The notes beneath the pieces were generated by a model. The model was not told the origin of the DNA. It saw only the letters and a list, made by a program, of their open reading frames with translations, and did no database searches. The position numbers were made by a program, and so were the translations under genes. 64,000 bases of DNA from Magnetospirillum aberrantis SpK (GTDB lineage: Bacteria; Pseudomonadota; Alphaproteobacteria; Rhodospirillales; Magnetospirillaceae). Below, piece by piece: positions 1 through 64,000 of this stretch (the first letter of the stretch is position 1; each line of letters begins with the position of its first letter). Where the stretch lies: contig NZ_JAAIYP010000007.1 in NCBI RefSeq assembly GCF_011022235.1, positions 124,001 through 188,000 on the forward strand, given 5' to 3'.

Positions 1-985
1 GCAACAGCGACAGGAACTGGCCGGCGACCCGCTCCCAGGAAAAGCCCGCGGCATAGTCGCGACAGGCATCCGGGTCCACGTCAAGCGCCGCCAGCGCGGC
101 AGCCTTGAGATCAGGCCCCAGCACCCCCACCGGCGCGTCGCCGACCACGTCCAGCGGACCGGGCACGGCGAAGGCGGCCACCGGCACGCCCGAGGCCAGG
201 GCCTCCAGCATCACCAGCCCGAACGTGTCGGTCAGCGACGGAAACACGAAGCAATCGGCGGCGGCGAAATAGCGCGACAATTCGGCGTCGCCATTGGCGA
301 TGCGCCAGTCCACGTCCGGGTAACGCTTCATCAGCGCCGCCCGTGCCGGACCGTCGCCCACCACCATCTTGGTCCCCGGCAGATCCAGCGCCAAAAAGGC
401 CGGCAGATTCTTTTCCACCGCCACCCGCCCCACATACAGGAACAACGGACGGGGGACGTTCAGGAAATCCTTGGGCTGCGGCCGGAACGTGCGGATGTCG
501 ACGCCATGCGACCATTCCACCGCGTTGGCGAAGCCCCATTGCCCCAATTCCTCGAACACGCTGGGCGACGGGCACATCACCGCCGAGGACGGCGCGTGGA
601 AGCGCCGGATCAAGGCATAGGGCCACGCCAGCGGCACCCCGGTCCGGGCCCGCACGTAATGGGGAAACTTGGTGTGATAGGCGGTGGTGAAGGGATGGCC
701 GTTCTTCAGGCACCATCCCCGCGCCGCCCAACCCAGCGGGCCTTCGGTGGCGACGTGCACCGCGTCGGGGGCGAAGTCCTCGATCATCGTCGCCAGCCGC
801 CGGCCGGGAAACAGCGCCAAGGGAATTTCAGGGTAGCTGGGGCACGGCATGACCCGGAACTGGCCGGGTTCGAACACCGCCACCTGATGGCCCATGCCCC
901 CAAGGGTCGCGGCCAGGGTGTCGAGCACGCGCACCACGCCGTTGCGTTGCGGATGCCAGGCGTCGGTCACGATGGCGATACGCAT
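1..985 (-). CDS. Glycosyltransferase family 4 (GT-B fold), 3' end outside the window
   Basis: The protein begins MRIAIVTDAWHPQRNG, the usual start of GT4 enzymes of the GDP-mannose-dependent mannosyltransferase / sulfoquinovosyltransferase type. About 328 residues are visible and the C-terminus runs off the left edge. The N-terminal acceptor-binding half contains a G-rich turn after the first strand. The C-terminal nucleotide-sugar half contains LFLYVGRVAVEKN and the DTFGLVMLEALASG segment, which carries the family's EX7E-like pattern. These enzymes transfer a sugar from a nucleotide donor to a lipid or glycan at the cytoplasmic face of the membrane. The donor and acceptor cannot be read from the sequence. 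The gene runs in the same direction as murI, 83 bases downstream of it. Confidence 0.85.
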   Translation of the reverse strand, partial: MRIAIVTDAWHPQRNGVVRVLDTLAATLGGMGHQVAVFEPGQFRVMPCPSYPEIPLALFPGRRLATMIEDFAPDAVHVATEGPLGWAARGWCLKNGHPFTTAYHTKFPHYVRARTGVPLAWPYALIRRFHAPSSAVMCPSPSVFEELGQWGFANAVEWSHGVDIRTFRPQPKDFLNVPRPLFLYVGRVAVEKNLPAFLALDLPGTKMVVGDGPARAALMKRYPDVDWRIANGDAELSRYFAAADCFVFPSLTDTFGLVMLEALASGVPVAAFAVPGPLDVVGDAPVGVLGPDLKAAALAALDVDPDACRDYAAGFSWERVAGQFLSLL

Positions 986-1068
986 GAAACCACTCCGTCA
1001 CGGAACCTTCCGCATGCCTAGGACCGGGCGCCGGCCGGAGCAAGTGACAGGATGGTGAATTCAACACG

Positions 1069-1903
1069 CTACAGGTTGGCCAGTTCCACCGCCGGCACCG
1101 CCCCCAGGGCGGGAAACAACCGGCTGGCGATACGGGCGAAGCGGTCGGGAGCGTCGGTGGCGATCAGCGACAGCCCCCCTGCCCCCTCCGGCGGTGCCGC
1201 CAGACCGGCGGCAGCCAGCACCGTTTCGGCCTCGGCCGCCACCGCCTCGGCACAATCGACCAGCGCCGGGCCGCCCCCCAGGACACGCCGCAGGGTCCCG
1301 GCCAGCAACGGGAAATGGGTGCAGCCCAGAACCAGACAATCGGCCGCCGCCCCCCCCCCGGAAGTAATCGCCCAGATAATGGCGTACCATGGCCTCGGCG
1401 ATGGGGCCTTCGGTCAGCCCTTCCTCGGCCAGGGCCACGAACATGGGGCACGGCACCTGGATTACCTCGGCGTCGGGACGGTGGGCACGGATGGCCCGGA
1501 CAAAGGCGGCCGACCGGCACGTTCCCTCGGTCGCCGCCACCACGATACGGCCGGAACGCGATTGCCGCGCCGCCGCCGCCGCGCCGGCTTCCACCACCCC
1601 CAGCACGGCCAGCCCGGAATGCACCGAGGCCAACGTGTCCAGAGCATGGGCCGAGGCGGTGTTGCAGGCCACCACCAGCATCTTGATGCCGCGCGCCGCC
1701 AGGAAGTCCGTCGCCTTGCCGGCATAGCGCACCACCGTCTCGGGCGATTTGGTGCCATAGGGCAACCGCGCCACGTCCCCCAGATAGAGCAATTGTTCGG
1801 ATGGCAATCGGCGGCGCAGGGCAGCGGCCACCGTCAACCCACCGACGCCCGAATCGAAGACGCCGACAGGTTGCAGAGAATGCGGGCACGCTACGGTATT
1901 CAC
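1069..1903 (-). CDS. murI: Glutamate racemase, reading frame broken at a 10-G run
   Basis: MurI interconverts L- and D-glutamate for peptidoglycan synthesis in the cytoplasm. The first catalytic cysteine is in VVACNTASAHAL and the N-terminal motif is GVFDSGVGGLTV. The second catalytic cysteine is in LVLGCTHFPLLAG. The two halves lie in different frames. The upstream frame leads into a run of ten G (coding strand) at 1350-1359. Removing one G would restore a continuous protein reading YFRGGAAADCLVLGCTH. As written, translation continues out of frame to about 1061. I chose the GTG at 1903, about 11 codons before the conserved GVFDSG; an ATG at 2008 is an alternative. murI is normally essential, so a sequencing or assembly error, or a slippage-tolerant gene, is more likely than true loss. 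Confidence 0.85.
1350..1359. repeat. Homopolymer run of ten C (ten G on the murI coding strand)
   Basis: Ten consecutive C on the plus strand lie exactly where the murI frame changes. A nine-base run gives an intact MurI. Such tracts are prone both to sequencing miscalls and to replication slippage. Confidence 0.95.
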
Positions 1904-2163
1904 CGGAGACGGCACTGGACTACCCACGTCGCCCCCTGGCCATTTGGCATAATCTAGCGATGATTTACACGAGTCTGACACGATATTACAACCTGCCCCC
2001 ACCGCCATCTTGGCCGGTGAACGTAAATGTCCTATAAATCCAGCTTAACAGAGGCAAGCCCTTTCACGGGGCGCATCGGATTATGGCGGGGGGCGACGTG
2101 ACGCACAGTGCATTCTTGGCATGGCTCCCTTCCGGTGCCGCCTTGGTCGCGGGGAACTGAAGC

Positions 2164-2937
2164 ATGGCGTGGTCGTTGTCGCGCAAGGTGTCGGTGGCGT
2201 TGCTGGGCATCTTGCTGTCCACCATGGTGATGACCGGGGCGTTCGGCTATTACAAGTTCCAATCCGTCCTGTCGGATCAGGTCAACTCGCGCTACAGCTT
2301 CGTCGTCTTCACCATCAAGCGCAAGATCGAGGACCGTCTGGCCTTGGGCCTGGCGCTGCGGGCGCTTCGCCAGATCCAGGAACTGGCCGAACTGGAAAAA
2401 GCCCGAGACAGCCAAATTCTTGGCATCCAGATATACGATTCCAACCGCGAGGTGCTGTTCGACACCGACCGCGGCACCATCGGCTCACGGGTGCCATCCA
2501 CTTGGCTGGAACCGCTGTCGGCGCAGGGCACGCAACCCTTTTCACTGACCGACGAGGATTCGGCCCTGGTGGGGCTGCCGCTGGTCAACACCTTGGGCAA
2601 GGTCGAGGGCGCGGTGGTGCTGCGCTATCCCGCCACATACCTCGAACAGGAGTTGGGGCGACTGTTGCAACGTCTGGCCGGAGAATTCGCCGTGGTCTTG
2701 CTGGGCAGCGCGGTCCTGTCCGTGATCGCCGCGTCATGGCTTCTGCGCGACGTCCGCCAGCGCCTGGTCGCCATGGAGAACACCTTGAACCAGAGCGTGA
2801 CCAAAGGGGCGCCCGCCAAACCCGGCCGCGACGCCTTCGAAGGCGACTTCGTGCGTTTTTGCGGCAAGGCGCGCGAGGCGGTGGAGCAAATCGGCGAAGC
2901 CTCGGACGAGGTTGAACGCCTGGACCGGCTGGCGTAG
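2164..2937 (+). CDS. Two-helix membrane protein with a periplasmic sensor-like domain; first gene of a six-gene operon
   Basis: The protein has 257 residues with membrane segments near 8-28 and 174-194. They enclose a periplasmic domain of about 145 residues. Within it, YDSNREVLFDTDRG followed by LVGLPLVNTLGKVEGAVVLRY resembles a single Cache/PAS-like extracellular sensor. The cytoplasmic tail is short and predicted helical (LLRDVRQRLVAMENTLNQ). It has no kinase, GGDEF or chemoreceptor output domain, so it probably passes a signal to a partner. The obvious candidate is the next gene, whose N-terminus has a similar plan. The ATG at 2164 follows a purine-rich GGGGAACTGAAGC. The gap to the next gene is 8 bases. 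I do not recognise a named family. Confidence 0.7.
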   Translation: MAWSLSRKVSVALLGILLSTMVMTGAFGYYKFQSVLSDQVNSRYSFVVFTIKRKIEDRLALGLALRALRQIQELAELEKARDSQILGIQIYDSNREVLFDTDRGTIGSRVPSTWLEPLSAQGTQPFSLTDEDSALVGLPLVNTLGKVEGAVVLRYPATYLEQELGRLLQRLAGEFAVVLLGSAVLSVIAASWLLRDVRQRLVAMENTLNQSVTKGAPAKPGRDAFEGDFVRFCGKAREAVEQIGEASDEVERLDRLA

Positions 2938-2945
2938 AGGACATC

Positions 2946-5048
2946 ATGAAGCTCGACAGCTCGCGTTCCCTGCTGATCCGCCTGTTCGCCCTGGCCGTCC
3001 TGGTGCTGGTGACGCCGCTCTCCATCCTGTCCCTGCGCGCCTTGGGCGAATTCGAACAGGGCATGGTCCCGGAACTGGACAAGAAAGCGGCGGCCATCGG
3101 CCGCGACGTCGCCGGACAGGTGTCCCGCGCGCTCGGCTACGGCATTCCGGTGGACCGGCTGGTCGGCGTGGACGAATTCTTTTCGCCCATGCTGGAAGCC
3201 AATCCCGAGATTCGCTATCTGGCCATCACCGACCCGGTCGGCCGCGTCAAATTCATCAACGGCGTCGACCGGGACGAACTGGAGCCCCATTACCGTTCGG
3301 CCGACATGAACGCCGTCGGCGCCGACGGCGTCAAATCATCCATCGGCGCCTATATGGATCTGGCCTTGCCGCTGACCGCCGGCCAAACCGTCGCCGGCCA
3401 CGTCCATGTCGGCTTCGACCAGAACCATATCGCCACAAGGCTGAGCGACATCCTGGCCGATGTGGCGGTGGTGATCGTCTCTTCCCTGATCATCGCCTTC
3501 GAAATCCTGTTGTTCGTGGTGTTCGTCAACGTCACCGGCCCGCTCAAGCTGTTGCGTGATCTGGTGAACCGTGCCGGACACGGCGACTTCACCCATGTCC
3601 CGACCAGCGGCTCGGACGACGAGGTCGGGCGCTTCCTGCGGGCTGTCCAGGGAACCTTGCGCCAACTGGACGGCCGTTACCGGCAATTGATGGCCTATGT
3701 GGACGAAGTCCGCAGCGGCCATTTCGACAAGGGCGTGGTGGCCAAGGTCGGCGATGTCGCCGACCGCATCAACTTCCTGTACCGCTTCTCGCCTTCGGGC
3801 AAGCCCGAACCCATGGTCGAGCGCCGTGCCACCGACATTCGGCTGGCACTGTTCCTGTTCGTTTTCGCCGAGGAACTGTCGCGTTCGTTCATGCCGCTGT
3901 TCGCCGGCCGACTGGCGTCGTCGGTACCGAACGTGCCCATCGATCTGGTGATGGCCTTGCCCATCGCATTGTTCATGGCCGCCATCGCCATTGCCAGTCC
4001 GCTTGCCGGACAATTGGCCGAACGGGTCGGCCCGCGCAGATTGTTCCTGATCGGTGCGGTGCCGGCGACCATCGGCTCGCTGATGACCGCCGCGTCGTTC
4101 GGCATGTTCGACCTGATATTGTGGCGGACGCTGACCGGCTTCGGCTACGCCATGGCGACCATGGCCTGCCAAAGCTACATCTCGCACGCGGTGAAATCCG
4201 ACCGCCGGGCCCAGGGATTGGGCGTCTATGTGGCGGCGGTGCTGACCGCCGGCATCGGCGGCAATGCCCTGGGTGGGGTCATCGCCGACCGCATCGGCTT
4301 GCGCCCGACCTTCGTGGTGTCGGCGATCCTGGTCGTGCTGGCCGCCATGCTGGTGTCGCGTCTGTTGTCGTCGGCCGATCCGGCGCCTGGGGAAGACCAG
4401 CCCCGCCCGCCCGGTGGACGGCATCTGCTCAGGCTGTTGCGCAACTGGCGTTTCACTGTGCTGATGGTGTTCGCCGCGGTGCCGGCCAAGATGGCGCTGA
4501 CCGGCTATCTGTTCTTCCTGGTGCCGGTGACCCTGTCGCAACAAGGCTGGGAAGTGGCGGAAATCGCCCGCATCATGGTTCTTTATCCGCTGGTCATGGT
4601 CGCCGTCTCTCCGCTGGCGGCGCGGCTGGCCGACGGCCTGGGATGGCGGGCCGGCCAAGTGGCGGTGGGCGGCCTGATCGGCGGCGTCGGTTTGCTGGCG
4701 CCGTTGCTGCTGGGGGGCGGCCCCTTGTCCATCGTGGTGTCCATCACGGCCTTGGGGGTTTCACACGGTATGTCCGCCTCGCCACAACTGGCCCTTCTGC
4801 CCGACTTGTGCTGGACCGAGTGCCGCCGTCTGGGCAACACCCGCGTACTTGGCTTCTCACGCTTCGTCGAGCGCCTGGGTTCGGTGGCCGGCCCGATCCT
4901 GGCGGCACTGTTCATTCCACTGTGGGGGATGTCGGGGGCGGTGGCCGGATTAGGCGTTGTCGTGCTGTCCATGGCCGTGGTGTTCGCCATCGCCTCGGCC
5001 GCCTACGGCTCGGGTCCTCACATCGAAACCGAGGAGGACCCGGCATGA
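2946..5048 (+). CDS. Fusion of a periplasmic sensor and HAMP region to a 12-helix MFS transporter
   Basis: The protein has 700 residues. Residues 1-30 form a membrane anchor. Residues 31-170 are a periplasmic domain with YLAITDPVGRVKFING, a Cache/PAS-like pattern. A second helix spans about 172-195 and a HAMP-like linker 196-245 (NVTGPLKLLRDLVNRAGHGDF, then DDEVGRFLRAVQ). From about 297 to the end it is a major facilitator transporter with the loop motif GQLAERVGPRR between helices 2 and 3 and with LADGLGWRAG in the second half. A sensor of chemoreceptor or kinase type joined to a transporter is an unusual architecture. One possibility is ligand-gated export or import; another is that the transporter half itself acts as the output. 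An AGAGGA ribosome site precedes the ATG. The stop overlaps the next start in ATGA. Confidence 0.8.
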   Translation: MKLDSSRSLLIRLFALAVLVLVTPLSILSLRALGEFEQGMVPELDKKAAAIGRDVAGQVSRALGYGIPVDRLVGVDEFFSPMLEANPEIRYLAITDPVGRVKFINGVDRDELEPHYRSADMNAVGADGVKSSIGAYMDLALPLTAGQTVAGHVHVGFDQNHIATRLSDILADVAVVIVSSLIIAFEILLFVVFVNVTGPLKLLRDLVNRAGHGDFTHVPTSGSDDEVGRFLRAVQGTLRQLDGRYRQLMAYVDEVRSGHFDKGVVAKVGDVADRINFLYRFSPSGKPEPMVERRATDIRLALFLFVFAEELSRSFMPLFAGRLASSVPNVPIDLVMALPIALFMAAIAIASPLAGQLAERVGPRRLFLIGAVPATIGSLMTAASFGMFDLILWRTLTGFGYAMATMACQSYISHAVKSDRRAQGLGVYVAAVLTAGIGGNALGGVIADRIGLRPTFVVSAILVVLAAMLVSRLLSSADPAPGEDQPRPPGGRHLLRLLRNWRFTVLMVFAAVPAKMALTGYLFFLVPVTLSQQGWEVAEIARIMVLYPLVMVAVSPLAARLADGLGWRAGQVAVGGLIGGVGLLAPLLLGGGPLSIVVSITALGVSHGMSASPQLALLPDLCWTECRRLGNTRVLGFSRFVERLGSVAGPILAALFIPLWGMSGAVAGLGVVVLSMAVVFAIASAAYGSGPHIETEEDPA

Positions 5049-6073
5049 AGCGGCGCCACCTGATCGCCGGGCTGGCGGGACTTGGAATCGGCGCCGCCAA
5101 TCCGGTCCTGGCCCAGCCCCGCCCGCGCTCCGGCGAGAAACCCTTCCGCATCTACATGGCGCTGTTTCGCGGCTGGGAAGATTGCGCCCAGGGGTTCAAG
5201 GATTACTTCGTCAACCAGGGCATCCCGGTCGAGCTGATCGTGCGCGATGCCGGCCAGGATAAAAGCAAGCTTGCCGGCTTCGTCGCCGAAGCCAAGGAAA
5301 TGAAGGTCGACCTTGTGTTCACCTGGGGCACCACGGTCACCCAGGAGATGCTGGGTCCCTGGGACAAGCCGGACCCGGCACGCCACATCACCGACATCCC
5401 GGCGGTGTTCGCCATCGTGTCGCAGCCGGTGGGGGCCAAGGTGGTGCCCGATCTGGTCTCGTCCCGGCGCAACGTCACCGGCACCACCTATCTGGTGCCG
5501 CTCGAGACCCAGATGGCGCTGATCCAGTCCTATCGCCCGTTCTCGGTGCTGGGCATGGTCTACAACCCGCTGGAACCGGCGTCACGCATCACCATCGACG
5601 AGTTGACGGCGCTGGGACGGCAACTGGACTTCCGGCTCGAGGCGGTTCCGGTCGACGTGGCCGACGGCAAGCCGCAGCCAACCTCGATCCCGGCCAAGGT
5701 CGCCGAGGTCAAGGCGGCAGGCGCCCTGTTCCTGTACATCCCGCCCGACACCTTCATCAACGTCAACCGCGACGTGCTGACCGGCGCGGCGCTGGAGGCG
5801 GGGCTTCCCAGCTTCGCCGCCGCCGAGAACCCGGTCGTCAACTCCAAGGCCATGTTCGGTGCGGTCTGCCGTTATTATCCGGTGGGACAACTGACCGCCT
5901 ATAAGGCGGAACAGATTTTGGTGCAAAAGCGCGCCCCCGCCGACATTCCCATCGACGCCCCAAAACGCATGGCGATCATGATCAACATGCCGGTGGTCCG
6001 CGCGCTGGGCTTCTATCCGCCCATGAACCTGTTGGGATTGTCGGAAGTGATCGACCCGGAGAGCCGGCCATGA
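5045..6073 (+). CDS. Secreted substrate-binding protein of the ABC_sub_bind (TrpX-like) type
   Basis: The protein has 342 residues. Its N-terminus MKRRHLIAGLAGLGIGAANPVLA is a signal peptide with twin basic residues. Mature features include LVFTWGTTVTQEMLGP and the NPLEP and YIPPDTFIN segments, typical of the uncharacterised ABC-type substrate-binding family (Pfam ABC_sub_bind). Family members bind small amino-acid-like ligands in the periplasm. No ABC permease or ATPase lies nearby. This suggests the protein delivers its ligand to the sensor domains or to the MFS fusion encoded just upstream; that is inference. The start overlaps the preceding stop (ATGA) and the stop overlaps the next start (ATGA), so the chain is translationally coupled. 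Confidence 0.82.
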   Translation: MKRRHLIAGLAGLGIGAANPVLAQPRPRSGEKPFRIYMALFRGWEDCAQGFKDYFVNQGIPVELIVRDAGQDKSKLAGFVAEAKEMKVDLVFTWGTTVTQEMLGPWDKPDPARHITDIPAVFAIVSQPVGAKVVPDLVSSRRNVTGTTYLVPLETQMALIQSYRPFSVLGMVYNPLEPASRITIDELTALGRQLDFRLEAVPVDVADGKPQPTSIPAKVAEVKAAGALFLYIPPDTFINVNRDVLTGAALEAGLPSFAAAENPVVNSKAMFGAVCRYYPVGQLTAYKAEQILVQKRAPADIPIDAPKRMAIMINMPVVRALGFYPPMNLLGLSEVIDPESRP

Positions 6074-6990
6074 ACATCGTCATCTGCACCAAGCGCGATC
6101 TGGCCGGCGCGCTGGTTCTCAACCACCTGATGCCGCATCTGGCCGAAGACCGGGTCATGGTCCTGTTGTCGGACAAGACCCGGCCGGCGGAAAAGGCCCA
6201 GCCGGAACTGGCCGAAATGAAGTTCCTGGAACGCGAATTGCCGGTCGACGTGCTGTTTCCGCTGATCGACCGGCTTGGCGGAAACGGCGACGCGCCTTTG
6301 GCCACCTTCGCCGGCCTTCAGAAGCGTTACGGCATCTCGTTCCACACCTTGTCCGACATCAACGCCCCCGAGGCGCAGACCCTGCTTGGGGACTTCGCCC
6401 CCGACGTCGTGCTGTCGGTGCGGTTCTCCCTGATCTTCAAGCGCCCGGCCCTGGATATCGCGCGGCTCGGCACCTGGAACGTCCATCCCGGTGCTCTTCC
6501 CCGCTATGCCGGATTGTTCGCGCCATTCCGCGCCCTGGTGGACGGCCAGGATCGCATCGGCTGCACCTTGCACCGCATCGACGATGGCATCGACACCGGC
6601 CCCGTGGCCGGCATCGGCTGGCTGCCGGTCCAGCGGGAGCGTTCCTTGCTGTGGCACGTGGTCAACACCTACGGCCCTGGGCTGGAGCTGTTCTTGTCCA
6701 TGCTGTCCGACATGCGCCGGGACAGGGTGCCGGAACTGTCCGCCCAGGACCGCACGCAACGCCAATACCTGTCCATGCCCGACGCCGCCCAGTTCGCCGC
6801 CTTTCACCAACAGGGGCTGCGCCTGTCCGACCGCGAGGAATACCTGGAGATCGTCGCGGGTTTCCTGGCCCCCGGCCAGACCATGCCGACAGCGGTGCAC
6901 GAAGCGCTCGACGCCGTCGAGGCCGGAACCCTCGGCGCGGCGGCGCCGGTTGAGAAGGTGGGAGCGCCATGCTGCTGCGCACGCGCGTAA
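6070..6990 (+). CDS. Formyltransferase-family enzyme (methionyl-tRNA formyltransferase-like fold)
   Basis: The protein has 306 residues. NVHPGALPRYAGLFAPFRAL followed by CTLHRIDDGIDTGPVAG matches the formyl_transf_N family, including the catalytic Asn-His pair (NVHPG) and the Asp of the IDDGIDTG segment. These enzymes move a formyl group from 10-formyltetrahydrofolate to an amine, for example on Met-tRNA, a sugar nucleotide or glycinamide ribotide. The C-terminal third shows no Fmt tRNA-binding domain that I recognise, so it is probably not the housekeeping Fmt. Its place between a binding protein and a SpoIIE-type phosphatase is odd. It may modify a ligand or a sensed compound. It overlaps the next gene by 22 bases. 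The tail ends in a CCC cluster (GAPCCCARA). Confidence 0.75.
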   Translation: MNIVICTKRDLAGALVLNHLMPHLAEDRVMVLLSDKTRPAEKAQPELAEMKFLERELPVDVLFPLIDRLGGNGDAPLATFAGLQKRYGISFHTLSDINAPEAQTLLGDFAPDVVLSVRFSLIFKRPALDIARLGTWNVHPGALPRYAGLFAPFRALVDGQDRIGCTLHRIDDGIDTGPVAGIGWLPVQRERSLLWHVVNTYGPGLELFLSMLSDMRRDRVPELSAQDRTQRQYLSMPDAAQFAAFHQQGLRLSDREEYLEIVAGFLAPGQTMPTAVHEALDAVEAGTLGAAAPVEKVGAPCCCARA

Positions 6991-9776
6991 CGCTGATCGT
7001 CTCGGCCACCTATTGCCTTTTGGTCGGTGGCTTGCTGTTCGCCGGCATCAAAAGCGAGGAACTGGCCAACGAGCGCTATTCCCAGGCCACCCTCAACGGC
7101 CAGGAAATCTTCTGGCGCAAGCTGGTGGAAAATTCCGTCCAGCGGCTGGAGACCGACGCCAACACCGTCGCCTCAGACAGCCATCTGGTGCAGGCGGTGG
7201 AAAAGGGCGACCCGACCACCGTGCTGGCGGCGGTGGCCCCGGTCGCCGACGCCTTGCGCGCCCGCGGCACGGTCGCCCGCTTCGAGGTGATGAACCGCGA
7301 CGGCCTGTTGCTCTATTCCACCCGCTCGTTGCTGGAATCGGCCTCGATCGATGTCGGCACTGTGCGCGGCATCGTCGAAAGCCGCCAGGCGGTTCGCGGC
7401 GTCATCCAGGATGCCAACCGGACCTTTTCCGCCACCCTGGCCTTCCCGCTGACCTCGGACAAGGGGGTCGTCGGAATCGCCGTGCTGGCCGCGGATTTGC
7501 GGCCGCCGCTGAACGAATTCAAGGCATCCACCGGTTCCGACATCTTCATGGTCGATCATTCCGGCGTCATGGCCATGGGCACCGACGACACGCTGTGGCA
7601 GCACTTCGTCGGCAACATCTCGGCCCGCAAGAGCCGGATGGAAACCCGCGAGGAAGGCGGGCGCTTCTATTCCGTGGTGGTGCTGCCGCTGCATGACGGT
7701 GTCGGACGGGTGATCGGCGCCTTGGTCACCGCGCGCGACTTCACCGAGACGCAAAGCCGCCAGAACCTGATCCGCAAGGTGTCGGTCGGCACCGTGGCGG
7801 GCTTTCTGGTCCTGGTTCTGGCGCTGTTCACCATCTATTTGCGGCGGTCGTTCAATCCGCTGAACGAGGCTATCGCCGTGCTGAACGCCCTGTCGCGCGG
7901 CGACACCACGGTGGCGCTCGAGGTCAGGAACGAACAAGACGAAATCGGCCGCATCGCCGGCACGGTCGGCGTGTTCCGGGAAAACGCCATCGCCCTCGAC
8001 ATGATGCAGCAACGGCGCGAGCGCCAGCGCCGTCGCCAGGAATTGTTCATCCGCATGCAGATGCAAAGCCTGTCGGGCATGCTGGACGAAGAGGCCCGCG
8101 CCGCCGTTCTGGCCGACCTGAAACAGATCGAGGAATTGTCCAACCGCAAGCTGTCCGCCGATGGCGAGGTCCAAGACAGCGGCAAGGGCGAGTTGGAGGT
8201 GCTGGGCGTCGCCTTCCAGACCATGTCCGACCGCATCCGCGAACAGCACCAAAGCCTGGAAGCGCTGATCGCCGAACGCACCCGCGACGTCGAGGTTCTG
8301 CGCGAAGCCTTGCACAACCGCGATCAGTTGGCGGCGTTGCGCCAGGAATTGGACTTCGCCCGCGAACTGCAATTGTCGTCGCTGCCCCAGGTGTTCCCGC
8401 CCTTCCCCGACCGCGACGAGTTCCAGATTCACGCCTCGATGGTGCCGGCCAAGGAAGTGGGCGGCGATTTCTACGACTTCTTCCTGATCGACCGCCATCA
8501 TCTGGGCTTCGTCATCGGCGACGCCTCGGGCAAGGGCGTGCCGGCCGCCATGTTCATCGCCATCACCCGTTCGCTGATCAAGGCGGTGGCGCCGCTGTCC
8601 TCGACCCCCGGCGAGTGCCTGGCCTTCGTCAACACCATGCTGGCGGCCGACAATCCCCAGACGCTGTTCGCCACCTGCTTCTATGCCGTGCTTGACGTGC
8701 GCAACGGCGAGGTGGCGTTCTGCAACGCGGGCCATCCGCCGCCGCTGATCCTGCGGGCGGGAACCGGTGTGGTCGACGCCATTCGCGACGTATCGGGCGT
8801 GGCCCTGGGCGTGATGGAGGACCTGGACTACGAAACAGGCAGCTTCCAACTGGCGTCCGGCGACATGGTCGTGCTTTACACCGACGGCGTCACCGAAGCC
8901 CAGGACGTGGCCGAAGCGCTGTACGAAGAATACCGCCTGATCGACAAGGTGGCGACGTTGGGAGGACGCGAACCGTCCGAGGTGATCACCGATGTCGAAA
9001 CGGCCGTGGCCGCCTTTGTCGGCGACGCCCCGCAATTCGACGACATCACCATGCTGACCCTGCGCTTCGACCGCCCGTCCGAGGACAAAGGCGAAGAGAG
9101 CGAACCCCAACGCCGCTTGCGCCTGACCGGATTCCAGCCGGTGCCGGAAACGGTCGCCCCCCCGGCGCCTCAGCCCGCCACGGCGCCTGCCGCCCCAGCC
9201 CCCGCCCCCGCCAAGGCGGCGCCCAAGCCGCTGGTCATCCAGTTGGGGCCGATCCGCTCCAAGATGAAGCCGACGCCGGCCCCTGTCGAACAACCGTCGG
9301 CCCCGCCGGAGGAACAGCCCCACCCCACCACCCCTGCCGTCCCCGAGACGACCGCGCCCGCACATCCCCATCTGGACATCACCATCGGCAACGACCTGGA
9401 CGAGTTGGGCCGTCTTGCCGTCATGGTCGATGACTTCGTCGAAAAGAACGGCCTGCCCGAACGTATCGCCTTCAACTTGAACCTGTGTCTGGACGAGTTG
9501 ATCACCAACATCGTGTCGTACGGCTACGACGACGACAGCCGGCACGAAATCAACCTGCGGCTGGCGGTCGAGAACAATGTGCTGAGTTGCCGGATCGAGG
9601 ACGACGCCAAGGAATACAACCCCTTCATCGAGGCCCCGGAACCCGACCTGGAGCTCGACGTCGACGACCGTCCCATCGGCGGGCTGGGGGTGTTCCTGGT
9701 CAAGGAATTCATGGACCGCACCGAGTATCGTCGGGACGGAAACCACAACGTGATCACGCTGTGGAAGAACACGTAG
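6969..9776 (+). CDS. Membrane SpoIIE-type protein phosphatase fused to an anti-sigma-type (HATPase) kinase domain
   Basis: The protein has 935 residues. Membrane helices near 7-26 and 272-290 flank a large periplasmic Cache-like sensor (FEVMNRDGLLLYSTRS, DIFMVDHSGVM). A HAMP domain follows at about 291-345 and then a coiled coil. A PP2C/SpoIIE phosphatase spans about 470-705, with metal-binding aspartates in VGGDFYDFF, GDASGKGVPAAMF, YTDGVTEA and DDITML. A Pro/Ala-rich linker of about 90 residues leads to an HATPase_c_2 domain from about 799, with N-box LCLDELITNIVSYGY and G-box GGLGVFLVKEF. Such proteins dephosphorylate, and RsbW-type kinases phosphorylate, a STAS antagonist to free a sigma factor or other partner. 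The next gene encodes a STAS protein, so both activities and the substrate are encoded together. Confidence 0.9.
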   Translation: MLLRTRVTLIVSATYCLLVGGLLFAGIKSEELANERYSQATLNGQEIFWRKLVENSVQRLETDANTVASDSHLVQAVEKGDPTTVLAAVAPVADALRARGTVARFEVMNRDGLLLYSTRSLLESASIDVGTVRGIVESRQAVRGVIQDANRTFSATLAFPLTSDKGVVGIAVLAADLRPPLNEFKASTGSDIFMVDHSGVMAMGTDDTLWQHFVGNISARKSRMETREEGGRFYSVVVLPLHDGVGRVIGALVTARDFTETQSRQNLIRKVSVGTVAGFLVLVLALFTIYLRRSFNPLNEAIAVLNALSRGDTTVALEVRNEQDEIGRIAGTVGVFRENAIALDMMQQRRERQRRRQELFIRMQMQSLSGMLDEEARAAVLADLKQIEELSNRKLSADGEVQDSGKGELEVLGVAFQTMSDRIREQHQSLEALIAERTRDVEVLREALHNRDQLAALRQELDFARELQLSSLPQVFPPFPDRDEFQIHASMVPAKEVGGDFYDFFLIDRHHLGFVIGDASGKGVPAAMFIAITRSLIKAVAPLSSTPGECLAFVNTMLAADNPQTLFATCFYAVLDVRNGEVAFCNAGHPPPLILRAGTGVVDAIRDVSGVALGVMEDLDYETGSFQLASGDMVVLYTDGVTEAQDVAEALYEEYRLIDKVATLGGREPSEVITDVETAVAAFVGDAPQFDDITMLTLRFDRPSEDKGEESEPQRRLRLTGFQPVPETVAPPAPQPATAPAAPAPAPAKAAPKPLVIQLGPIRSKMKPTPAPVEQPSAPPEEQPHPTTPAVPETTAPAHPHLDITIGNDLDELGRLAVMVDDFVEKNGLPERIAFNLNLCLDELITNIVSYGYDDDSRHEINLRLAVENNVLSCRIEDDAKEYNPFIEAPEPDLELDVDDRPIGGLGVFLVKEFMDRTEYRRDGNHNVITLWKNT

Positions 9777-9838
9777 TTTAAAGGTATCTCTTAAGTCCGC
9801 CCAGGATGGACGGATGGCGTAACAGGAGCTTTGAAGTT

Positions 9839-10165
9839 ATGGAGATCAAGCTAGAGACCTTTGGCGAGGCGACCGTGGTGATCCCGGTGGCCCGCGTGGA
9901 CAGCGCAACCGCCAAGGCCTTCGAAGCCAAGGTTTTGCAGGTGGTCAACGCCGGTGGCCCGCGGGTCATCCTGGATTTTTCCGAACTGGATTACATTTCC
10001 AGCGCCGGGCTGCGCGTGGTGCTGGTTGGTGCCAAGATGACCCGCGCCCCGCGCAAGTTCGTGCTATGCGGCATGAAGCCGCACATCCGCGAGGTCTTCG
10101 ACGTGTCCGGTTTCGCCAAGATCCTGTCCATTCAGCCCGACCGCGCCACCGCCGCCGCGATCTGA
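9839..10165 (+). CDS. STAS-domain anti-sigma factor antagonist (RsbV/SpoIIAA-like)
   Basis: The protein has 108 residues forming one STAS domain. The phosphorylatable serine lies in LDYISSAGLRVVLVGAKM, the standard motif of anti-anti-sigma factors. By family knowledge it is phosphorylated by an HATPase_c_2 kinase and dephosphorylated by a SpoIIE-type PP2C; both domains are in the preceding gene. I chose the ATG at 9839 because CAGGAG ends 10 bases upstream. It lies 62 bases after the phosphatase and is probably the last gene of the operon, since a strong hairpin follows. No sigma factor gene is nearby, so the final target is unknown. Confidence 0.9.
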   Translation: MEIKLETFGEATVVIPVARVDSATAKAFEAKVLQVVNAGGPRVILDFSELDYISSAGLRVVLVGAKMTRAPRKFVLCGMKPHIREVFDVSGFAKILSIQPDRATAAAI

Positions 10166-10194
10166 GCGGACATTCCGTCCGGGTTACGCCAGAG

Positions 10195-10221
10195 CCGCCC
10201 GCCGATCCGTTCGGCGGGCGG
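10195..10221 (+). terminator. Strong hairpin after the STAS gene
   Basis: An 11-base stem CCGCCCGCCGA / TCGGCGGGCGG with a 5-base loop lies 30 bases after the STAS stop. It is followed only by TTCCCGTT, so it is a weak classical terminator, but it is well placed to end the six-gene operon. Confidence 0.55.
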
Positions 10222-10412
10222 TTCCCGTTACGGATGCGCACAGGATGCGCACACCACTCTTCATCGATGCATGAACACCGCGAGCACCTTGCCCATCCGC
10301 CCGCCCCGCCCGGCGATGCCAGCCCCGCGAGGGCAGCCATTTACAGGCAACGGACGGTATGGAATCATGTGATCAAGATACACTCCCGCCCCATGTGAAA
10401 GCCGCCCCCATC

Positions 10413-11516
10413 ATGAGGATCGCCGCCGCCGCCGCCCTGCTCGCCGTCTTGTTCGCGAGCCCGGCCCTGGCGCAGAAAAGCCGTCCGGCCAAGGCACCGG
10501 CCGTTTCAACCTTGTTGCAGCAGGCCACCGGCGGCGACGCCGCCGCGCAATATCAGTTGGCCCAGGCCTATCTCGACGGGAAAAGGGTCAAACGTAACGC
10601 GCAGACCGCGACGGAATGGTTCGCTTTCGCTGCCGCCAACGGCCAGGCCGGGGCCGCCACCGAGTTGGCCCAGATGTTCGAACGCGGCCAGGGTGTCAAG
10701 CGCGACGCCAAGCAAGCCGCGCTGTGGTGGTTCCGGGCCGGCATGCTGGGAGACGAAGCCGCCAGGAAACACTTCGTCGAAATGTTCCTGGACGGCGAGA
10801 CCGACGACATCGGCGGCCCCACCGGCGCGGCCTGGCTTGAAGCCGCGGCCAATGCCGGCGACAGCCGGGCGCTGCTGGCATTGGGGTTGGCCTATGAACA
10901 GGGATCAGGCATTCCCGCCGACCCGCAATCGGCTCGCCACTGGTACGAGCAAGCCGCTTTTGCCGGTGACGCCGAGGCCATGTTCCGCCTGGGCAGCATG
11001 CTGCTGCATGCCCCCGGTTCCTGGCGTCTGGTGTATGTCGATCCCGAACGCGAGGCCAAGAACACCGAACGCGACGTCTATTATTCCGACCGCGACACCG
11101 CCGCCAAGGCCGGTGGCAAGGACCGCGTTCCCGACCCGATGCGTCCGGGCATGATCGAGGGCGAGCAATGGCTGCGCCAAGCCGCCCGCCAGGGACACGC
11201 CGAAGCCCAATATACCCTGGGCATGGCGTTCCTGAACGGATTCGACCTGCCGTTCGACATGGCCGAAGCGGTGCGCTGGCTTTCCGCCGCCGCCTTCGGC
11301 GGCCACGCCGAAGCGTTCATGCAAGTGGCCGAACTGGCCGCCAAGGGCCAGGGCTTTGGCGCCAAGGACCCGATCCGCGCCTGGGCCAGCTACGACCTTG
11401 CCGCCGCACGCGGCATCAAGGGGGCCGACGAAGCGCGCGACCGGATCGCCAAGTCCATGAATCAACGCCAATTGTCCCGCGCCAGACAGGTGGCGCAGGA
11501 AATGCGCGGTAACTGA
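10413..11516 (+). CDS. Secreted Sel1-repeat (tetratricopeptide-like) protein
   Basis: The protein has 367 residues. MRIAAAAALLAVLFASPALAQ is a clear signal peptide, which is why I prefer this ATG to one 54 bases upstream. The body contains several Sel1-like repeats of about 36 residues, for example AAQYQLAQAYLDGKRVKRN, AATELAQMFERGQGVKRD, ALLALGLAYEQGSGIPAD and AQYTLGMAFLNGFDLPFD, with A..W...AA. ends. Sel1 repeats form alpha-solenoids that scaffold protein contacts, here in the periplasm. A longer non-repeat stretch (YVDPEREAKNTERDVYYSD) interrupts the array in the middle. No partner can be deduced from its neighbours. Confidence 0.85.
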   Translation: MRIAAAAALLAVLFASPALAQKSRPAKAPAVSTLLQQATGGDAAAQYQLAQAYLDGKRVKRNAQTATEWFAFAAANGQAGAATELAQMFERGQGVKRDAKQAALWWFRAGMLGDEAARKHFVEMFLDGETDDIGGPTGAAWLEAAANAGDSRALLALGLAYEQGSGIPADPQSARHWYEQAAFAGDAEAMFRLGSMLLHAPGSWRLVYVDPEREAKNTERDVYYSDRDTAAKAGGKDRVPDPMRPGMIEGEQWLRQAARQGHAEAQYTLGMAFLNGFDLPFDMAEAVRWLSAAAFGGHAEAFMQVAELAAKGQGFGAKDPIRAWASYDLAAARGIKGADEARDRIAKSMNQRQLSRARQVAQEMRGN

Positions 11517-11598
11517 GCGCGCCGCCCCCTTCTGCCCAAGGTCAATTTCCCGCCCGCTTCAGCACGTTACTTCTTGGGGAAACACAAGGAGGGGCGGC

Positions 11599-12507
11599 AT
11601 GCGGTTGGCGTTGACACTTGGCACGATGGCCTGTTTGGCGGCAGGGGCGGCCCTCGCCCGCGAGCCGGGGATCGCCCCGCAATTCCCACCGGGACAGACC
11701 CTGGGGCTGACGGTGGCCAAGAACCCGCCGCCCGGCCTTTATCTGACCAACCGTCTGGCATGGTACGACGCGCAATTGCGTGACGACCAGGGGCGGGCCA
11801 TGGGCCAGCACGTGATCGCCCGCTCCGAGGCGGTGCAACTGACCTGGGTGCCGGGCTGGCGGATCTTGGGGGCGTCGTACAAGACTTTCGTCAACGTCCC
11901 CTTCGTCGACCAGACGGTGACCCGCACCTCCCCTGCCGCCGGACGGATGGGCCGTTACCACAGCTCGGGACTTGCCGATCCCAAGGTCCAGCCGTTGGAC
12001 CTGACCTGGGACGTGGGCGACGGCTGGCATGTGGGCGCCGGACTGGGCGTATACCTTCCGGTCGGCACCTGGGATTCTGGAGCCGACATCAACATCGGCC
12101 AGCATTTCTGGACCGTGGAACCGGGCCTGTCGCTGACCTACCTGCAAGACGGATGGCACGCCTCGCTGCATGTCCTTTACGACGTCAACGCCGAGAACCC
12201 GAACAACCACTACCGCTCGGGCGACCAGATGTTCGTCAACGCCACCCTGACCCGTTCGCTGTCCGGCTGGGAAGTCGGGCCGGTGGCCTATGGTCAGAAA
12301 CAGGTGACGGGAGACGAGAACAACGGCGGCGCATCCACCTTCCGTGGCACCACGGCCGAACCGTCGCGGCAGGTTGGCGTCGGTCTGCTGGCCACTCACG
12401 CTCTGGGACCGGCAAAGGTAACGGCCTTCGTCACCCGCGACGTGGACGCCCGCAACACCTTGGGCGGCGACAAGTTCTGGCTGAACCTGTCGCTTCCTTT
12501 GCGTTAA
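11599..12507 (+). CDS. Outer-membrane beta-barrel protein of the SphA / phenol-degradation MetA type
   Basis: The protein has 302 residues with signal peptide MRLALTLGTMACLAAGAALA. The mature part alternates hydrophobic and polar residues and shows the family's landmarks: LTNRLAWYDA near the start, LDLTWDVGDGWHVGAGLGVYLPVGTWD in the centre and a C-terminal aromatic/hydrophobic strand ending NLSLPLR. Family members are annotated as transporters or MetA-like proteins in aromatic-degradation clusters. No such cluster is here, so the substrate is unknown. AAGGAGG lies 6 bases before the ATG. Its stop overlaps by four bases the stop of the convergent gene at 12504-13052. Confidence 0.75.
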   Translation: MRLALTLGTMACLAAGAALAREPGIAPQFPPGQTLGLTVAKNPPPGLYLTNRLAWYDAQLRDDQGRAMGQHVIARSEAVQLTWVPGWRILGASYKTFVNVPFVDQTVTRTSPAAGRMGRYHSSGLADPKVQPLDLTWDVGDGWHVGAGLGVYLPVGTWDSGADINIGQHFWTVEPGLSLTYLQDGWHASLHVLYDVNAENPNNHYRSGDQMFVNATLTRSLSGWEVGPVAYGQKQVTGDENNGGASTFRGTTAEPSRQVGVGLLATHALGPAKVTAFVTRDVDARNTLGGDKFWLNLSLPLR

Positions 12508-13052
12508 CGCTGTTTTTCCGGCTTGGGCAGCGGTTTGCGCCGCCATTCGGCGCGCAACGCGCTTTCGCCCGGCCGAGCCTTGGCCAAAGGCGGACGGATA
12601 TAGACCGAAATCAGGTCGAGATAGGGCCTCGCGGGAATCAGGATGGTCGCCGCCGCCGTCACCACGTTGGTGGCGGTCAAAGGCGGCATGACCGGCTCTC
12701 CCGCCAGCAACAGGATGCGGCCCTGACTGAAACGGAAGGTTGGGCCCAACACGTCGTTGGCGTCCAGCACGATCTGGGCGAGGCCGGCACGCGCCGCCGG
12801 ACTTTCGGCGGAATAAGGCAACGGCCCGACGTCACCGGCCAAACGCAGGGTCCCGCCGCCGCCGTTTTCGTCCTGGTAGCGGCAGGTAAAACGGATGTCG
12901 CAATAGGAGAAATCGAACTGGATGATGCCGCCGGGCGGCACCGGAAGGGTTTCCAGAGTTTCGATGTCCAGCGGCAGGGCGATACCGCCCAGGGTCATCT
13001 TCTTTGCTTCGGCCATCCGTGTTTCGGACCCAAAATGCACAACGTCGCGCAC
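12504..13052 (-). CDS. Conserved hypothetical protein
   Basis: I do not recognise this protein. From the GTG at 13052 it has 182 residues; an ATG at 13016 (MAEAKKMTLGG) would give 170 and looks equally likely. It has no signal peptide and no membrane segment. The sequence suggests a beta-rich cytosolic domain (GIIQFDFSYCDIRFTCRYQD) with a basic, proline-containing tail (RRKPLPKPEKQR). It is convergent with the outer-membrane protein gene and divergent from psd. The intergenic stretch before it contains a short TATCATGGTGTCATGATGG inverted repeat. Confidence 0.6.
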   Translation of the reverse strand: MRDVVHFGSETRMAEAKKMTLGGIALPLDIETLETLPVPPGGIIQFDFSYCDIRFTCRYQDENGGGGTLRLAGDVGPLPYSAESPAARAGLAQIVLDANDVLGPTFRFSQGRILLLAGEPVMPPLTATNVVTAAATILIPARPYLDLISVYIRPPLAKARPGESALRAEWRRKPLPKPEKQR

Positions 13053-13164
13053 ACTATCATGGTGTCATGATGGATTGAACCGTGAAGGAGGGGTATTGCT
13101 GGCTATTAACGTCGGCGCGCGGGCGGTCTAATATGCCTGCCGTCTTTCATCGATCGAGGTCACC

Positions 13165-13872
13165 GTGCAGGCTCAAGACATATCGCTGGCGAAGTACATT
13201 TGGCCCACCGTCCACCGTGAGGGCTATCCGTTCATCGCCTTGTTCGCCGTCGCCTCGGGTCTGCTGGGCCTGCTGTGGGGTCCGCTGTTCTGGGTCGGCC
13301 TGGTGTTGACCGTGTGGTGCGTCTACTTCTTCCGCAACCCCGACCGGGTCACGCCCAGCCGCGACGGATTGGTGATCAGCCCAGCCGATGGCGTGGTGTG
13401 CCTGTTGGGTCCGGCGGTGCCGCCGGCCGAACTGGGCATGGGCGAAGAAGCGCGGACCCGCATCTCGGTCTTCATGAGCGTGTTCGACGTGCATGTGAAC
13501 CGCGTCCCGCTCAGCGGCAAGATCCTGCGTCTCGCCTACAAGTCGGGCAAGTTCCTGAACGCCGCCCTGGACAAGGCCAGCGACGACAACGAACGCATGG
13601 CGATACGCATGCAGACCGAAAGCGGCGCCGAGATCGCCTTCGTCCAGATCGCCGGATTGGTGGCGCGGCGCATCAAATGCGACCTGTCCGAAGGGCAAGA
13701 GGTCCGCACCGGGGAGCGTTTCGGCCTGATCCGCTTTGGATCGCGCGTCGACGTCTACCTGCCCGACGGCGTCGCACCGTTGGTTGCCTGCGGTCAGCGC
13801 TGCATCGCCGGCGAAACCGTTCTGGCCGACATGGTGTCCGCCGAACCCGCCCGCCAGGGAGAAATCCGCTGA
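13165..13872 (+). CDS. psd: Phosphatidylserine decarboxylase proenzyme
   Basis: This enzyme converts phosphatidylserine to phosphatidylethanolamine at the inner membrane. The 235-residue protein starts at a GTG with GAGG 6 bases upstream. It has a hydrophobic N-terminal anchor ([17 protein letters not shown]) and the motif YFFRNPDR typical of the short alphaproteobacterial type. The self-cleavage site is [11 protein letters not shown], where the Ser of GS becomes the pyruvoyl group. [13 protein letters not shown] is also family-typical. Its stop shares a base with the start of pssA (TGATG), so the two consecutive enzymes of the pathway are translationally coupled. Confidence 0.95.
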
Positions 13873-14696
13873 TGTTCAAACCCAAGGCGGATCGCGTCCG
13901 CCGCGCCAGGGGATTGCGCCCGCCGCGCATCCCCGGCCTGTCCATCAACCGGCTGATTCCCAACATCCTGACGCTGCTGGCGTTGTGTGCGGGGTTGACG
14001 TCGATTCGCTTCGGGCTGCACGGCTCGTGGGAAAAAGCGGTGCTGTCCATCATCCTGGCCGGCATTCTGGACGGCCTTGACGGGCGGGTGGCGCGGCTGC
14101 TTCAGGGAACGTCGAAATTCGGCGCCGAACTGGATTCGCTGTCGGATTTCGTCAGCTTCGGCGTGGCCCCGGCCATGCTGCTGTATTTCTGGACCATGCA
14201 AGGCGCCGGTGGCCTGGGATGGGCCCTGGTAATGCTGTACACCGTGTGCTGCGGCCTCAGGCTGGCGCGGTTCAACACCATGCTGGGCCAAGCCGACCTG
14301 CCGCCCTATGCCTACAATTTCTTCACCGGGGTTCCGGCGCCGGCGGCGGCGGGCGTGGTGCTGTTGCCCATGGTCGCCAGCTTCGAATTCGGAAACGGCT
14401 TCTTCGACAGTCCCACCGTGGTCGCGGTGTTCCTGTTGGGGGTGTCGTTCCTGATGGTCAGCACCATTCCCACCTTCTCGTTCAAGAAGGTTCGCGTTCC
14501 CAATAACTGGGTCCTGCCGATCCTGCTGATCATCGGCGTGCTTGCCGCCTTCCTGGTCACCGAGCCGTGGAAAACCCTGGCGATGATCGGCGCCGGCTAC
14601 GTGCTGATGATCCCGCTCAGCATCCGCTCTTTCCGCCGCCTCAAGGCGCAGGCGGACAAGATGGCCGAGAGCGGAGAGCCCCCTCCGGCCGCGTGA
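13872..14696 (+). CDS. pssA: CDP-diacylglycerol--serine O-phosphatidyltransferase (phosphatidylserine synthase)
   Basis: This enzyme makes phosphatidylserine from CDP-diacylglycerol and serine, the step before psd. The protein has 274 residues with several membrane helices. The CDP-alcohol phosphotransferase motif D-G-x2-A-R-x8-G-x3-D-x3-D is present as DGLDGRVARLLQGTSKFGAE followed by LDSLSDF. The ATG overlaps the psd stop by one base. A charged C-terminal tail (RRLKAQADKMAESGEPPPAA) follows the last helix. Confidence 0.95.
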   Translation: MFKPKADRVRRARGLRPPRIPGLSINRLIPNILTLLALCAGLTSIRFGLHGSWEKAVLSIILAGILDGLDGRVARLLQGTSKFGAELDSLSDFVSFGVAPAMLLYFWTMQGAGGLGWALVMLYTVCCGLRLARFNTMLGQADLPPYAYNFFTGVPAPAAAGVVLLPMVASFEFGNGFFDSPTVVAVFLLGVSFLMVSTIPTFSFKKVRVPNNWVLPILLIIGVLAAFLVTEPWKTLAMIGAGYVLMIPLSIRSFRRLKAQADKMAESGEPPPAA

Positions 14697-14867
14697 CCTC
14701 CCTCGGCCGGCCGCTGTGCATAACGCGCTGTGCGCGTCACAGCGTTGCTCCAATGCAACAGTAAGGGGGAATCTATGGGATCATCCCGATGCCGGCTTGA
14801 GAGTCGAACCGCGCTGGGGTAGAAACTTTCCAAAGCTTGCGAACCAGCCTAAAGGAAGGCCGCAGAC

Positions 14868-15824
14868 ATGCGCACCATGAAGTCTTTGATCGCCGCCGCC
14901 GCGCTGACCGTCGCGGTCCCGGCCGTTGCCAACGCCCAGTGGTACCTGGGTGCCGATGCCGGCGCCAACTATATGGAAGATCCGGGCGTGACCGGTTCCG
15001 ATTCCGAATGGGGTGGCGTGGGTGTCGCCCAGTTCGGTTACAATTTCGGCGGCCCCAAGGCTGAGTTCGAAGTCGGTTACCGTGACAACGACGACATCTC
15101 GTCGTGGAGCACCATGGTCAACGGCATCTACGAGTTCATGCCCAACAGTTCGTGGCATCCCTTCGTCGGTGCCGGTATCGGTTGGGCTTGGCTGGACGGC
15201 GACTTCAACACCGCCGGCTCCAAGAACTCGGACAACCAGTTCGCCTATCAGGGCTTGGCCGGCGTGGCCTATGACCTCAGCACCAATTGGGCGCTGAAGG
15301 CTCAGTACCGCTACTTCGCCACCCTGGACACCGACCTCGGTCCGAACAACCAGGACGCCGATTACCACAATCACTCGATCATGGTCGGCTTCACCTACAA
15401 GTTCGCCAAGCCGGCCCCGGTCGCCGCTCCGGCCCCCGCTCCGGTTCCGGTCGCCGCCCCGGCCCCGGCCCCGGTTGCCAAGCCGGCCGCCGTGCAGAAG
15501 CAGTATCTGGTGTTCTTCGACTTCAACAAGTCGAACATCACCCCTGAAGCCGCCAAGGTCATCGACCAGGCCGCCGCCGCCGCCAAGCGCGGCAACGTCG
15601 CCCGCGTCGCCCTGACCGGCCACGCCGACCGCTCGGGTTCGGACAAGTACAACATGGCCCTGTCGCTGAAGCGCGGCAACGCCGTCAAGGACCAGTTGGT
15701 CAAGCTGGGCATCCCGGCCGACCAGATCTCGGTCATCGGCAAGGGCGAAAGCGAGCCGCTGGTGGCCACGCCGGACGGCGTCCGCGAGCCCCAGAACCGC
15801 CGCGTCGAGATCGTCCTGCCCTAA
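14868..15824 (+). CDS. OmpA-family outer-membrane protein
   Basis: The protein has 318 residues. It starts with signal peptide MRTMKSLIAAAALTVAVPAVANA. An eight-strand-type barrel with WYLGADAGANY and YEFMPNSSWHPFVGAGIGW covers about residues 24-180. A Pro/Ala linker (PAPVAAPAPAPVPVAAPAPA) follows. The C-terminal OmpA peptidoglycan-binding domain has FFDFNKSNITPEAAKVIDQA, LTGHADRSGSDKYN and QNRRVEIVL, including the Asp/Arg pair that holds diaminopimelate. It links the outer membrane to the cell wall. AAAGGAAGG precedes the ATG by about 8 bases. A textbook terminator follows, so the gene is probably monocistronic and strongly expressed. Confidence 0.93.
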   Translation: MRTMKSLIAAAALTVAVPAVANAQWYLGADAGANYMEDPGVTGSDSEWGGVGVAQFGYNFGGPKAEFEVGYRDNDDISSWSTMVNGIYEFMPNSSWHPFVGAGIGWAWLDGDFNTAGSKNSDNQFAYQGLAGVAYDLSTNWALKAQYRYFATLDTDLGPNNQDADYHNHSIMVGFTYKFAKPAPVAAPAPAPVPVAAPAPAPVAKPAAVQKQYLVFFDFNKSNITPEAAKVIDQAAAAAKRGNVARVALTGHADRSGSDKYNMALSLKRGNAVKDQLVKLGIPADQISVIGKGESEPLVATPDGVREPQNRRVEIVLP

Positions 15825-15850
15825 TCCGGCAGCGGTCAGAAGCTGAAATC

Positions 15851-15891
15851 GGCCAGCCTGGAGAACCCTCCAGGCTGGCCGAAGCTTTTTT
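15851..15891 (+). terminator. Rho-independent terminator of the OmpA-like gene
   Basis: A perfect 13-base stem GGCCAGCCTGGAG / CTCCAGGCTGGCC with loop AACC is followed within 5 bases by a T run (CTTTTTT). It lies 27 bases after the stop. Confidence 0.93.
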
Positions 15892-15977
15892 AAAACTCAC
15901 AGCCGTTGCCGCCGAGGGCATGCAAACGTCACGGAGCGGCCCTTGCCGCGCCGTCACCAAGACCGTTTCTGTGTCGG

Positions 15978-17066
15978 CTATTGTTCCGCCAGATCGCCGC
16001 GGGTGATGGTCGCGGCCTTGATCAGGGCGGTGACATGCATGCCCGGCCGCAACGCCAGACTGGCCTGGGCGCTGGCGGTGATCTGGGCCCAGATGTCGCT
16101 GCCACCACATTCCAGCATCACGTCCACCAGCCAGTCCTCGGCGGGAGTGACCGACTTGACCACCGTCGGCAGGGCATTGCGCATGCTGATGCGCGATGGC
16201 GGGTCGACGGCGATGGCCACGTCGCGGGCATGGATACGCACGCGGACCTTGGTGCCCACCGGCAAGTCAGTCTTTCCCACCTGCAACACCCCGCCGGCAA
16301 AGGCCAGCATGGTGTCGCCATAGGTGGAATCGTGGCCGGCAATGGTGGCGCGAACCACCGCCCCCGCCTCGTAACGCCCGGTCAGCGGCCTGAGATCGGT
16401 CCGTGACAACAACTCCTCGACCGCCCCCACCGCCGCCGCCTTGCCGTCATCCATCAGGACCAGCGTGTCGGCAAGACGCAAAACCTCGTCCATGGAGTGG
16501 CTGACGTAGAGGATAGGAATGGCGAACTGGCGCGACAGCTTGGCGATGAAGGGCAACAATTCGGCCTTGCGCGACGAATCCAACGCGGCCAACGGTTCGT
16601 CCATCAGCAAGATGCGCGGGCTGGCCAACAACGCCCGGCCGATGGCCACGCGCTGTTTCTCGCCACCCGACAGCTTGGCCGGGCGACGATCCAACAGATG
16701 ACCGATACCCAACACCTCGACCACCGACTCAAAGCCGATCCGGCGTTCCGCCGCCGCCAGCCGGTTCATGCCGAAGGTCAGGTTGCCGTGAACCGACAGA
16801 TGGGGGAACAGCCGGGCGTCCTGGAACACATAGCCCAGACGGCGCCGTTCGGGCGACACGTCCACCTTGGCCGAAGAGTCGAACAGAACCTTGCCCTCGA
16901 CCGTGACGTGACCGCTGTCGGGGCGCGACAGCCCGGCAACCATGTTGATGACCGAACTTTTGCCCGATCCCGACGGACCGAACAGGGCGGTGGTTCCCGA
17001 TCCGGCGACAAGCGCCAGATCCACCAGGAACGGGCCTTGCTGGCGGCGCAACAAGATATCCAGCAT
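15978..17066 (-). CDS. modC: Molybdate ABC transporter ATP-binding protein
   Basis: This protein powers molybdate import at the inner membrane. It has 362 residues: Walker A GPSGSGKSS, Q-loop YVFQDARLFPHL, signature LSGGEKQR, Walker B ILLMDEPLAALD and the H-loop YVSHSMDEV. From about residue 285 a C-terminal mop/TOBE oxyanion-binding domain (SMRNALPTVVKSVTPAEDW) distinguishes ModC from other importer ATPases. It starts 4 bases after modB. No modA follows or precedes, so the periplasmic binding protein must be supplied from elsewhere. Confidence 0.95.
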   Translation of the reverse strand: MLDILLRRQQGPFLVDLALVAGSGTTALFGPSGSGKSSVINMVAGLSRPDSGHVTVEGKVLFDSSAKVDVSPERRRLGYVFQDARLFPHLSVHGNLTFGMNRLAAAERRIGFESVVEVLGIGHLLDRRPAKLSGGEKQRVAIGRALLASPRILLMDEPLAALDSSRKAELLPFIAKLSRQFAIPILYVSHSMDEVLRLADTLVLMDDGKAAAVGAVEELLSRTDLRPLTGRYEAGAVVRATIAGHDSTYGDTMLAFAGGVLQVGKTDLPVGTKVRVRIHARDVAIAVDPPSRISMRNALPTVVKSVTPAEDWLVDVMLECGGSDIWAQITASAQASLALRPGMHVTALIKAATITRGDLAEQ

Positions 17067-17070
17067 GCGC

Positions 17071-17763
17071 CTACCCCCTCAACCGCGCCTGAACCCGGCG
17101 CGACAGGATTTCCGAAGCGATCAGCGCGGCGAAGGCCACCGCCACCGAGATGACACACAGCCGAAGCGCCTCGACCTCGGTGCCGGGAATCTGGGTCATG
17201 GCGTAAAGGGCGATGGGAAGCGTCCGGGTCTCGCCGGGAATGTTGGAAACGAAGGTGATGGTGGCTCCGAATTCCGACAACGAGCGGGCAAAGGCCAGGA
17301 TCACCCCGGTCAGCACCCCCGGCGCCACCAGCGGAAGCGTGACCGTGAAGAAGGTTCGCATGGGACCGCAACCCAAGGTCCGGGCCGCCTGTTCCAAACC
17401 CCGGTCGACGCCTTCCAACGACAGTCGGATGGCCCGGACCATCAGCGGGAAAGAGATCACCGCGCTGGCGATGGCCGCGCCTTTCCAGGTGAAGGCCAAG
17501 GTGATGCCGAACCAGTCGAGCAACGCCGAACCGACCACGCCACGCCGCCCCAACACCACCAGCAAAACATAGCCGACCACCACCGGCGGCAACACCAGCG
17601 GCAGGTGGATCAAACCGTCGAACAGGGACTTTCCGGGAAAATCACGCCGGGCCAGCAACCACGCGCAGGCTATGCCCAACGGCAACGACCCGACAACGGC
17701 CCACCCCGACACCAGCAATGAAAGACGAAGCGCCTCGATCTCCAACGGGGTCAGGGTGAACAT
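17071..17763 (-). CDS. modB: Molybdate ABC transporter permease
   Basis: The protein has 230 residues with five to six membrane helices. The EAA loop that docks on the ATPase is LEQAARTLGCGPMRTFFTVTLPLVAPG. The start MFTLTPLEIEALRLSLLVSGW is typical of ModB. It overlaps the modE-like gene by 13 bases and precedes modC by 4, so the three genes form one translationally coupled operon. Confidence 0.94.
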   Translation of the reverse strand: MFTLTPLEIEALRLSLLVSGWAVVGSLPLGIACAWLLARRDFPGKSLFDGLIHLPLVLPPVVVGYVLLVVLGRRGVVGSALLDWFGITLAFTWKGAAIASAVISFPLMVRAIRLSLEGVDRGLEQAARTLGCGPMRTFFTVTLPLVAPGVLTGVILAFARSLSEFGATITFVSNIPGETRTLPIALYAMTQIPGTEVEALRLCVISVAVAFAALIASEILSRRVQARLRG

Positions 17764-18155
17764 CCGCCCTCGTCCTCCTCTTTCCCTTGGGCCTCGGCTT
17801 CTTCTTCGACTTCGGGAGCCAGCATGGCGCTCAGCGCCGCCAGTTCGTCGGCGACGGCAGCGCGCGTCTTGTCCTCGATGCGGCGATAAAGCTCGACCAC
17901 GGCCACGCCGCTGGGGGTCAGCCGCGCACCGCCGCCCTTGGCGCCGCCGAAGCTGGCCTCGACCACCGGCTCGGCCAAGGCGCGATTCATTTCATCCAAC
18001 AGGAACCAGGCACGGCGATAGGACATACCCTGGTCCTTGGCGGCGGCGGTGATCGAGCCAAGGCGTCCCACCGCCTGCAACAGCGCCACCTTGCCCGGCC
18101 CCAACGCCGCCCAGGCACACAACCTGATCCTGATCTTGAGGTCCCGCGCCATCAC
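17751..18155 (-). CDS. modE: ModE-type winged-helix transcriptional regulator (N-terminal domain only)
   Basis: The protein has 134 residues. GPGKVALLQAVGRLGSITAAAKDQGMSYRRAWFLLDEMN is the LysR-like winged helix of ModE. GAKGGGARLTPSG is the wing. The C-terminal tail is acidic and coiled (EVEEEAEAQGKEEDEGG). The molybdate-binding mop domains of full ModE are missing, so it may not sense molybdate by itself. By family role it represses mod genes. A GTG at 18155 and an ATG at 18152 are both possible starts. A TA-rich dyad lies just upstream, which fits autoregulation. Confidence 0.85.
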   Translation of the reverse strand: MMARDLKIRIRLCAWAALGPGKVALLQAVGRLGSITAAAKDQGMSYRRAWFLLDEMNRALAEPVVEASFGGAKGGGARLTPSGVAVVELYRRIEDKTRAAVADELAALSAMLAPEVEEEAEAQGKEEDEGGCSP

Positions 18156-18161
18156 GCCTCT

Positions 18162-18188
18162 CGCTATATATGCTGCGTATACTACGCG
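18162..18188. promoter_or_regulatory. Possible ModE operator
   Basis: CGCTATATA is followed after 7 bases by TATACTACGCG, resembling the ModE half-sites (CGnTATATA ... TATATAnCG). It lies directly upstream of the modE start, in the divergent region shared with the gene at 18287. The right half is imperfect. Confidence 0.5.
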
Positions 18189-18286
18189 ATTGAACGGACC
18201 CTCGCCAGATTTGTTGCAACGCCAATATTCGTGGTATTTAAGCGTGCCCTAAAATGAAACCGATACGTCCAAGAGGGATACTGGAA

Positions 18287-19024
18287 ATGGAAAACGACAC
18301 CCGGCAACTTGCTCAAGCGGTCATCGACGCCGTGCGCCGCATGGCCGTCCATTACGGCTTGTGGTTCTCTGGTGCCGCCGACAAGTTCGGCATCGACCGT
18401 GCGCTTGAAATGGAAAAGGACGCCGGCGACCGCGCCACCGCCATCATGATTGACCGCCTGTGCGCCACCTTGGGGGCCGACAAGGACGAGAACGGGATGC
18501 CGACGGCGTTGACCGCGCTGGGGTCGGAAAAGCTGTCCAAGCTGCTGGAGGCCATGGCCGTCAACTGGCTGGCGCTGGACGGCGTGTGGTTCCAGGCGGT
18601 GGAAACCCGTGAAGGCATGGACGCCGCCAAGACCATCAACGACGCCTGCTGGTCCCGCTTTTCGCCGCTCGAGGCGGCGCGCATCAAGGAACTCAAGGGA
18701 CTGCCCGAAAGCGGTGGCCTGGAGGCCCTGGCCGGCACCTTCCTGCACCGCATGTACGGCGCCATCAACGAACAGAAAGTGTTCTTCGAGGAAGATGGCG
18801 CCCTGGTCATGCAGATGACTAAATGTCGGGTTCAAAACGCCCGCCAGCGCAAGGGACTGCCCGACTATCCCTGCAAGTCGGCCGGCGTGGTCGAATATTC
18901 CACCTTCGCCGCCACCGTGGACAAGCGGATCGAATGCGAATGCATCGCCTGCCCGCCCGACCCGCATCCCGCCGATTATTTCTGCGCCTGGCGCTTCCGC
19001 CTCAAGGAAGACGGCGCCGCCTGA
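18287..19024 (+). CDS. Cytosolic protein resembling the DUF6125 / ATC-hydrolase-like group, with a C-terminal cysteine cluster
   Basis: The protein has 245 residues with no signal peptide or membrane segment. The N-terminal half is helical (LAQAVIDAVRRMAVHYGLWFSG). The C-terminal part carries CRVQNARQRKGLPDYPCKSAG, IECECIACPPDPHP and FCAWRF, so six to seven cysteines with a CxCxxC core look able to bind a metal or cluster. I recognise the pattern from DUF6125-type proteins, whose function is not known to me. The ATG at 18287 has GAGG 10 bases upstream. The gene is divergent from modEBC across the putative ModE site, so molybdate-linked regulation is possible. Confidence 0.65.
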   Translation: MENDTRQLAQAVIDAVRRMAVHYGLWFSGAADKFGIDRALEMEKDAGDRATAIMIDRLCATLGADKDENGMPTALTALGSEKLSKLLEAMAVNWLALDGVWFQAVETREGMDAAKTINDACWSRFSPLEAARIKELKGLPESGGLEALAGTFLHRMYGAINEQKVFFEEDGALVMQMTKCRVQNARQRKGLPDYPCKSAGVVEYSTFAATVDKRIECECIACPPDPHPADYFCAWRFRLKEDGAA

Positions 19025-19035
19025 CGCAAACGAAA

Positions 19036-19060
19036 CGGGCCGGGGTTTCCCCCGGCCCGC
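19036..19060. terminator. Bidirectional hairpin between convergent genes
   Basis: CGGGCCGGGG and CCCCGGCCCG flank a short TTTC-type loop, followed by ATTGTTTC. It lies between convergent stops at 19024 and 19082. Confidence 0.65.
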
Positions 19061-19081
19061 ATTGTTTCAGCAACCCCGCCT

Positions 19082-19444
19082 TTATTCATATTCGGCCGAG
19101 GTTTCCTCGGTCTTGCGATCATACTTGATGATGATCTTCGAGGTTTCACACAGGTTGAAATCCTCCCATTCCGCATCCTCGCCATCGGAATAGACCACCT
19201 TGATGTCCCATTTGCAGGTCTTGGCCGCACGATGGAAGCGGATATGGATCTTCTGGCCGTTGCCCAAGGCGTCTTGGCCCAACACGTCCTCTTCCCAATC
19301 GTCCCCATCGGACGGAGACACGAACACCTGGTCGATGGTATAGCCGGTCTTGTTGACCAGGTCGAAATCCTGCTTGGCCTGGGCCCAGGCCGTTCCCGCG
19401 ACGACCATCCCCATCGACGCCAGCACCGCGATCTTGCGCAACAT
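19082..19444 (-). CDS. Small secreted protein of unknown function
   Basis: The protein has 120 residues. MLRKIAVLASMGMVVAGTAWAQA is a signal peptide. The mature domain of about 98 residues begins DFDLVNKTGYTIDQVFVSPS and has a beta-sandwich-like pattern. It contains two cysteines (KTCKWDIKV, FNLCETSKI) that could form a disulfide, and it ends in an acidic tail. Proteins with this VNKTGYTI start are common in Rhodospirillales; I do not know their role. The ribosome site AAGGAGG is a few bases before the ATG. It stands alone, with a convergent neighbour downstream. Confidence 0.72.
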   Translation of the reverse strand: MLRKIAVLASMGMVVAGTAWAQAKQDFDLVNKTGYTIDQVFVSPSDGDDWEEDVLGQDALGNGQKIHIRFHRAAKTCKWDIKVVYSDGEDAEWEDFNLCETSKIIIKYDRKTEETSAEYE

Positions 19445-19639
19445 GTGCCCCCTCCTTGTTTAGCCGGGGCCACCCCCGGCTTGGCCATCACCATACCCCA
19501 CAGCCAGCCATCATCGAAAGAGAGGTCGGAGTATATCCAACCACAGCGTTCATTCCAAAGTGTCACAACCTGTGAGTGGCCGACCGCATCATGACCATTG
19601 TATTATAGCGGCCTCTTACGCGAAGGAAGCATTGGAAGG

Positions 19640-20764
19640 ATGCAAAAGCTGGCGGCAACCGCGGCGATCGGTCTTGCGACCCTGGCCCAGGGCATTTCAT
19701 CCGCCGCGGCCGAACCGGTTCGGCTGCGGATTGGCGGCTATGCCAAATGGTGGGTGTCGGGCGGCACCAACGATGCCGGCTATCTGGCGGCGAGCGGTTC
19801 CGACGTCAATTCCATGGACGTCAAGGGCGACGCCGAAATCCACATCCTGGGAACGGGTCGCCTGGACAACGGCCTGATCCTGGGCTTCAAAAGCGAACTC
19901 GAAGCCGGCGGCGACACCAGCCAGAGCAGCGATCCCATCGACAAGTCGTTCGTGTGGATCGAGGGCGGCTTCGGCAAGATCGAGGCCGGCACCGACTACA
20001 ACGCCGCCTCGCTGTTGCATGTGGCCGCACCCGAGGCGGCGGGATTGTGGAACGGCCCGCCGGTCGGGCTGATGGCCAACACCAACGTCGCCCGACCGGC
20101 GGCGGTATCCACCATGTACAGCGGTAACCAAACCGAACTGGACCACGACGACAACGCCGACAAGGTCCTTTATTTCACCCCAAGCTTCGCCGGCCTCGCC
20201 GCCGCGCTCTCCTACACCCCCTCGGCCCTGGCCGAGGACCGGCGCGAACCGACACGCGCGTCGGAGGTCTATGCCCTGGGCCTGGGTTGGAACGGCACGG
20301 TCGGGCCGGTGACGGTCGCCGCGTCCTCGGGTCTGTTGACCGGCTCGTTGGCTTCCGCAGCCGGCGGCTCCACCGTCCGCGCCTTCTCCGCCGGCCTGCA
20401 ACTGTCCTATGACGGCGTCACCATCGGCGGGTCGATGGGCGACGACCACCACGATTACGGACCCGGCGCACGAATCGCCACCGACGACAGCGGCCGTTCG
20501 TGGGACATGGGCATCATGGTGGAACGCGGGCCTTGGGCGCTCAGCCTCGACTACTACCACTCCTCGGTGCGGGGAGAGGTGATCAATCCGGCTGACGACC
20601 GCATCGATGTCTGGCAGATTTCAGGGAAGTACGTACTGGGGGAAGGCGTGGCGCTGATGGCCGCCTTTGGCCATGTCGCCTATGACGACGAAGGACCAGA
20701 CACCGACCACGCGGCCCACAATGACGGTACCAGCCTGATGACCGGACTTGGACTGTGGTTCTGA
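19640..20764 (+). CDS. Gram-negative porin
   Basis: From the ATG at 19640 the protein has 374 residues with signal peptide MQKLAATAAIGLATLAQGISSAAA. Porin landmarks include VRLRIGGYAKWW at the first strand, GRLDNGLILGFKSELEA and FVWIEGGFGKIEAGTDYNAAS, which is the family's conserved strand-loop before the constriction loop. The C-terminus ends in an aromatic strand, LGLWF, recognised by the BAM machinery. It forms a passive channel in the outer membrane. The last ten bases overlap the next gene, an unusual link between a porin and a signalling protein. Confidence 0.88.
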   Translation: MQKLAATAAIGLATLAQGISSAAAEPVRLRIGGYAKWWVSGGTNDAGYLAASGSDVNSMDVKGDAEIHILGTGRLDNGLILGFKSELEAGGDTSQSSDPIDKSFVWIEGGFGKIEAGTDYNAASLLHVAAPEAAGLWNGPPVGLMANTNVARPAAVSTMYSGNQTELDHDDNADKVLYFTPSFAGLAAALSYTPSALAEDRREPTRASEVYALGLGWNGTVGPVTVAASSGLLTGSLASAAGGSTVRAFSAGLQLSYDGVTIGGSMGDDHHDYGPGARIATDDSGRSWDMGIMVERGPWALSLDYYHSSVRGEVINPADDRIDVWQISGKYVLGEGVALMAAFGHVAYDDEGPDTDHAAHNDGTSLMTGLGLWF

Positions 20765-22146
20765 TCGCCGCGCTTTTGGCCATGGTGATGGCCTGGGCAA
20801 CGGTTCCGGCACAAGCGGCCGGGCTGACCGAGGCGGAGCGTGCCTATGTGGCATCGCACGGCCCCTTTACCTATTGCGTCGATCCCGATTGGCCGCCTTA
20901 CGAAGTGATCACCCCCCAGGGCGAACACCAGGGCATCGCCGGCGACCTGTTGCGGCTGGCGGCCGAGCGGGCCGGCATCCAACTGACCTTGTTGCCGACC
21001 AAGGATTGGAGCGATTCCATCGCCGCCTCGCAAGACGGGCGCTGCCAGTTCCTGTCCTTCCTCAACAAATCCCCCAAGCGCGAGGAATGGCTGAGCTTCA
21101 CCCGGCCGCTGTTCACCGACCGCAACGTCATCGTCACCCGCGAGGACCACCCCTATATCGACGACCTGGCCCACGAAACCGGCAAGGTGATGGTGCTGCC
21201 GCGCGGCACCTTCATCGAGGAGATGGTGCGCCGCGACTTTCCCGGCCTGAAACTGGTCACCACCAACAGCGAGGCGGAAGCCTTCTTCATGGTGTCCAAC
21301 AAACAGGCGGACATGACCGTGCGATCCATGATCGTCGCGGTCTACACCATCAAGAAGGACGGCTGGTTCAATCTCAAGGTCTCGGGCGAGATACCGGGAT
21401 ACGAGAACAACCTGCGTATCGGCGTGCGCAAGGACATGGCGTTGTTGCGCGACATCCTGGACAAAGGCGTCGCCGACATCAGCCCCAGCGAACGCAACGC
21501 CATCGCCAACCGCCACGTTTCCATCAGCGTCCAATACGGCGTCGATTACGGCTTGATCGCCAAGATCGTCGGCGCCTTCATGATCGCCTTGCTGACCAGC
21601 CTGTTCTGGCTGTCACGGCTGCGCGGCATGAACCGCAAGCTTCTGGCCTTGTCACTGACGGACCCGCTGACCCTTCTGGCCAACCGTGCATGCCTGAACC
21701 AACGCCTGGAACAGGAGTGTCAGCGCGCCCGACGCCACGGCACGGCCTTTTCGGCGATCCTGTTCGACCTTGACCATTTCAAGCGCATCAACGACGAATT
21801 GGGCCACCTGACCGGCGACACGGTTCTGGTGCAGTTCGCCGCCATCGCACGAGCCACCGTCCGCACCCAGGACGTGGTCGGCCGCTGGGGCGGCGAGGAA
21901 TTCCTGGTGCTGTGCCCGGAAACCAATTTGGAACAGGCGGCCATCCTGGCCGAACGGTTGTGCCGGGCGGTGCGGGAGCATGATTTCCAGACCACCCGCC
22001 GCCATACCGTGAGCGCCGGCGTCGCCGAATTGTCCGAAAGCGACACCGTCGATTCCTTGCTGAACCGCACGGACCAAGCCTTGTACCAGGCCAAGAACGG
22101 CGGCCGTGACCGGGTCCAGGCACGGGCCGCGACCGACAGGCAATAA
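20755..22146 (+). CDS. Periplasmic solute-binding domain joined to a GGDEF diguanylate cyclase
   Basis: The protein has 463 residues starting at a GTG that overlaps the porin stop. After a signal peptide, residues about 25-260 form an SBP_bac_3 domain (YCVDPDWPPYEVITPQG, GIAGDLLRLAAERAG, MVSNKQADMTV). One membrane helix (IVGAFMIALLTSLFWLSRL) follows. The GGDEF domain starts at SLTDPLTLLANRACLNQRLE and has the active-site form GRWGGEEF. It should make cyclic di-GMP in response to a small periplasmic ligand, likely amino-acid-like. The porin encoded just before it may admit the same ligand; that is inference. Confidence 0.9.
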   Translation: MVLIAALLAMVMAWATVPAQAAGLTEAERAYVASHGPFTYCVDPDWPPYEVITPQGEHQGIAGDLLRLAAERAGIQLTLLPTKDWSDSIAASQDGRCQFLSFLNKSPKREEWLSFTRPLFTDRNVIVTREDHPYIDDLAHETGKVMVLPRGTFIEEMVRRDFPGLKLVTTNSEAEAFFMVSNKQADMTVRSMIVAVYTIKKDGWFNLKVSGEIPGYENNLRIGVRKDMALLRDILDKGVADISPSERNAIANRHVSISVQYGVDYGLIAKIVGAFMIALLTSLFWLSRLRGMNRKLLALSLTDPLTLLANRACLNQRLEQECQRARRHGTAFSAILFDLDHFKRINDELGHLTGDTVLVQFAAIARATVRTQDVVGRWGGEEFLVLCPETNLEQAAILAERLCRAVREHDFQTTRRHTVSAGVAELSESDTVDSLLNRTDQALYQAKNGGRDRVQARAATDRQ

Positions 22147-22232
22147 CTTTCCGCAATCAATCTACATACATTATTGCATTCCGTGAAATTTAAGGACATA
22201 CAATTCCGGCACACAATGCCGGAGGCGTTTCC

Positions 22233-23615
22233 GTGAACCATCTTGCCAACCAATCCCAGGCTCCTGGCGGTCTGTACGCCCATCGCCCCACCATCCATCC
22301 ACGCACGGTCACGGGGGCCAACCGACGCCGCAAGAACGCGGTCAACCTGACCATCCTGGGCCTGTTGGCCATTGTCCCCTGGCTGCGCTGGGACCGCGGC
22401 CACGGCATGCCGAATCAGGCCGTTTTGTTCGATTTCGCCGCCATGCGCGGTTATTTCCTGGATCTCGCCATCTGGCCCCAGGAATTCTATTTCCTTACCG
22501 CCATCCTGATCATCGCCAGCTTCGGATTGTTCCTCGTCACCGCCTTACGGGGACGGATGTGGTGTGGCTTCGCCTGCCCACAAACCGTATGGACGGATAT
22601 ATTTGTATGGATAGAAAATTCCATACAAGGCGACCGCAACGCCCGCCTCAGGCTTGAGCGCATGCCGCTTTCGTTCGGCAAGGCGGTAAAAAAGGGAATC
22701 ACCCACGCCCTGTGGCTGACGGTGTCCGCCGCCACCGCCCTATCCTTCGTCGTCTTCTTCACCGACGCCCCCACCGCGTTGACCGCCCTGACAAGCGGCA
22801 CGGCCAGCGTCACCTTGCTCGGGTTCGTGCTTTTCTTCACGCTGTCCACCTATTTGCTGGCGGGTTGGGCGCGCGAACAGATGTGTTTCTGGATGTGCCC
22901 ATGGCCACGCATCCAGGGCGCCATGCTGGACCACCACACCGTCATGGTGGAATACGACCGCGCCCGTGGCGAAACCCGTGGCCAGGCACGAATCGGCCAG
23001 GACATGAAGGGACGCGGCCATTGCGTCGATTGCCGCCTGTGTCTTCAGGTCTGCCCCACCGGCATCGACATCCGCGAGGGATTGCAGATGGAATGCATCG
23101 GCTGCGGTCTGTGTGCCGACGCCTGTGACGGGGTGATGGCGCGTTTCGGACTGCCTTCCGGTCTGGTGGGATGGAAGGCGCAGATCCCGAAGCCATGGTT
23201 CCACCGCCCCCGCGTGCTGCTCTATGCCGGCCTGATGGCGGTGGTGATCGCCTGCATGGTGGTGGCCGGCGGCCGGCGCAACATGCTGGAACTCAACCTC
23301 TTGCACGAACGGTCGCCGTTGTTCGTGACCCTGGCCGACGGCTCGACCCGCAACGACTACACCGTCAAGGTGATCAACCGGGAGCGACGCGAACGCGACC
23401 TGCGCCTCAGTCTGTCCGGGCTTGACGGCGCCACCGCCGACCAGGACCGAATTCGGACCACGGCCGACGACGTCACCACCTTTCGACTGGGAATCCGGGT
23501 TCCGGCCCGATCCGTTCCCGGTGACAGCGCTGCCTTGCGGGTGCGTCTGACCGACACCGAAACCGGCGAGTGGACCGAGGCGCAGACCTTCTTCGCCGGT
23601 GGAGTGGCGCGGTGA
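22233..23615 (+). CDS. ccoG: Cytochrome c oxidase accessory protein CcoG (FixG/RdxA)
   Basis: The protein has 460 residues starting at a GTG. Membrane helices include NLTILGLLAIVPWLRWDRG and FLTAILIIASFGLFLVTALRG. The motif WCGFACPQTVWTD precedes two 4Fe-4S clusters: CVDCRLCLQVCPTGIDIREG and CIGCGLCADACD. The C-terminal FixG domain is an Ig-like periplasmic fold. CcoG takes part in copper delivery and assembly of cbb3 oxidase. It usually sits with ccoNOQP or ccoHIS; here it stands alone between a GGDEF gene and a MocR gene. Confidence 0.93.
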   Translation: MNHLANQSQAPGGLYAHRPTIHPRTVTGANRRRKNAVNLTILGLLAIVPWLRWDRGHGMPNQAVLFDFAAMRGYFLDLAIWPQEFYFLTAILIIASFGLFLVTALRGRMWCGFACPQTVWTDIFVWIENSIQGDRNARLRLERMPLSFGKAVKKGITHALWLTVSAATALSFVVFFTDAPTALTALTSGTASVTLLGFVLFFTLSTYLLAGWAREQMCFWMCPWPRIQGAMLDHHTVMVEYDRARGETRGQARIGQDMKGRGHCVDCRLCLQVCPTGIDIREGLQMECIGCGLCADACDGVMARFGLPSGLVGWKAQIPKPWFHRPRVLLYAGLMAVVIACMVVAGGRRNMLELNLLHERSPLFVTLADGSTRNDYTVKVINRERRERDLRLSLSGLDGATADQDRIRTTADDVTTFRLGIRVPARSVPGDSAALRVRLTDTETGEWTEAQTFFAGGVAR

Positions 23616-23667
23616 CGGACAGCCTGACATAATCCCCCCGGCAATCGGAAAGGCAGGACGGCAGGCA

Positions 23668-25056
23668 ATGGATTCGGGCAAAGGGTGGACGCCACGGCTG
23701 AATGGCGACGGCAAACCCATCTACCAGGCCATTGCCGACGCCATTGCCGCCGACCGCGACAATGGCGTGCTGTCTCCCGGCACCCGCCTGCCTCCCGTGC
23801 GAACCCTGGCCGAGCGGCTGGGACTGGACTTCACCACCGTGTCACGCGCCTATGGCGAAGCCCGGCGGCGGGGACTGGTGGTCGGGCGGGTCGGACAGGG
23901 AACCTTTGTCTGCGCCGCCCCGCCGGCCGCCGAGACGGCACCGGCGACGGCCATCGACATGAGCATGAATGCCCCGCCGATTCCCGCCGATTCCAAGATG
24001 CTGGAACGCATGCGGCGCGAGATGGCGGAGTGCGCCGCCGACATCCCGCCGCGAATAATGTTCGGTTATGGCACCACCGCTGGGGCCGGGGAAGACCGCG
24101 CCGCCGGCATCACCTGGCTGAACCGCCGCCTTGAAGGACTGGACCAAGAGCGTGTCCTGGTCTGTCCCGGCGCCCAAGGGGCGTTGCTGGCGCTGTTCTC
24201 GTCGCTGGCGCGGCCGGGCGACACCGTGCTGTGCGAGGCGCTGACCTATCCCGGCGCCAAATCCCTGGCCGCCCATCTCGGTCTGAAACTGGCGGGGGTC
24301 GCCATGGACGACCAGGGCTTGCGACCCGACGCCTTCCGCGCCGCCTGCGAAACCCTGGGCGCCAGGGTGCTTTATTGCAACCCGACCCTGCACAACCCCA
24401 CCACCGTCACCTGGAGCGAGGCCCGCCGCGTCGAGATCGCCGCCATCGCCCGGCATTTCGGCGTCGTCATCGTCGAGGACGACGCCTATGGCATGCTTGC
24501 GCCACAGTCGCCGCCGCCTCTGGCGGCGCTGGCACCCGACCTGACCTATCATGTCGCCGGCCTGGCCAAATGCCTGGCGCCGGGGTTGCGGGTCGCCTAT
24601 CTGGCCGTTCCCGACCGCCGTCTGGCGTTGCGGGCGACGGCGGCCTTGCGGGCGACATCCATGGCGGCGTGCCCGGTCACCACACGGCTGGCCACCCGCT
24701 GGATCGCTTCGGGACTGGCCGACGCCCTTTTGCACGCCATCCGCGCCGAGGCCCGCATTCGCCAGGGCATCGCCCGCGACATCCTGCCCGCCGACAGTTT
24801 CCGCACGGCCGACGGCGCCTTCCACTTGTGGCTTCCCCTGCCCGCCGGCTGGCGCCCCACCGAGTTCGCCGACGCCTTGCGCGCCGCCCGCCTGATCGCC
24901 GCCGGCACAGACGCTTTCGCCGCCACGGACGACGCGCCGCAGGGGGCGCGCCTGTGCCTGGGCACCCTGAACGGCGCCGACGAAACCCGCCGCACCCTGG
25001 AATTGCTGGCCGAGTTGCTGGATCAGGCACCGGCCCTGACGCGCTCGGTGATCTGA
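23668..25056 (+). CDS. MocR-type transcriptional regulator (GntR DNA-binding domain plus aminotransferase-like domain)
   Basis: The protein has 462 residues. The N-terminal GntR winged helix (PIYQAIADAIAADRDNG, LPPVRTLAERLGLDFTTVSR) covers about 15-80. A class I PLP-fold domain follows with GAQGALLALFSSL, YCNPTLHNPTT, VEDDAYG and the PLP lysine in AGLAKCLAPGLRVAY. MocR proteins use PLP adducts as effectors and regulate vitamin B6, GABA or amino-acid genes. The ATG at 23668 places the start just before the HTH; an earlier in-frame start would only add an unconserved leader. The target is unknown. Confidence 0.9.
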   Translation: MDSGKGWTPRLNGDGKPIYQAIADAIAADRDNGVLSPGTRLPPVRTLAERLGLDFTTVSRAYGEARRRGLVVGRVGQGTFVCAAPPAAETAPATAIDMSMNAPPIPADSKMLERMRREMAECAADIPPRIMFGYGTTAGAGEDRAAGITWLNRRLEGLDQERVLVCPGAQGALLALFSSLARPGDTVLCEALTYPGAKSLAAHLGLKLAGVAMDDQGLRPDAFRAACETLGARVLYCNPTLHNPTTVTWSEARRVEIAAIARHFGVVIVEDDAYGMLAPQSPPPLAALAPDLTYHVAGLAKCLAPGLRVAYLAVPDRRLALRATAALRATSMAACPVTTRLATRWIASGLADALLHAIRAEARIRQGIARDILPADSFRTADGAFHLWLPLPAGWRPTEFADALRAARLIAAGTDAFAATDDAPQGARLCLGTLNGADETRRTLELLAELLDQAPALTRSVI

Positions 25057-25166
25057 ACGAGCCCTGCGATCAGTAGGTAGCAAATGAGGTCCCCTCCCTT
25101 GCCCGTCTACCAATAGCGCTTCACCGACCAGTGGACGAAGGGGCGCCAGCGTCGATATAAAGCCGG

Positions 25167-25586
25167 ATGATCCGCATCACCCATCGCATCAGCATCGACG
25201 AGAAGGAACTGGAGGAGAGCTTCGTCCGTTCGTCCGGGCCAGGGGGCCAGAATGTAAATAAATTGGCCACCGCAGTTCAACTGCGGTTCGACGTGCGGAA
25301 CTCCCCTTCCCTGCCGGACAGGGTCAAGGAGCGGATGGTCGCCATCGCCGGTGGCCGCATGACCCAAGACGGGGTGCTGATCATCATCGCCCAGCGCCAC
25401 CGCACCCAGGAGCGCAACCGCGCCGACGCGCTGGAGCGCCTGATCGATATGCTGCGCGACGCCGCCGCCCCACCGCCGCCAGTGCGCCGCCCGACCAAGC
25501 CCACCAAGGGATCGCAAACCCGCCGGCTGGATAGCAAATCCAAGCACTCGGCGACAAAGCGCCTGCGGTCAGAGCGCCTGGATTAG
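25167..25586 (+). CDS. arfB: Alternative ribosome-rescue factor B (peptidyl-tRNA hydrolase)
   Basis: The protein has 139 residues. The GGQ catalytic motif is in SSGPGGQNVNKLAT, followed by VQLRFDVRNS and LIIIAQRHRTQERNR. The C-terminal tail is basic (SQTRRLDSKSKHSATKRLRSERLD); in ArfB/YaeJ it enters the empty mRNA channel of stalled ribosomes. It hydrolyses peptidyl-tRNA on non-stop complexes. Length and tail distinguish it from RF1/RF2. Confidence 0.94.
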   Translation: MIRITHRISIDEKELEESFVRSSGPGGQNVNKLATAVQLRFDVRNSPSLPDRVKERMVAIAGGRMTQDGVLIIIAQRHRTQERNRADALERLIDMLRDAAAPPPPVRRPTKPTKGSQTRRLDSKSKHSATKRLRSERLD

Positions 25587-25661
25587 GTATGGGCTGGCCC
25601 GCGCCTCTCGAAACGATCGGGTAAGATCGCTGAGCTTTGAGAGAGGGAGAGGAGCGGACCG

Positions 25662-25960
25662 ATGGATATCGTGGTTCTTGGGATCGATCTGGGCAAGAAT
25701 TCTTGCAGCGTGGCCGGACAGAATGCGGCGGGGCAGGTCGCTGGTGTCTGCGGGTGGTGGAAACAGATGGCCTGACAGTCGAACGGCAGCACGGAAACCG
25801 GGCCCATTGAACGGCCTTCGAGGCCGGTGTGATTATGAGGACCGGGCTGCACGGATCTCCATCTTGGCCGGGGGCATCGCTCCGAGGCCGGATACGTTGA
25901 AGCAGACTGATCGAAGCCGGAGCATCAAACCACTTGCGGACGGGGCGGGCCATACGGTCA
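25662..25960 (+). mobile_element. Decayed N-terminal remnant of an IS110/IS1111-type transposase
   Basis: An ATG at 25662 after GAGGGAGAGGAG opens a frame reading MDIVVLGIDLGKNSCSVAG. This is the start of the DEDD domain of IS110-family transposases. It stops after about 37 codons. Further scattered, frame-shifted similarity (an HLGR-like segment near 25860) suggests the rest has decayed. No inverted ends are visible, which fits this family. It lies close to tRNA-Gly and probably marks the edge of the accessory region. Confidence 0.6.
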
Positions 25961-26404
25961 ATGGCTCCCGCTGCGAACGCGGGGTGGATATCACCTGCGC
26001 CGGTTCAGCCTGGCATCGCCGTCAAGGCCTATCATACAGCTTCATGACTGGCGGGATTTCACCGCCTGCACAATGCTGAAAGGCTTCTGCTCACGATCAG
26101 CCGTGAACTGTGTGCGACTGGATCGTAGGCACCTCTGCGTTGGGTCGTGCCCATAAGTTTCCGCCCTGTTCCACAAGCACGGGGGCCACTTTCGGGAAAT
26201 TTGGCACAGTTCCGCAGTCGGTTATGCCCAGCGTGGCCGGAACCGGCATCCTGCCACTTTTGGGGTGGGTGAAGGGAAGCGAACCCTCGGCGGAAGCTGG
26301 GCAAAAGCTGCCACTCCGAACGCCGTACTTGCCTAAAAACGGGGTTCTGGCATAATGCCGGTCCCATCGTGGGAATGGCAGTTTTCCGCCAACTCCCAGC
26401 GGAC
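25961..26404. other. Intergenic stretch without a recognisable gene
   Basis: I find no convincing coding signal in the 440 bases before tRNA-Gly. Short open frames on both strands lack codon bias and ribosome sites. It may hold further insertion-sequence debris and the tRNA promoter. Confidence 0.5.
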
Positions 26405-26478
26405 GCGGGTGTAGCTCAATGGTAGAGCAGAAGCTTCCCAAGCTTACGACGAGGGTTCGATTCCCTTCACCCGCTCCA
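26405..26478 (+). tRNA. tRNA-Gly (anticodon CCC)
   Basis: The cloverleaf is complete. The acceptor arm is GCGGGTG / CACCCGC. The D-arm is GCTC-AATGGTA-GAGC. The anticodon arm GAAGC-TTCCCAA-GCTTA gives anticodon CCC. The T-arm is GAGGG-TTCGATT-CCCTT, and CCA is encoded. It lies at the left boundary of the accessory region, as tRNA genes often do for integrated elements. Confidence 0.95.
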
Positions 26479-26603
26479 AGCCTTTCCCCTTAAAAATCAA
26501 ACAGTTAGTGACGCGCCGCAAGGCGCGATGACTACCTTTCCCCGTGATGAATACGCCTATAGTACGTTCGTCACCGGGATTTCAGGGGAAGGGGCGGGAA
26601 GGC

Positions 26604-26783
26604 TCACGCCTCCCCATTCACCCATGCCTGAAGGTCTTCGATAGCGTACAGGACCAGCTTGCCGCTGGGCTTCCTGAACTTCGGCCCCTTGCCCTGGCTG
26701 GCCCAATTGGCAAGTGTCTTCGGCTGGACGTGCAGGAAGGCGGCGGCTTGTTCACGGCTGAGATAGGTGGGGCGGATGTCCAT
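26604..26783 (-). CDS. Small helix-turn-helix protein of the excisionase/AlpA type
   Basis: The protein has 59 residues: MDIRPTYLSREQAAAFLHV, then KTLANWASQGKGPKF and IEDLQAWVNG. This is the MerR/excisionase-like winged helix seen in AlpA and plasmid or phage Xis proteins. The start has GGAG about 5 bases upstream; a longer upstream frame has no such support. Such proteins direct integrase reactions or regulate element genes. It is the first gene inside the tRNA-Gly boundary, and no integrase is found beside it. Confidence 0.78.
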   Translation of the reverse strand: MDIRPTYLSREQAAAFLHVQPKTLANWASQGKGPKFRKPSGKLVLYAIEDLQAWVNGEA

Positions 26784-26847
26784 AGCGTCTCCATGAAATG
26801 AGAAAACCCCCGCCAGTTTCCCAGCGGGGGCACCATGTCCGGCATTG

Positions 26848-26988
26848 TCACCAGTTGGCGACAACCCGGCTGTCTTCGGCGTAGCTGTTGCGCTTGCCGC
26901 CCACGAACAGGTTGGTGGCCTTCTGCCAGCCTTCGGTGTGGCGGGTCGGCGGGCGCGCATTCGGCGCCTGGACCGAAACTTCGATCAC
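26848..26988 (-). CDS. Possible short protein or gene remnant, unknown
   Basis: A frame ending at 26848 encodes a segment with NARPPTRHTEGWQKATNLFV and ends SYAEDSRVVANW. It looks more protein-like than the surrounding frames. A GTG at 26988 is a possible start, but the ribosome site is poor. It may be the end of a longer decayed gene. I cannot assign a family. Confidence 0.3.
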   Translation of the reverse strand: MIEVSVQAPNARPPTRHTEGWQKATNLFVGGKRNSYAEDSRVVANW

Positions 26989-27155
26989 CGCCTTAGGCAG
27001 GGCGATGCACCATATCGCTTGTGCAACCAGGTTGAAGGCGACCCGTAAAGGCCTGGAGCTTCGAAATCTCCTCACCGGCTTTGCCAGAAAGGAGGATATC
27101 CAGGCTTTGTGGGTGGAAGCCGGCGAAACCGAGGAATGGGCAGGGCGCATCATTG

Positions 27156-28235
27156 ATGGGCACCGGGCGCCTGCGCAAGCGCGAGATCGACCTGGAAGAC
27201 ATCGGGCGCAACGTCATCGTCCAGGCCACCTGGATAGCCTCGGCCGAGTACTATTTGAACGAGGGAATGGTGGAAATCTGCCTTGCACCCGCGCTCATGC
27301 CGTACCTGCTCGACCTCAAGCGCAATTTCACCACCGTGGCGCTGAAATACGCCATCGGCATGAAAAGCGCCCATGCCATCCGCATCTATGAACTGTTGAA
27401 GCAATACCAGGGCATCGGCCACCGCCTTGTCACCATCGCCGATCTGCGGTGATTTTGCGGCATCGGGGCGGGGGATTATCGCTTCTACAAGGATTTTCGC
27501 GTGCGCGTGGTGGACATGGCGCGGCGCGAGATCAACGCCAAGACCGACATCGCTTTCGAGTACGAGGAAATCAAGGAAGGCCGCAAGGTGGCGGCGCTGC
27601 GCTTCACCATCACCCGCAACGCCCGCGCCGACAAACCCGACCCGCTGCGCGACGATCCCCGCCTTGCCCGCCTCGTCACCCGCCTGACCACCCACGGCAT
27701 GACCGAGGACGCCGCCCGCGCCATTGTCCAGACGCACGAGCCGGAATTGGTGGAATGGGCGACAACGACCTTGGCCCGCAAGCTCAAGGCCAAGGAGCCG
27801 GTGGAAAACCCCGCCGGATGGCTGCGTAAGGCCATCGAAGAAGATTGGCGACCGCAACCCACCCTATTTGCCCAGAAGCAAACCCAGGCCCGCGAAACCG
27901 AGCGGCAGGCCGAACGGGAGCGCCTGGACTTGGAGGCAAAGACAGCGGAGGGACGCAAGGCAGACGCTGCCCACGAAAAAGCCGCCATCATGGCCTATGT
28001 CAACTCACTGTCCCCGGAGGAACGGGAAGCCCTGGAACAGGGCTTCCGGGAACACCTCACTGCCACCGTCCCGGCGATAGTCGCGAAGCGGTTTACCGGT
28101 GGGGAGACGTGGGGGTTGGACCCTTTAATAAGAAAGCAAGCAATTCTATTACTGACAGATATAAAACAAAAAACTACACCGTTGATGAAACAACTCCATC
28201 TACAACAACTTTTGCAGCTAAATACAATTCCCTAA
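27156..28235 (+). pseudogene. Broken plasmid-type replication initiator (Rep_3-like)
   Basis: The segments IVQATWIASAEYYLNEGMVE, LDLKRNFTTVALKYAIGMKS and AIRIYELLKQYQ resemble the winged-helix replication initiators of the Rep_3 / RepB group, which bind iterons to start plasmid replication. A TGA at 27450-27452 interrupts the frame after VTIADLR. The same frame then continues with GAGDYRFYKDFRVRVVDMAR and a long helical C-terminus. The N-terminal domain before LRKREIDLED is not recognisable, and the last 35 or so residues after about 28115 lie in abruptly AT-rich DNA. I therefore read it as a degraded fragment truncated at both ends with an internal stop. No iterons are visible upstream. Confidence 0.7.
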
Positions 28236-28662
28236 CGCCTGCCAACCCCCTATTCTGTTCGCCGCCATGTGCAACAGAATTTCTGAGTGTGTACGCGGAA
28301 TCAAGCTGATCAACAACCATTCCATTTTCATCCATAAAAACTTTGAAATTTCTTGACCAATTTACATCAAACTTCTCAAGCAGCTGCTTTATTTGTTCGC
28401 ACGAATAATTCGTTCCCTTTTTAAAATACGACTGTATGAATTTTGTAATTCTCGGGTGGGCACGCCCAGACAGTCTTTCAAGAACGATTATCTCAACAGA
28501 ACGCTCCACAAAACCACATATTAATATGGCACCGAATTTTGCCATATCTGCTCGAATTTCATCGTCAACACTGTTCGCCCCCGCTCGCGAGAAAAAACTA
28601 TCAAGCTTTTTGACGCGAGATTCGATAGCAAACCTCATCTTAAACTCCCGAAAATGCTTCAA
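28174..28662 (-). CDS. HEPN-domain protein (RiboL-PSP-HEPN / MAE_28990-like)
   Basis: The protein has 162 residues and is mostly helical. The HEPN ribonuclease signature R-x4-H is present as RNSVAHGGEQN at residues 127-132, after an earlier polar helix (ILICGFVERSVEIIVLERL). HEPN proteins commonly act as RNases in toxin-antitoxin and antiviral systems. It overlaps the DUF262 gene by 23 bases, so the two are translationally coupled. Codon use is much more AT-rich than in the neighbouring housekeeping genes, which points to acquisition by transfer. Family placement is from pattern recognition; the nuclease role is inference. Confidence 0.78.
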   Translation of the reverse strand: MKHFREFKMRFAIESRVKKLDSFFSRAGANSVDDEIRADMAKFGAILICGFVERSVEIIVLERLSGRAHPRITKFIQSYFKKGTNYSCEQIKQLLEKFDVNWSRNFKVFMDENGMVVDQLDSAYTLRNSVAHGGEQNRGLAGVRELYLAAKVVVDGVVSSTV

Positions 28663-29767
28663 CCGCCAACATAAGGCGCTTTCTTACATTATCTTCCAGT
28701 GATGTGGACTGCTCACAAGCCTGCTTAAATTCATCATTAGCAATTAGAGAGTCGTAAGCAAATTCAAGTTTGCTATCATTGATGGGATCACTACGGTCTA
28801 GTCTTTTTGCCACTCCGACCATCACCGAATCGAATACAGCGGCATTTAGAGCCCGGACAAGGCGAAATGCTCTTGGGCCAATGACACGATCAATCACCTC
28901 TATCGTATTAGAAAATACGCGCCCCAACACATCCAAATCATCCTTATTTGACCTATTAATTCGCGCAGAAAAGTCATTCAAAAATTTATTCATTGGCCTG
29001 CTATACGTATCTCCAGACGCATAAAATGCCAAAAACCTAACAATCAGCTCCTCATCCTTTGCTCTGTTATTAACTGAACCAAAAACACGCCTCCAGGCAA
29101 CATTACTGTTGAGTCGTTTTGCCATTAAAATAAACGGGCCGAGATTAACGCAGTTTCTTATTTCCTGTGGAGACAAGCGAATCCCACCGGTGTTAATCCG
29201 CTCAAAAACAAAATATATGCTATCAAGCACATCTTGCGGCTGATCTTGCTGAAAAATTGTTGCGTGAACAATTGAGTCATCAAGCTTCAATACATCAGCC
29301 ATATCGAGCTCGGAATAGGATTTTCCATTCCAAGGCTCCCTCACTCCCGACAAGCGGAATTTTTTATCATTAAAAAGGCCATCATAATAGGCTTGAAGAG
29401 TTCTTAATCTCTGCTGCCCATCGATAACCAAGTGTTCATTAGTTTCAGATTCTTTGTATAGAAAAACTCCCGGAACAGGTAGTCCCATCAGTAGCGATTC
29501 TATAAATCTAGATGCATGCTTAAGACTCCAAACATAACGGCGCTGGAACTCCGGAACCTTAAAAGCACCGCCGCGCATCCTCTTTACGAGCGAATCAACA
29601 GTGTAATCAGCCCCATAACTGTTAATGGAAAACTTCCTAAGACCGGGATTTTCTAAAAGAGACTCGTCCTCAATGCCTTCTTCAAGTGCCAGCTCGTATT
29701 CATCTTTGGATACGTCATCATCGCGAATAGTGTCGGCGGCGTTGGCTTGAGTCACAAAGTCCTCCAT
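28640..29767 (-). CDS. DUF262 (GmrSD/ParB-like nuclease fold) protein
   Basis: From the ATG at 29767 the protein has 375 residues. DUF262 landmarks are VPEFQRRYVWS (74-81), HLVIDGQQRLRTLQAYYDG (DGQQR at 116-120) and FERINTGGIRLSPQEIRN (188 onward). DUF262 is the N-terminal half of GmrSD-type restriction enzymes that attack modified phage DNA; the DGxxR region is part of the ParB/Srx-like catalytic fold. The DUF1524 HNH half of GmrSD is absent. The partner encoded in the overlapping downstream gene is instead a HEPN protein. An upstream in-frame extension of 60 codons was rejected because it crosses a terminator-like hairpin and lacks conserved residues. The gene is AT-rich and probably transferred. 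Confidence 0.85.
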   Translation of the reverse strand: MEDFVTQANAADTIRDDDVSKDEYELALEEGIEDESLLENPGLRKFSINSYGADYTVDSLVKRMRGGAFKVPEFQRRYVWSLKHASRFIESLLMGLPVPGVFLYKESETNEHLVIDGQQRLRTLQAYYDGLFNDKKFRLSGVREPWNGKSYSELDMADVLKLDDSIVHATIFQQDQPQDVLDSIYFVFERINTGGIRLSPQEIRNCVNLGPFILMAKRLNSNVAWRRVFGSVNNRAKDEELIVRFLAFYASGDTYSRPMNKFLNDFSARINRSNKDDLDVLGRVFSNTIEVIDRVIGPRAFRLVRALNAAVFDSVMVGVAKRLDRSDPINDSKLEFAYDSLIANDEFKQACEQSTSLEDNVRKRLMLAVEAFSGV

Positions 29768-29847
29768 AGGAAGCAAAAGCTGTTCACTGAAATGACTGTT
29801 AGTAGAGCAGCGCGCATCACATTTGGCAAGACGCTGAAAACATAATT

Positions 29848-29879
29848 GGGCTGGCCGGTTGTGCACACCGACCAGCCCA
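29848..29879 (-). terminator. Hairpin terminator after the AlpA-like gene
   Basis: GGGCTGG-C-CGGT and ACCG-A-CCAGCCC form a 12-position stem with one mismatch. On the minus strand it is followed by AATTATGTTTTC. It separates the AlpA-like gene from DUF262-HEPN, so the latter pair should have its own promoter in 29768-29847. Confidence 0.6.
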
Positions 29880-29885
29880 GCCCCG

Positions 29886-30110
29886 TCAAAAGGAAGGATC
29901 GTGAGAGGGTGTATCGCGTTCGGCGATACGCTCGCGCAGCCACGCATCCACCTCAGCCAACACCCATGCGACCCGACCCGGCCCGAGATTTACCCGCTTG
30001 GGAAATTTCCCCGCCGCTTCCAATCGCCCGATGTGCTGGGGCGTGTACGGGATGCCGCAAACGCTCTTCAGCTCCTTTTTCGACACGAGCCGCTTTTCGT
30101 ACTGAAACAT
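29886..30110 (-). CDS. AlpA-family HTH regulator / excisionase-like protein
   Basis: The protein has 74 residues: MFQYEKRLVSKKELKSVCG, IPYTPQHIGRLEAAGKFPKR and VAWVLAEVDAWLRERIAERD. This is the AlpA/Prophage CP4-57 regulator pattern, a small MerR-like winged helix that activates integrase or excision in integrated elements. GGGAG lies about 7 bases before the ATG. It is the second such gene in the tRNA-bounded region, and no integrase is adjacent. Confidence 0.82.
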   Translation of the reverse strand: MFQYEKRLVSKKELKSVCGIPYTPQHIGRLEAAGKFPKRVNLGPGRVAWVLAEVDAWLRERIAERDTPSHDPSF

Positions 30111-30225
30111 CGGATTTCTCCCTTTCGGGAGGCATCGCGATGCCTCGGTTTGAAATAGCCGCACCGGTAGGCCCGTGAAGGCTACCGCCACCACCTGGAG
30201 GATGTCGAGACGAGAAAAGAAAACA

Positions 30226-30666
30226 TCATTGATCGCATCGGCTCGATAGAGCGGCGGCAAGGGCTTGAGAGAGCTGTTGTGCATCGCCGATACCAACATA
30301 GTCCCCACCTTGCGGCGGCGGCTCATCCCCCCGCAAAACTCGATTCAGATTGGCGGAGCGCAGATTTAGCCACCTGTCTTGTAATTCCAGCACCTTAGGG
30401 CGCAGATCAGCCGGTACGAGGGCGATCATCGGGTGAATGTTCCCCAAAACAGGAAGAATCGGCCAATTCTGATCTTCGATCAGTTCCCCACGCCGGAGCG
30501 CGGCAATCGTTTTCTCGACAACGCGCACATCCTGGAGGATCGGGCAAGAAATCTCAGCCTCTTTGTCTCTTGCCTCCTTCCACGTCCAGATGACGAGGGA
30601 TAGCAAGGAAGCCAAAACACCGCTCAACACGGCCAAGGCAAAATCACGCCAAATGGACTTAGACAT
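30226..30666 (-). CDS. Single-pass membrane protein of unknown function
   Basis: The protein has 146 residues. The N-terminal helix FALAVLSGVLASLLSLVIWTW anchors it. The remainder, about 115 residues, is probably cytoplasmic and helical, with LQDVRVVEKTIAALRRGELI and RPKVLELQDRWLNLRSANLNRVL. I recognise no family. It lies inside the accessory region next to the AlpA-like gene. The promoter area upstream holds a long perfect palindrome. Confidence 0.6.
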   Translation of the reverse strand: MSKSIWRDFALAVLSGVLASLLSLVIWTWKEARDKEAEISCPILQDVRVVEKTIAALRRGELIEDQNWPILPVLGNIHPMIALVPADLRPKVLELQDRWLNLRSANLNRVLRGDEPPPQGGDYVGIGDAQQLSQALAAALSSRCDQ

Positions 30667-30773
30667 CCGCCCCCCAAAAAAAGCCACCACGCTTCCAGGC
30701 TAGATGACCGATTAAAGGGTGTCGAGGGCACTACATATTCACGCCTTGCGCTTTTTGCCCATGCGCCACCCCG

Positions 30774-30797
30774 GAAACGAAAAATATTTTTCGTTTC
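30774..30797. repeat. Perfect 24-base palindrome
   Basis: GAAACGAAAAAT is followed immediately by its exact reverse complement. It sits about 110 bases upstream of the membrane-protein gene. It could be a dimeric regulator site, a cruciform or a recombination site. Thirty bases further on, TGTTACCT occurs twice in direct orientation (about 30815-30834). Confidence 0.85.
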
Positions 30798-30867
30798 TGC
30801 GGCCAAAAGCCGGTTGTTACCTGGGATGTTACCTAGAAGGGGGATGCGGGATACCGCTTGAAATGGA

Positions 30868-30900
30868 AAGGCCCTGAAACCGGTTTGGTTTCAGGGCCTT
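30868..30900 (-). terminator. Terminator of tRNA-Phe
   Basis: A perfect 14-base stem AAGGCCCTGAAACC / GGTTTCAGGGCCTT with a 5-base loop lies 3 bases beyond the 3' end of tRNA-Phe. On the minus strand it is followed by a short TTTCC run. Confidence 0.8.
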
Positions 30901-30903
30901 AGA

Positions 30904-30979
30904 TGGTGCCCAGGGGCGGAATCGAACCACCGACACTGCGATTTTCAGTCGCATGCTCTACCAACTGAGCTACCTGGGC
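30904..30979 (-). tRNA. tRNA-Phe (anticodon GAA)
   Basis: Read on the minus strand, the acceptor arm is GCCCAGG / CCTGGGC with encoded ACCA. The D-arm is GCTC-AGTTGGTA-GAGC. The anticodon arm TGCGA-CTGAAAA-TCGCA gives anticodon GAA, and the T-arm is GGTGG-TTCGATT-CCGCC. It forms the right boundary of the accessory region. Confidence 0.96.
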
Positions 30980-31076
30980 ACACCGCGAAGCGAGGTTGGT
31001 AAGTTGCCCTCGCGGCGAAGAGGAGGCGCTTATAACGGGATTTCCTGAGGCTGGCAAGAGGGGGACCGCATTTTTT

Positions 31077-31421
31077 TCAGGAAAAATTCAAAGCCTGTCC
31101 CAGGCCCACCGCCAGCGCCCCCGCCAAGGTCGCCAGGGCCGGGTTGTGGGTCAGCCGCTGCACGAGAACGACCACCGCCGCACCAGCCGCCAACACCCCA
31201 AAAGGAAGGGACAGCGTGTCGCCATCGGCCACGATCAGGTCGCGTGCCGACAAGACCAGCAAGGCCACGATGGCCGATGGTCCCAACGCCAACAGGAAAC
31301 GGCGCGACCGCCCCTTCCCGCTCAGGGCCGCCAGACGGTCGCCGGCCAGCATGGGCAGGAAACGGATCAGATAGGTCCCTACCCCACCTGCGACAGCGGC
31401 CAGCAACAGCTCAGTCCGCAT
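31077..31421 (-). CDS. azlD: Branched-chain amino-acid exporter small subunit (AzlD)
   Basis: The protein has 114 residues with about four membrane helices: [23 protein letters not shown], then SRRFLLALGPSAIVALLVLSA and LPFGVLAAGAAVVVLVQRLTHNP. The RFLP motif near the start is typical of AzlD. With AzlC it forms a two-component exporter of branched-chain or related amino acids. The ATG at 31421 lies within the last bases of azlC (11-base overlap). Confidence 0.88.
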   Translation of the reverse strand: MRTELLLAAVAGGVGTYLIRFLPMLAGDRLAALSGKGRSRRFLLALGPSAIVALLVLSARDLIVADGDTLSLPFGVLAAGAAVVVLVQRLTHNPALATLAGALAVGLGQALNFS

Positions 31422-32112
31422 CGTCACCTCCGCCTTGCGGCCGTAGGGCCGCCACCGCAGCCCCCGCCACCATGGCGACAAGCATGGTCACATGGCCGGG
31501 CAGCCATCCCGCCAGCATCAACGCCGTTCCACCAGCGACCACCAGCGACAGGACGTGGCGACGGGTCAGCATCGGCAACAACAGAGCCAGGAACAGAGCC
31601 GGCAGCACGAAGGCCAAAGCGGCGTCCACCGCCGGCAAACGAGCCACATCCCAACGGCTGGCGAAAGCCCCCGCGGCGGTTCCGGCCAGCCATGCGCCAT
31701 AGGCCGCCATCTGAACCCCGAACAGCCAGCGATCGCCATGGGCACGTGTCAGGCTGGCCGAAGCCAGCGCGAACACTTCGTCAGTCATGCCAAAGGCCAG
31801 AAGCGGGCGTGGCAGACGCGGGCCATCGGCCGGCATCCGCGACAGCAAGGCCGGACCATAGAACAGATGGCGCAGGTTCATGGCCACCACCACCCCGGCC
31901 ACCGACCACGCCGAGGCTCCCACGGCCAACAACGACACCAAGGCGAACTGGCTGGCCCCGGCATAGACCACGGCCGAGACCATTTGCGCCTCAAGTGGAG
32001 AAAAACCGAGACGGACGGCCAGCAGACCGAACGACAGGGCGATGGAGAAATATCCCACCACCAGCGAGATTCCGTCCCACAAACCACGCCGGAACCCCGC
32101 CTGAGCGGTCAT
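31411..32112 (-). CDS. azlC: Branched-chain amino-acid exporter large subunit (AzlC)
   Basis: The protein has 233 residues: [41 protein letters not shown] and [16 protein letters not shown] are the AzlC signatures (AGASQF and NLRH). Several helices span the inner membrane. It overlaps yacG by 4 bases and azlD by 11, as the fifth gene of the infA-maf-rng-yacG-azlC-azlD chain. Confidence 0.92.
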
Positions 32113-32294
32113 TGCCGGCCTTCGCCGTCGTCGCCGTCGCCCGTCTCCTCGGTTTCAACCCGATAGACCCCACCCAGCCACCGGTGCAGATCGATGTCGG
32201 CACAGCGTGCCGAACAGAACGGCTTGAACGTTTCCGCCGCCGGCTTGCCGCAGATGGGGCACGGCTTGTTGGAATTGGCCGCCGGCTTGCTCAT
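32109..32294 (-). CDS. yacG: DNA gyrase inhibitor YacG
   Basis: The protein has 61 residues. [20 protein letters not shown] holds the four zinc-binding cysteines, followed by [15 protein letters not shown]. The tail is acidic. YacG binds GyrB and blocks DNA binding in enterobacteria. It overlaps the ribonuclease gene by 4 bases, a common arrangement in alphaproteobacteria. Confidence 0.95.
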
Positions 32295-33604
32295 GGCTTG
32301 TCCTCGACGCCGATGTCGGCACGGGCCCGCCCCGCCTCGGCCCGGACCGACAAGGCATAGCCCAGACGTTCCCCGGCCTCGGCCACCGCCGTCGGGCGGT
32401 TATAAAGCGCCGCCGCCACGTCGGGCGCCACCACCAGGGACAGAACCCGGCCAGGACGCCCCCGCTGTGCCGACAGAACCCGGCGCAGCGCCTCGAGCGC
32501 CATGGAATCGGCGCAGGGGCCGTGGTTGCGTTCCTGGGTCAACTCGGCCAGCGACGGTCCCTTGCGCTCGCGGGTCATCTCGACCAATCCCAGCGGCGTG
32601 ACGCCGATAACGTGGGTGGCGACCGAATCGCGGGTCACCGCTTGCTTCAACGAGGCCACCAGCTTGAACAGCGCCCCCTTGCCCTTGCCGGTGGTGACGA
32701 AATCGACGACGATCTGACCGGCAATATTGCGCAGCCGCAACTGGCGAGCGATCACCGCCACCGCCTGGGTGTTGGCCTCGATCCCCGAGGCGCCGCCGGA
32801 ATCCACGTCGATGGCGGTCAAGGCCGCCGTCTGCTCGATGGTGACACGCCCGCCGCAAACCAGTGGGACCACCGGGTCCAGGGCGGCGGCGATGGCGTCC
32901 TCGACATCGTGAAGGTCGAACAGCGGTCCGTCGCGGTAATGCTCGACTGGACCGTCGAACACCGCCCTGGCGGCCGGCAGCAACACCGGGTCGTCCACCA
33001 GCACCCGCCCAACGCCGGGATTGTCGGCCAGCAGCCGGAGCAACGGATCGGGGCGCCACAACACCGCCGGCGCCCGCTCGCTTTCCGCGGCGTCCCCGAT
33101 CGCCGCCCACGTCGCGCGCAACGACAGCAACTCGGCCTCCAGCACGCCATCGGCGGCCGTGCTGGCATGAGTCCGCAGCACCACCCCCTCGTCCGGTTCC
33201 ATCAACGGTTCCAAACGTTCCAACAGGCGTTCGCGCTTTTCGTCGGACAGCTTGCGCGACACCGCAAGGCCCGGATGGCCAGGGGTATAGGTCAGAACGC
33301 GGCCGTTCAGCGAAATGTCGGCGGTCAACGCCGCCCCCTTGCCGCCCTGGGGGTCGGCCTTGACCTGGGCCAGCACCAGCGATCCCTGGGGCACCCCCTT
33401 GGCATGCAGGAAAGCCGGCTGGTCCTGGCCGATGTCGACGAACACCGCCCCCAGCTTGGGCGCCACCTCGACCACCCGGCCCAGCACCACGGCACCGGCC
33501 ATCAATTCCGGCCGGGCCAACACCAGATCGGCCAGACGGCCGTCACGCACCAGGGCGATCCGGGTTTCCCCCGGCCCCCACGACATCAAGATTTCAGTGG
33601 CCAT
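32291..33604 (-). CDS. rng: Ribonuclease E/G family protein without the zinc-link motif
   Basis: The protein has 437 residues. It begins [19 protein letters not shown], followed by an S1-like region ([19 protein letters not shown]). The RNase H-like catalytic core carries aspartates in [13 protein letters not shown] and QIVVDFV. ALVRD and [19 protein letters not shown] are family-typical. RNase E and G process and decay RNA from 5'-monophosphate ends. The CPxCxG zinc-link that joins dimers in RNase E/G is not present. The protein is also shorter than E. coli RNase G (about 490). The start at 33604 overlaps maf by 11 bases. Confidence 0.88.
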
Positions 33605-34190
33605 GAAGCCCGACACCCTTGAACAGTTGCGCGGTCTCGAACAGCGCCAGGCCGACCACGTTGGAATAGGACCCACCCAGATAGCGCACCAGCGCCGCCG
33701 CCGATCCCTGGATGGCGTAGCCGCCGGCCTTGCCGTGCCATTCGCCCGAAGCCAGATAGGCGGCGATTTCGCCGTGATCCAGGCTCTTGAAGGTGACGAT
33801 GGTGGTGACGGAGCGGGTGTGAAGATACCCCTCGGGCGTCAGCAACGCGATGCCGCCATGGACGCGATGGCGCCGCCCCGACAACAGCGACAGGCAGCGT
33901 TTGGCGGTTCGCTCGTCCTCGGCCTTGGGCAGGATGCGGCGGCCACAGGCGACCACCGTGTCAGCCGCCAGGACGAACTTGCCGGGATGGCGCGCCGCCA
34001 CGGCGCGAGCCTTCTCCTCGGCCAAACGCATGGCGTGAGGCAACGGCAGTTCGCCTTTTTTCGGTGTTTCGTCCAGTTCGGCGGGATCGACGGCACCAGG
34101 GACAATGCCGATCTGTCGCAGCAGATCCAGACGGCGTGGAGAGGCGGAAGCCAGGATCAGTTCCGCGATCTCGACGGGTTCTCCCGTCAT
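33594..34190 (-). CDS. maf: Maf-like nucleotide pyrophosphatase
   Basis: The protein has 198 residues: LILASASPRRLDLLRQIG is the Maf signature near the start, KARAVAARHPGKFVLAADT and the GYAIQGSAAALV segment are also diagnostic. Maf proteins hydrolyse dTTP, UTP or modified nucleotides to monophosphates. The ATG shares bases with the infA stop (TGATG), and the 3' end overlaps the RNase gene. Confidence 0.94.
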   Translation of the reverse strand: MTGEPVEIAELILASASPRRLDLLRQIGIVPGAVDPAELDETPKKGELPLPHAMRLAEEKARAVAARHPGKFVLAADTVVACGRRILPKAEDERTAKRCLSLLSGRRHRVHGGIALLTPEGYLHTRSVTTIVTFKSLDHGEIAAYLASGEWHGKAGGYAIQGSAAALVRYLGGSYSNVVGLALFETAQLFKGVGLHGH

Positions 34191-34408
34191 CACTTGAATC
34201 GAAATGTAATGCGCCCCTTGGTCAGGTCATAGGGGGTCATCTCAACGTTGACCCGGTCGCCCGCCAGCACGCGGATGCGATTCTTGCGCATCTTGCCTGA
34301 AGTGTGGGCAAGAATCTCGATCTCATTGTCGAGCTTGACGCGGAACATCGCATTGGGCAGCAGTTCGACCACCGTACCCGAGAACTCGATCACGTCCTCT
34401 TTGGCCAT
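34190..34408 (-). CDS. infA: Translation initiation factor IF-1
   Basis: The protein has 72 residues: [40 protein letters not shown] and [20 protein letters not shown]. This is an intact single OB-fold IF-1. The ATG at 34408 is the universal start; four extra upstream codons were rejected. It opens the coupled chain infA-maf-rng-yacG-azlCD. Confidence 0.98.
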
Positions 34409-34705
34409 CTTTCCTTCCATCGGCTGAAGCTTGAGGAATCGCGCGAAAAGTGAGCGTTCGAGACCGTAAGGTCAAGCGATTTCAGGGGATTTTCCATTCC
34501 CGCGACAGAGACCTGGAACGTTGCCCGGCAATACTCCGGCGTTTTCACCTACAGCATGCTGACTATCATCGACGCCACGCCGTGCCAGGATTCCGACCTG
34601 CCAGAGGTGATGAGACATCACCCACGGCGAACAGCCAAATACACCAATGGTAGACAATATATTGACGATATGCTATTTTATGACATAAAATTTAGGAGAC
34701 TTGCG
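34409..34705. promoter_or_regulatory. Divergent intergenic region upstream of infA and of a small cysteine-rich protein
   Basis: About 300 bases without a gene. The infA side has TTCCAT-rich sequence before the start. The other side turns AT-rich (ATATTGACGATATGCTATTTT, about 34659 onward), which looks like a promoter for the gene at 34706. No hairpin is evident. Confidence 0.4.
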
Positions 34706-35077
34706 ATGAACAAGCGCATAGCCCTTGTTGTCGCCGGTGTGCTTGCAGTTCTGATGGCAGCGAGTCTGTGGGGCGGCAAGACGGTAGCCCGTAGCGAGGA
34801 CTGCACGGCTTATCCCTCCGGCAGTTTCGAATCCCAACTATGTTACGCGAGAAATTGCGATAGGGGCGATACCTCCCAATGCGGTTTTGTTAATGCCTCG
34901 CCACGCCACCCCGCTCCGGTGATCAACGAGCGCTACAGCAAAGCCAGTTGCGAATCCGACTGTCGGCGCAGCCAGTCAGCATGCAGTAAATCGTGCTCCT
35001 TCGCCCTCGTGGAGGATCGGCCAGACTGCCGCAGGGAATGCGACAGGGAATACTCGACTTGCAAAAGGCGGTGCTGA
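34706..35077 (+). CDS. Small secreted cysteine-rich protein
   Basis: The protein has 123 residues. MNKRIALVVAGVLAVLMAASLWGG is a signal peptide or anchor. The mature region holds about 12 cysteines: EDCTAYPSGS, QLCYARNCDRGDTSQCGF, then SCESDCRRSQSACSKSCS and DCRRECDREYSTCKRRC. The C-terminal half shows a repeated CxxxC / CxxxC pattern like a helical disulfide hairpin. AGGAG lies 7 bases before the ATG. No family is recognised; a periplasmic metal or redox role is a guess. Its AT-rich leader differs from the neighbours. Confidence 0.65.
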   Translation: MNKRIALVVAGVLAVLMAASLWGGKTVARSEDCTAYPSGSFESQLCYARNCDRGDTSQCGFVNASPRHPAPVINERYSKASCESDCRRSQSACSKSCSFALVEDRPDCRRECDREYSTCKRRC

Positions 35078-35233
35078 ACGACGCGGACGACGACCGGCCT
35101 GATCATTTTCGAAAACGCTGGGCCGCTGAGCTGACGGCGAGCATTTGCTTCTGTTGTCGCCCCTCAACCGGACGCCCGTGAGATCAAACCCAGGGATAAC
35201 GTAGCAGAGGTTCCCCACCGGAAGCTCTTTCGC

Positions 35234-35680
35234 CTATTCCCGCGCCAGACTTTGGGTGGGGAAACGCTGGAGGATATGGCGCATCAACTCGTCACGCACC
35301 TGACGATAGGCGTCAAGCCGCGCCTCACGCGATCCTTCGACCAAGGTGGGGTCGAAGGTGGGCCAGAACTCGACCTCGCAGGAATTGGTGCGCGTCAGTT
35401 CGACCGCCTTGTGCTGGGCCTCGGGACTCAGGCTGACGATGACGTCGAAGCTGTCGTCCTCCAGTTCCTCGAAGGTCTTGGGCTTGTGGCGCGAGATGTC
35501 GATGCCGATTTCATCCATGACCTGGATGGCGAAGGGATCAACCAGGTCGGTCTTGACCCCCACCGAATCCACATAGACGCTTTTACCGTGGAAACGATGG
35601 AAGATGCCGGCCGCCATGGGAGAGCGGATGGCGTTGAAGGTGCAACAGAACAAGACGGCCGAAGGCAGGTCGCCGGCCAT
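35234..35680 (-). CDS. Low-molecular-weight phosphotyrosine phosphatase / ArsC-like protein
   Basis: The protein has 148 residues. The P-loop region is LFCCTFNAIRSPMAAGIF, a variant of C-x5-R-S with C and R present (CTFNAIRS). DEIGIDISRHKPKTFEEL and FWPTFDPT (general-acid Asp region) match the LMWP fold. It follows the UPF0262 gene with a gap of a single base and is the last gene of the hisG-hisD-UPF0262 chain. An upstream start at 35704 is possible. Its substrate is not evident. Confidence 0.85.
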   Translation of the reverse strand: MAGDLPSAVLFCCTFNAIRSPMAAGIFHRFHGKSVYVDSVGVKTDLVDPFAIQVMDEIGIDISRHKPKTFEELEDDSFDVIVSLSPEAQHKAVELTRTNSCEVEFWPTFDPTLVEGSREARLDAYRQVRDELMRHILQRFPTQSLARE

Positions 35681-35681
35681 G

Positions 35682-36155
35682 TCAGCCCCGGATATGCAGG
35701 ACACAGACCAGCGTGAACAATCGCCGGGCGGTGTCGAAATCCACGTCCACCTTGGCCCCCAGCCATTCCCTGAGCAGTTCCGAGCCCTCGTTGTGCAGAC
35801 CGCGCCGCCCCATGTCGATGGCTTCGATCTGCGACGGCGTCGCCTTCTTGATGGCCGAGTAGTAGCTCTCGCACATCAGGAAGTAATCCTTGACGATGGA
35901 TTGGAACGGCCGCAAAGGCAGCCCGAAATCCATCAGGTCGGTCCCCTCGGGCGTACGCACGTCGAACATCAGCCGGTTGTCGGCCAGACTGAGATGCAGA
36001 TGGTAGGGGCCGACGAACTCGCCGTGAGGAGCGAAGTAGTTCTCCTCCAGCAGGTCGTAGATGGCGATGTTGCGCTCGTGCTCGACCTCGGGCCGGCGCC
36101 GCACCATGGTCTTTTCGTCCAGTTGGACGTGTGCGATGCGGCTGCGGTGCGGCAC
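35682..36155 (-). CDS. UPF0262 family protein
   Basis: The protein has 157 residues starting at a GTG: IAHVQLDEKTMVRRRPEVEH, HGEFVGPYHLHLSLADNRL and IEAIDMGRRGLHNEGSELL match UPF0262, a family common in alphaproteobacteria and usually located between hisD and a tyrosine phosphatase, exactly as here. No biochemical function is known to me. Confidence 0.9.
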   Translation of the reverse strand: MPHRSRIAHVQLDEKTMVRRRPEVEHERNIAIYDLLEENYFAPHGEFVGPYHLHLSLADNRLMFDVRTPEGTDLMDFGLPLRPFQSIVKDYFLMCESYYSAIKKATPSQIEAIDMGRRGLHNEGSELLREWLGAKVDVDFDTARRLFTLVCVLHIRG

Positions 36156-36161
36156 CCGACC

Positions 36162-37463
36162 CTAGCCCCTGGGCAGGTTGAGCCTGAGCGCCACCGACAG
36201 GCCGTGGGCGCTCAACCCCTCGGCCCCGGCCAGGGCGACCGCCGCCGGCCCGATGGCCCGCAGGGAATCCGCGTCACAGCCCAGCATGGTGGTGCGCTTC
36301 ATGAAATCGTGCACGCCAAGCCCGGACGAGAACCGGGCCGAACGCGCGGTCGGCAGCACATGGTTGGGTCCGCCCACGTAATCGCCCACCGCTTCGGGGG
36401 TGTAGCGGCCGAGGAACATGGCGCCCGCGTTGCGGATCTTGGCGGCCAGGGCATCCGGGTCGGCCACCGCCAGTTCCAGGTGCTCGGGCGCCATCCGGTC
36501 CACCAGCGGCACGGCGGCCTCTAGGTCGGGAACCACGATGATGGCGCCGTGCGCCTCCCAGCTTTCGCGGGCGATGGCTGCGCGCGGCAGCACCGCCAGA
36601 TGGCCTTCGACAGCCCCGGCCACCCGGTCGGCGAAAGCGGCATCGTCGGTGATCAGGATGGATTGCGCGGCGGTGTCGTGCTCGGCCTGGCTGAGCAGGT
36701 CGGCGGCGATCCAGGACGGATCGTTGGCGCCGTCCGCCACCACCAGGATTTCCGATGGCCCGGCGATCATGTCGATGCCGACGGCACCGAACACCTGACG
36801 CTTGGCGGCGGCCACATAGGCGTTGCCGGGGCCGACGATCTTGTCCACCGGGCGGATGGTCGCGGTGCCAAAGGCCAAGGCGGCCACCGCCTGGGCACCG
36901 CCCACGCGATAGATTTCGTCCACACCGGCCAGACGGGCGGCGGCCAGGACCAGCGGATTAAGCTTGTCGTCGGGGGTGGGCACCACCATGACCAGACGTT
37001 CGACCCCGGCCACCTTGGCCGGAAGCGCGTTCATCAGCACGCTGGACGGATAGGCGGCGGTTCCGCCCGGCACGTAAAGGCCGGCGGCCTCGACCGCGCT
37101 CCAGCGACAGCCCAGCCGCACGCCCGCGGCGTCGGTATAGGCATAGCTTTCCGGCAATTGGCGACGGTGGAAATCGCGGATGCGTTCTGCCGCCAGTTCC
37201 AAGGAACGGACCAGTTCCGCGTCCACCTGGGCGACGGCGGCGTCCACCTCGGCGGTGGTGATGCGCAAGGTGTCGGCCGACAATTGGACCAGACGGTCGA
37301 AGCGCTTGGTGTACTCGACCACGGCGTCGTCGCCACGCTTGCGCACGTCGGCGATGATGGCGGCGACGGCGGCGTTCACGTCGGCGTCGTTTTCCCGCTT
37401 CATGTCCAGCAATTCGAGGAAGCGGTCCTCGAAATCGCCCTGGGATGCGTCAAGCCGCAACAT
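36162..37463 (-). CDS. hisD: Histidinol dehydrogenase
   Basis: This enzyme catalyses the last two oxidations of histidine synthesis (histidinol to histidine, NAD). The protein has 433 residues. [55 protein letters not shown] and [10 protein letters not shown] are diagnostic. Zinc and catalytic residues lie in LLSQAEHDT and MAPEHLEL, and GGPNHVLPT is also present. The start at 37463 overlaps hisG by 14 bases. Confidence 0.97.
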
Positions 37464-38118
37464 TGACGGCCTCCACGGCGGCACGGAACTTCTCGATCCA
37501 TCCGGTCAATTCGCCCGGACGGGTTTTGAGCGCCGCGCGGTTGACGATCAGCCGGCTCGTCACCTGGGCGATCACCTCGACCTCCTTGAGGCCGTTGGCC
37601 TTCATGGTCGAACCGGTGGACACCAGATCGACGATACGCGAGCAAAGCCCCAGGCTGGGCGCCAGTTCCATGGCGCCGTTCAGCTTGACACATTCCGCCT
37701 GGACACCGCGTTCGGCGAAGAACCGCTTGGTGGTCTCGGGATACTTGGTGGCGATGCGCACATGGCTCCAGCGGCGCGGATCGTCGTTTTCCGCCATGTC
37801 CACGGGTTCCGCCACCGACAACCGGCAGGCGCCGATGCCAAGGTCGAGCGGCGCGTAGATCTCGGGATAGTCGAATTCCATCAGCACGTCGTTGCCGGCG
37901 ACGCCCAAATGGGCCGCGCCAAAGGCGACGAAGGTGGCGACGTCGAACGACCGCACCCGGATGATGTCGATATGGGGATGGTTGGTGGCGAAACGCAACA
38001 GACGGGTCTTGGGATTGTCGAACTCCGCCTGCGGCTCGATGCCGGCGGCCCGCACCAAGGGCATGCATTCGTCGAGAATGCGCCCCTTGGGCAACGCGAT
38101 CACCAATTTGTCTTCCAT
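37450..38118 (-). CDS. hisG: ATP phosphoribosyltransferase, short (HisZ-dependent) form
   Basis: This is the first enzyme of histidine synthesis. At 222 residues it lacks the C-terminal regulatory domain of the long form, so it needs HisZ (not in the window) for activity and feedback. Landmarks are [33 protein letters not shown] and [18 protein letters not shown] (the phosphoribosyl-binding loop). The start at 38118 was chosen over a longer frame because [13 protein letters not shown] is the conserved N-terminus. Confidence 0.96.
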
Positions 38119-38173
38119 CACCACGATCTCGGAACTCCGCGAAAGGGGGGCATCTTTACCCAAAAACCCCCCG

Positions 38174-39208
38174 CTATACCAGCCCCGCCAGCTTGGTCGC
38201 CAGCCAATGGCCAACCTTGGCCGCGCCTTTCGGGGTATTGTGCAGATAGTCGTAGAAGTCGCCCACTTCAAATGTCACTTCACGGGCCATGTCCAGGCAC
38301 ACCCAGCCTTGCTCGGCGCACACCTCGCGCAGGGCGGCGTTGAACGCGCTGACCCGGATATAATGATCCACGCCGTTCAGGCCACCTTCCTCGACCATCC
38401 CCAGAACCTTGCCGTCCACGACCTTGAAGTCGCCACGGGTCTGGGTCACGAACACCGGAACCGCGTCCATGTCGTGAGACAGCCGCGCCAGTTCACGCAG
38501 CCGATCCTTGTAGGAATCGATGTCCGCCGCAGCCTTGGACGGCCAGTCGGGCTCGACCGCGATGTCCGTCCACTGCGCTGTGTCATAATCTACCCGCTGG
38601 TGGGTCAACCGGGCACGGCGGGCGACGAACATGCCCACGACCTTGGTTCCCGCCTGCCACAGGGCGCTGTGCTGGCGGAACCATTTGATACGGCTGGAAT
38701 GACGAAGGGTGTCGACGGAACCACCGCCGGTGTGCACGTCGTTGAGGCCGACATAGAACAGCACGAATCGCGGCTTGAGCCCCGGCACATGGGGAAACCA
38801 TTCGGTCATGGCGCGCAGGTGGCCGATGGTGCTTTGCCCGTCGATGCCAGCATTGGCCACGACCACCGCGTGCCCGCGTTCCGCCAATTCGCGTTCCATC
38901 ACCGCTTGCCAGGTGGCATCGTCGGGCAGGTAAAGCTGGTTGGTGGTGCTGCCGCCGACGGTCAGGATGATGACTTGCGCCGGATCGACGCCGGGACCGC
39001 GAAAGCCCCATTGGTCACGCTGATAGGCGAAATCGCCGCCGCCCTCGTACAGGCTTCCGGCGGAGATGGTGGTCTTGAGGTTACGCACCAACCCCAACTG
39101 GTCCAAAGGTTCCGAACTGAACCATGTGCCGAACACCAGTTCGGCGACGACGGCCGCGCTCAGCAGCAGACCAAGGTTGACGGCGATAACGGTCAGAATC
39201 TTGCGCAT
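38174..39208 (-). CDS. Membrane-anchored SGNH/GDSL-type hydrolase
   Basis: The protein has 344 residues. A signal anchor spans 5-23 ([20 protein letters not shown]). SGNH blocks: [16 protein letters not shown] (catalytic Ser), [19 protein letters not shown] (Gly), [14 protein letters not shown] (Asn) and [16 protein letters not shown] (Asp-x-x-His). The active site is therefore complete and should face the periplasm. Such proteins are esterases or deacetylases acting on glycans or lipids. It lies upstream of hisG in the same direction, separated by 55 bases, but probably has a different role. Confidence 0.85.
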
Positions 39209-39253
39209 TGCGCCTTATAGCCGCCTGGGCGGTAACGGTCAAATGAACCAAGG

Positions 39254-39288
39254 CGGGCGGAGGGGAAAGGGGGGAACCCCTCCGCCCG
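39254..39288 (-). terminator. Strong hairpin after the small periplasmic gene
   Basis: A 12-base perfect stem CGGGCGGAGGGG / CCCCTCCGCCCG lies just beyond the stop at 39298. It has no good T run on the minus strand (CCTTGGTT). Confidence 0.55.
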
Positions 39289-39297
39289 TCCCCTCGG

Positions 39298-39714
39298 TCA
39301 GCGCTGGACGGCGCCGGGACCGAACGCGGCGGGACCGAAGCCGCCCATGGCACAGCCACCGGGGCCGCCGAAGCCATGATGACGGCCGAACCGGCCCATC
39401 TGAAGGGCGCCCGAGGGACGGCCGAAAATCTTGTCGACCAGCGCGTGTTCGGCAATCGTGCCGTCAGCCTTGAGCAACTCGACGTCATAGGTGTCGGCGT
39501 CCTTTTCCGTCACCTTGCCGACCTTGAGGTCGCTGCGCATCTGGATCAGGCGGGCGGAAACCACAACCTTCATCTGTTCGGCGGTCAGCGGGGACGGCAA
39601 CTCGGCTTTGGCCGGCGGGGCGGGGGGAACCGGCGCGTTCTGGGCGCTGGCGTCGATGGCGCCAATACCAAGACCGATCAGGGCGGCGGCGGCGATACGG
39701 GTAAGAATCTTCAT
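39298..39714 (-). CDS. Small periplasmic protein with a Gly/Phe/His-rich tail
   Basis: The protein has 138 residues with signal peptide MKILTRIAAAALIGLGIGAIDASAQ. The central region PLTAEQMKVVVSARLIQMRSD and KADGTIAEHALVDKIFG is helical. The C-terminus MGRFGRHHGFGGPGGCAMGG is Gly-rich with His and a Cys, possibly metal-binding. GGAGGATGTC leads into the ATG. It is divergent from an OmpR/EnvZ-type pair, so it may be the target of that system. I recognise no named family. Confidence 0.68.
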   Translation of the reverse strand: MKILTRIAAAALIGLGIGAIDASAQNAPVPPAPPAKAELPSPLTAEQMKVVVSARLIQMRSDLKVGKVTEKDADTYDVELLKADGTIAEHALVDKIFGRPSGALQMGRFGRHHGFGGPGGCAMGGFGPAAFGPGAVQR

Positions 39715-39867
39715 GACATCCTCCGATGGGGGAAATGAGTGGGGAAGAACCGATGGCCTCATTCCACCGCCGGCGTGTAACAGGACGATTGTGAAAATGG
39801 TAACGACGGGTATCGTCTCTGTTACCCGCCGTTACCAACTTCCACGACGGAAAACCCGGCCTCGCGC

Positions 39868-39925
39868 TATACTGAAGCCGAGGAAAGCCAACCCCATATA
39901 CTGAAGCCATGGAAAACCAACCCCA
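39868..39925. repeat. Tandem duplication of a 29-base unit across the response-regulator start codon
   Basis: Copy 1 (39868-39896) and copy 2 (39897-39925) match at 26 of 29 positions; both begin TATACTGAAGCC and end CCAACCCCA. The ATG at 39909 lies in copy 2, where GA of copy 1 is replaced by AT. Copy 1 carries GAGGAAA at the equivalent position, which can act as ribosome site. Confidence 0.9.
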
Positions 39926-40649
39926 CATCCTGGTGGTCGACGACGACCGCGAAATCCGCGATCTGCTGGCCCGCTTCCTGGACAAACACGGTCTGCGCGT
40001 CACCACCGCCAAGGACGGCGTCGAGATGGAGCGCGCCCTGGCCGATTGGCCCATCGACCTGGTGGTGCTGGACCTGATGATGCCGGGCGAGGACGGGCTG
40101 AGCCTGACACGCCGGCTGCGCGGCCAGGGCGTGGTGGTCCCCATCGTCATGCTGACCGCCATGGGCGAGGACACCGACCGCATCGTCGGATTGGAGATGG
40201 GGGCCGACGACTACGTTCCCAAGCCGTTCAACCCACGCGAATTGCTGGCCCGCATCAAGGCGGTGCTGCGGCGGGCCCAGCCGGGCGGCACCCCTGTCCC
40301 CTCCTCCGCTCCGATGGCGGAAGGTAGTGGGCAACGATACCGTTTCCAGGATTGGGTCCTGGACGTGGCGACCCGCGACCTTCTGGGCGCCGACGGCGTG
40401 GTGACCACCTTGTCGGCCGGCGAATTCGACCTGTTGCTGGCTTTCGTCGAACATCCGCGCCGGGTGCTGTCCCGCGACCAGTTGCTGGACTTCGCCCGTG
40501 GCCGACAGGCTATTCCCTTCGACCGCTCCATCGACATCCAGGTCAGCCGGCTGCGCCGCAAGCTGGGCGACGACGCCAAGGACCCGCAACTGATCAAGAC
40601 CGTGCGCGGTGGCGGCTACCTGTTCACGCCCGAGGTGACGCGGTCATGA
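39909..40649 (+). CDS. OmpR/PhoB-family response regulator
   Basis: The protein has 246 residues. The receiver domain has the acidic pocket HILVVDDDREIRD, the phospho-acceptor Asp in LVVLDLMMPGEDGLS, the Thr in VMLTAMGE and the Lys in VPKPFNPREL. The C-terminal winged helix (EFDLLLAFVEHPRRVLSRDQLLD, IQVSRLRRKLGDD) binds DNA. The gene ends ATGA into the kinase gene. Divergence from the small periplasmic gene suggests that gene as a target. Confidence 0.95.
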   Translation: MENQPHILVVDDDREIRDLLARFLDKHGLRVTTAKDGVEMERALADWPIDLVVLDLMMPGEDGLSLTRRLRGQGVVVPIVMLTAMGEDTDRIVGLEMGADDYVPKPFNPRELLARIKAVLRRAQPGGTPVPSSAPMAEGSGQRYRFQDWVLDVATRDLLGADGVVTTLSAGEFDLLLAFVEHPRRVLSRDQLLDFARGRQAIPFDRSIDIQVSRLRRKLGDDAKDPQLIKTVRGGGYLFTPEVTRS

Positions 40650-42022
40650 GGTTCAAGGTCTTGCCGGACACCCTTTTGGGCCGGACCGCGCTGGTCCTGG
40701 TGGCGGCGCTGGTCGGAGCGTTGGGAGCCGCCCTGCTCACCTTCGCCAACCAACGTTCCGAGGCGCTGGCCGCCTTGGGCGGACGCAACGCCGCTGAACG
40801 GGTGGCGTCCATGGTCAATCTTTTGGAAAGCACCGCCCCCGAGGCCCGGCGGATCACCTTGCACAACATGGACACCCCCGGCTTCCGTGCCGGCTGGGGC
40901 GTCAACCCGGTGGTGCCCGAGAACAGCGACCCGGACGGGCTGGGCGCGGCGGTGGCCCGCCATCTGGGGAAGCACCTCGAAGGCCACGAGATCCGCGTCT
41001 CGATCAAACCGCCGCCGGAACCGCCACCGTCCGAGGAAACCGGCCGGCGCTACAGCCGCGGACGGGGAATGATGGGCGGCTTCGGCTTCGTCCATGGCCC
41101 GGCCTTGCGCATCTCGGTACGGCTGGTGGACGATTCTTGGTTGAACGTGATGGTGCCGCTTGAAGGCGGCGAAACCATGTGGCAACCGCGTTTCCTGGTC
41201 CTGCTGCTCGGCGTGCTCGCCATGGTCACCGGCGCCGCCCTGTGGGCCGTCCGCCGCGCCGCCCGCCCCTTCGCCACCTTCGCCGCCGCCGCCGAGCGGC
41301 TGGGCACCGACGTCGCCGCGCCGCCGCTGCCGGAAAAAGGCCCGCGCGAGATCCGGGCCGCCGCCCACGCCTTCAACGTCATGCAGGCACGCATCCGCCG
41401 CTTCGTCGAAGACCGCACCCAAATGCTGGCGGCCATCAGCCACGACCTGCGCACGCCGATCACCCGCATGCGGCTCAGGGCCGAATTCGTCGAGGATGAC
41501 GGGGAACGGGCCAAGATGCTGGCCGACCTGGAAGAGATGGAGCACATGATCGCCGCCACCTTGGCCTTCGCCCGCGACGACGCCACGCGAGAGGCGCGCC
41601 GGCCGGTGGATGTCGCCGCCCTGGTCCAGGGATTGGCAGACGATCTGGGCGCCAGTTACGACGGTCCCGAGCGTCTGGTGCTGCCGGCCGGTCCGCTGGC
41701 GCTGAAACGGCTGATGGCGAACCTTTTGGACAACGCCCGCAAATACGGCGGCAACACCCGCGCGACCTTGTCCGAAACCGGCAGCACGGTAACGGTCACC
41801 GTCGACGATGATGGCCCCGGCATCCCGGAAGCGGAATTCGAACGGGTCTTCGCCCCCTTCGTCCGGCTCGAGGCCAGCCGTAACCGCGAGACCGGCGGCA
41901 CCGGGCTGGGATTGTCGGTGGCGCGGGCCGCCGCCCGCGCCCACGGTGGCGACATCACTTTGTCCAACCGGCCGGAAGGCGGTCTCAGGGTCACCCTGAC
42001 CCTTCCCCGCCCACGAAACTGA
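40646..42022 (+). CDS. Sensor histidine kinase (EnvZ-like)
   Basis: The protein has 458 residues. Helices near 12-33 and 183-203 enclose a periplasmic domain containing an acidic/basic Pro-rich stretch (PPPEPPPSEETGRRYSRGRG). HAMP follows. The H-box is MLAAISHDLRTPITRMRLR, the N-box LMANLLDNARKYGG, then DDDGPGIPEAEFERVF and TGGTGLGLSVARAAARAHGG. It overlaps the regulator gene by 4 bases. The ligand is unknown. Confidence 0.94.
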   Translation: MRFKVLPDTLLGRTALVLVAALVGALGAALLTFANQRSEALAALGGRNAAERVASMVNLLESTAPEARRITLHNMDTPGFRAGWGVNPVVPENSDPDGLGAAVARHLGKHLEGHEIRVSIKPPPEPPPSEETGRRYSRGRGMMGGFGFVHGPALRISVRLVDDSWLNVMVPLEGGETMWQPRFLVLLLGVLAMVTGAALWAVRRAARPFATFAAAAERLGTDVAAPPLPEKGPREIRAAAHAFNVMQARIRRFVEDRTQMLAAISHDLRTPITRMRLRAEFVEDDGERAKMLADLEEMEHMIAATLAFARDDATREARRPVDVAALVQGLADDLGASYDGPERLVLPAGPLALKRLMANLLDNARKYGGNTRATLSETGSTVTVTVDDDGPGIPEAEFERVFAPFVRLEASRNRETGGTGLGLSVARAAARAHGGDITLSNRPEGGLRVTLTLPRPRN

Positions 42023-42126
42023 ACCCACGCGACAATTCGATTCTTTTCGCCGTTGGACGACGGAAGCGCACAGTGGGAGAATGCCAACAGGTTGGGGGAC
42101 GGGGCGTCCACCCGAGGGAGAACAGG

Positions 42127-42648
42127 TTGAGACGCAAAGCGGTACTGGTCATGATCTCGGCCCTGTCCCTGGCGGCGCTTGCACCCGCGGCGACCGCGTC
42201 GTCGGGCAGCGGCGACAAGGAAGCGCCCCCCGCCATCGCCATCCAGCAGGCTCGGCTACAGCCTCCCGCCATCGTCACCGACCGGGTGGAAGGGCTGAAG
42301 ATCACCGTGACACAGGTGATGTACCCAGGCGTGCCCGACCGGGCCGCCTGCCGTTTCGTGGTGCGTTCGGTCAATTCCGGTTCCGCCACCATCTCGACCT
42401 ACGCGCTGATGCGGACCCTGGACCGCGAGAAATCGGAACTGAATACCTGGATGGTGCCTACCGGCGCGCTGGCGCCAGGGCAGGCATCGGAACGGCTCTA
42501 CTCGTGCAAGACCGCGCAGTACCTGGTTTTGGACCAGGAAAGCCTGGGCGGCTGGCCCGGCCGCTGCATCGTCAACGGCGAGGAACGCGCCCCCTGCCCG
42601 CTGACTTTGGCGCTGGAGGCCAATCTCAACATCGTCTCAAAGCAATAG
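42127..42648 (+). CDS. Secreted protein of unknown function
   Basis: I place the start at a TTG (42127) because GAGGGAG ends 6 bases upstream and the resulting N-terminus (LRRKAVLVMISALSLAALAPAATA) is a good signal peptide. The mature protein of about 145 residues has a beta-sandwich-like pattern (LKITVTQVMYPGVPDRAACR, FVVRSVNSGSATISTYALMR). Four cysteines could form two disulfides. It has no recognised family. Confidence 0.62.
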   Translation: MRRKAVLVMISALSLAALAPAATASSGSGDKEAPPAIAIQQARLQPPAIVTDRVEGLKITVTQVMYPGVPDRAACRFVVRSVNSGSATISTYALMRTLDREKSELNTWMVPTGALAPGQASERLYSCKTAQYLVLDQESLGGWPGRCIVNGEERAPCPLTLALEANLNIVSKQ

Positions 42649-42822
42649 CCGCCGCCCCAAAAACAGATCGCATTTTATGCGTCTTCGACGGGTTACTATA
42701 CCAAGGCTGAAGAAAAAAACCGTTCGCCACCGTTCCGGCGAAGCATATACCTCCGATTTCTTTCTCTTCGCGTTACAGCATGGTCAAATTCGACCAACGA
42801 ACTCCGGTGGCGGGAGAGAAAA

Positions 42823-42993
42823 ATGAAGACTTACGACGACATGATTCAATTGGCGAAGTTGCTGGAAGTGGAGTTCAACTCCGGTTCCATCGACCGCGTG
42901 CGTGCCCATGAACTGGCCGAACGCCTTCTTCCCCACCACCCGGAGCTGCGTAACACCCTGACCAGCGTCCGTAACCGCATGCTGCGGCGCTGA
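42823..42993 (+). CDS. Small conserved protein (56 residues)
   Basis: This gene is very short. It encodes MKTYDDMIQLAKLLEVEFNS, then RVRAHELAERLLPHHPELRN and ends SVRNRMLRR. It is mostly helical, without cysteines or membrane segments. GGGAGAG lies 6 bases before the ATG and a strong terminator follows, both supporting a real gene. Function unknown. Confidence 0.65.
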   Translation: MKTYDDMIQLAKLLEVEFNSGSIDRVRAHELAERLLPHHPELRNTLTSVRNRMLRR

Positions 42994-43027
42994 GAGTATT
43001 TGCCGCTCCTTGTTTCCTGGGAAAACC

Positions 43028-43063
43028 AACGCCGGGCAAGTTCCCCCCTTGCCCGGCGTTTTC
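43028..43063 (+). terminator. Rho-independent terminator
   Basis: A perfect 13-base stem AACGCCGGGCAAG / CTTGCCCGGCGTT followed by TTTC lies 35 bases after the small gene and also near the convergent cytochrome stop. Confidence 0.85.
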
Positions 43064-43081
43064 ATGTTCACCCGACGCCGT

Positions 43082-44209
43082 TCAGCGGGCATCCTTGGCG
43101 TTGGCCTGCATATAGGACAGCAACATCCGCGCCTCGGCCTCGGTCAGTTCTGTCTGGCGTTTCATGGAATTGATGTGGCCGATCCAACGGCTGACCGTGA
43201 ACTCCTCGCCGCGGCGCGCGTCGTGACACAAGGTACAGGCGTCCTGGTTGATGTGCGCTGCATAGTCCCAGAGCGGCGCCGGATCGGACAGGAAACGTCC
43301 ATCCTTGACCCACGCCTCCACACGCACCTTGGTCCATTCCTCCTCGCTGTCGGGATCGACGGCCTTGTCGCCTTTCACCACCCCTTCCTGGGCGGCAACG
43401 GCCAGGGTCGCCAGCGTGTTGCGGCGTCCCAGCTGACTGAAGACCGTATCCGTCATGTCCTCGCGGAACCAGCCGTCCAACCGAACCTTGAGGACGTCGC
43501 CGTCGCGCGCCAGCACATGCAACGCGACAGCCGCCGAAAACTGTCCATCGGCGGAATCGGGATCGGATGGCGGCTGCTCCAGCCCAAAGGACAAGGGCTC
43601 GACGGAATAGACCACGTCTCCCGGCTTGATCTCGGTCGTACGGGCGGTTTCCCGCAAGGCGGCCAGGCGTTTGCGATGCTCGGCGTTGACGTCGGGCATG
43701 GCGTGGGCCACACCCTTGTGGCAGTCGATGCAGGTGCCGCCGGCGCGGGCCGCGTCGCGCATGGCGCGGGCCGCCTTCATGGATTGCTTGTGGAAATCCA
43801 TGGCGTCGAAGGAATGGCAGTTGCGGCATTCCCGCGAGTCGCTGTCACGCATGCGTTGCCATTCGCGCTTGGCCAAGGCGTGGCGTTTGTCCACGAATTT
43901 CTCGCGGCTGTCGACGGACCCGATCGCCCAATGGAACAACTCGCCGCTGGCTTGGGCCTTGCGGATCAGCTTGTGGGTCCAGTCCTTGGGAACATGGCAG
44001 TCGGGACAGGTGGCGCGAACGCCGGAGGCATTCAGGTAATGGGGCGATTTCTGGTATTCGGCATAGACGTTGTCGCGCATCTCGTGACACGAAACACAGA
44101 ATTCCATGCGGTTGGTGGCCTCGAGCAATGTGTTGAACCCGCCCCAACCGATCACGCCGACAACCATGCCGGTCACGGCGACCCACACCCAATTCTTCGT
44201 CCTCAACAC
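43082..44209 (-). CDS. Membrane-anchored five-haem c-type cytochrome, NapC/NirT-TorC type
   Basis: From the GTG at 44209 the protein has about 375 residues. One N-terminal helix (NWVWVAVTGMVVGVIGWGGF) anchors it. Four CxxCH motifs lie in the NapC/NirT domain: CVSCHE, CPDCHV, CRNCHS and CIDCHK. A fifth, CTLCHD, is in the C-terminal domain, as in TorC-type pentahaem quinol dehydrogenases. It should pass electrons from quinol to a periplasmic reductase. No reductase gene adjoins it. An ATG at 44245 would add 12 residues but falls inside a hairpin that probably terminates the upstream gene, so I prefer the GTG. Confidence 0.87.
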   Translation of the reverse strand: MLRTKNWVWVAVTGMVVGVIGWGGFNTLLEATNRMEFCVSCHEMRDNVYAEYQKSPHYLNASGVRATCPDCHVPKDWTHKLIRKAQASGELFHWAIGSVDSREKFVDKRHALAKREWQRMRDSDSRECRNCHSFDAMDFHKQSMKAARAMRDAARAGGTCIDCHKGVAHAMPDVNAEHRKRLAALRETARTTEIKPGDVVYSVEPLSFGLEQPPSDPDSADGQFSAAVALHVLARDGDVLKVRLDGWFREDMTDTVFSQLGRRNTLATLAVAAQEGVVKGDKAVDPDSEEEWTKVRVEAWVKDGRFLSDPAPLWDYAAHINQDACTLCHDARRGEEFTVSRWIGHINSMKRQTELTEAEARMLLSYMQANAKDAR

Positions 44210-44233
44210 TGGCGACCCCGTCCCACAGAAAGG

Positions 44234-44259
44234 ATCGGGCGGCATTTCTGCCGCCCGAT
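44234..44259 (-). terminator. Hairpin after the cytochrome c peroxidase gene
   Basis: A perfect 11-base stem ATCGGGCGGCA / TGCCGCCCGAT with loop TTTC, followed on the minus strand by CCTTTCTG. It lies 36 bases after the peroxidase stop and covers the alternative ATG (44245) of the pentahaem cytochrome. Confidence 0.7.
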
Positions 44260-44294
44260 TGTGTCACACTTTGTTCGTACCGTTTCTCGCTGCC

Positions 44295-45296
44295 TTACTC
44301 GAACGGAGTCGGACGCGGGGTGGCGTCGGTCGACGGCGGCAGGATCGGCAACAGGAACGACGGCTGGTCGCCGGTCAAGGACTTCAGGAACGCGACGATC
44401 TTGGCGTTCTCTTCCTTGGTGAAGCTCTTGCCCAGCTGGATGCGGCCCATGGTGTCGACCGCCTGGGTCAGGGTCGCGGCTTCGCCATCGTGGAAGTAGG
44501 GATAGGTCATCTCGACGTTACGCAGGGTCGGAACCTTGAAGTTGAAGCGGTCGGCCTCTTCCTTGGTCACCGCCACGCGGCCTTCGGCCTTGCTGGTGGA
44601 CTGGTACGGCTCGACCACACCCATCTTCTGGAACGAGTTGCCGCCGACGGCCGGGCCGTTGTGGCAGGCGGTGCAGCCCGAATCCTTGAACAGTTCGTAA
44701 CCGGCGATCTCGTCCTTGGTCAGGGCCTTCTTGTCGCCCTTCAGCCACTTGTCGAAACGCGAATTCGGGGTGATCAGGGTTTCCTCGAAGGCAGCGATGG
44801 CCTTGGTGACACCTTCGATGTCGACCTTGTCGGACCCGAACACCTTCTTGTATTCCGCCACATAGGCCGGGATCGACTGAAGCACGGCGATGGCCAGGGT
44901 ATGGGTCGACGCCATTTCACCGGGGTTGGCGATCGGGCCGCCGGCCTGATCCTTCAGCGTCATCGCGCGGCCGTCCCAGAACTGAGCCAGGTTGAGGCTG
45001 GAGTTCAGCACGGTCGGGGAGTTGATCGGACCCTGCTGCCAGTGGTCGCCGATCGAGGTCTTGAGGTTGTCGGTGCCGCCCATGGACAGGTTGTGGCACG
45101 AGTTGCACGAAATGAAGCCGGACTTGGACAGACGCGGATCGAAATAGAGCTTCTTGCCCAGCTCGACCATGCCGGCATTCTTTACCTTGGGCGCCTCGAG
45201 CGGCTGGATCGGCTCGTCGGAAGCCGGAGCGGCATGGGCAAGGCCCGCGGTGGCGGCCAGCACGACGGCCAGGGACAAAGTGTGGCGCAAAGACAT
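44295..45296 (-). CDS. Di-haem cytochrome c peroxidase
   Basis: The protein has 333 residues with signal peptide MSLRHTLSLAVVLAATAGLAHA. Two haem sites, SCNSCHNLSMGG and GCTACHNGPAVGG, fit the bacterial CCP/MauG family. GKKLYFDPRLSKSGFISC and VPTLRNVEMTYPYFHDG are typical. It reduces hydrogen peroxide in the periplasm using electrons from small cytochromes. The ATG at 45296 follows AAAGGGGGATTGCA. An Fnr-type box lies about 160 bases upstream, fitting low-oxygen induction. Confidence 0.93.
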   Translation of the reverse strand: MSLRHTLSLAVVLAATAGLAHAAPASDEPIQPLEAPKVKNAGMVELGKKLYFDPRLSKSGFISCNSCHNLSMGGTDNLKTSIGDHWQQGPINSPTVLNSSLNLAQFWDGRAMTLKDQAGGPIANPGEMASTHTLAIAVLQSIPAYVAEYKKVFGSDKVDIEGVTKAIAAFEETLITPNSRFDKWLKGDKKALTKDEIAGYELFKDSGCTACHNGPAVGGNSFQKMGVVEPYQSTSKAEGRVAVTKEEADRFNFKVPTLRNVEMTYPYFHDGEAATLTQAVDTMGRIQLGKSFTKEENAKIVAFLKSLTGDQPSFLLPILPPSTDATPRPTPFE

Positions 45297-45452
45297 TGCA
45301 ATCCCCCTTTGGATGGTAGCGGTGCCGTCCCCTGTCATCAGGAAACGGAAAACTGAAACGCCGGTCCCGACCCACCCCCGGGTCATGCCCGACCTAGCGC
45401 CGAGGGGACCACGTCTCGAGCCACACGCTCTTCCCAAAGTGATTGCGCTGCA

Positions 45453-45466
45453 TTGAGATACGTCAA
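45453..45466. promoter_or_regulatory. Fnr-type binding site upstream of the peroxidase gene
   Basis: TTGAGATACGTCAA matches the TTGAT-N4-ATCAA consensus at 8 of 10 defined positions and is symmetrical. It lies in the 343-base region between the peroxidase and galU genes, the rest of which shows no gene. The regulator gene at 46697 encodes the E-x2-S-R recognition helix that reads this sequence. Confidence 0.7.
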
Positions 45467-45589
45467 TGATTTGAGTGATTCCAACTACACATTGGAGAAA
45501 TTCCAATCTGAAAAACACCCACCTCCCCTTTCGGGCTGCCCCTTTCCCACCCTCGGCCAGGGAAAGTACCTAAGCCAAAGGGCTGGACA

Positions 45590-45614
45590 CAAAAAAGGGC
45601 GGCCAAAGCCGCCC
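45590..45614 (-). terminator. Rho-independent terminator of galU
   Basis: On the minus strand the stem GGGCGGC / GCCGCCC with loop TTTG is followed by six T. It lies 25 bases after the galU stop. Confidence 0.88.
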
Positions 45615-45639
45615 CATCTTTGCTTGAAGGGATCGCGGG

Positions 45640-46515
45640 TTACGCCACCCGACGTCCCGACAGCGCCGCGAGATGCGCCGACAGCGCCGCCGCAGTCTCG
45701 GGATGGGCCAGGGCGGCATCGACGATCGCCGCCACATAGCCGGCCTTGTTGCCGCAGTCATAACGGGTGCCGGCAAAACGCAGTCCCGACAGACCGACCT
45801 GAGCGATGGTGGCGGCGATGGCGTCGGTCAACTGGATCTCGCCCCCCTGCCCCTTGTGCCGGCGTTCCAGGAAGTCGAACACCACCGGTTCCAGGATGTA
45901 GCGACCAATCACCGACAAAGTCGAGGGAGCCTCGTCCGGCTTGGGCTTTTCCACCATGCCCCGCGCACGGGCCAGCGAGCCAACCTCCTCGATCACGTCC
46001 AGAATGCCGTAGCGGTCAACCTGGGACAGCGGCACGTTTTCCACCGCCACCAAATGGCCGCGGGTTTCCCGCCACTGTTCCACCATCTGCTTCAGGCAAC
46101 CGGGCTTCCCAAAGATCAGGTCGTCGGGCAACAGCACCGCGAAAGGCTCGTCGCCCACCACGGGACGCGCACACCATACCGCATGTCCCAGCCCCAACGG
46201 CGCCGGCTGGCGTACGGTGGTGACGGAGACGCCCTTGGGACAGGTGGAACGGACGATTTCCAGCAATTGCGCCTTGCCGCGCGCCTCAAGCTGACGCTCC
46301 AACTCGGGGGCGGTGTCGAAATGATCGGCCAGCAATTCCTTGCCCTTGGCGGTCACCAGAACGATCTCGGTGATGCCCGCCTCGGCCGCCTCCTCGACCG
46401 CGTATTGAATCAGCGGCTTGTCCACTACCGGAAGTAATTCCTTTGGCAATACCTTGGTCGCGGGCAACACCCGCGTTCCAAGACCGGCGACGGGAAGAAC
46501 GGCTTTACGGACCAT
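45640..46515 (-). CDS. galU: UTP--glucose-1-phosphate uridylyltransferase
   Basis: This enzyme makes UDP-glucose for polysaccharide and lipid glycosylation. The protein has 291 residues: MVRKAVLPVAGLGTRVLPAT, PKELLPVVDKPLIQYAVEEA, FAVLLPDDLIF and AGTRYDCGNKAGYV are diagnostic. The ATG at 46515 is preferred over one at 46524 because GAGGA is properly spaced only for the former. Confidence 0.96.
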   Translation of the reverse strand: MVRKAVLPVAGLGTRVLPATKVLPKELLPVVDKPLIQYAVEEAAEAGITEIVLVTAKGKELLADHFDTAPELERQLEARGKAQLLEIVRSTCPKGVSVTTVRQPAPLGLGHAVWCARPVVGDEPFAVLLPDDLIFGKPGCLKQMVEQWRETRGHLVAVENVPLSQVDRYGILDVIEEVGSLARARGMVEKPKPDEAPSTLSVIGRYILEPVVFDFLERRHKGQGGEIQLTDAIAATIAQVGLSGLRFAGTRYDCGNKAGYVAAIVDAALAHPETAAALSAHLAALSGRRVA

Positions 46516-46696
46516 GGACGTCATGTCCTCGCATGTTGTTCGATAGGTGCAAGCATCTTCTTTCAATGTGTTGCGACCATGGTTCGATGAAGGCGAATTT
46601 GGGGCATACCTCTCCTACAAAGTGGTATGTTGCCGACCCCTCTAGATGCATGCGATAAATAGGACTGGGATCGGGTGAACGTTCGCAGGGAATGAC

Positions 46697-47401
46697 ATGA
46701 CCTTAGGGTGCAACTGCGATTTAATGAATGTTCGCATCCGTTGCGAAGACCTCGGCCACACCATGTGCCGCCGGGACCTGTGCAACTGCACCGGAATAAC
46801 TTCATGCATCTACACCCGTAACGTGCCGGCACGGACCGTGTTGTTCCGAAGCGGTCAGGCCAACACCGGCCTTTACCAGATGCTGTCCGGCGTGGTCGCC
46901 CTGGTCCAGGAGGACGAGGACGGCAACGCGCCGCTGGTGCACATGGTGCGCCCGCACGATTTTTTCGGCCACCGTTCGCTGGTGGCCGAGGAAAGCCACG
47001 CCACCACCGCCACCACCTTGACCGATTGCGTCATCTGGCATGTGCCGGTACGGGTGATCGCCTCTGCCTATCAGGACGATCCCCGGCTGCAAGGCATCTT
47101 GCACCGCGATCTGGCGCAAACCCTGCGCACCGCCTGGGAACATCGCAGCCGGGTCAACCGCCTGTCGCTGGGTGACAGGCTGATGTATTTCTTCCGCGAA
47201 TTGGCCGCCGTGGTCGGACAGGCGGAAAAGGACGGCACGACGTCGCTGGTGCTGCCTATGTCCTATCAGGACGTCGCCCTGTTGCTGGGGCATTCGCCGG
47301 AAACGGTGTCGCGTGCGCTCAGCCAACTTGCCGCCGCCGGCCGGCTCAGTTACGACCGGCGCGGCGTCGTCAAGCTGCCCCCCCAGGAAAGCGGCGCCTG
47401 A
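46697..47401 (+). CDS. Crp/Fnr-family transcriptional regulator with a cysteine-rich N-terminus
   Basis: The protein has 234 residues. Seven cysteines lie in the first 37 residues (5, 7, 16, 24, 29, 31, 37), and one (Cys111, TTLTDCVIWHVP) matches the central fourth ligand of Fnr, so a 4Fe-4S oxygen or NO sensor is likely. A cyclic-nucleotide-type beta barrel follows. The C-terminal HTH MSYQDVALLLGHSPETVSRALSQL has the Fnr-type E-x2-S-R. The ATG has AGGGA 6 bases upstream. Two Fnr-like boxes in this window (45453, 58794) may be targets. Confidence 0.88.
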   Translation: MTLGCNCDLMNVRIRCEDLGHTMCRRDLCNCTGITSCIYTRNVPARTVLFRSGQANTGLYQMLSGVVALVQEDEDGNAPLVHMVRPHDFFGHRSLVAEESHATTATTLTDCVIWHVPVRVIASAYQDDPRLQGILHRDLAQTLRTAWEHRSRVNRLSLGDRLMYFFRELAAVVGQAEKDGTTSLVLPMSYQDVALLLGHSPETVSRALSQLAAAGRLSYDRRGVVKLPPQESGA

Positions 47402-47454
47402 CCCTTGCGCAAGCGTGACATTGGCGACGGCCGGGCGCTATAGTCCCGGCCGCC

Positions 47455-49238
<1,784 letters not shown>

Positions 49239-49242
<4 letters not shown>

Positions 49243-51305
49243 CACCCCTGGCCGCGCACCAGTTCCAGAACGTGGCCGAACTCGCCGCGCAAGGTATGGG
49301 TCTGTTCGGCCAGCGTCGCCGACACCTGCCCGACCTCGGCCGCCGAACGTTCGGTGGAATCCACGCTTTGCCGCACTCCGGCGATGTTCTCGGCCACCGC
49401 CGCCACCCCGTCCGAGGCGTGTTGGATGGCCCGCGCGATCTCGGCGGTGGCGCTGTTTTGCTGTTCCACCGCCGCGGCGATGGTTGTCGCCATCTCGTTC
49501 ATCCGCCCAACCGTGGCATCGATCACCGAAATGGCCTCGACGGTGGTGGCGGTGCCGCCCTGGATGGCGACAACCTGGGACTGGATCTGTTCGGTCGCTT
49601 GGGCTGTCTGGTTGGCCAGAGCCTTGACCTCGCCGGCCACCACCGCGAAGCCCTTGCCGGCTTCGCCGGCCCGCGCGGCCTCGATAGTGGCGTTCAACGC
49701 CAACAGGTTGGTCTGGCTGGCGATGGCGTTGATCAACGCCACGATCTCGCCGATGCGGCCGGCGGCTTCGGTCAGGGAGGCGACGGATTGCTTGGTGTGC
49801 GCGGCCTCGCGCACCGCGTCGCGGGCGGTATCGGCCATCTTGCCTACCACCTGGGAAATCTCGCGGATGGACGCCAGCAATTGTTCGGTGGCGTCGGCGA
49901 TGGCCCGCACGTTGCCGGCCGCGTCGTCAGCGGCAGAGGCCACCTGTTGCGAGCCGTCGGCAGCGCCCACCGCCAACCCGGCCAGGGCGACGGCACTGTC
50001 CTTCAACGCCTCGACGTTGGCGTCGGCCGAACCCAACAGGGAATCCACCCGATCTGCCAGTTGGCGCAACATGTCGTCGGTGCCATGCCTGGCCTGTTCG
50101 CGGGCCGCGCGCTCGGCGGCGCGCTCGGCCGAGGCGGCACGCGCCGCCAAGGCGTTCAATCGCAAGGTTTCCAATGCCCGGCCGATTTCACCGATCTCGT
50201 CTTGGCGCTCGCACCCGGTCACCGTCAGGTCAAGCTGGTCGGCGGCCATGGCGGAAATGGTCCGCGCCGTGGTCATCATGGGCGAAACCACATGGCGGTT
50301 GAACAACATGGTCACAACAAAGACCAAAACAACGATCAACGACAGACCACCCAAAGCCAGCATCAGCGAACGCCCCGCCGCCGCCAAGCTGGCGTCGCAG
50401 ACCTCAAGGCCGCGCGCGATGAAAGCGTCGCGCAATTCGGCCATCGCCGAGAAATACGGCAAGGTCGCGTTGCGGAACTGGGTCGCCGACAGGGCATAGG
50501 GCTGACCTGCGCGGCTCGCGTCCTCTTGGGCGCGGATCACCGCCAGGGCGTCGCCGAAGACGCCTTTCTCGACCTTGGCCAAGGCTGCGGCCACCTGGTC
50601 GCCGTGCTCCAGGCGCTGCACCTGTCCTTTGATGCCGTCCCAAATCTGGTCGATGCCCCCGGTGAAGCGGTTGTGCCGCTCCACCTGCGCCAAGGTCATG
50701 GGCCGACCGTCGGCGATGATGGTCAGCAAGGTGGTGTTGCGCTGTCCGACCACGTTGCGCAGGTTGGCGCTGGCATGGGCCAAGGCCACGTAATCCGACA
50801 CCTCGCCCGATTGTGCGGCCAAGGCCGGCAATATGGCGGTCGCCACCGCGATGACGCCGTCCCCCACCTTGAAATTGGCGGCCACCCAAGCCTTGGCCAT
50901 TTTCGGCTCACGTTCGTTGGGCGCCTTGGCGATCTCTCGTAGAACCGGAGCGCGGGCTTCGACCAAGCCCTTTTGCAACGCCGCGATGCTCTGCGCCTCG
51001 CTTCCCGAAGCCAGGGACAGAGCCAGAGCGAAAGCCCCGTCGGTATTTTTGCGTCCATCGGCCAGCGTGGCCGTCGCCCCGTCGTCCAGCACTTGTCCGC
51101 CGGTCACCGCCAACGCATGGGCGCCACGTTCCAGACTGACCCGCTCGGCCAGTTGCAGCAAGGCCCCTTGCAATTCGGTCATCTGACGCCCCCGCGCCAG
51201 ACGTGACCGGTCCCCCACCGCCTCGACCACCTGCGACAACGCCGCCAGCACGGCCAAGGCAGCCACCACGGCCATGCAGACGAAGAAAAAACCGCGAACG
51301 CGCAT
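49239..51305 (-). CDS. Methyl-accepting chemotaxis protein with a nitrate/nitrite-sensor-like periplasmic domain
   Basis: The protein has 688 residues. Helices at about 5-25 and 320-343 flank a helical periplasmic domain ([33 protein letters not shown]) resembling the four-helix NIT-type sensor. HAMP ([17 protein letters not shown]) and a cytoplasmic signalling domain follow, with the hairpin tip [20 protein letters not shown] and [20 protein letters not shown]. It relays ligand signals to CheA. No che genes are nearby. Confidence 0.92.
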
Positions 51306-51386
51306 ACCCTATCTCCACACAAACATTATGGAGATTATACCCCTGCGCGTAATCTTCGTATGCACAGAATTGTCAGAATATGGAAG

Positions 51387-53411
51387 TCACCGCCCCTTGC
51401 GCGGCGCGGGTTTCCCCCCCCGTGCCGGCCGGGTGTGCTGGGTCATGAACGGCTTTCCGCCCCCCGCTCCCCGGCTCCCTTGCGGTGCCGTTCCCGCCGG
51501 CACCAGCTGATGCTGGCCCGGCCCGATCAGGTCGGCACGGCCCAGCGCCTTGAGCGCATCACGCAGGATCGGCCAGTTGGCGGGATCGTGATAACGCAAG
51601 AACGCCTTGTGCAACCGGCGTTGACGCTCCCCACGCGCGCTGAACACCACCTCGCCGCCCTGACGACGGATGGGCACCAAGGGATTGCGGCCGGAATGGT
51701 ACATGGCGGTCGCCAGCGACATGGGCGACGGCAGGAAGGTCTGCACCTGGTCGGCCTTGAAGCCGTTGCGCTTGAGCCACAGCGCCAGATTCATCATGTC
51801 GGTGTCGGTGGTTCCGGGATGGGCGGCGATGAAATAGGGGATCAGGTAATATTTCTTGCCCGCCTCGTGCGCCGCCTGTTCGAACAATTGCTTGAAGCGG
51901 TCATAGGCGCCCATGCCCGGCTTCATCATCTTGGACAGCGGCCCGTCCTCGGTGTGTTCGGGGGCGATCTTCAGGTATCCGCCGACGTGATGGGCCACCA
52001 GTTCCCGGACATAAGCCGGACTTTTGACCGCCAGATCGTAACGAACACCCGAACCGATGCTGATTCGTTTCACCCCCTTGACCGCGCGGGCCTTGCGATA
52101 CAGCTGGATCAAGGGATCGTGGTTGGTTTCAAGGTTCTTGCAGATGTCTGGATAAACGCAAGACGGCCGGCGGCACACCGCTTGAATCTCGGGATCCTTG
52201 CAGTTCAGCCGCCACATGTTGGCGGTGGGGCCGCCCAGGTCGGAAATGGTGCCGGTAAACCCCTTGGTCTTGTCGCGAATCGCCGCGATCTCTTTCAGGA
52301 TCGAAGCTTCCGAACGGCTTTGGATGACCCGCCCCTCGTGTTCGGTGATGGAACAGAAGGAACAGCCCCCGAAACAGCCGCGCATGATGTTGACGGAAAA
52401 ACGGATCATCTCCCATGCCGGTATCTTGGCATCGCCGTAGCTGGGATGCGGAGCGCGGGCATAGGGCAGATCGAAGACGCCGTCCATCTCGGCCGTGGTC
52501 AGCGGGATCGGCGGCGGCGTCAGCCATACCTCGCGGTCGCCGTGGCGTTGCACCAGGGCGCGGGCGTTGCCGGGATTGGCTTCCTGATGCAAGACCCGCG
52601 AGGCATGGCCATACAATACCGGGTCGGCCGCCACCTGCTCATAAGACGGCAACCGCACCACCGCATGCTCGCCCCTGGCCCGCGGCGTCTCGGCCGGTTC
52701 CGGGTCGGACCAGTCGGCCACCTGCCAGTCGGCGGGTACCGCGTCGCGCATCAGCGCCACGCCACGGACGTCGAACATGGCCTTGGGATTTTCCCCGGCG
52801 GCAAGGCGATGCGCCACCTCGACCAACGCCCGTTCGGCGTTGCCGTACAACAAGATGTCGGCCTTGGCGTCGACCAGTACCGAACGGCGGACCTTGTCCG
52901 ACCAGTAATCGTAATGGGCGACACGGCGCAGACTGGCCTCGATGCCGCCCAACACCACGGGAACGTCCTTGAACGCCTCACGGCAACGCTGAGCGTAGAC
53001 CAGAACCGCACGGTCGGGCCGCTTGCCCCCCTCTCCACCCGGCGTGTAGGCGTCGTCCGAGCGGATCTTGCGATCCGAGGTGTAGCGGTTGACCATGGAA
53101 TCCATGTTCCCCGCCGTCACCCCCCAGAACAGGTTCGGACGTCCCAAGGCCCGAAACGGTTCGGGACCGTGCCAGTCAGGCTGGGCGATGATGCCGACGC
53201 GGAACCCCTGAGCCTCGAGCAGACGGCCAATGATGGCCATGCCGAAACTGGGATGGTCCACATAGGCGTCGCCGGTGACCAGCACCACGTCGCAACTGTC
53301 CCAGCCCAGCGCGTCCATTTCGGCGCGCGAGGTGGGCAGGAACGGGACCGCGGCAAGGTCGCGGGAGCGGGGATAGGAGAACAAGGGCTTGGTAATCCGC
53401 ATCATGGCCAT
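51387..53411 (-). CDS. YgiQ family radical SAM protein
   Basis: The protein has 674 residues. [20 protein letters not shown] and [15 protein letters not shown] are the YgiQ N-terminal signature. The radical SAM cluster motif is [29 protein letters not shown] and [20 protein letters not shown] follow. The C-terminal tail is basic and Gly/Pro-rich ([16 protein letters not shown]). The reaction of the family is not established to my knowledge. Starts at 53411, 53405 or 53402 are all possible; none has a clear ribosome site. Confidence 0.92.
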
Positions 53412-53485
53412 GCATATCGGCCCGCGGCCAAGCTGGCGTCAAGGGGACGATGTCCCCTCGACGCGTATGGCTTTGGCAAGACCGG

Positions 53486-53689
53486 CTATTTCGCCGCCGG
53501 CTTGTTCCAGGAACAGTTCTCCCTGGTGGCGAGCGGCTTGGTGTATTCACCCTTGTCGTTCGCCAACTGGCGCCAGGACACCGAACCGTCCGGCATGCAA
53601 ACCGGATCGAAGAACGAACCTTCCGGTTCGCCGCGGCTGGCACAGCCAGCAAGAAGAACGATCATGCCAATGGCGGCAACAGCCTTCAT
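53486..53689 (-). CDS. Small lipoprotein
   Basis: The protein has 67 residues. MKAVAAIGMIVLLAGCASRG is a lipoprotein signal with lipobox LAGC. The mature part carries VCMPDGSVSWRQLANDKG and NCSWNKP, with two further cysteines. CAGGAGG is a few bases before the ATG at 53689; a 22-codon longer form has no such support. Function unknown. Confidence 0.75.
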   Translation of the reverse strand: MKAVAAIGMIVLLAGCASRGEPEGSFFDPVCMPDGSVSWRQLANDKGEYTKPLATRENCSWNKPAAK

Positions 53690-53785
53690 CTTGACCTCCT
53701 GATTCGAGACAGGTAGTGAAGCTTTGCGCGTCCGGGCCGCCGTGTCCATAGGCATTCATTACATCCCCATCGAAAGTCGGAGGTC

Positions 53786-54193
53786 ATGCTCCACCTCGTC
53801 AAACTGGCCGCCGGCTGTGACGGCCTGGACATGCTGCGGGCCTTCCAGGCGGAGCGCCTGCGGTTATCTGGACAGGTGTTTCACCTGACCCGTCAGACAC
53901 CCAAACGAGCCGACGAACTGTGCGACGGCGGTTCCATCTACTGGGTGGTCAAGGGGCAGGTCGCCGCCCGGCAGCGGATCTTGGCGGTGGAAACCGAAAC
54001 GGACGAGGACGGGCGCTCCCGCTGTCGCCTGATCCTGGACCCTGGGATCGTCGAAGTAAGGCCCACCCCCATGCGGCCGTTCCAGGGTTGGCGCTACCTG
54101 GAGGCGAAAGACGCCCCGAAAGACCGCCGTGGCGGCGAAAGCGAGCCGCCGCCGGAAATGGCGGCGGAATTAAGGGCTCTCGGCTTGCTCTAA
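53786..54193 (+). CDS. DUF1489 family protein
   Basis: The protein has 135 residues: MLHLVKLAAGCDGLDMLRAF, RQTPKRADELCDGGSIYWVVKG and MRPFQGWRYLEAKDAPKD match DUF1489, a small family widespread in alphaproteobacteria. Function is unknown. GGAGG sits directly before the ATG. Confidence 0.88.
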   Translation: MLHLVKLAAGCDGLDMLRAFQAERLRLSGQVFHLTRQTPKRADELCDGGSIYWVVKGQVAARQRILAVETETDEDGRSRCRLILDPGIVEVRPTPMRPFQGWRYLEAKDAPKDRRGGESEPPPEMAAELRALGLL

Positions 54194-54236
54194 GTCAATT
54201 GACACAGGTCATACTTGGCCGCATGGTGCCCCCATC

Positions 54237-54665
54237 ATGCGTGGGGGTATGAACACACGAGCTTACGACACCAGCAACGACCCGTCCTTGGGACGGTGGC
54301 GACGGGCGGTTTCGTCCTGGCTGGGTCTGTTCCTGCTGGTGTTCAACCTGACGGCGGGCGGCGCCCTGCCGGTCCAGTCCAGCACCCTCGACCTGAGCAG
54401 CGACCACATGATCGTCTGTACCGTTGGCGGTATGGCGGTCGTCGATCGCAACGGTACTCCGGTCCCCCCCGAACATGCCGGCGTCAACGGTTTCTGCGGC
54501 GCCTGCCTGCCGTTGCTCCACGGCGCCGTGATCACCCCGATCGCGACGCTTCTGCCGCAACCCTTCGTCCAGCCCCTGCCACGGGTCCACCACACCGAAG
54601 CCGAACCGGTCCTGGTGGAACGCCCGCTCCGGCTGGCCAATCCCCGCGCGCCCCCGGCCGCCTGA
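54237..54665 (+). CDS. DUF2946-type secreted protein, upstream of a TonB receptor
   Basis: The protein has 142 residues. A hydrophobic N-terminus (AVSSWLGLFLLVFNLTAGGALP) acts as signal. The core is DHMIVCTVGGMAVVDRNGT followed by GFCGACLPLLHG, with the cysteines (C, then CxxC) and His typical of DUF2946, a family found beside copper-related TonB receptors. The ATG at 54237 aligns residue for residue with the start of the homologous gene at 63654 (both share SLG and SWLGL at equal spacing). It lies 85 bases upstream of the receptor gene. Confidence 0.8.
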   Translation: MRGGMNTRAYDTSNDPSLGRWRRAVSSWLGLFLLVFNLTAGGALPVQSSTLDLSSDHMIVCTVGGMAVVDRNGTPVPPEHAGVNGFCGACLPLLHGAVITPIATLLPQPFVQPLPRVHHTEAEPVLVERPLRLANPRAPPAA

Positions 54666-54750
54666 CCGTATACAGCCAGAACCGGCCGCTTCCTTGGCGG
54701 CCATACACTGTATTCGGCCGGGCCGTCAGCCCGGTGCGGGGAGAGTATCT

Positions 54751-56919
54751 ATGATCGACCGCTTGCAACGCGGGTCGCGGGCCACGTCCTGCGCCCTGAT
54801 CGCCCTTGCCCTTGCTTTGCCGGCCAGCGCGCTGGCCCAATCCGCCGTCGAACTGCCGCCGGTGCCGGTGGACACCGCCGAGCCGGAGCCCCAGGCCACC
54901 CTGGGCACCACCGAGATTTCGGGTGACGAACTGAAGGCCAAGCAAAAGGCCAGCGGCGACACCGCCGACCTGTTGAAGGGGGTGCCCGGCGTCAGCCTGT
55001 ATTCCGCCGGCGGCGCCTCCAGCCTACCGGTCATCCACGGTCTGGCCGACGACCGCCTGAACGTGCGGGTCAACGACATGCCGATCACCTCGTCGTGTCC
55101 CAACCACATGAATCCGGCCTTGTCCTACATCTCGCCGACCCAGGTCGGAACCATCGAGGTGCTGCCGGGCGTCACCCCGGTCAGCTATGGCGGCGACAGC
55201 ATCGGCGGCACCATCAAGGTGGAAACCCCCGATCCCAAATTCGCCGCGCCGGGCGAGGATTTGCTGACCACCGGCCAAATGTTCCTGAACTACAGCAGCA
55301 ACGCCCACGCCTTCACCACCGGCGGCGACATCACCGCCGCGACCGAGAACGTCAGCGCCAAATATTCCGGGTCCTGGACACGAGCCGGCGACTACCATCG
55401 CGGCGGCGACGGCGCCCCCCAGCAAACCAGCCGCTACGGCATCCAGGACCATGCCGTCACCGTGGCCGCACGCAAGGACGGCGACCTGTTGGAAGCACAG
55501 GTCGGCTACCAGTTCCAGCCCTATCAGGGCTATCCCAACCAGCGCATGGACCTGACCGACAACGAAAGCATGTTCGGCAACCTACGCTACAAGGGCCAGT
55601 TTGGCTGGGGCCGGTTGGACGCCAGCGCCTATCTGCGCCACGTCGAGCACGAGATGAACTTCATCGGCGCGGTCAAAAGCTCCAGCACCATGCCCATGAA
55701 CACCGAATCCGACGAATTCGGCTACAACCTCAAGGGCGACATTCCGCTGAACCAGAAGGACACCTTGCGCGTCGGCAACGAGTTCCAGCGCTATACCCTG
55801 GACGATTGGTGGCCGCCGACCAGCAACACCGCCAACGGCGGCATGAGCCCCGAGGATTTCTGGAACATCAACGACGGCGAACGCAACCGTATCGGCACCT
55901 TCGCCGAATGGGAACGCAAGTGGACGCCGCAATGGACCTCGCTGCTGGGCATCCGCAACGACACCGTGTGGATGGACACCAGCACCGCCAAGGGCTATTC
56001 CAACAACAACAACGCGGGCATCTCCTATCTCTCGGACGCCGCCGCGTTCAATGCCCAAAACCACGCCAAGACCGACGTCAACTTCGACCTGACCGCGCTG
56101 CTCAAGTACGAACACGACAAGAGCGCCGCCTACGAAGTGGGCTATGCCCGCAAGACCCGCTCGCCCAACCTGTACGAGCGTTATGCGTGGTCCACCGGCT
56201 CGATGGCCTCGACCATGACCACTTGGTTCGGCGACGGCAACGGCTATGTGGGCGACATCAACCTGAGTCCCGAAGTGGCCCATACGCTGAGCGTCAGCGG
56301 CGACTGGCACGACCCGGCCAAGAAGGTCTGGGGCATCAAGGTCAGCCCCTATTACACCTATGTCCAGGACTACATCGACGCCGACAAGATGTGGGACTAC
56401 ACCGTTCCCAACGCCAACTGGAGCGGGTATAGCCTGTACAAGTTCGCCAACCACGACGCCGAGATGTTCGGCATCGACATCTCGGGCAACCGCGAGCTGT
56501 GGGACGACCTGGATTGGGGCCGCTACGTCTTCACCGGCAGCCTGTCGTGGGTGCGTGGTCGCAATCTGGACACCGGCGACAATCTTTACAACATCATGCC
56601 GCTCAACGCCCGGCTGGGCGTGGACCACAAGCTGGGCGGCTGGTCCAACGGCATCGAGGTGGAAGCGGTCGCCAGCAAGGATTTCGTGTCCAGCAACCGG
56701 CATGAGAACACCACCCCGGCCTATGCCCTGTTGAACCTGCGCACCGCCTACGAATGGGACAACCTGATCCTTTCGGCCGGCATCGACAACGTGTTCGACA
56801 AGCGCTACCACCTGCCGCTGGGTGGTGCCGATCTGGCCTACCGCAGCCCCAAGCCCCAAGGCAGCAACGTCTACGGCATGGGCCGTTCGTTCCTGGCCGG
56901 GATGACCCTCAAGTTCTGA
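54751..56919 (+). CDS. TonB-dependent outer-membrane receptor, copper type (OprC/NosA-like)
   Basis: The protein has 722 residues with a signal peptide (ALIALALALPASALAQ). The plug domain includes DTADLLKGVPGVSLYSAGG, RVNDMPITSSCPNHMNPALS and EVLPGVTPVSYGGDSIGGTI. The CPNHMNPALSYI segment with Cys, His and Met is a hallmark of OprC/NosA copper receptors. The barrel ends in a C-terminal aromatic strand (AGMTLKF). GGGGAGAG lies 5 bases before the ATG. With DUF2946 upstream and TonB downstream it forms a probable copper-uptake unit. Confidence 0.9.
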   Translation: MIDRLQRGSRATSCALIALALALPASALAQSAVELPPVPVDTAEPEPQATLGTTEISGDELKAKQKASGDTADLLKGVPGVSLYSAGGASSLPVIHGLADDRLNVRVNDMPITSSCPNHMNPALSYISPTQVGTIEVLPGVTPVSYGGDSIGGTIKVETPDPKFAAPGEDLLTTGQMFLNYSSNAHAFTTGGDITAATENVSAKYSGSWTRAGDYHRGGDGAPQQTSRYGIQDHAVTVAARKDGDLLEAQVGYQFQPYQGYPNQRMDLTDNESMFGNLRYKGQFGWGRLDASAYLRHVEHEMNFIGAVKSSSTMPMNTESDEFGYNLKGDIPLNQKDTLRVGNEFQRYTLDDWWPPTSNTANGGMSPEDFWNINDGERNRIGTFAEWERKWTPQWTSLLGIRNDTVWMDTSTAKGYSNNNNAGISYLSDAAAFNAQNHAKTDVNFDLTALLKYEHDKSAAYEVGYARKTRSPNLYERYAWSTGSMASTMTTWFGDGNGYVGDINLSPEVAHTLSVSGDWHDPAKKVWGIKVSPYYTYVQDYIDADKMWDYTVPNANWSGYSLYKFANHDAEMFGIDISGNRELWDDLDWGRYVFTGSLSWVRGRNLDTGDNLYNIMPLNARLGVDHKLGGWSNGIEVEAVASKDFVSSNRHENTTPAYALLNLRTAYEWDNLILSAGIDNVFDKRYHLPLGGADLAYRSPKPQGSNVYGMGRSFLAGMTLKF

Positions 56920-56928
56920 TGTTCCATG

Positions 56929-56952
56929 GCCCCGGCGCATCCGCGCCGGGGC
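56929..56952 (+). terminator. Hairpin between the receptor and TonB genes
   Basis: A perfect 10-base stem GCCCCGGCGC / GCGCCGGGGC with loop ATCC, without a T run. It may attenuate or stabilise the transcript rather than fully terminate it. Confidence 0.5.
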
Positions 56953-56981
56953 TATCCTTCGCCCAAGGAGTACTGTTCGCC

Positions 56982-57683
56982 GTGATCGCCGACCGGCCGG
57001 ACGATGTCACCATTCAACGACGCACCCCGGGATGGGCGTTGTCGGTGATGGTGCACGGCATGGCCGCCGCCGTCTGGATCATGGCCCCACCGTTGAACGC
57101 CGACCTGGCCGGCCCCGATTCCTTACAGGTGGAGATCCTGTTCGAACAGCCACCGCCGCCCGAACCGGAGCCCCCCCAGCCCGAACCGCCGAAACCGGAA
57201 CCACCCAAACCCGAGCCCCCCAGGCCCGAGCCGCCAAAACCGGCGCCGAAACCCCGGCCGGCCGCGAAACCGTCCACCCCGGTCGTTTCCGAAACCCCGG
57301 TGTCTGAGCCGGCGCAGCCGGTGATGTCGGAGCAGCCCCCGCCCACCACCGCGCCGACGACAGCCAGCGCCGCCCCCGTGGCGGTGGCGACGCCGGTGGC
57401 TCGCAATGCCGGACGCGACGACTATCTGCGGATGGTCTGGAGCCGCATCATGCGGTTCCGCCCGGACAGGGTCCCCTTTGCCGGCACCACCCGGTTGTCC
57501 TTCATCCTGGGGAGCGACGGTTCCCTGTTGTCGGTGGAGATCGCCGAAAGCTCGGGCAGCGGCCTGTTGGACAGTGCCGCCCTTGAGGCGGTGCGGCGCG
57601 CCGCCCCGTTTCCGCCCCCCCCGACGACCTTCGGCAACGACTTGGCCTTCACCATTCCGTTCCAGTTCCGCCCCAGACGCTGA
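56982..57683 (+). CDS. tonB: TonB family protein
   Basis: I prefer the GTG at 56982, which has AAGGAG 11 bases upstream; an ATG at 56919 overlapping the receptor stop is the alternative. The protein has 233 residues: one membrane helix (ALSVMVHGMAAAVWIMA), a Pro/Glu/Lys repeat region (PEPPKPEPPKPEPPRPEPPK) that spans the periplasm, and a C-terminal TonB domain (RDDYLRMVWSRIMRFRPDRV, LSFILGSDGSLLSVEIAES, LDSAALEAVRRAAPFP). It energises the receptor encoded upstream. No exbBD are nearby. Confidence 0.88.
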   Translation: MIADRPDDVTIQRRTPGWALSVMVHGMAAAVWIMAPPLNADLAGPDSLQVEILFEQPPPPEPEPPQPEPPKPEPPKPEPPRPEPPKPAPKPRPAAKPSTPVVSETPVSEPAQPVMSEQPPPTTAPTTASAAPVAVATPVARNAGRDDYLRMVWSRIMRFRPDRVPFAGTTRLSFILGSDGSLLSVEIAESSGSGLLDSAALEAVRRAAPFPPPPTTFGNDLAFTIPFQFRPRR

Positions 57684-58112
57684 TCAGTAGCGCAGTTCCA
57701 CCACCGTCTTCGTCGGCGCGCCCTCGCTCACGTCAAAGGCGCTGGGCTCGAATTTCGGCGGCCCCGACACCTCGGGATTGTTGGACAGGCCATAGCCTTC
57801 GGTCGGGATCATGCCGAGAAAGCGGTCCATTTCGCCGTTGCCGTTCTCGTCATGGTAGACCACCACCGCGTAGCGGCCCGCGGCGAGACCGGAAAAGGTG
57901 AACACCTGTTGCCCGACATGGGCGGGCTGGCTTTGACGCGCCAACGCCTTGTCCTCCTTGCGGAAGGTCGCCGGGTCCACGTAAAGGGCCACCTTCACCG
58001 CTCCCTTGTCGTGTTTGACGCCGTCCACCACCACCTGAACCTCGGCGGCGGAGGCCGCCGTATTCCAGACGACGGCGGCCAGCAACAGACCAACACCCGA
58101 CCTGACATTCAT
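57684..58112 (-). CDS. Secreted DUF2141 family protein
   Basis: The protein has 142 residues with signal peptide MNVRSGVGLLLAAVVWNTAASA. The beta-sandwich shows GAVKVALYVDPATFRKED, GLAAGRYAVVVYHDENGNGEMDRFLG and PTEGYGLSNN, the DUF2141 core with a DENGNGEMD loop that could bind calcium. It is convergent with tonB (adjacent stops). Function unknown. Confidence 0.88.
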   Translation of the reverse strand: MNVRSGVGLLLAAVVWNTAASAAEVQVVVDGVKHDKGAVKVALYVDPATFRKEDKALARQSQPAHVGQQVFTFSGLAAGRYAVVVYHDENGNGEMDRFLGMIPTEGYGLSNNPEVSGPPKFEPSAFDVSEGAPTKTVVELRY

Positions 58113-58221
58113 CCTCTGTCTCCCGTGGTTTCACGCAGCCCCCAGGCCACATGAGTTATCACTATTCCAAACAACACCGTAACACATTGCCAATGATGCA
58201 TTTATTAAGGAAAGGAAATCC

Positions 58222-58743
58222 ATGCGAATTGTCATGGAGGCAATTCGTGACCATCGCCATGGTGGTCCAGCCCCTTTCCGCACCGAGGTCGCCGGCATGT
58301 CCGCCTCTTTTCCCGTTTCCCAGCCCCCCGATTTCCAGGCTCTTTGTGAGGCGCTGGACGACGAATACCGGGCCCGCGCCACCTATCGCGCCGTCATTGG
58401 CCGCTTCGGCCCGGTACTGCCATTCGCCAACATCGTTCACGCCGAACAACGCCACATCGACACCTTGCTGGGGCTGTTCTCCGCCCGTGGTTGGGAAGCC
58501 CCGGCAGACCGCTGGAACGCCAACGTCGAACCTCCCGAAACCGTCGCCCAGGCCTGTCGCGCCGGAGCCGAGGCCGAACGGGACAACGTCGCCCTTTACG
58601 ACCGCATCACCGCCCAGGCGTCCGACCCGGAGATTCTTGCGGCGTTCACCAGTTTGCGTGCGGCTTCGCAGGAACGGCACCTGCCTGCCTTCCTGCGCCA
58701 TATCGAAGGCCGAGGCTGTGGTCAAAGACATGCCGTTCCCTGA
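58222..58743 (+). CDS. Ferritin-like DUF2202 protein
   Basis: From the ATG at 58222 (AAAGGA upstream) the protein has 173 residues; an ATG at 58297 would give 148. Helices carry ALDDEYRARATYRAVIGRFG, NIVHAEQRHIDTLLGLFSARG, AEAERDNVALYDRITA and LRAASQERHLPAFLRHIEG. The E...ExxH-type residues would form a di-metal site. Family members may handle iron or oxidative stress. It lies alone between DUF2141 and the octahaem operon. Confidence 0.82.
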   Translation: MRIVMEAIRDHRHGGPAPFRTEVAGMSASFPVSQPPDFQALCEALDDEYRARATYRAVIGRFGPVLPFANIVHAEQRHIDTLLGLFSARGWEAPADRWNANVEPPETVAQACRAGAEAERDNVALYDRITAQASDPEILAAFTSLRAASQERHLPAFLRHIEGRGCGQRHAVP

Positions 58744-58777
58744 AACGACGGCTGCAACCATTTCAATATAGGTATAA

Positions 58778-58807
58778 ATCACAATATTAGTGATTGCGAA
58801 TTATCAA
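58778..58807 (+). promoter_or_regulatory. Overlapping dyads, including an Fnr-like box, upstream of the octahaem operon
   Basis: ATCACAATATTAGTGAT (58778-58794) is an inverted repeat with 5-base arms. TTGCGAATTATCAA (58794-58807) matches the Fnr consensus TTGAT-N4-ATCAA at 8 of 10 positions. Both lie in an AT-rich stretch 120-150 bases before the octahaem start. Confidence 0.55.
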
Positions 58808-58929
58808 CGCGCATTTTTGAAATGGTCCGTAATTGCTGGATTTTGCGCACCCGTTTTCACGAACTGGCGCGCGAAAGCTGTTGCAACAATCAAAAAGCGC
58901 GCCAACGGCGCCTCGGGACGTCCACCGTC

Positions 58930-60495
58930 ATGAGAAAGATACTCCACGCCCTGGGCATGGTCGCCCTGCTGTGCTTGCCCGGCGGTGCCGCCTGGGCCAG
59001 CAGCACCGCCGACCACAGCAAGTTCGAATCCCTCAAGGGACCGTTCGCCTCGGGCCCCGAGGTGACCAAGGCCTGTCTGGCCTGTCACACCGAGGCCAGC
59101 CATCAGGTGATGAAGTCGGTCCACTGGACCTGGGACATCACCAATCCCCAAACCGGCAAGCGTCTGGGCAAGGCGCGCACCGCCAACAGCTTCTGCGGCT
59201 CGCCGGTGTCGAACGAGCCGCGCTGCACCTCGTGCCATGCCGGCTACGGCTGGACCGACGTGCGCCAGCCGGCTCCCACCGACCCTAATGCCGTCGATTG
59301 TCTGGTCTGCCACGACCGTTCGGGACAATATTCCAAGGTCGCCACCGACGCCGGCCACCCGCTTTACGAACCGCGCATGATCGGTGGCAAGCTCAAGCAG
59401 CCGCCGGACCTGATCAAGGCGGCGCAAAGCGTCGGCGACCCCGGCCGCGACAATTGCGGCGCCTGCCATTTCAACGGCGGCGGCGGCGACGCGGTCAAGC
59501 ACGGCGACCTGGATTCGTCGCTGAAGAAACCGTCGCGCGAGTTGGACGTGCACATGTCGGCCGATGGCGCCAACATGACCTGCGCCACCTGCCACACCTT
59601 CAACGACCACATCCCATCCGGGTCGCGTTACATGACCCAGGCCAAGGACCCGCACGGCCTTGACCTGCCCAAGGACGACCACAACCGCGCCACCTGCGAA
59701 TCGTGCCACGGCGACACGCCGCACCAACAGGCCAAGCTGAACGACCACACCGACAAAGTGGCCTGCCAGACCTGCCACATCCCGGAATTCGCCCGTGGCG
59801 GCATCGCCACCAAGACGTGGTGGGACTGGTCGACCGCCGGGCGCAAGGACGCCGACGGCAAGCCCATCTTCATCAAGGACGAGCACGGACATCTCAGCTA
59901 TTCCGCCGAAAAGGGCGACTTCCGCTATGGCGAGAACGTGCGGCCGACCTATCGCTGGTACAACGGCATCATCGATCCCATCAACATGGGCGAAAATATC
60001 GACGATTCCGGCATCCTGGTGCTGAACACGCTGCATGGCGGCCCCGACGATCCCAAGGCTCGCATCTGGCCGTTCAAGGAAATGCGCGGCAAGCAGCCTT
60101 ATGACCCGGAACTGAAGACGCTGTTGATCAACCACGTCTTCGGCCAGGACGACAGCGCCTTCTGGACCCATTTCGACATCCAGAAGGCCATCAAGTTCGG
60201 CATGGAATATGCCGGCATGCCGTGGAGCGGCAAGATCGACTTCATCGAGACGCGCATGTACTGGCCCATCACTCACATGGTGGCGCCCAAGGAACAGGCG
60301 GTGAAGTGCGGCGAATGCCATACCGGTTCCGCCGACGGCCGGCTGGCCGACCTGCCCGGCTTCTACATGCCCGGCCGGGATGGTTCCAAGCTTCTCGACA
60401 TTCTCGGTTTCCTGGCTCTGGGCGGCGCCATCGCCGGCGTCATCGTCCACGGCCTGCTGCGCATCGTGTTGAAGGGGAAATCCCGCCATGAATAA
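58930..60495 (+). CDS. Octahaem c-type cytochrome, tetrathionate reductase (OTR) family, with C-terminal membrane anchor
   Basis: The protein has 521 residues with a signal peptide (ILHALGMVALLCLPGGAAWA). Eight CxxCH sites are visible: CLACH, CTSCH, CLVCH, CGACH, CATCH, CESCH, CQTCH and CGECH. NEPRCTSCHAGYGW and GGIATKTWWDWSTAGRK resemble octahaem tetrathionate reductase, which can reduce tetrathionate, nitrite or hydroxylamine. A single C-terminal helix (ILGFLALGGAIAGVIVHGLL) tethers it to the inner membrane. It overlaps the cytochrome b gene by 8 bases. I chose the ATG at 58930 for its signal peptide. Actual substrate unknown. Confidence 0.9.
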   Translation: MRKILHALGMVALLCLPGGAAWASSTADHSKFESLKGPFASGPEVTKACLACHTEASHQVMKSVHWTWDITNPQTGKRLGKARTANSFCGSPVSNEPRCTSCHAGYGWTDVRQPAPTDPNAVDCLVCHDRSGQYSKVATDAGHPLYEPRMIGGKLKQPPDLIKAAQSVGDPGRDNCGACHFNGGGGDAVKHGDLDSSLKKPSRELDVHMSADGANMTCATCHTFNDHIPSGSRYMTQAKDPHGLDLPKDDHNRATCESCHGDTPHQQAKLNDHTDKVACQTCHIPEFARGGIATKTWWDWSTAGRKDADGKPIFIKDEHGHLSYSAEKGDFRYGENVRPTYRWYNGIIDPINMGENIDDSGILVLNTLHGGPDDPKARIWPFKEMRGKQPYDPELKTLLINHVFGQDDSAFWTHFDIQKAIKFGMEYAGMPWSGKIDFIETRMYWPITHMVAPKEQAVKCGECHTGSADGRLADLPGFYMPGRDGSKLLDILGFLALGGAIAGVIVHGLLRIVLKGKSRHE

Positions 60496-61138
60496 ACGCG
60501 AAGTCATGATCTACACGCGCTACGAGCGCTTCTGGCACTGGTCCCAGGCCATCCTGATCTTCACCTTGTTCTTCACCGGGCTTCGGGTACACGGCAGCCA
60601 CGAGTTGATTCCGTTCGGTCTGGCGGTGAACATCCACACCTGGGCGGCCATCGCCCTCATGGTGCTGTGGGTGTTCACCACGTTCTGGAACTTCACCACC
60701 GGCCAGTGGCGGCAATACCTGTTCAAGAAGGGGATCATGAAGGTGATCCGCTTCTACGCCTACGGCATCCTGGTGGGCGAGCCGCACCCCTATAAGAAGT
60801 CGTTGCAGCGCAAGCAGAACGCCCTGCAATCCCTGGCCTACATGACCTTCATGACGCTGATCGGCCCGGCGTTGTGGCTTACCGGCATCCTTTACCTGCT
60901 CTACAACCTGTGGAGCCATTTCTCGTGGTCGGGCGAGGCCCTGTGGGTGGTGGCACTGCTGCACACCGCCGCCGCCTTCGCCATGGGGACCTTCGTGGTC
61001 ATCCACGTCTACATGACGACCACGGGCAAGACCCCCTTGCACTACGTCAAGACCATGATCACCGGCTACGACGCCGTCGAACTGTCCGAGGTCGAGGAAG
61101 CCTATCTCAAGGAAACCAAGGCGGCGGATATCCGCTAG
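60488..61138 (+). CDS. Membrane cytochrome b (cytochrome b561 / hydrogenase-type)
   Basis: The protein has 216 residues with four to five helices. Histidines likely to bind two haems lie in YERFWHWSQAILIFTLFFTG, NIHTWAAIALMVLWVF and FVVIHVYMTTTG. Its role is to pass quinol electrons to the anchored octahaem cytochrome encoded just before it, with which it overlaps by 8 bases. This is the usual pairing for OTR-type cytochromes. Confidence 0.9.
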   Translation: MNKREVMIYTRYERFWHWSQAILIFTLFFTGLRVHGSHELIPFGLAVNIHTWAAIALMVLWVFTTFWNFTTGQWRQYLFKKGIMKVIRFYAYGILVGEPHPYKKSLQRKQNALQSLAYMTFMTLIGPALWLTGILYLLYNLWSHFSWSGEALWVVALLHTAAAFAMGTFVVIHVYMTTTGKTPLHYVKTMITGYDAVELSEVEEAYLKETKAADIR

Positions 61139-61150
61139 GAACGGCCCGGA

Positions 61151-61447
61151 ATGCTGAATGTCTTTTCCGAGAACGTTCCCTTCGTCTTTCGCCCGGCGCC
61201 ATTGACGCCGGGCGAAGTTTCCCTGTTGCTGGCCGCCCGCCCCCGGCCGGTCGCGCGTCATCAGTTGACCCGCGACCAGTTGCGCGTCGCCGAGGAGCTT
61301 GTGCGACTCGGCTATCTCAGCAAGACTGCCGAGGAACGAAAGCGGCGGGACCGGATGTTCCGGCTGACCCGCCGGGGTCTCGACTGGCTGTACGACAACG
61401 GCCTGTTCGACGGCCCGCGATTTGTGGAGCAACCGCACGATCCATGA
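61151..61447 (+). CDS. Small winged-helix-like protein
   Basis: The protein has 98 residues. LTPGEVSLLLAARPRPVARH, LRVAEELVRLGYLSKTAEER and MFRLTRRGLDWLYDNGLF fit a winged-helix shape, with a wing rich in basic residues (ERKRRDRMFRLTRRG). It starts 12 bases after the cytochrome b gene and ends ATGA into the hydrolase gene, so it belongs to the operon. It may regulate the operon. I recognise no named family. Confidence 0.62.
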   Translation: MLNVFSENVPFVFRPAPLTPGEVSLLLAARPRPVARHQLTRDQLRVAEELVRLGYLSKTAEERKRRDRMFRLTRRGLDWLYDNGLFDGPRFVEQPHDP

Positions 61448-62298
61448 GTCTGGGTGTGGCGATGACGGGTCTGGCCGGCGGCGTGGCACTTGTCGCCGGG
61501 CTGCGCTGGGTGGTGTGGCGGGGGTTTCGCGCCCCGCGTATGGCCGTTGACGCCACCCCGGCCACCCATGGACTGGCCTTCGACGACGTTTCCTTTGCCA
61601 CCGCCAACGGCAAGACCTTGTCCGGCTGGATGGTGCCGGCGGCTCCCGGCGCCCCCTTGGTGGTGATGATGCATGGCTGGGGCGCCAACGCCGCCACCTT
61701 GCTGCCGCTGGCCGCCCAACTGCACAGCCACGGCTTTTCCCTTCTGCTGCTCGACGCCCGCAGCCACGGCCGCAGCGAGGAGGACACCTTTTCCTCGATG
61801 CCCCGATTCGCCGAGGACATCGAGGCGGCCTTGTCCTGGCTGGGTCCCCGGCGGGAAAAAATCGTGCTGCTGGGGCATTCCGTGGGCGGCGCCGCCGCGA
61901 TCCTGGCGGCATCACGCCAAAACGGCGTGGCGGCGGTGGTCAGCCTGTCGGCCTTCGACCATCCCGAGCGGGTGATGCGTACCTATCTGGACCGCGCCCA
62001 CATCCCCTTCCGTCCCTTCGGCTGGCTGGTGTGCCGCTATGTCGAACGCATCATCGGCCACCGTTTCGACGCCATCGCCCCCGTCGCCACCATCGGCCAC
62101 GTGCGCTGCCCGGTACTGATCGGACACGGCACCGACGATTCCATGGTGTCGCCCGACGCCGCCCAGGCCATCGCCGCCAGATCCGAAGGCCGGGCCGAAC
62201 TGGTGCTGCTGGACGGAATCGGCCACGAAGGCCCCGAGGACTACACCGCCCTGGGACAGCTTCTGGCGGACTTCCTGCGCCGCGTCTTATCGGTATAA
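61444..62298 (+). CDS. Membrane-anchored alpha/beta hydrolase
   Basis: The protein has 284 residues with an N-terminal helix (VAMTGLAGGVALVAGLRWVV). The catalytic Ser is in IVLLGHSVGGAAAILAAS, the Asp in LIGHGTDDSMVSPDAA and the His in LDGIGHEGPEDY. VVMMHGWGANAATLLPLA holds the oxyanion hole. It is the last gene of the octahaem operon by overlap. Its link to electron transfer is unclear. Confidence 0.87.
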   Translation: MSLGVAMTGLAGGVALVAGLRWVVWRGFRAPRMAVDATPATHGLAFDDVSFATANGKTLSGWMVPAAPGAPLVVMMHGWGANAATLLPLAAQLHSHGFSLLLLDARSHGRSEEDTFSSMPRFAEDIEAALSWLGPRREKIVLLGHSVGGAAAILAASRQNGVAAVVSLSAFDHPERVMRTYLDRAHIPFRPFGWLVCRYVERIIGHRFDAIAPVATIGHVRCPVLIGHGTDDSMVSPDAAQAIAARSEGRAELVLLDGIGHEGPEDYTALGQLLADFLRRVLSV

Positions 62299-62390
62299 GT
62301 CCCCTTCGCCGTCATGGTCTTGCTCAAGGGTCGGCGGGGGGCTAACCTGCGGGAATGTTTCGCCTCCGGCGCCCGACACAGGAGCATCCC

Positions 62391-63380
62391 ATGGACCTGA
62401 GTACCCGTTATCTCGGCCTGTCCCTCAAGTCGCCGCTGGTGATGTCGGCCTGTCCCCTGGGCCTTGACCTCGACGCCATCCGCAAGGCCGAGGAATGCGG
62501 GGCCGGCGCCGTCGTCCTGCCGTCCATCTTCCAAGAGGACATCGAGAACGAGATCGAGGAGATCGAGCATCTCGCCACCTTGGGCGATTCCGAGGCGCTG
62601 TCCTATTTCCCCACCCGACTTTCCGACAATCTGGGTCCCCAGAACTATCTGAACCTGATCCGCAAGGCGCGCGCCGCCGTGGACATGCCGGTGATCGCCA
62701 GCTTGAACGGCACGTCACGTTCGGGCTGGATCGACTATGCCCAACAGATGGAGGAAGCCGGCGCCAGCGCCATCGAGCTCAACGTCTTCTTCCTGCCCAC
62801 CGACCTGGAATTGACCGGTATCGAGGTGGAAAACCGCCATGTCGATATCCTGAAGGCGGTCAAGCAGGCGGTATCGATCCCGGTTTCCATCAAACTCAGC
62901 CCCTATTTCAGTTCGCCCGGCGCCATGGTCCGCACGCTGGACGAAACCGGCGCCGACGGCTTCGTGCTGTTCAACCGCTTCTACCAGCCCGACATCGACC
63001 TTGAGGAACTGACCCTGCAACGCGACCTCAGGCTCAGCCATCGCGGCGAGATCCGTCTGCCGCTGCTGTGGATCGCCGCGCTTTCGGGCAAGGTCAAGGG
63101 CTCGCTGGCCGCCACCTCGGGCGTGCAAAGCGCCGCCGAAGTGGTGAAATACCTGTTCGCCGGCGCCGACGTGGTGATGACCGCCTCGGCGCTGATCCGC
63201 CACGGGGTGGGCCACCTCAAGGTGTTGCACGACGGCTTGGTCGCCGACCTCACCCAGCGCGAAGCCAGTTCGGTGGCCGACATCCGTGGCCGCCTGAGCC
63301 GCGACAAGGTGGCCGACCAGACCGCCTTCGACCGCGTGAATTACATCCGCATCCTGCGCGGCGGCCGTTACATCGCCTGA
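62391..63380 (+). CDS. Dihydroorotate dehydrogenase-like flavoprotein
   Basis: The protein has 329 residues: MDLSTRYLGLSLKSPLVMSA, VIASLNGTSRSGWIDYAQQM, GASAIELNVFFLPTD, PVSIKLSPYFSSPGAM and LLWIAALSGKVKGSLAATSGV fit a PyrD-like TIM barrel with FMN-binding glycines. It lacks the usual Cys/Ser catalytic base context of true PyrD, so it is annotated only as DHOD-like. AGGAG lies 6 bases before the ATG. A 56-residue HTH-like gene follows after 14 bases. Confidence 0.88.
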   Translation: MDLSTRYLGLSLKSPLVMSACPLGLDLDAIRKAEECGAGAVVLPSIFQEDIENEIEEIEHLATLGDSEALSYFPTRLSDNLGPQNYLNLIRKARAAVDMPVIASLNGTSRSGWIDYAQQMEEAGASAIELNVFFLPTDLELTGIEVENRHVDILKAVKQAVSIPVSIKLSPYFSSPGAMVRTLDETGADGFVLFNRFYQPDIDLEELTLQRDLRLSHRGEIRLPLLWIAALSGKVKGSLAATSGVQSAAEVVKYLFAGADVVMTASALIRHGVGHLKVLHDGLVADLTQREASSVADIRGRLSRDKVADQTAFDRVNYIRILRGGRYIA

Positions 63381-63394
63381 AGCACGAGGGAAAC

Positions 63395-63565
63395 ATGAGC
63401 GAAGACCTGATCAGCGCCGGCAACATCGCCAAGGAACTGGGCGTGTCGGACGCCAAGGTAAAGAAGGCCATCAAGGAATTGGCCATCGAACCCGCGGCCA
63501 AGCGTGGCGTGTGCAGCTTCTACAGCCGCGACGCGGTGAGCAGGATCAAGGCCGCCCTGAGATGA
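63395..63565 (+). CDS. Small helix-turn-helix-like protein
   Basis: The protein has 56 residues: MSEDLISAGNIAKELGVSDA, KVKKAIKELAIEPAAKRGVC and YSRDAVSRIKAALR. It has the MerR/excisionase-like short HTH pattern. GAGGGAAAC precedes the ATG. Probably cotranscribed with the DHOD-like gene. Function unknown. Confidence 0.7.
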   Translation: MSEDLISAGNIAKELGVSDAKVKKAIKELAIEPAAKRGVCSFYSRDAVSRIKAALR

Positions 63566-63653
63566 CGCACGGGGAGCGGAGCCCAAAGAAACCCTTGGGT
63601 TCCGCCCTCGTCACCTTGACATTCATCAAGGGCGCCGCCACAGTCCCGTCATC

Positions 63654-64000
63654 ATGAGTGGGGCCATTCACCGCCAGCGTCACACCACCAGCACGGGGCC
63701 GTCCCTGGGACACGCCCGGCGGATGGTCGTGTCCTGGCTGGGCCTGATCCTGCTGGCCCTCAACATCCTGGGAGCCGGCGCCCTGCCCGCCCAGGCCGAG
63801 GGGGGCACTCCGCTTTTCGCCCAGGAACTGCTGGGTGACCGCATCATGATCTGTACCGCCGCCGGCATGGTGGCGATGGATCGCGACGGCAACATCATCG
63901 ACACCCAAGGCCCCTCTTCGGGCTATACCGGGTTCTGTGTCTACTGCCTGCCGCTGATGCATGGCGACGCCGCCGCCCCGGTACCGGCCGTGGCCGTCCA
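63654..64000 (+). CDS. DUF2946-type secreted protein, second copy; 3' end outside the window
   Basis: About 115 residues are visible, beginning MSGAIHRQRHTTSTGPSLG, followed by the signal helix MVVSWLGLILLALNILGAGALP. RIMICTAAGMVAMDRDGN and GFCVYCLPLMHGDAA match the first copy at 54237. Spacing between the shared motifs is nearly identical, so the two are paralogues. By analogy, a TonB receptor gene may lie beyond the right edge. Confidence 0.8.
   Translation, partial: MSGAIHRQRHTTSTGPSLGHARRMVVSWLGLILLALNILGAGALPAQAEGGTPLFAQELLGDRIMICTAAGMVAMDRDGNIIDTQGPSSGYTGFCVYCLPLMHGDAAAPVPAVAV

Follow-up and report, generated by a model that had tools for sequence, protein, structure and literature searches.

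Within the stretch of Magnetospirillum aberrantis SpK DNA analysed here (the window; 64,000 nucleotides), six genes lie on the forward strand between positions 2164 and 10165:

2164..2937, + strand, P0001 (257 aa): Cache-like membrane sensor (dCache_1 E 3e-4, below cut-off)
2946..5048, + strand, P0002 (700 aa): probable sensor-exporter fusion (MFS_1 E 2.5e-35)
5045..6073, + strand, P0003 (342 aa): periplasmic binding protein of the ABC_sub_bind family (PF04392 E 3e-20)
6070..6990, + strand, P0004 (306 aa): 10-formyl-THF-type formyltransferase, an exchangeable enzyme (Formyl_trans_N)
6969..9776, + strand, P0005 (935 aa): double-Cache - HAMP - SpoIIE phosphatase - HATPase_c_2 kinase (Pfam, motifs and PDB matches)
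9839..10165, + strand, P0006 (108 aa): STAS protein, presumed phospho-target (STAS E 1e-14)

All six genes named in a preliminary description of this DNA were confirmed, as were its ATGA and 22-bp overlaps: genes 1 and 2 are separated by 8 bp, genes 2-3 and 3-4 share 4-bp ATGA overlaps, genes 4 and 5 overlap by 22 bp, and a gap of 62 bp precedes gene 6. The start of P0006 is probably at 9839 and not at the first in-frame ATG (9806), and its homologues in close loci comprise 107-112 aa. The only sigma-70-like site between 1900 and 10500 was found at 10340, 3' of gene 6 (shuffled sequence averages 1.1), a count that speaks neither for nor against internal promoters. A role in anti-phage defence was rejected, as none of the six proteins (0/6) had a counterpart in PADLOC.

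The six-gene operon is real and conserved, not a chance arrangement. The same order on the same strand was found in 20 of 31 related loci, in the genus of the Magnetospirillum-like host and in four other genera of its family, which upholds the description of the genes as one unit and goes against the outcome that it named as refuting, an order confined to this strain. Among the remaining loci, six lack the formyltransferase only, four are contig pieces, and one contains the formyltransferase alone; the enzyme is thus not the fixed member it had been taken for. The genome samples surveyed comprised 289 (class), 297 (order), and 398 genomes; 20 of 23 related places were taken in, the window apart and with G207 and G253 left out, together with 6 of 12 plasmid records, two of which (L114 and L115) hold an MFS match without the core.

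P0001 contains hydrophobic segments at residues 9-27 and 176-194, predicting a transmembrane segment, a periplasmic domain, a second transmembrane segment, and a short cytoplasmic tail; we term it only Cache-like because its dCache_1 score (20.8 bits) is below the Pfam cut-off of 45. In P0002, a single Cache-like domain between two transmembrane segments is followed by a HAMP-like region and an MFS transporter (MFS_1 122.5 bits and Sugar_tr 26.0 bits, both above the Pfam cut-offs; sCache_3_2 23.0 bits against 28.4 and HAMP 17.8 against 25, both under them). When an MFS profile of 31 homologues was compared with the PDB, 27 sequences matched at E<=1e-9, all of which (27/27) we take to be exporter types. 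MFS matches include VMAT, NorA, and EmrB, exporters of the drug-proton-antiporter type, which belong to the same sequence family but differ from P0002 in that the latter adds an N-terminal Cache-like sensor and a HAMP-like linker. Importer-type matches also exist, although the likeness to exporters is greater, and the MFS half probably favours export over import.

P0003 (ABC_sub_bind, 73 bits in Pfam) matches the PDB entries 6hni, 3lkv, and 3lft, whose ligands are Tyr, Phe, and Trp. The amino-acid binding proteins CD0873 and TrpX belong to the same Pfam family, and the counterparts of Glu263 and Tyr279 are present in P0003 as E261 and Y277 (PMC6816091). Of 37 aligned homologues, 36 have an acidic residue at the position of E261. 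P0003 nevertheless differs from TrpX, scoring 77.9 bits against a cut-off of 390 and pairing with an MFS fusion instead of an ABC importer; no ABC permease or ATPase gene, such as TrpX-type Trp/Tyr uptake would have beside the binding protein, was detected with Pfam among the six genes. Since gene 5 has its own double-Cache and HAMP regions, three predicted periplasmic sensors (genes 1, 2, and 5) adjoin the binding protein. The preliminary description had a ligand bound, sensed, transported, and then formylated, a direction that is probably wrong, the MFS half being nearer to exporters. Import of a periplasmic ligand by the binding protein and the MFS half, followed by formylation, with the switch reporting availability, would agree with the Sugar_tr score, but the exporter matches and the missing ABC components make it improbable.

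The fourth protein was assigned to the formyltransferases by Formyl_trans_N (59.9 bits in Pfam), by an Asn-His-Asp catalytic triad kept in 23 of 23 aligned sequences, and by the predicted fold of 10-formyl-THF formyltransferases, the predicted structure having been compared with one structural aligner; the earlier designation as a formyltransferase-like enzyme therefore holds, with the fold kept in the prediction. Its scores reach no NCBIfam cut-off among the named equivalogs fmt (41.3 bits against 201.5), PurN (39.5 against 150.1), ArnA (45.2 against 777), and PRK06988 (50.8 against 316). The Cys-Cys-Cys end of P0004 was considered as a metal or lipid site and rejected; it is likely a by-product of the 22-bp overlap with gene 5. 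The formyltransferase of G016, with no SpoIIE gene behind it, is without this end, as is that of L044, where SpoIIE is present and the frame stops earlier. Among 297 genomes of the order, 26 contain the subfamily, as do two more (G218 and G335) among 289 of the class, and in 27 of these 28 genomes it adjoins the MFS/binding-protein pair, standing alone in G016. In the family the gene is placed between the binding protein and SpoIIE; in L091 it precedes the sensor, in L097 it follows SpoIIE on the opposite strand, and it lies between the MFS/binding-protein pair and NRPS and acyl-starter genes in G460.

P0005 and P0006 have the composition of partner switching of the RsbU/RsbW/RsbV type. P0005 combines a SpoIIE phosphatase domain (PF07228, 166 bits) with an RsbW-like kinase domain (HATPase_c_2, PF13581, 83.9 bits, over the cut-off), preceded by HAMP (40 bits) and dCache_3 (31 bits). 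GGDFYD (498), GDASGKG (517), and FDDITM (690) are present, which we take to be the metal-binding motifs of PP2C-type SpoIIE phosphatases; the kinase motifs are also present, and PDB matches include SpoIIE-type phosphatases and RsbW (6m36, E 5e-4). P0006 was recognized by STAS (54 bits in Pfam) and TIGR00377 (60.7 bits, above the cut-off of 53.45), and all of the 42 proteins (80-170 aa) aligned with it keep both phosphorylatable serines, S54 and S55 (42/42). With the kinase, phosphatase, and STAS serine residues intact, the partner-switching assignment already proposed is borne out at the level of sequence, and P0006 would be the phosphorylated component. No gene for a sigma factor or other partner of the STAS protein was found among the six.

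The Pseudomonas SiaABCD system comprises the phosphatase SiaA, the kinase SiaB, the STAS protein SiaC, and the cyclase SiaD, and resembles the present operon in that a SpoIIE-type phosphatase and a HATPase kinase act on a STAS protein (PMC9239204). In contrast, P0005 scores 67 bits against the SiaA cut-off of 700 and carries phosphatase and kinase in one chain, the six genes contain no GGDEF/diguanylate cyclase, and an exporter fusion, a binding protein, and a formyltransferase are added. Rv1364c (3ke6, a PDB match of P0005) likewise joins SpoIIE and an RsbW-like kinase in one polypeptide, and SypE is a phosphatase-kinase fusion; P0005 differs from both in its membrane double-Cache input, its separate STAS protein, and its setting in a putative exporter operon.

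Judged by gene content, the operon exemplifies a wider system with a constant core, composed of the Cache-like sensor, the Cache-HAMP-MFS fusion, and the ABC_sub_bind binding protein. Outside the formyltransferase clade, 53 loci were surveyed, 43 of them complete; five are cut off near a contig end (L092, L103, L123, L125, and L133) and five have no binding protein near the MFS match (L075, L106, L114, L115, and L134). The complete set includes one locus of the window's own genome (L104) and the near-copies L094/L096 and L111/L116. A relative of P0001 lies <=4 kb from the binding protein in 39 of the 43, and 31 of them have, <=4.5 kb from it, an enzyme belonging to one of eight types (two GNAT families, PanB-like, two ATP-grasp, racemase, GCS2, and formyltransferase); SyrD-like ABC matches, being generic, were excluded from these counts, and an ammonia-lyase-like gene falls outside the eight types. 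SpoIIE is present in only 21 of the 43, and the SpoIIE/STAS output is, on this evidence, optional and not the universal part that had been supposed. GNAT family A occurs in 17 labelled genomes, one copy each, at the core; it was found in 1 of 33 other genomes, and in 0 of the 16 that have no core; the copy of G059, on another contig, had no second core beside it, although one had been expected. Products derived from amino acids are suggested by the similarity of one ATP-grasp enzyme to dapdiamide A synthase (E 2e-56, 191 of 840 bits) and of a PLP enzyme to diaminopropionate ammonia-lyase (264 of 276 bits).

The same enzymes can be read differently, with an amine or amino-acid analogue, from outside or inside the cell, being detected, capped at its amine, and expelled by the MFS half while SpoIIE/STAS mounts a stress response. 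Acetylation by GNAT enzymes and formylation are common ways to detoxify a compound, the GNAT-A profile gives weak PDB matches to phosphinothricin (E 2e-4), nourseothricin (0.02), and puromycin (0.08) acetyltransferases, NorA and EmrB are among the MFS matches, and the ammonia-lyase-like enzyme would be degradative. Such disposal would not need a dedicated amino-acid-type binding protein, however, and the NRPS genes next to the formyltransferase of G460, like the PanB-like and ATP-grasp enzymes, build molecules instead of destroying them; we consider this explanation rather doubtful.

On the binding-protein tree (a quick tree, LG+G4), enzyme type changes 10 times against a shuffled mean of 37.5. 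This clustering may reflect inheritance of whole cassettes, and therefore only the entry of the formyltransferase into separate lineages was used: its label changes five times, four of them forced by supported branches, so that it may have joined separate lineages, a pattern that losses could mimic. Short, distant, or split binding-protein rows (L103, L105, L107, L123, L125, L132, and L154) are omitted from the tree, in which L155 has a long branch (3.29); L097 drew a long-branch warning in an earlier tree.

In five loci outside the host's class, one of them from Vibrio, the core lies in type VI secretion clusters in place of SpoIIE/STAS, and type VI genes occur in the surrounding locus at 7 of the 43 complete cores. 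VipB was found in L139, L140, L141, and L142 (Pfam, ten proteins checked), and in L141, VasE, TssF, TssJ-type, and FHA proteins flank the core on both sides. The reference labels T6_a and T6_b proved to be an HD-domain protein and a histidine kinase and were dropped before counting. Type VI secretion as a general purpose was rejected for the window's own genome, in which no TssC was found; the association across genomes is weak (6/21 genomes with the core against 45/268 others, Fisher p 0.23). The same figures weigh against control of envelope or secretion, in which formylation of a surface amino sugar or peptidoglycan precursor would link the envelope to type VI or surface change. ArnA and sugar N-formyltransferases among the fold neighbours of the predicted P0004 structure, the type VI genes at some cores, and racemase and ligase neighbours that fit peptidoglycan precursors would suit it, but a sugar-nucleotide gene is absent from the six, and we regard it as very improbable.

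We tentatively favour, as the best explanation of the operon, a circuit that makes, exports, and senses its own product; a synthase-like enzyme, a probable exporter, and a periplasmic receptor are linked in its gene content. It is preferred over uptake because the MFS half best matches exporters, and held slightly less firmly because importer-type and hydrolase-fold matches exist. Also in its favour are the exchange of enzymes at a constant core, the near-restriction of the formyltransferase subfamily and of GNAT family A to such loci, the varied position of the formyltransferase gene and its place on separate branches of the tree, its NRPS setting in G460, and the signs of amino-acid chemistry in the enzymes and in the solved relatives of P0003. 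We infer that the cytoplasmic formyltransferase would N-formylate a small compound resembling an amino acid, and that the product would be exported by the MFS half of gene 2 under the control of the Cache and HAMP parts fused to it. Outside the membrane the gene 3 protein would capture the product and hand it to the three Cache sensors (genes 1, 2, and 5), after which gene 5 would shift its kinase/phosphatase balance and thereby the phosphorylation of Ser54/55 on the STAS protein, which would then bind a partner. Elsewhere, the same core would work with a GNAT, PanB-like, or ATP-grasp enzyme, with type VI secretion sometimes replacing the output. In LuxPQ-type sensing, a periplasmic binding protein likewise feeds a membrane sensor; the likeness is one of logic only, as partner switching here takes the place of a histidine kinase, and an exporter and a putative synthase share the operon. 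The statement that no system of this composition had been described agrees with our literature search, in which no description of the gene combination was found in the searched library.

A broader and more doubtful possibility is a large self-signalling class, mainly in Alphaproteobacteria and reaching Vibrio, in which the Cache-HAMP-MFS exporter-sensor and the dedicated binding protein would gauge how much product of a plugged-in amine-modifying enzyme (formyl, acetyl, one-carbon, or peptide-bond chemistry) is outside the cell and drive partner switching or type VI secretion. If true, one sensor-exporter platform fitted with different synthases and outputs would represent a new design of chemical communication and would open the signals of Magnetospirillum and Azospirillum to genetic study. 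Should the molecule prove to be no signal, the widely conserved Cache-HAMP-MFS fusion still offers a testable transporter governed by a sensor outside the cell that belongs to the same polypeptide.

All six genes of the preliminary description were recovered in the window as a single run:

2164-10165, forward strand: six-gene operon encoding a Cache-like sensor, a Cache-HAMP-MFS fusion, an ABC_sub_bind binding protein, a formyltransferase, a double-Cache/HAMP/SpoIIE/HATPase protein and a STAS protein.

ATGA overlaps join genes 2-3 and 3-4, genes 4-5 overlap by 22 bp, and gaps of 8 bp and 62 bp separate genes 1-2 and 5-6, respectively; the STAS gene more likely begins at 9839. The assembly containing the window comprises 48 contigs and 4.15 Mb. 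At 1061-2008 on the reverse strand, the murI (glutamate racemase) frame has a normal start and seems to lose frame near a run of ten C at approximately 1350, perhaps owing to a sequencing or assembly slip; unlike this copy, its homologue in the related locus L061 reads through.

The proposal that these genes work together had conservation of their order outside this strain as its check, and all six were found in the same order on one strand in 20 of 31 related loci (19 loci of relatives, 11 further genomes of one genus, g7, and a second contig of genome G012; the L063 stretch was set aside as not orthologous). Six loci carry the same five genes without the formyltransferase, two end at a contig edge before STAS, two are the halves of G012, and one (L061, genome G016) retains only the formyltransferase, adjoining murI, with no binding-protein match found in that genome. 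A close formyltransferase homologue (at least 47% identity) occurs in 20 of 61 genomes (60 relatives plus that of the window), namely all 13 of the genus and seven others of the family; the named loci with such a homologue (n = 6) comprise three from Magnetospirillum sp., two from Rhodospirillales or Rhodospirillaceae and one from an assembly named Stygiobacter. In family loci, a conserved protein of ~77 aa adjoins the STAS gene (L143:13891-14121, L144:3979-4209 and others); it forms a cluster of 10, and both sequences inspected (n = 2) end in FDIDPERDV.

The formyltransferase subfamily occurs almost only beside an MFS/binding-protein pair. Its profile matched 26 of 297 genomes of the order (E≤1e-30), 24 of them in the core locus (Cache-like sensor, Cache-MFS fusion and binding protein). 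The other two are G016, where it stands alone without the core pair, and G460, where it adjoins a binding protein and a 760 aa MFS protein of the same kinds as the core, the latter with no Cache or HAMP family detected at E≤0.001. In the class sample it was present in three of 289 genomes (E≤1e-25): one is that of the window, and in the others, G218 and G335, it lies in a core locus. Together, the 24 core loci, G460, G218 and G335 place the subfamily beside an MFS/binding-protein pair in 27 of the 28 genomes carrying it. In L153 (genome G566), one of the 20 six-gene loci, the formyltransferase is split into two frames (L153:9828-10452), and it is missing from six loci of that genus. The distribution could reflect an old presence with losses. 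We read it instead as repeated recruitment, because the formyltransferase label requires five changes on the tree of 71 binding proteins (four changes forced by supported branches), that tree places L091, L097 and L155 outside the Magnetospirillum clade, and the position of the gene relative to the core varies between loci.

The core itself is more widespread, with Cache-MFS matches in 52 of 297 genomes of the order (E≤1e-60), 21 of 289 of the class (E≤1e-25), eight of 398 of the phylum (E≤1e-50) and 12 of 72,556 plasmid records, of which 11 are from Azospirillum and one is from Vibrio. Outside the formyltransferase clade we examined 53 loci, and the counts rest on the 43 complete ones: 39 have an extra Cache-like sensor, 21 SpoIIE within 10 kb, 13 STAS, and 31 an enzyme of one of eight types no more than 4.5 kb from the binding protein. 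The window's own genome holds a second core (L104, contig 38, 1-19000), which has separate SpoIIE and STAS genes and lacks the formyltransferase. There, Cache-MFS, the binding protein, Cache-like pieces and SpoIIE are succeeded by proteins that by eye look thioredoxin-like, pentapeptide-repeat-like and Crp-like, with a SpoIIE-HATPase gene and a STAS gene on the opposite side.

Core-linked enzyme types
First GNAT family: Pfam matches, if any, below cut-off in the four members searched; resembles GNAT in profile searches (best E 1e-4)
Second GNAT family: ordinary GNAT
PanB-like proteins
ATP-grasp proteins, two families
Alanine racemase-like protein
GCS2-like protein
Formyltransferase

The first GNAT family is present as a single copy at the core in each of the 17 genomes labelled with it, which also served to build its profile; it was found in one of 33 other genomes (G059, with no core beside it), 16 of the 33 being without a core. 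Three core loci from one genus (L135, L137 and L138) continue into genes for a diaminopropionate ammonia-lyase-like protein and an ABC transporter, and the lyase-like gene recurs in L126 and L130. In one open frame at L126:2949-4976 (reverse strand), a PALP domain resembling diaminopropionate ammonia-lyase is joined to the greater part of an IS66 transposase domain.

Type VI secretion genes lie within the stretch in seven of the 43 complete loci. Pfam identified Hcp, VgrG-type and Clp ATPase genes in L095, VgrG-type and TssA-type genes in L113, and VipB in L139-L142, with further structural genes in L141; L105 was assigned by its similarity to L095 only. The core lies inside or beside a type VI cluster in L113, L139, L140, L141 and L142 (Vibrio sp. 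THAF190c and four genomes outside the class). SpoIIE/HATPase/STAS sets and SiaABCD have been described, as have Pkinase-type kinases in Arcobacter type VI loci (PMC9239204); the word MFS is absent from that article, and a word search of the main text of a Cache-domain survey (PMC4822843) found neither MFS nor transporter. Literature searches combining SpoIIE, STAS, partner switching, MFS, Cache, formyltransferase, type VI and Magnetospirillum returned no description of the system, which is weak evidence of novelty, most subscription journals lying outside the search.

The gene neighbourhood in G460 supports a biosynthetic role. At L155:1-9550, an NRPS (condensation, adenylation and carrier domains), an E1 dehydrogenase/lipoyl/KAS III chain and the formyltransferase adjoin the MFS/binding-protein pair, in what looks like an uncharacterised natural-product cluster. 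Alternatively, the enzymes would inactivate an amine and the MFS half would expel it, a plausible model that we nevertheless regard as rather unlikely. Its plausibility, the loss of the enzyme in one genus and the existence of cores without any recognised enzyme all speak against a circuit in which a small molecule is made, exported and sensed. Even so, the exporter family and the several sensors, together with a binding protein of amino-acid type and an exchangeable enzyme that modifies amines or amino acids, fit such a circuit, and we tentatively suggest that the operon may be one.
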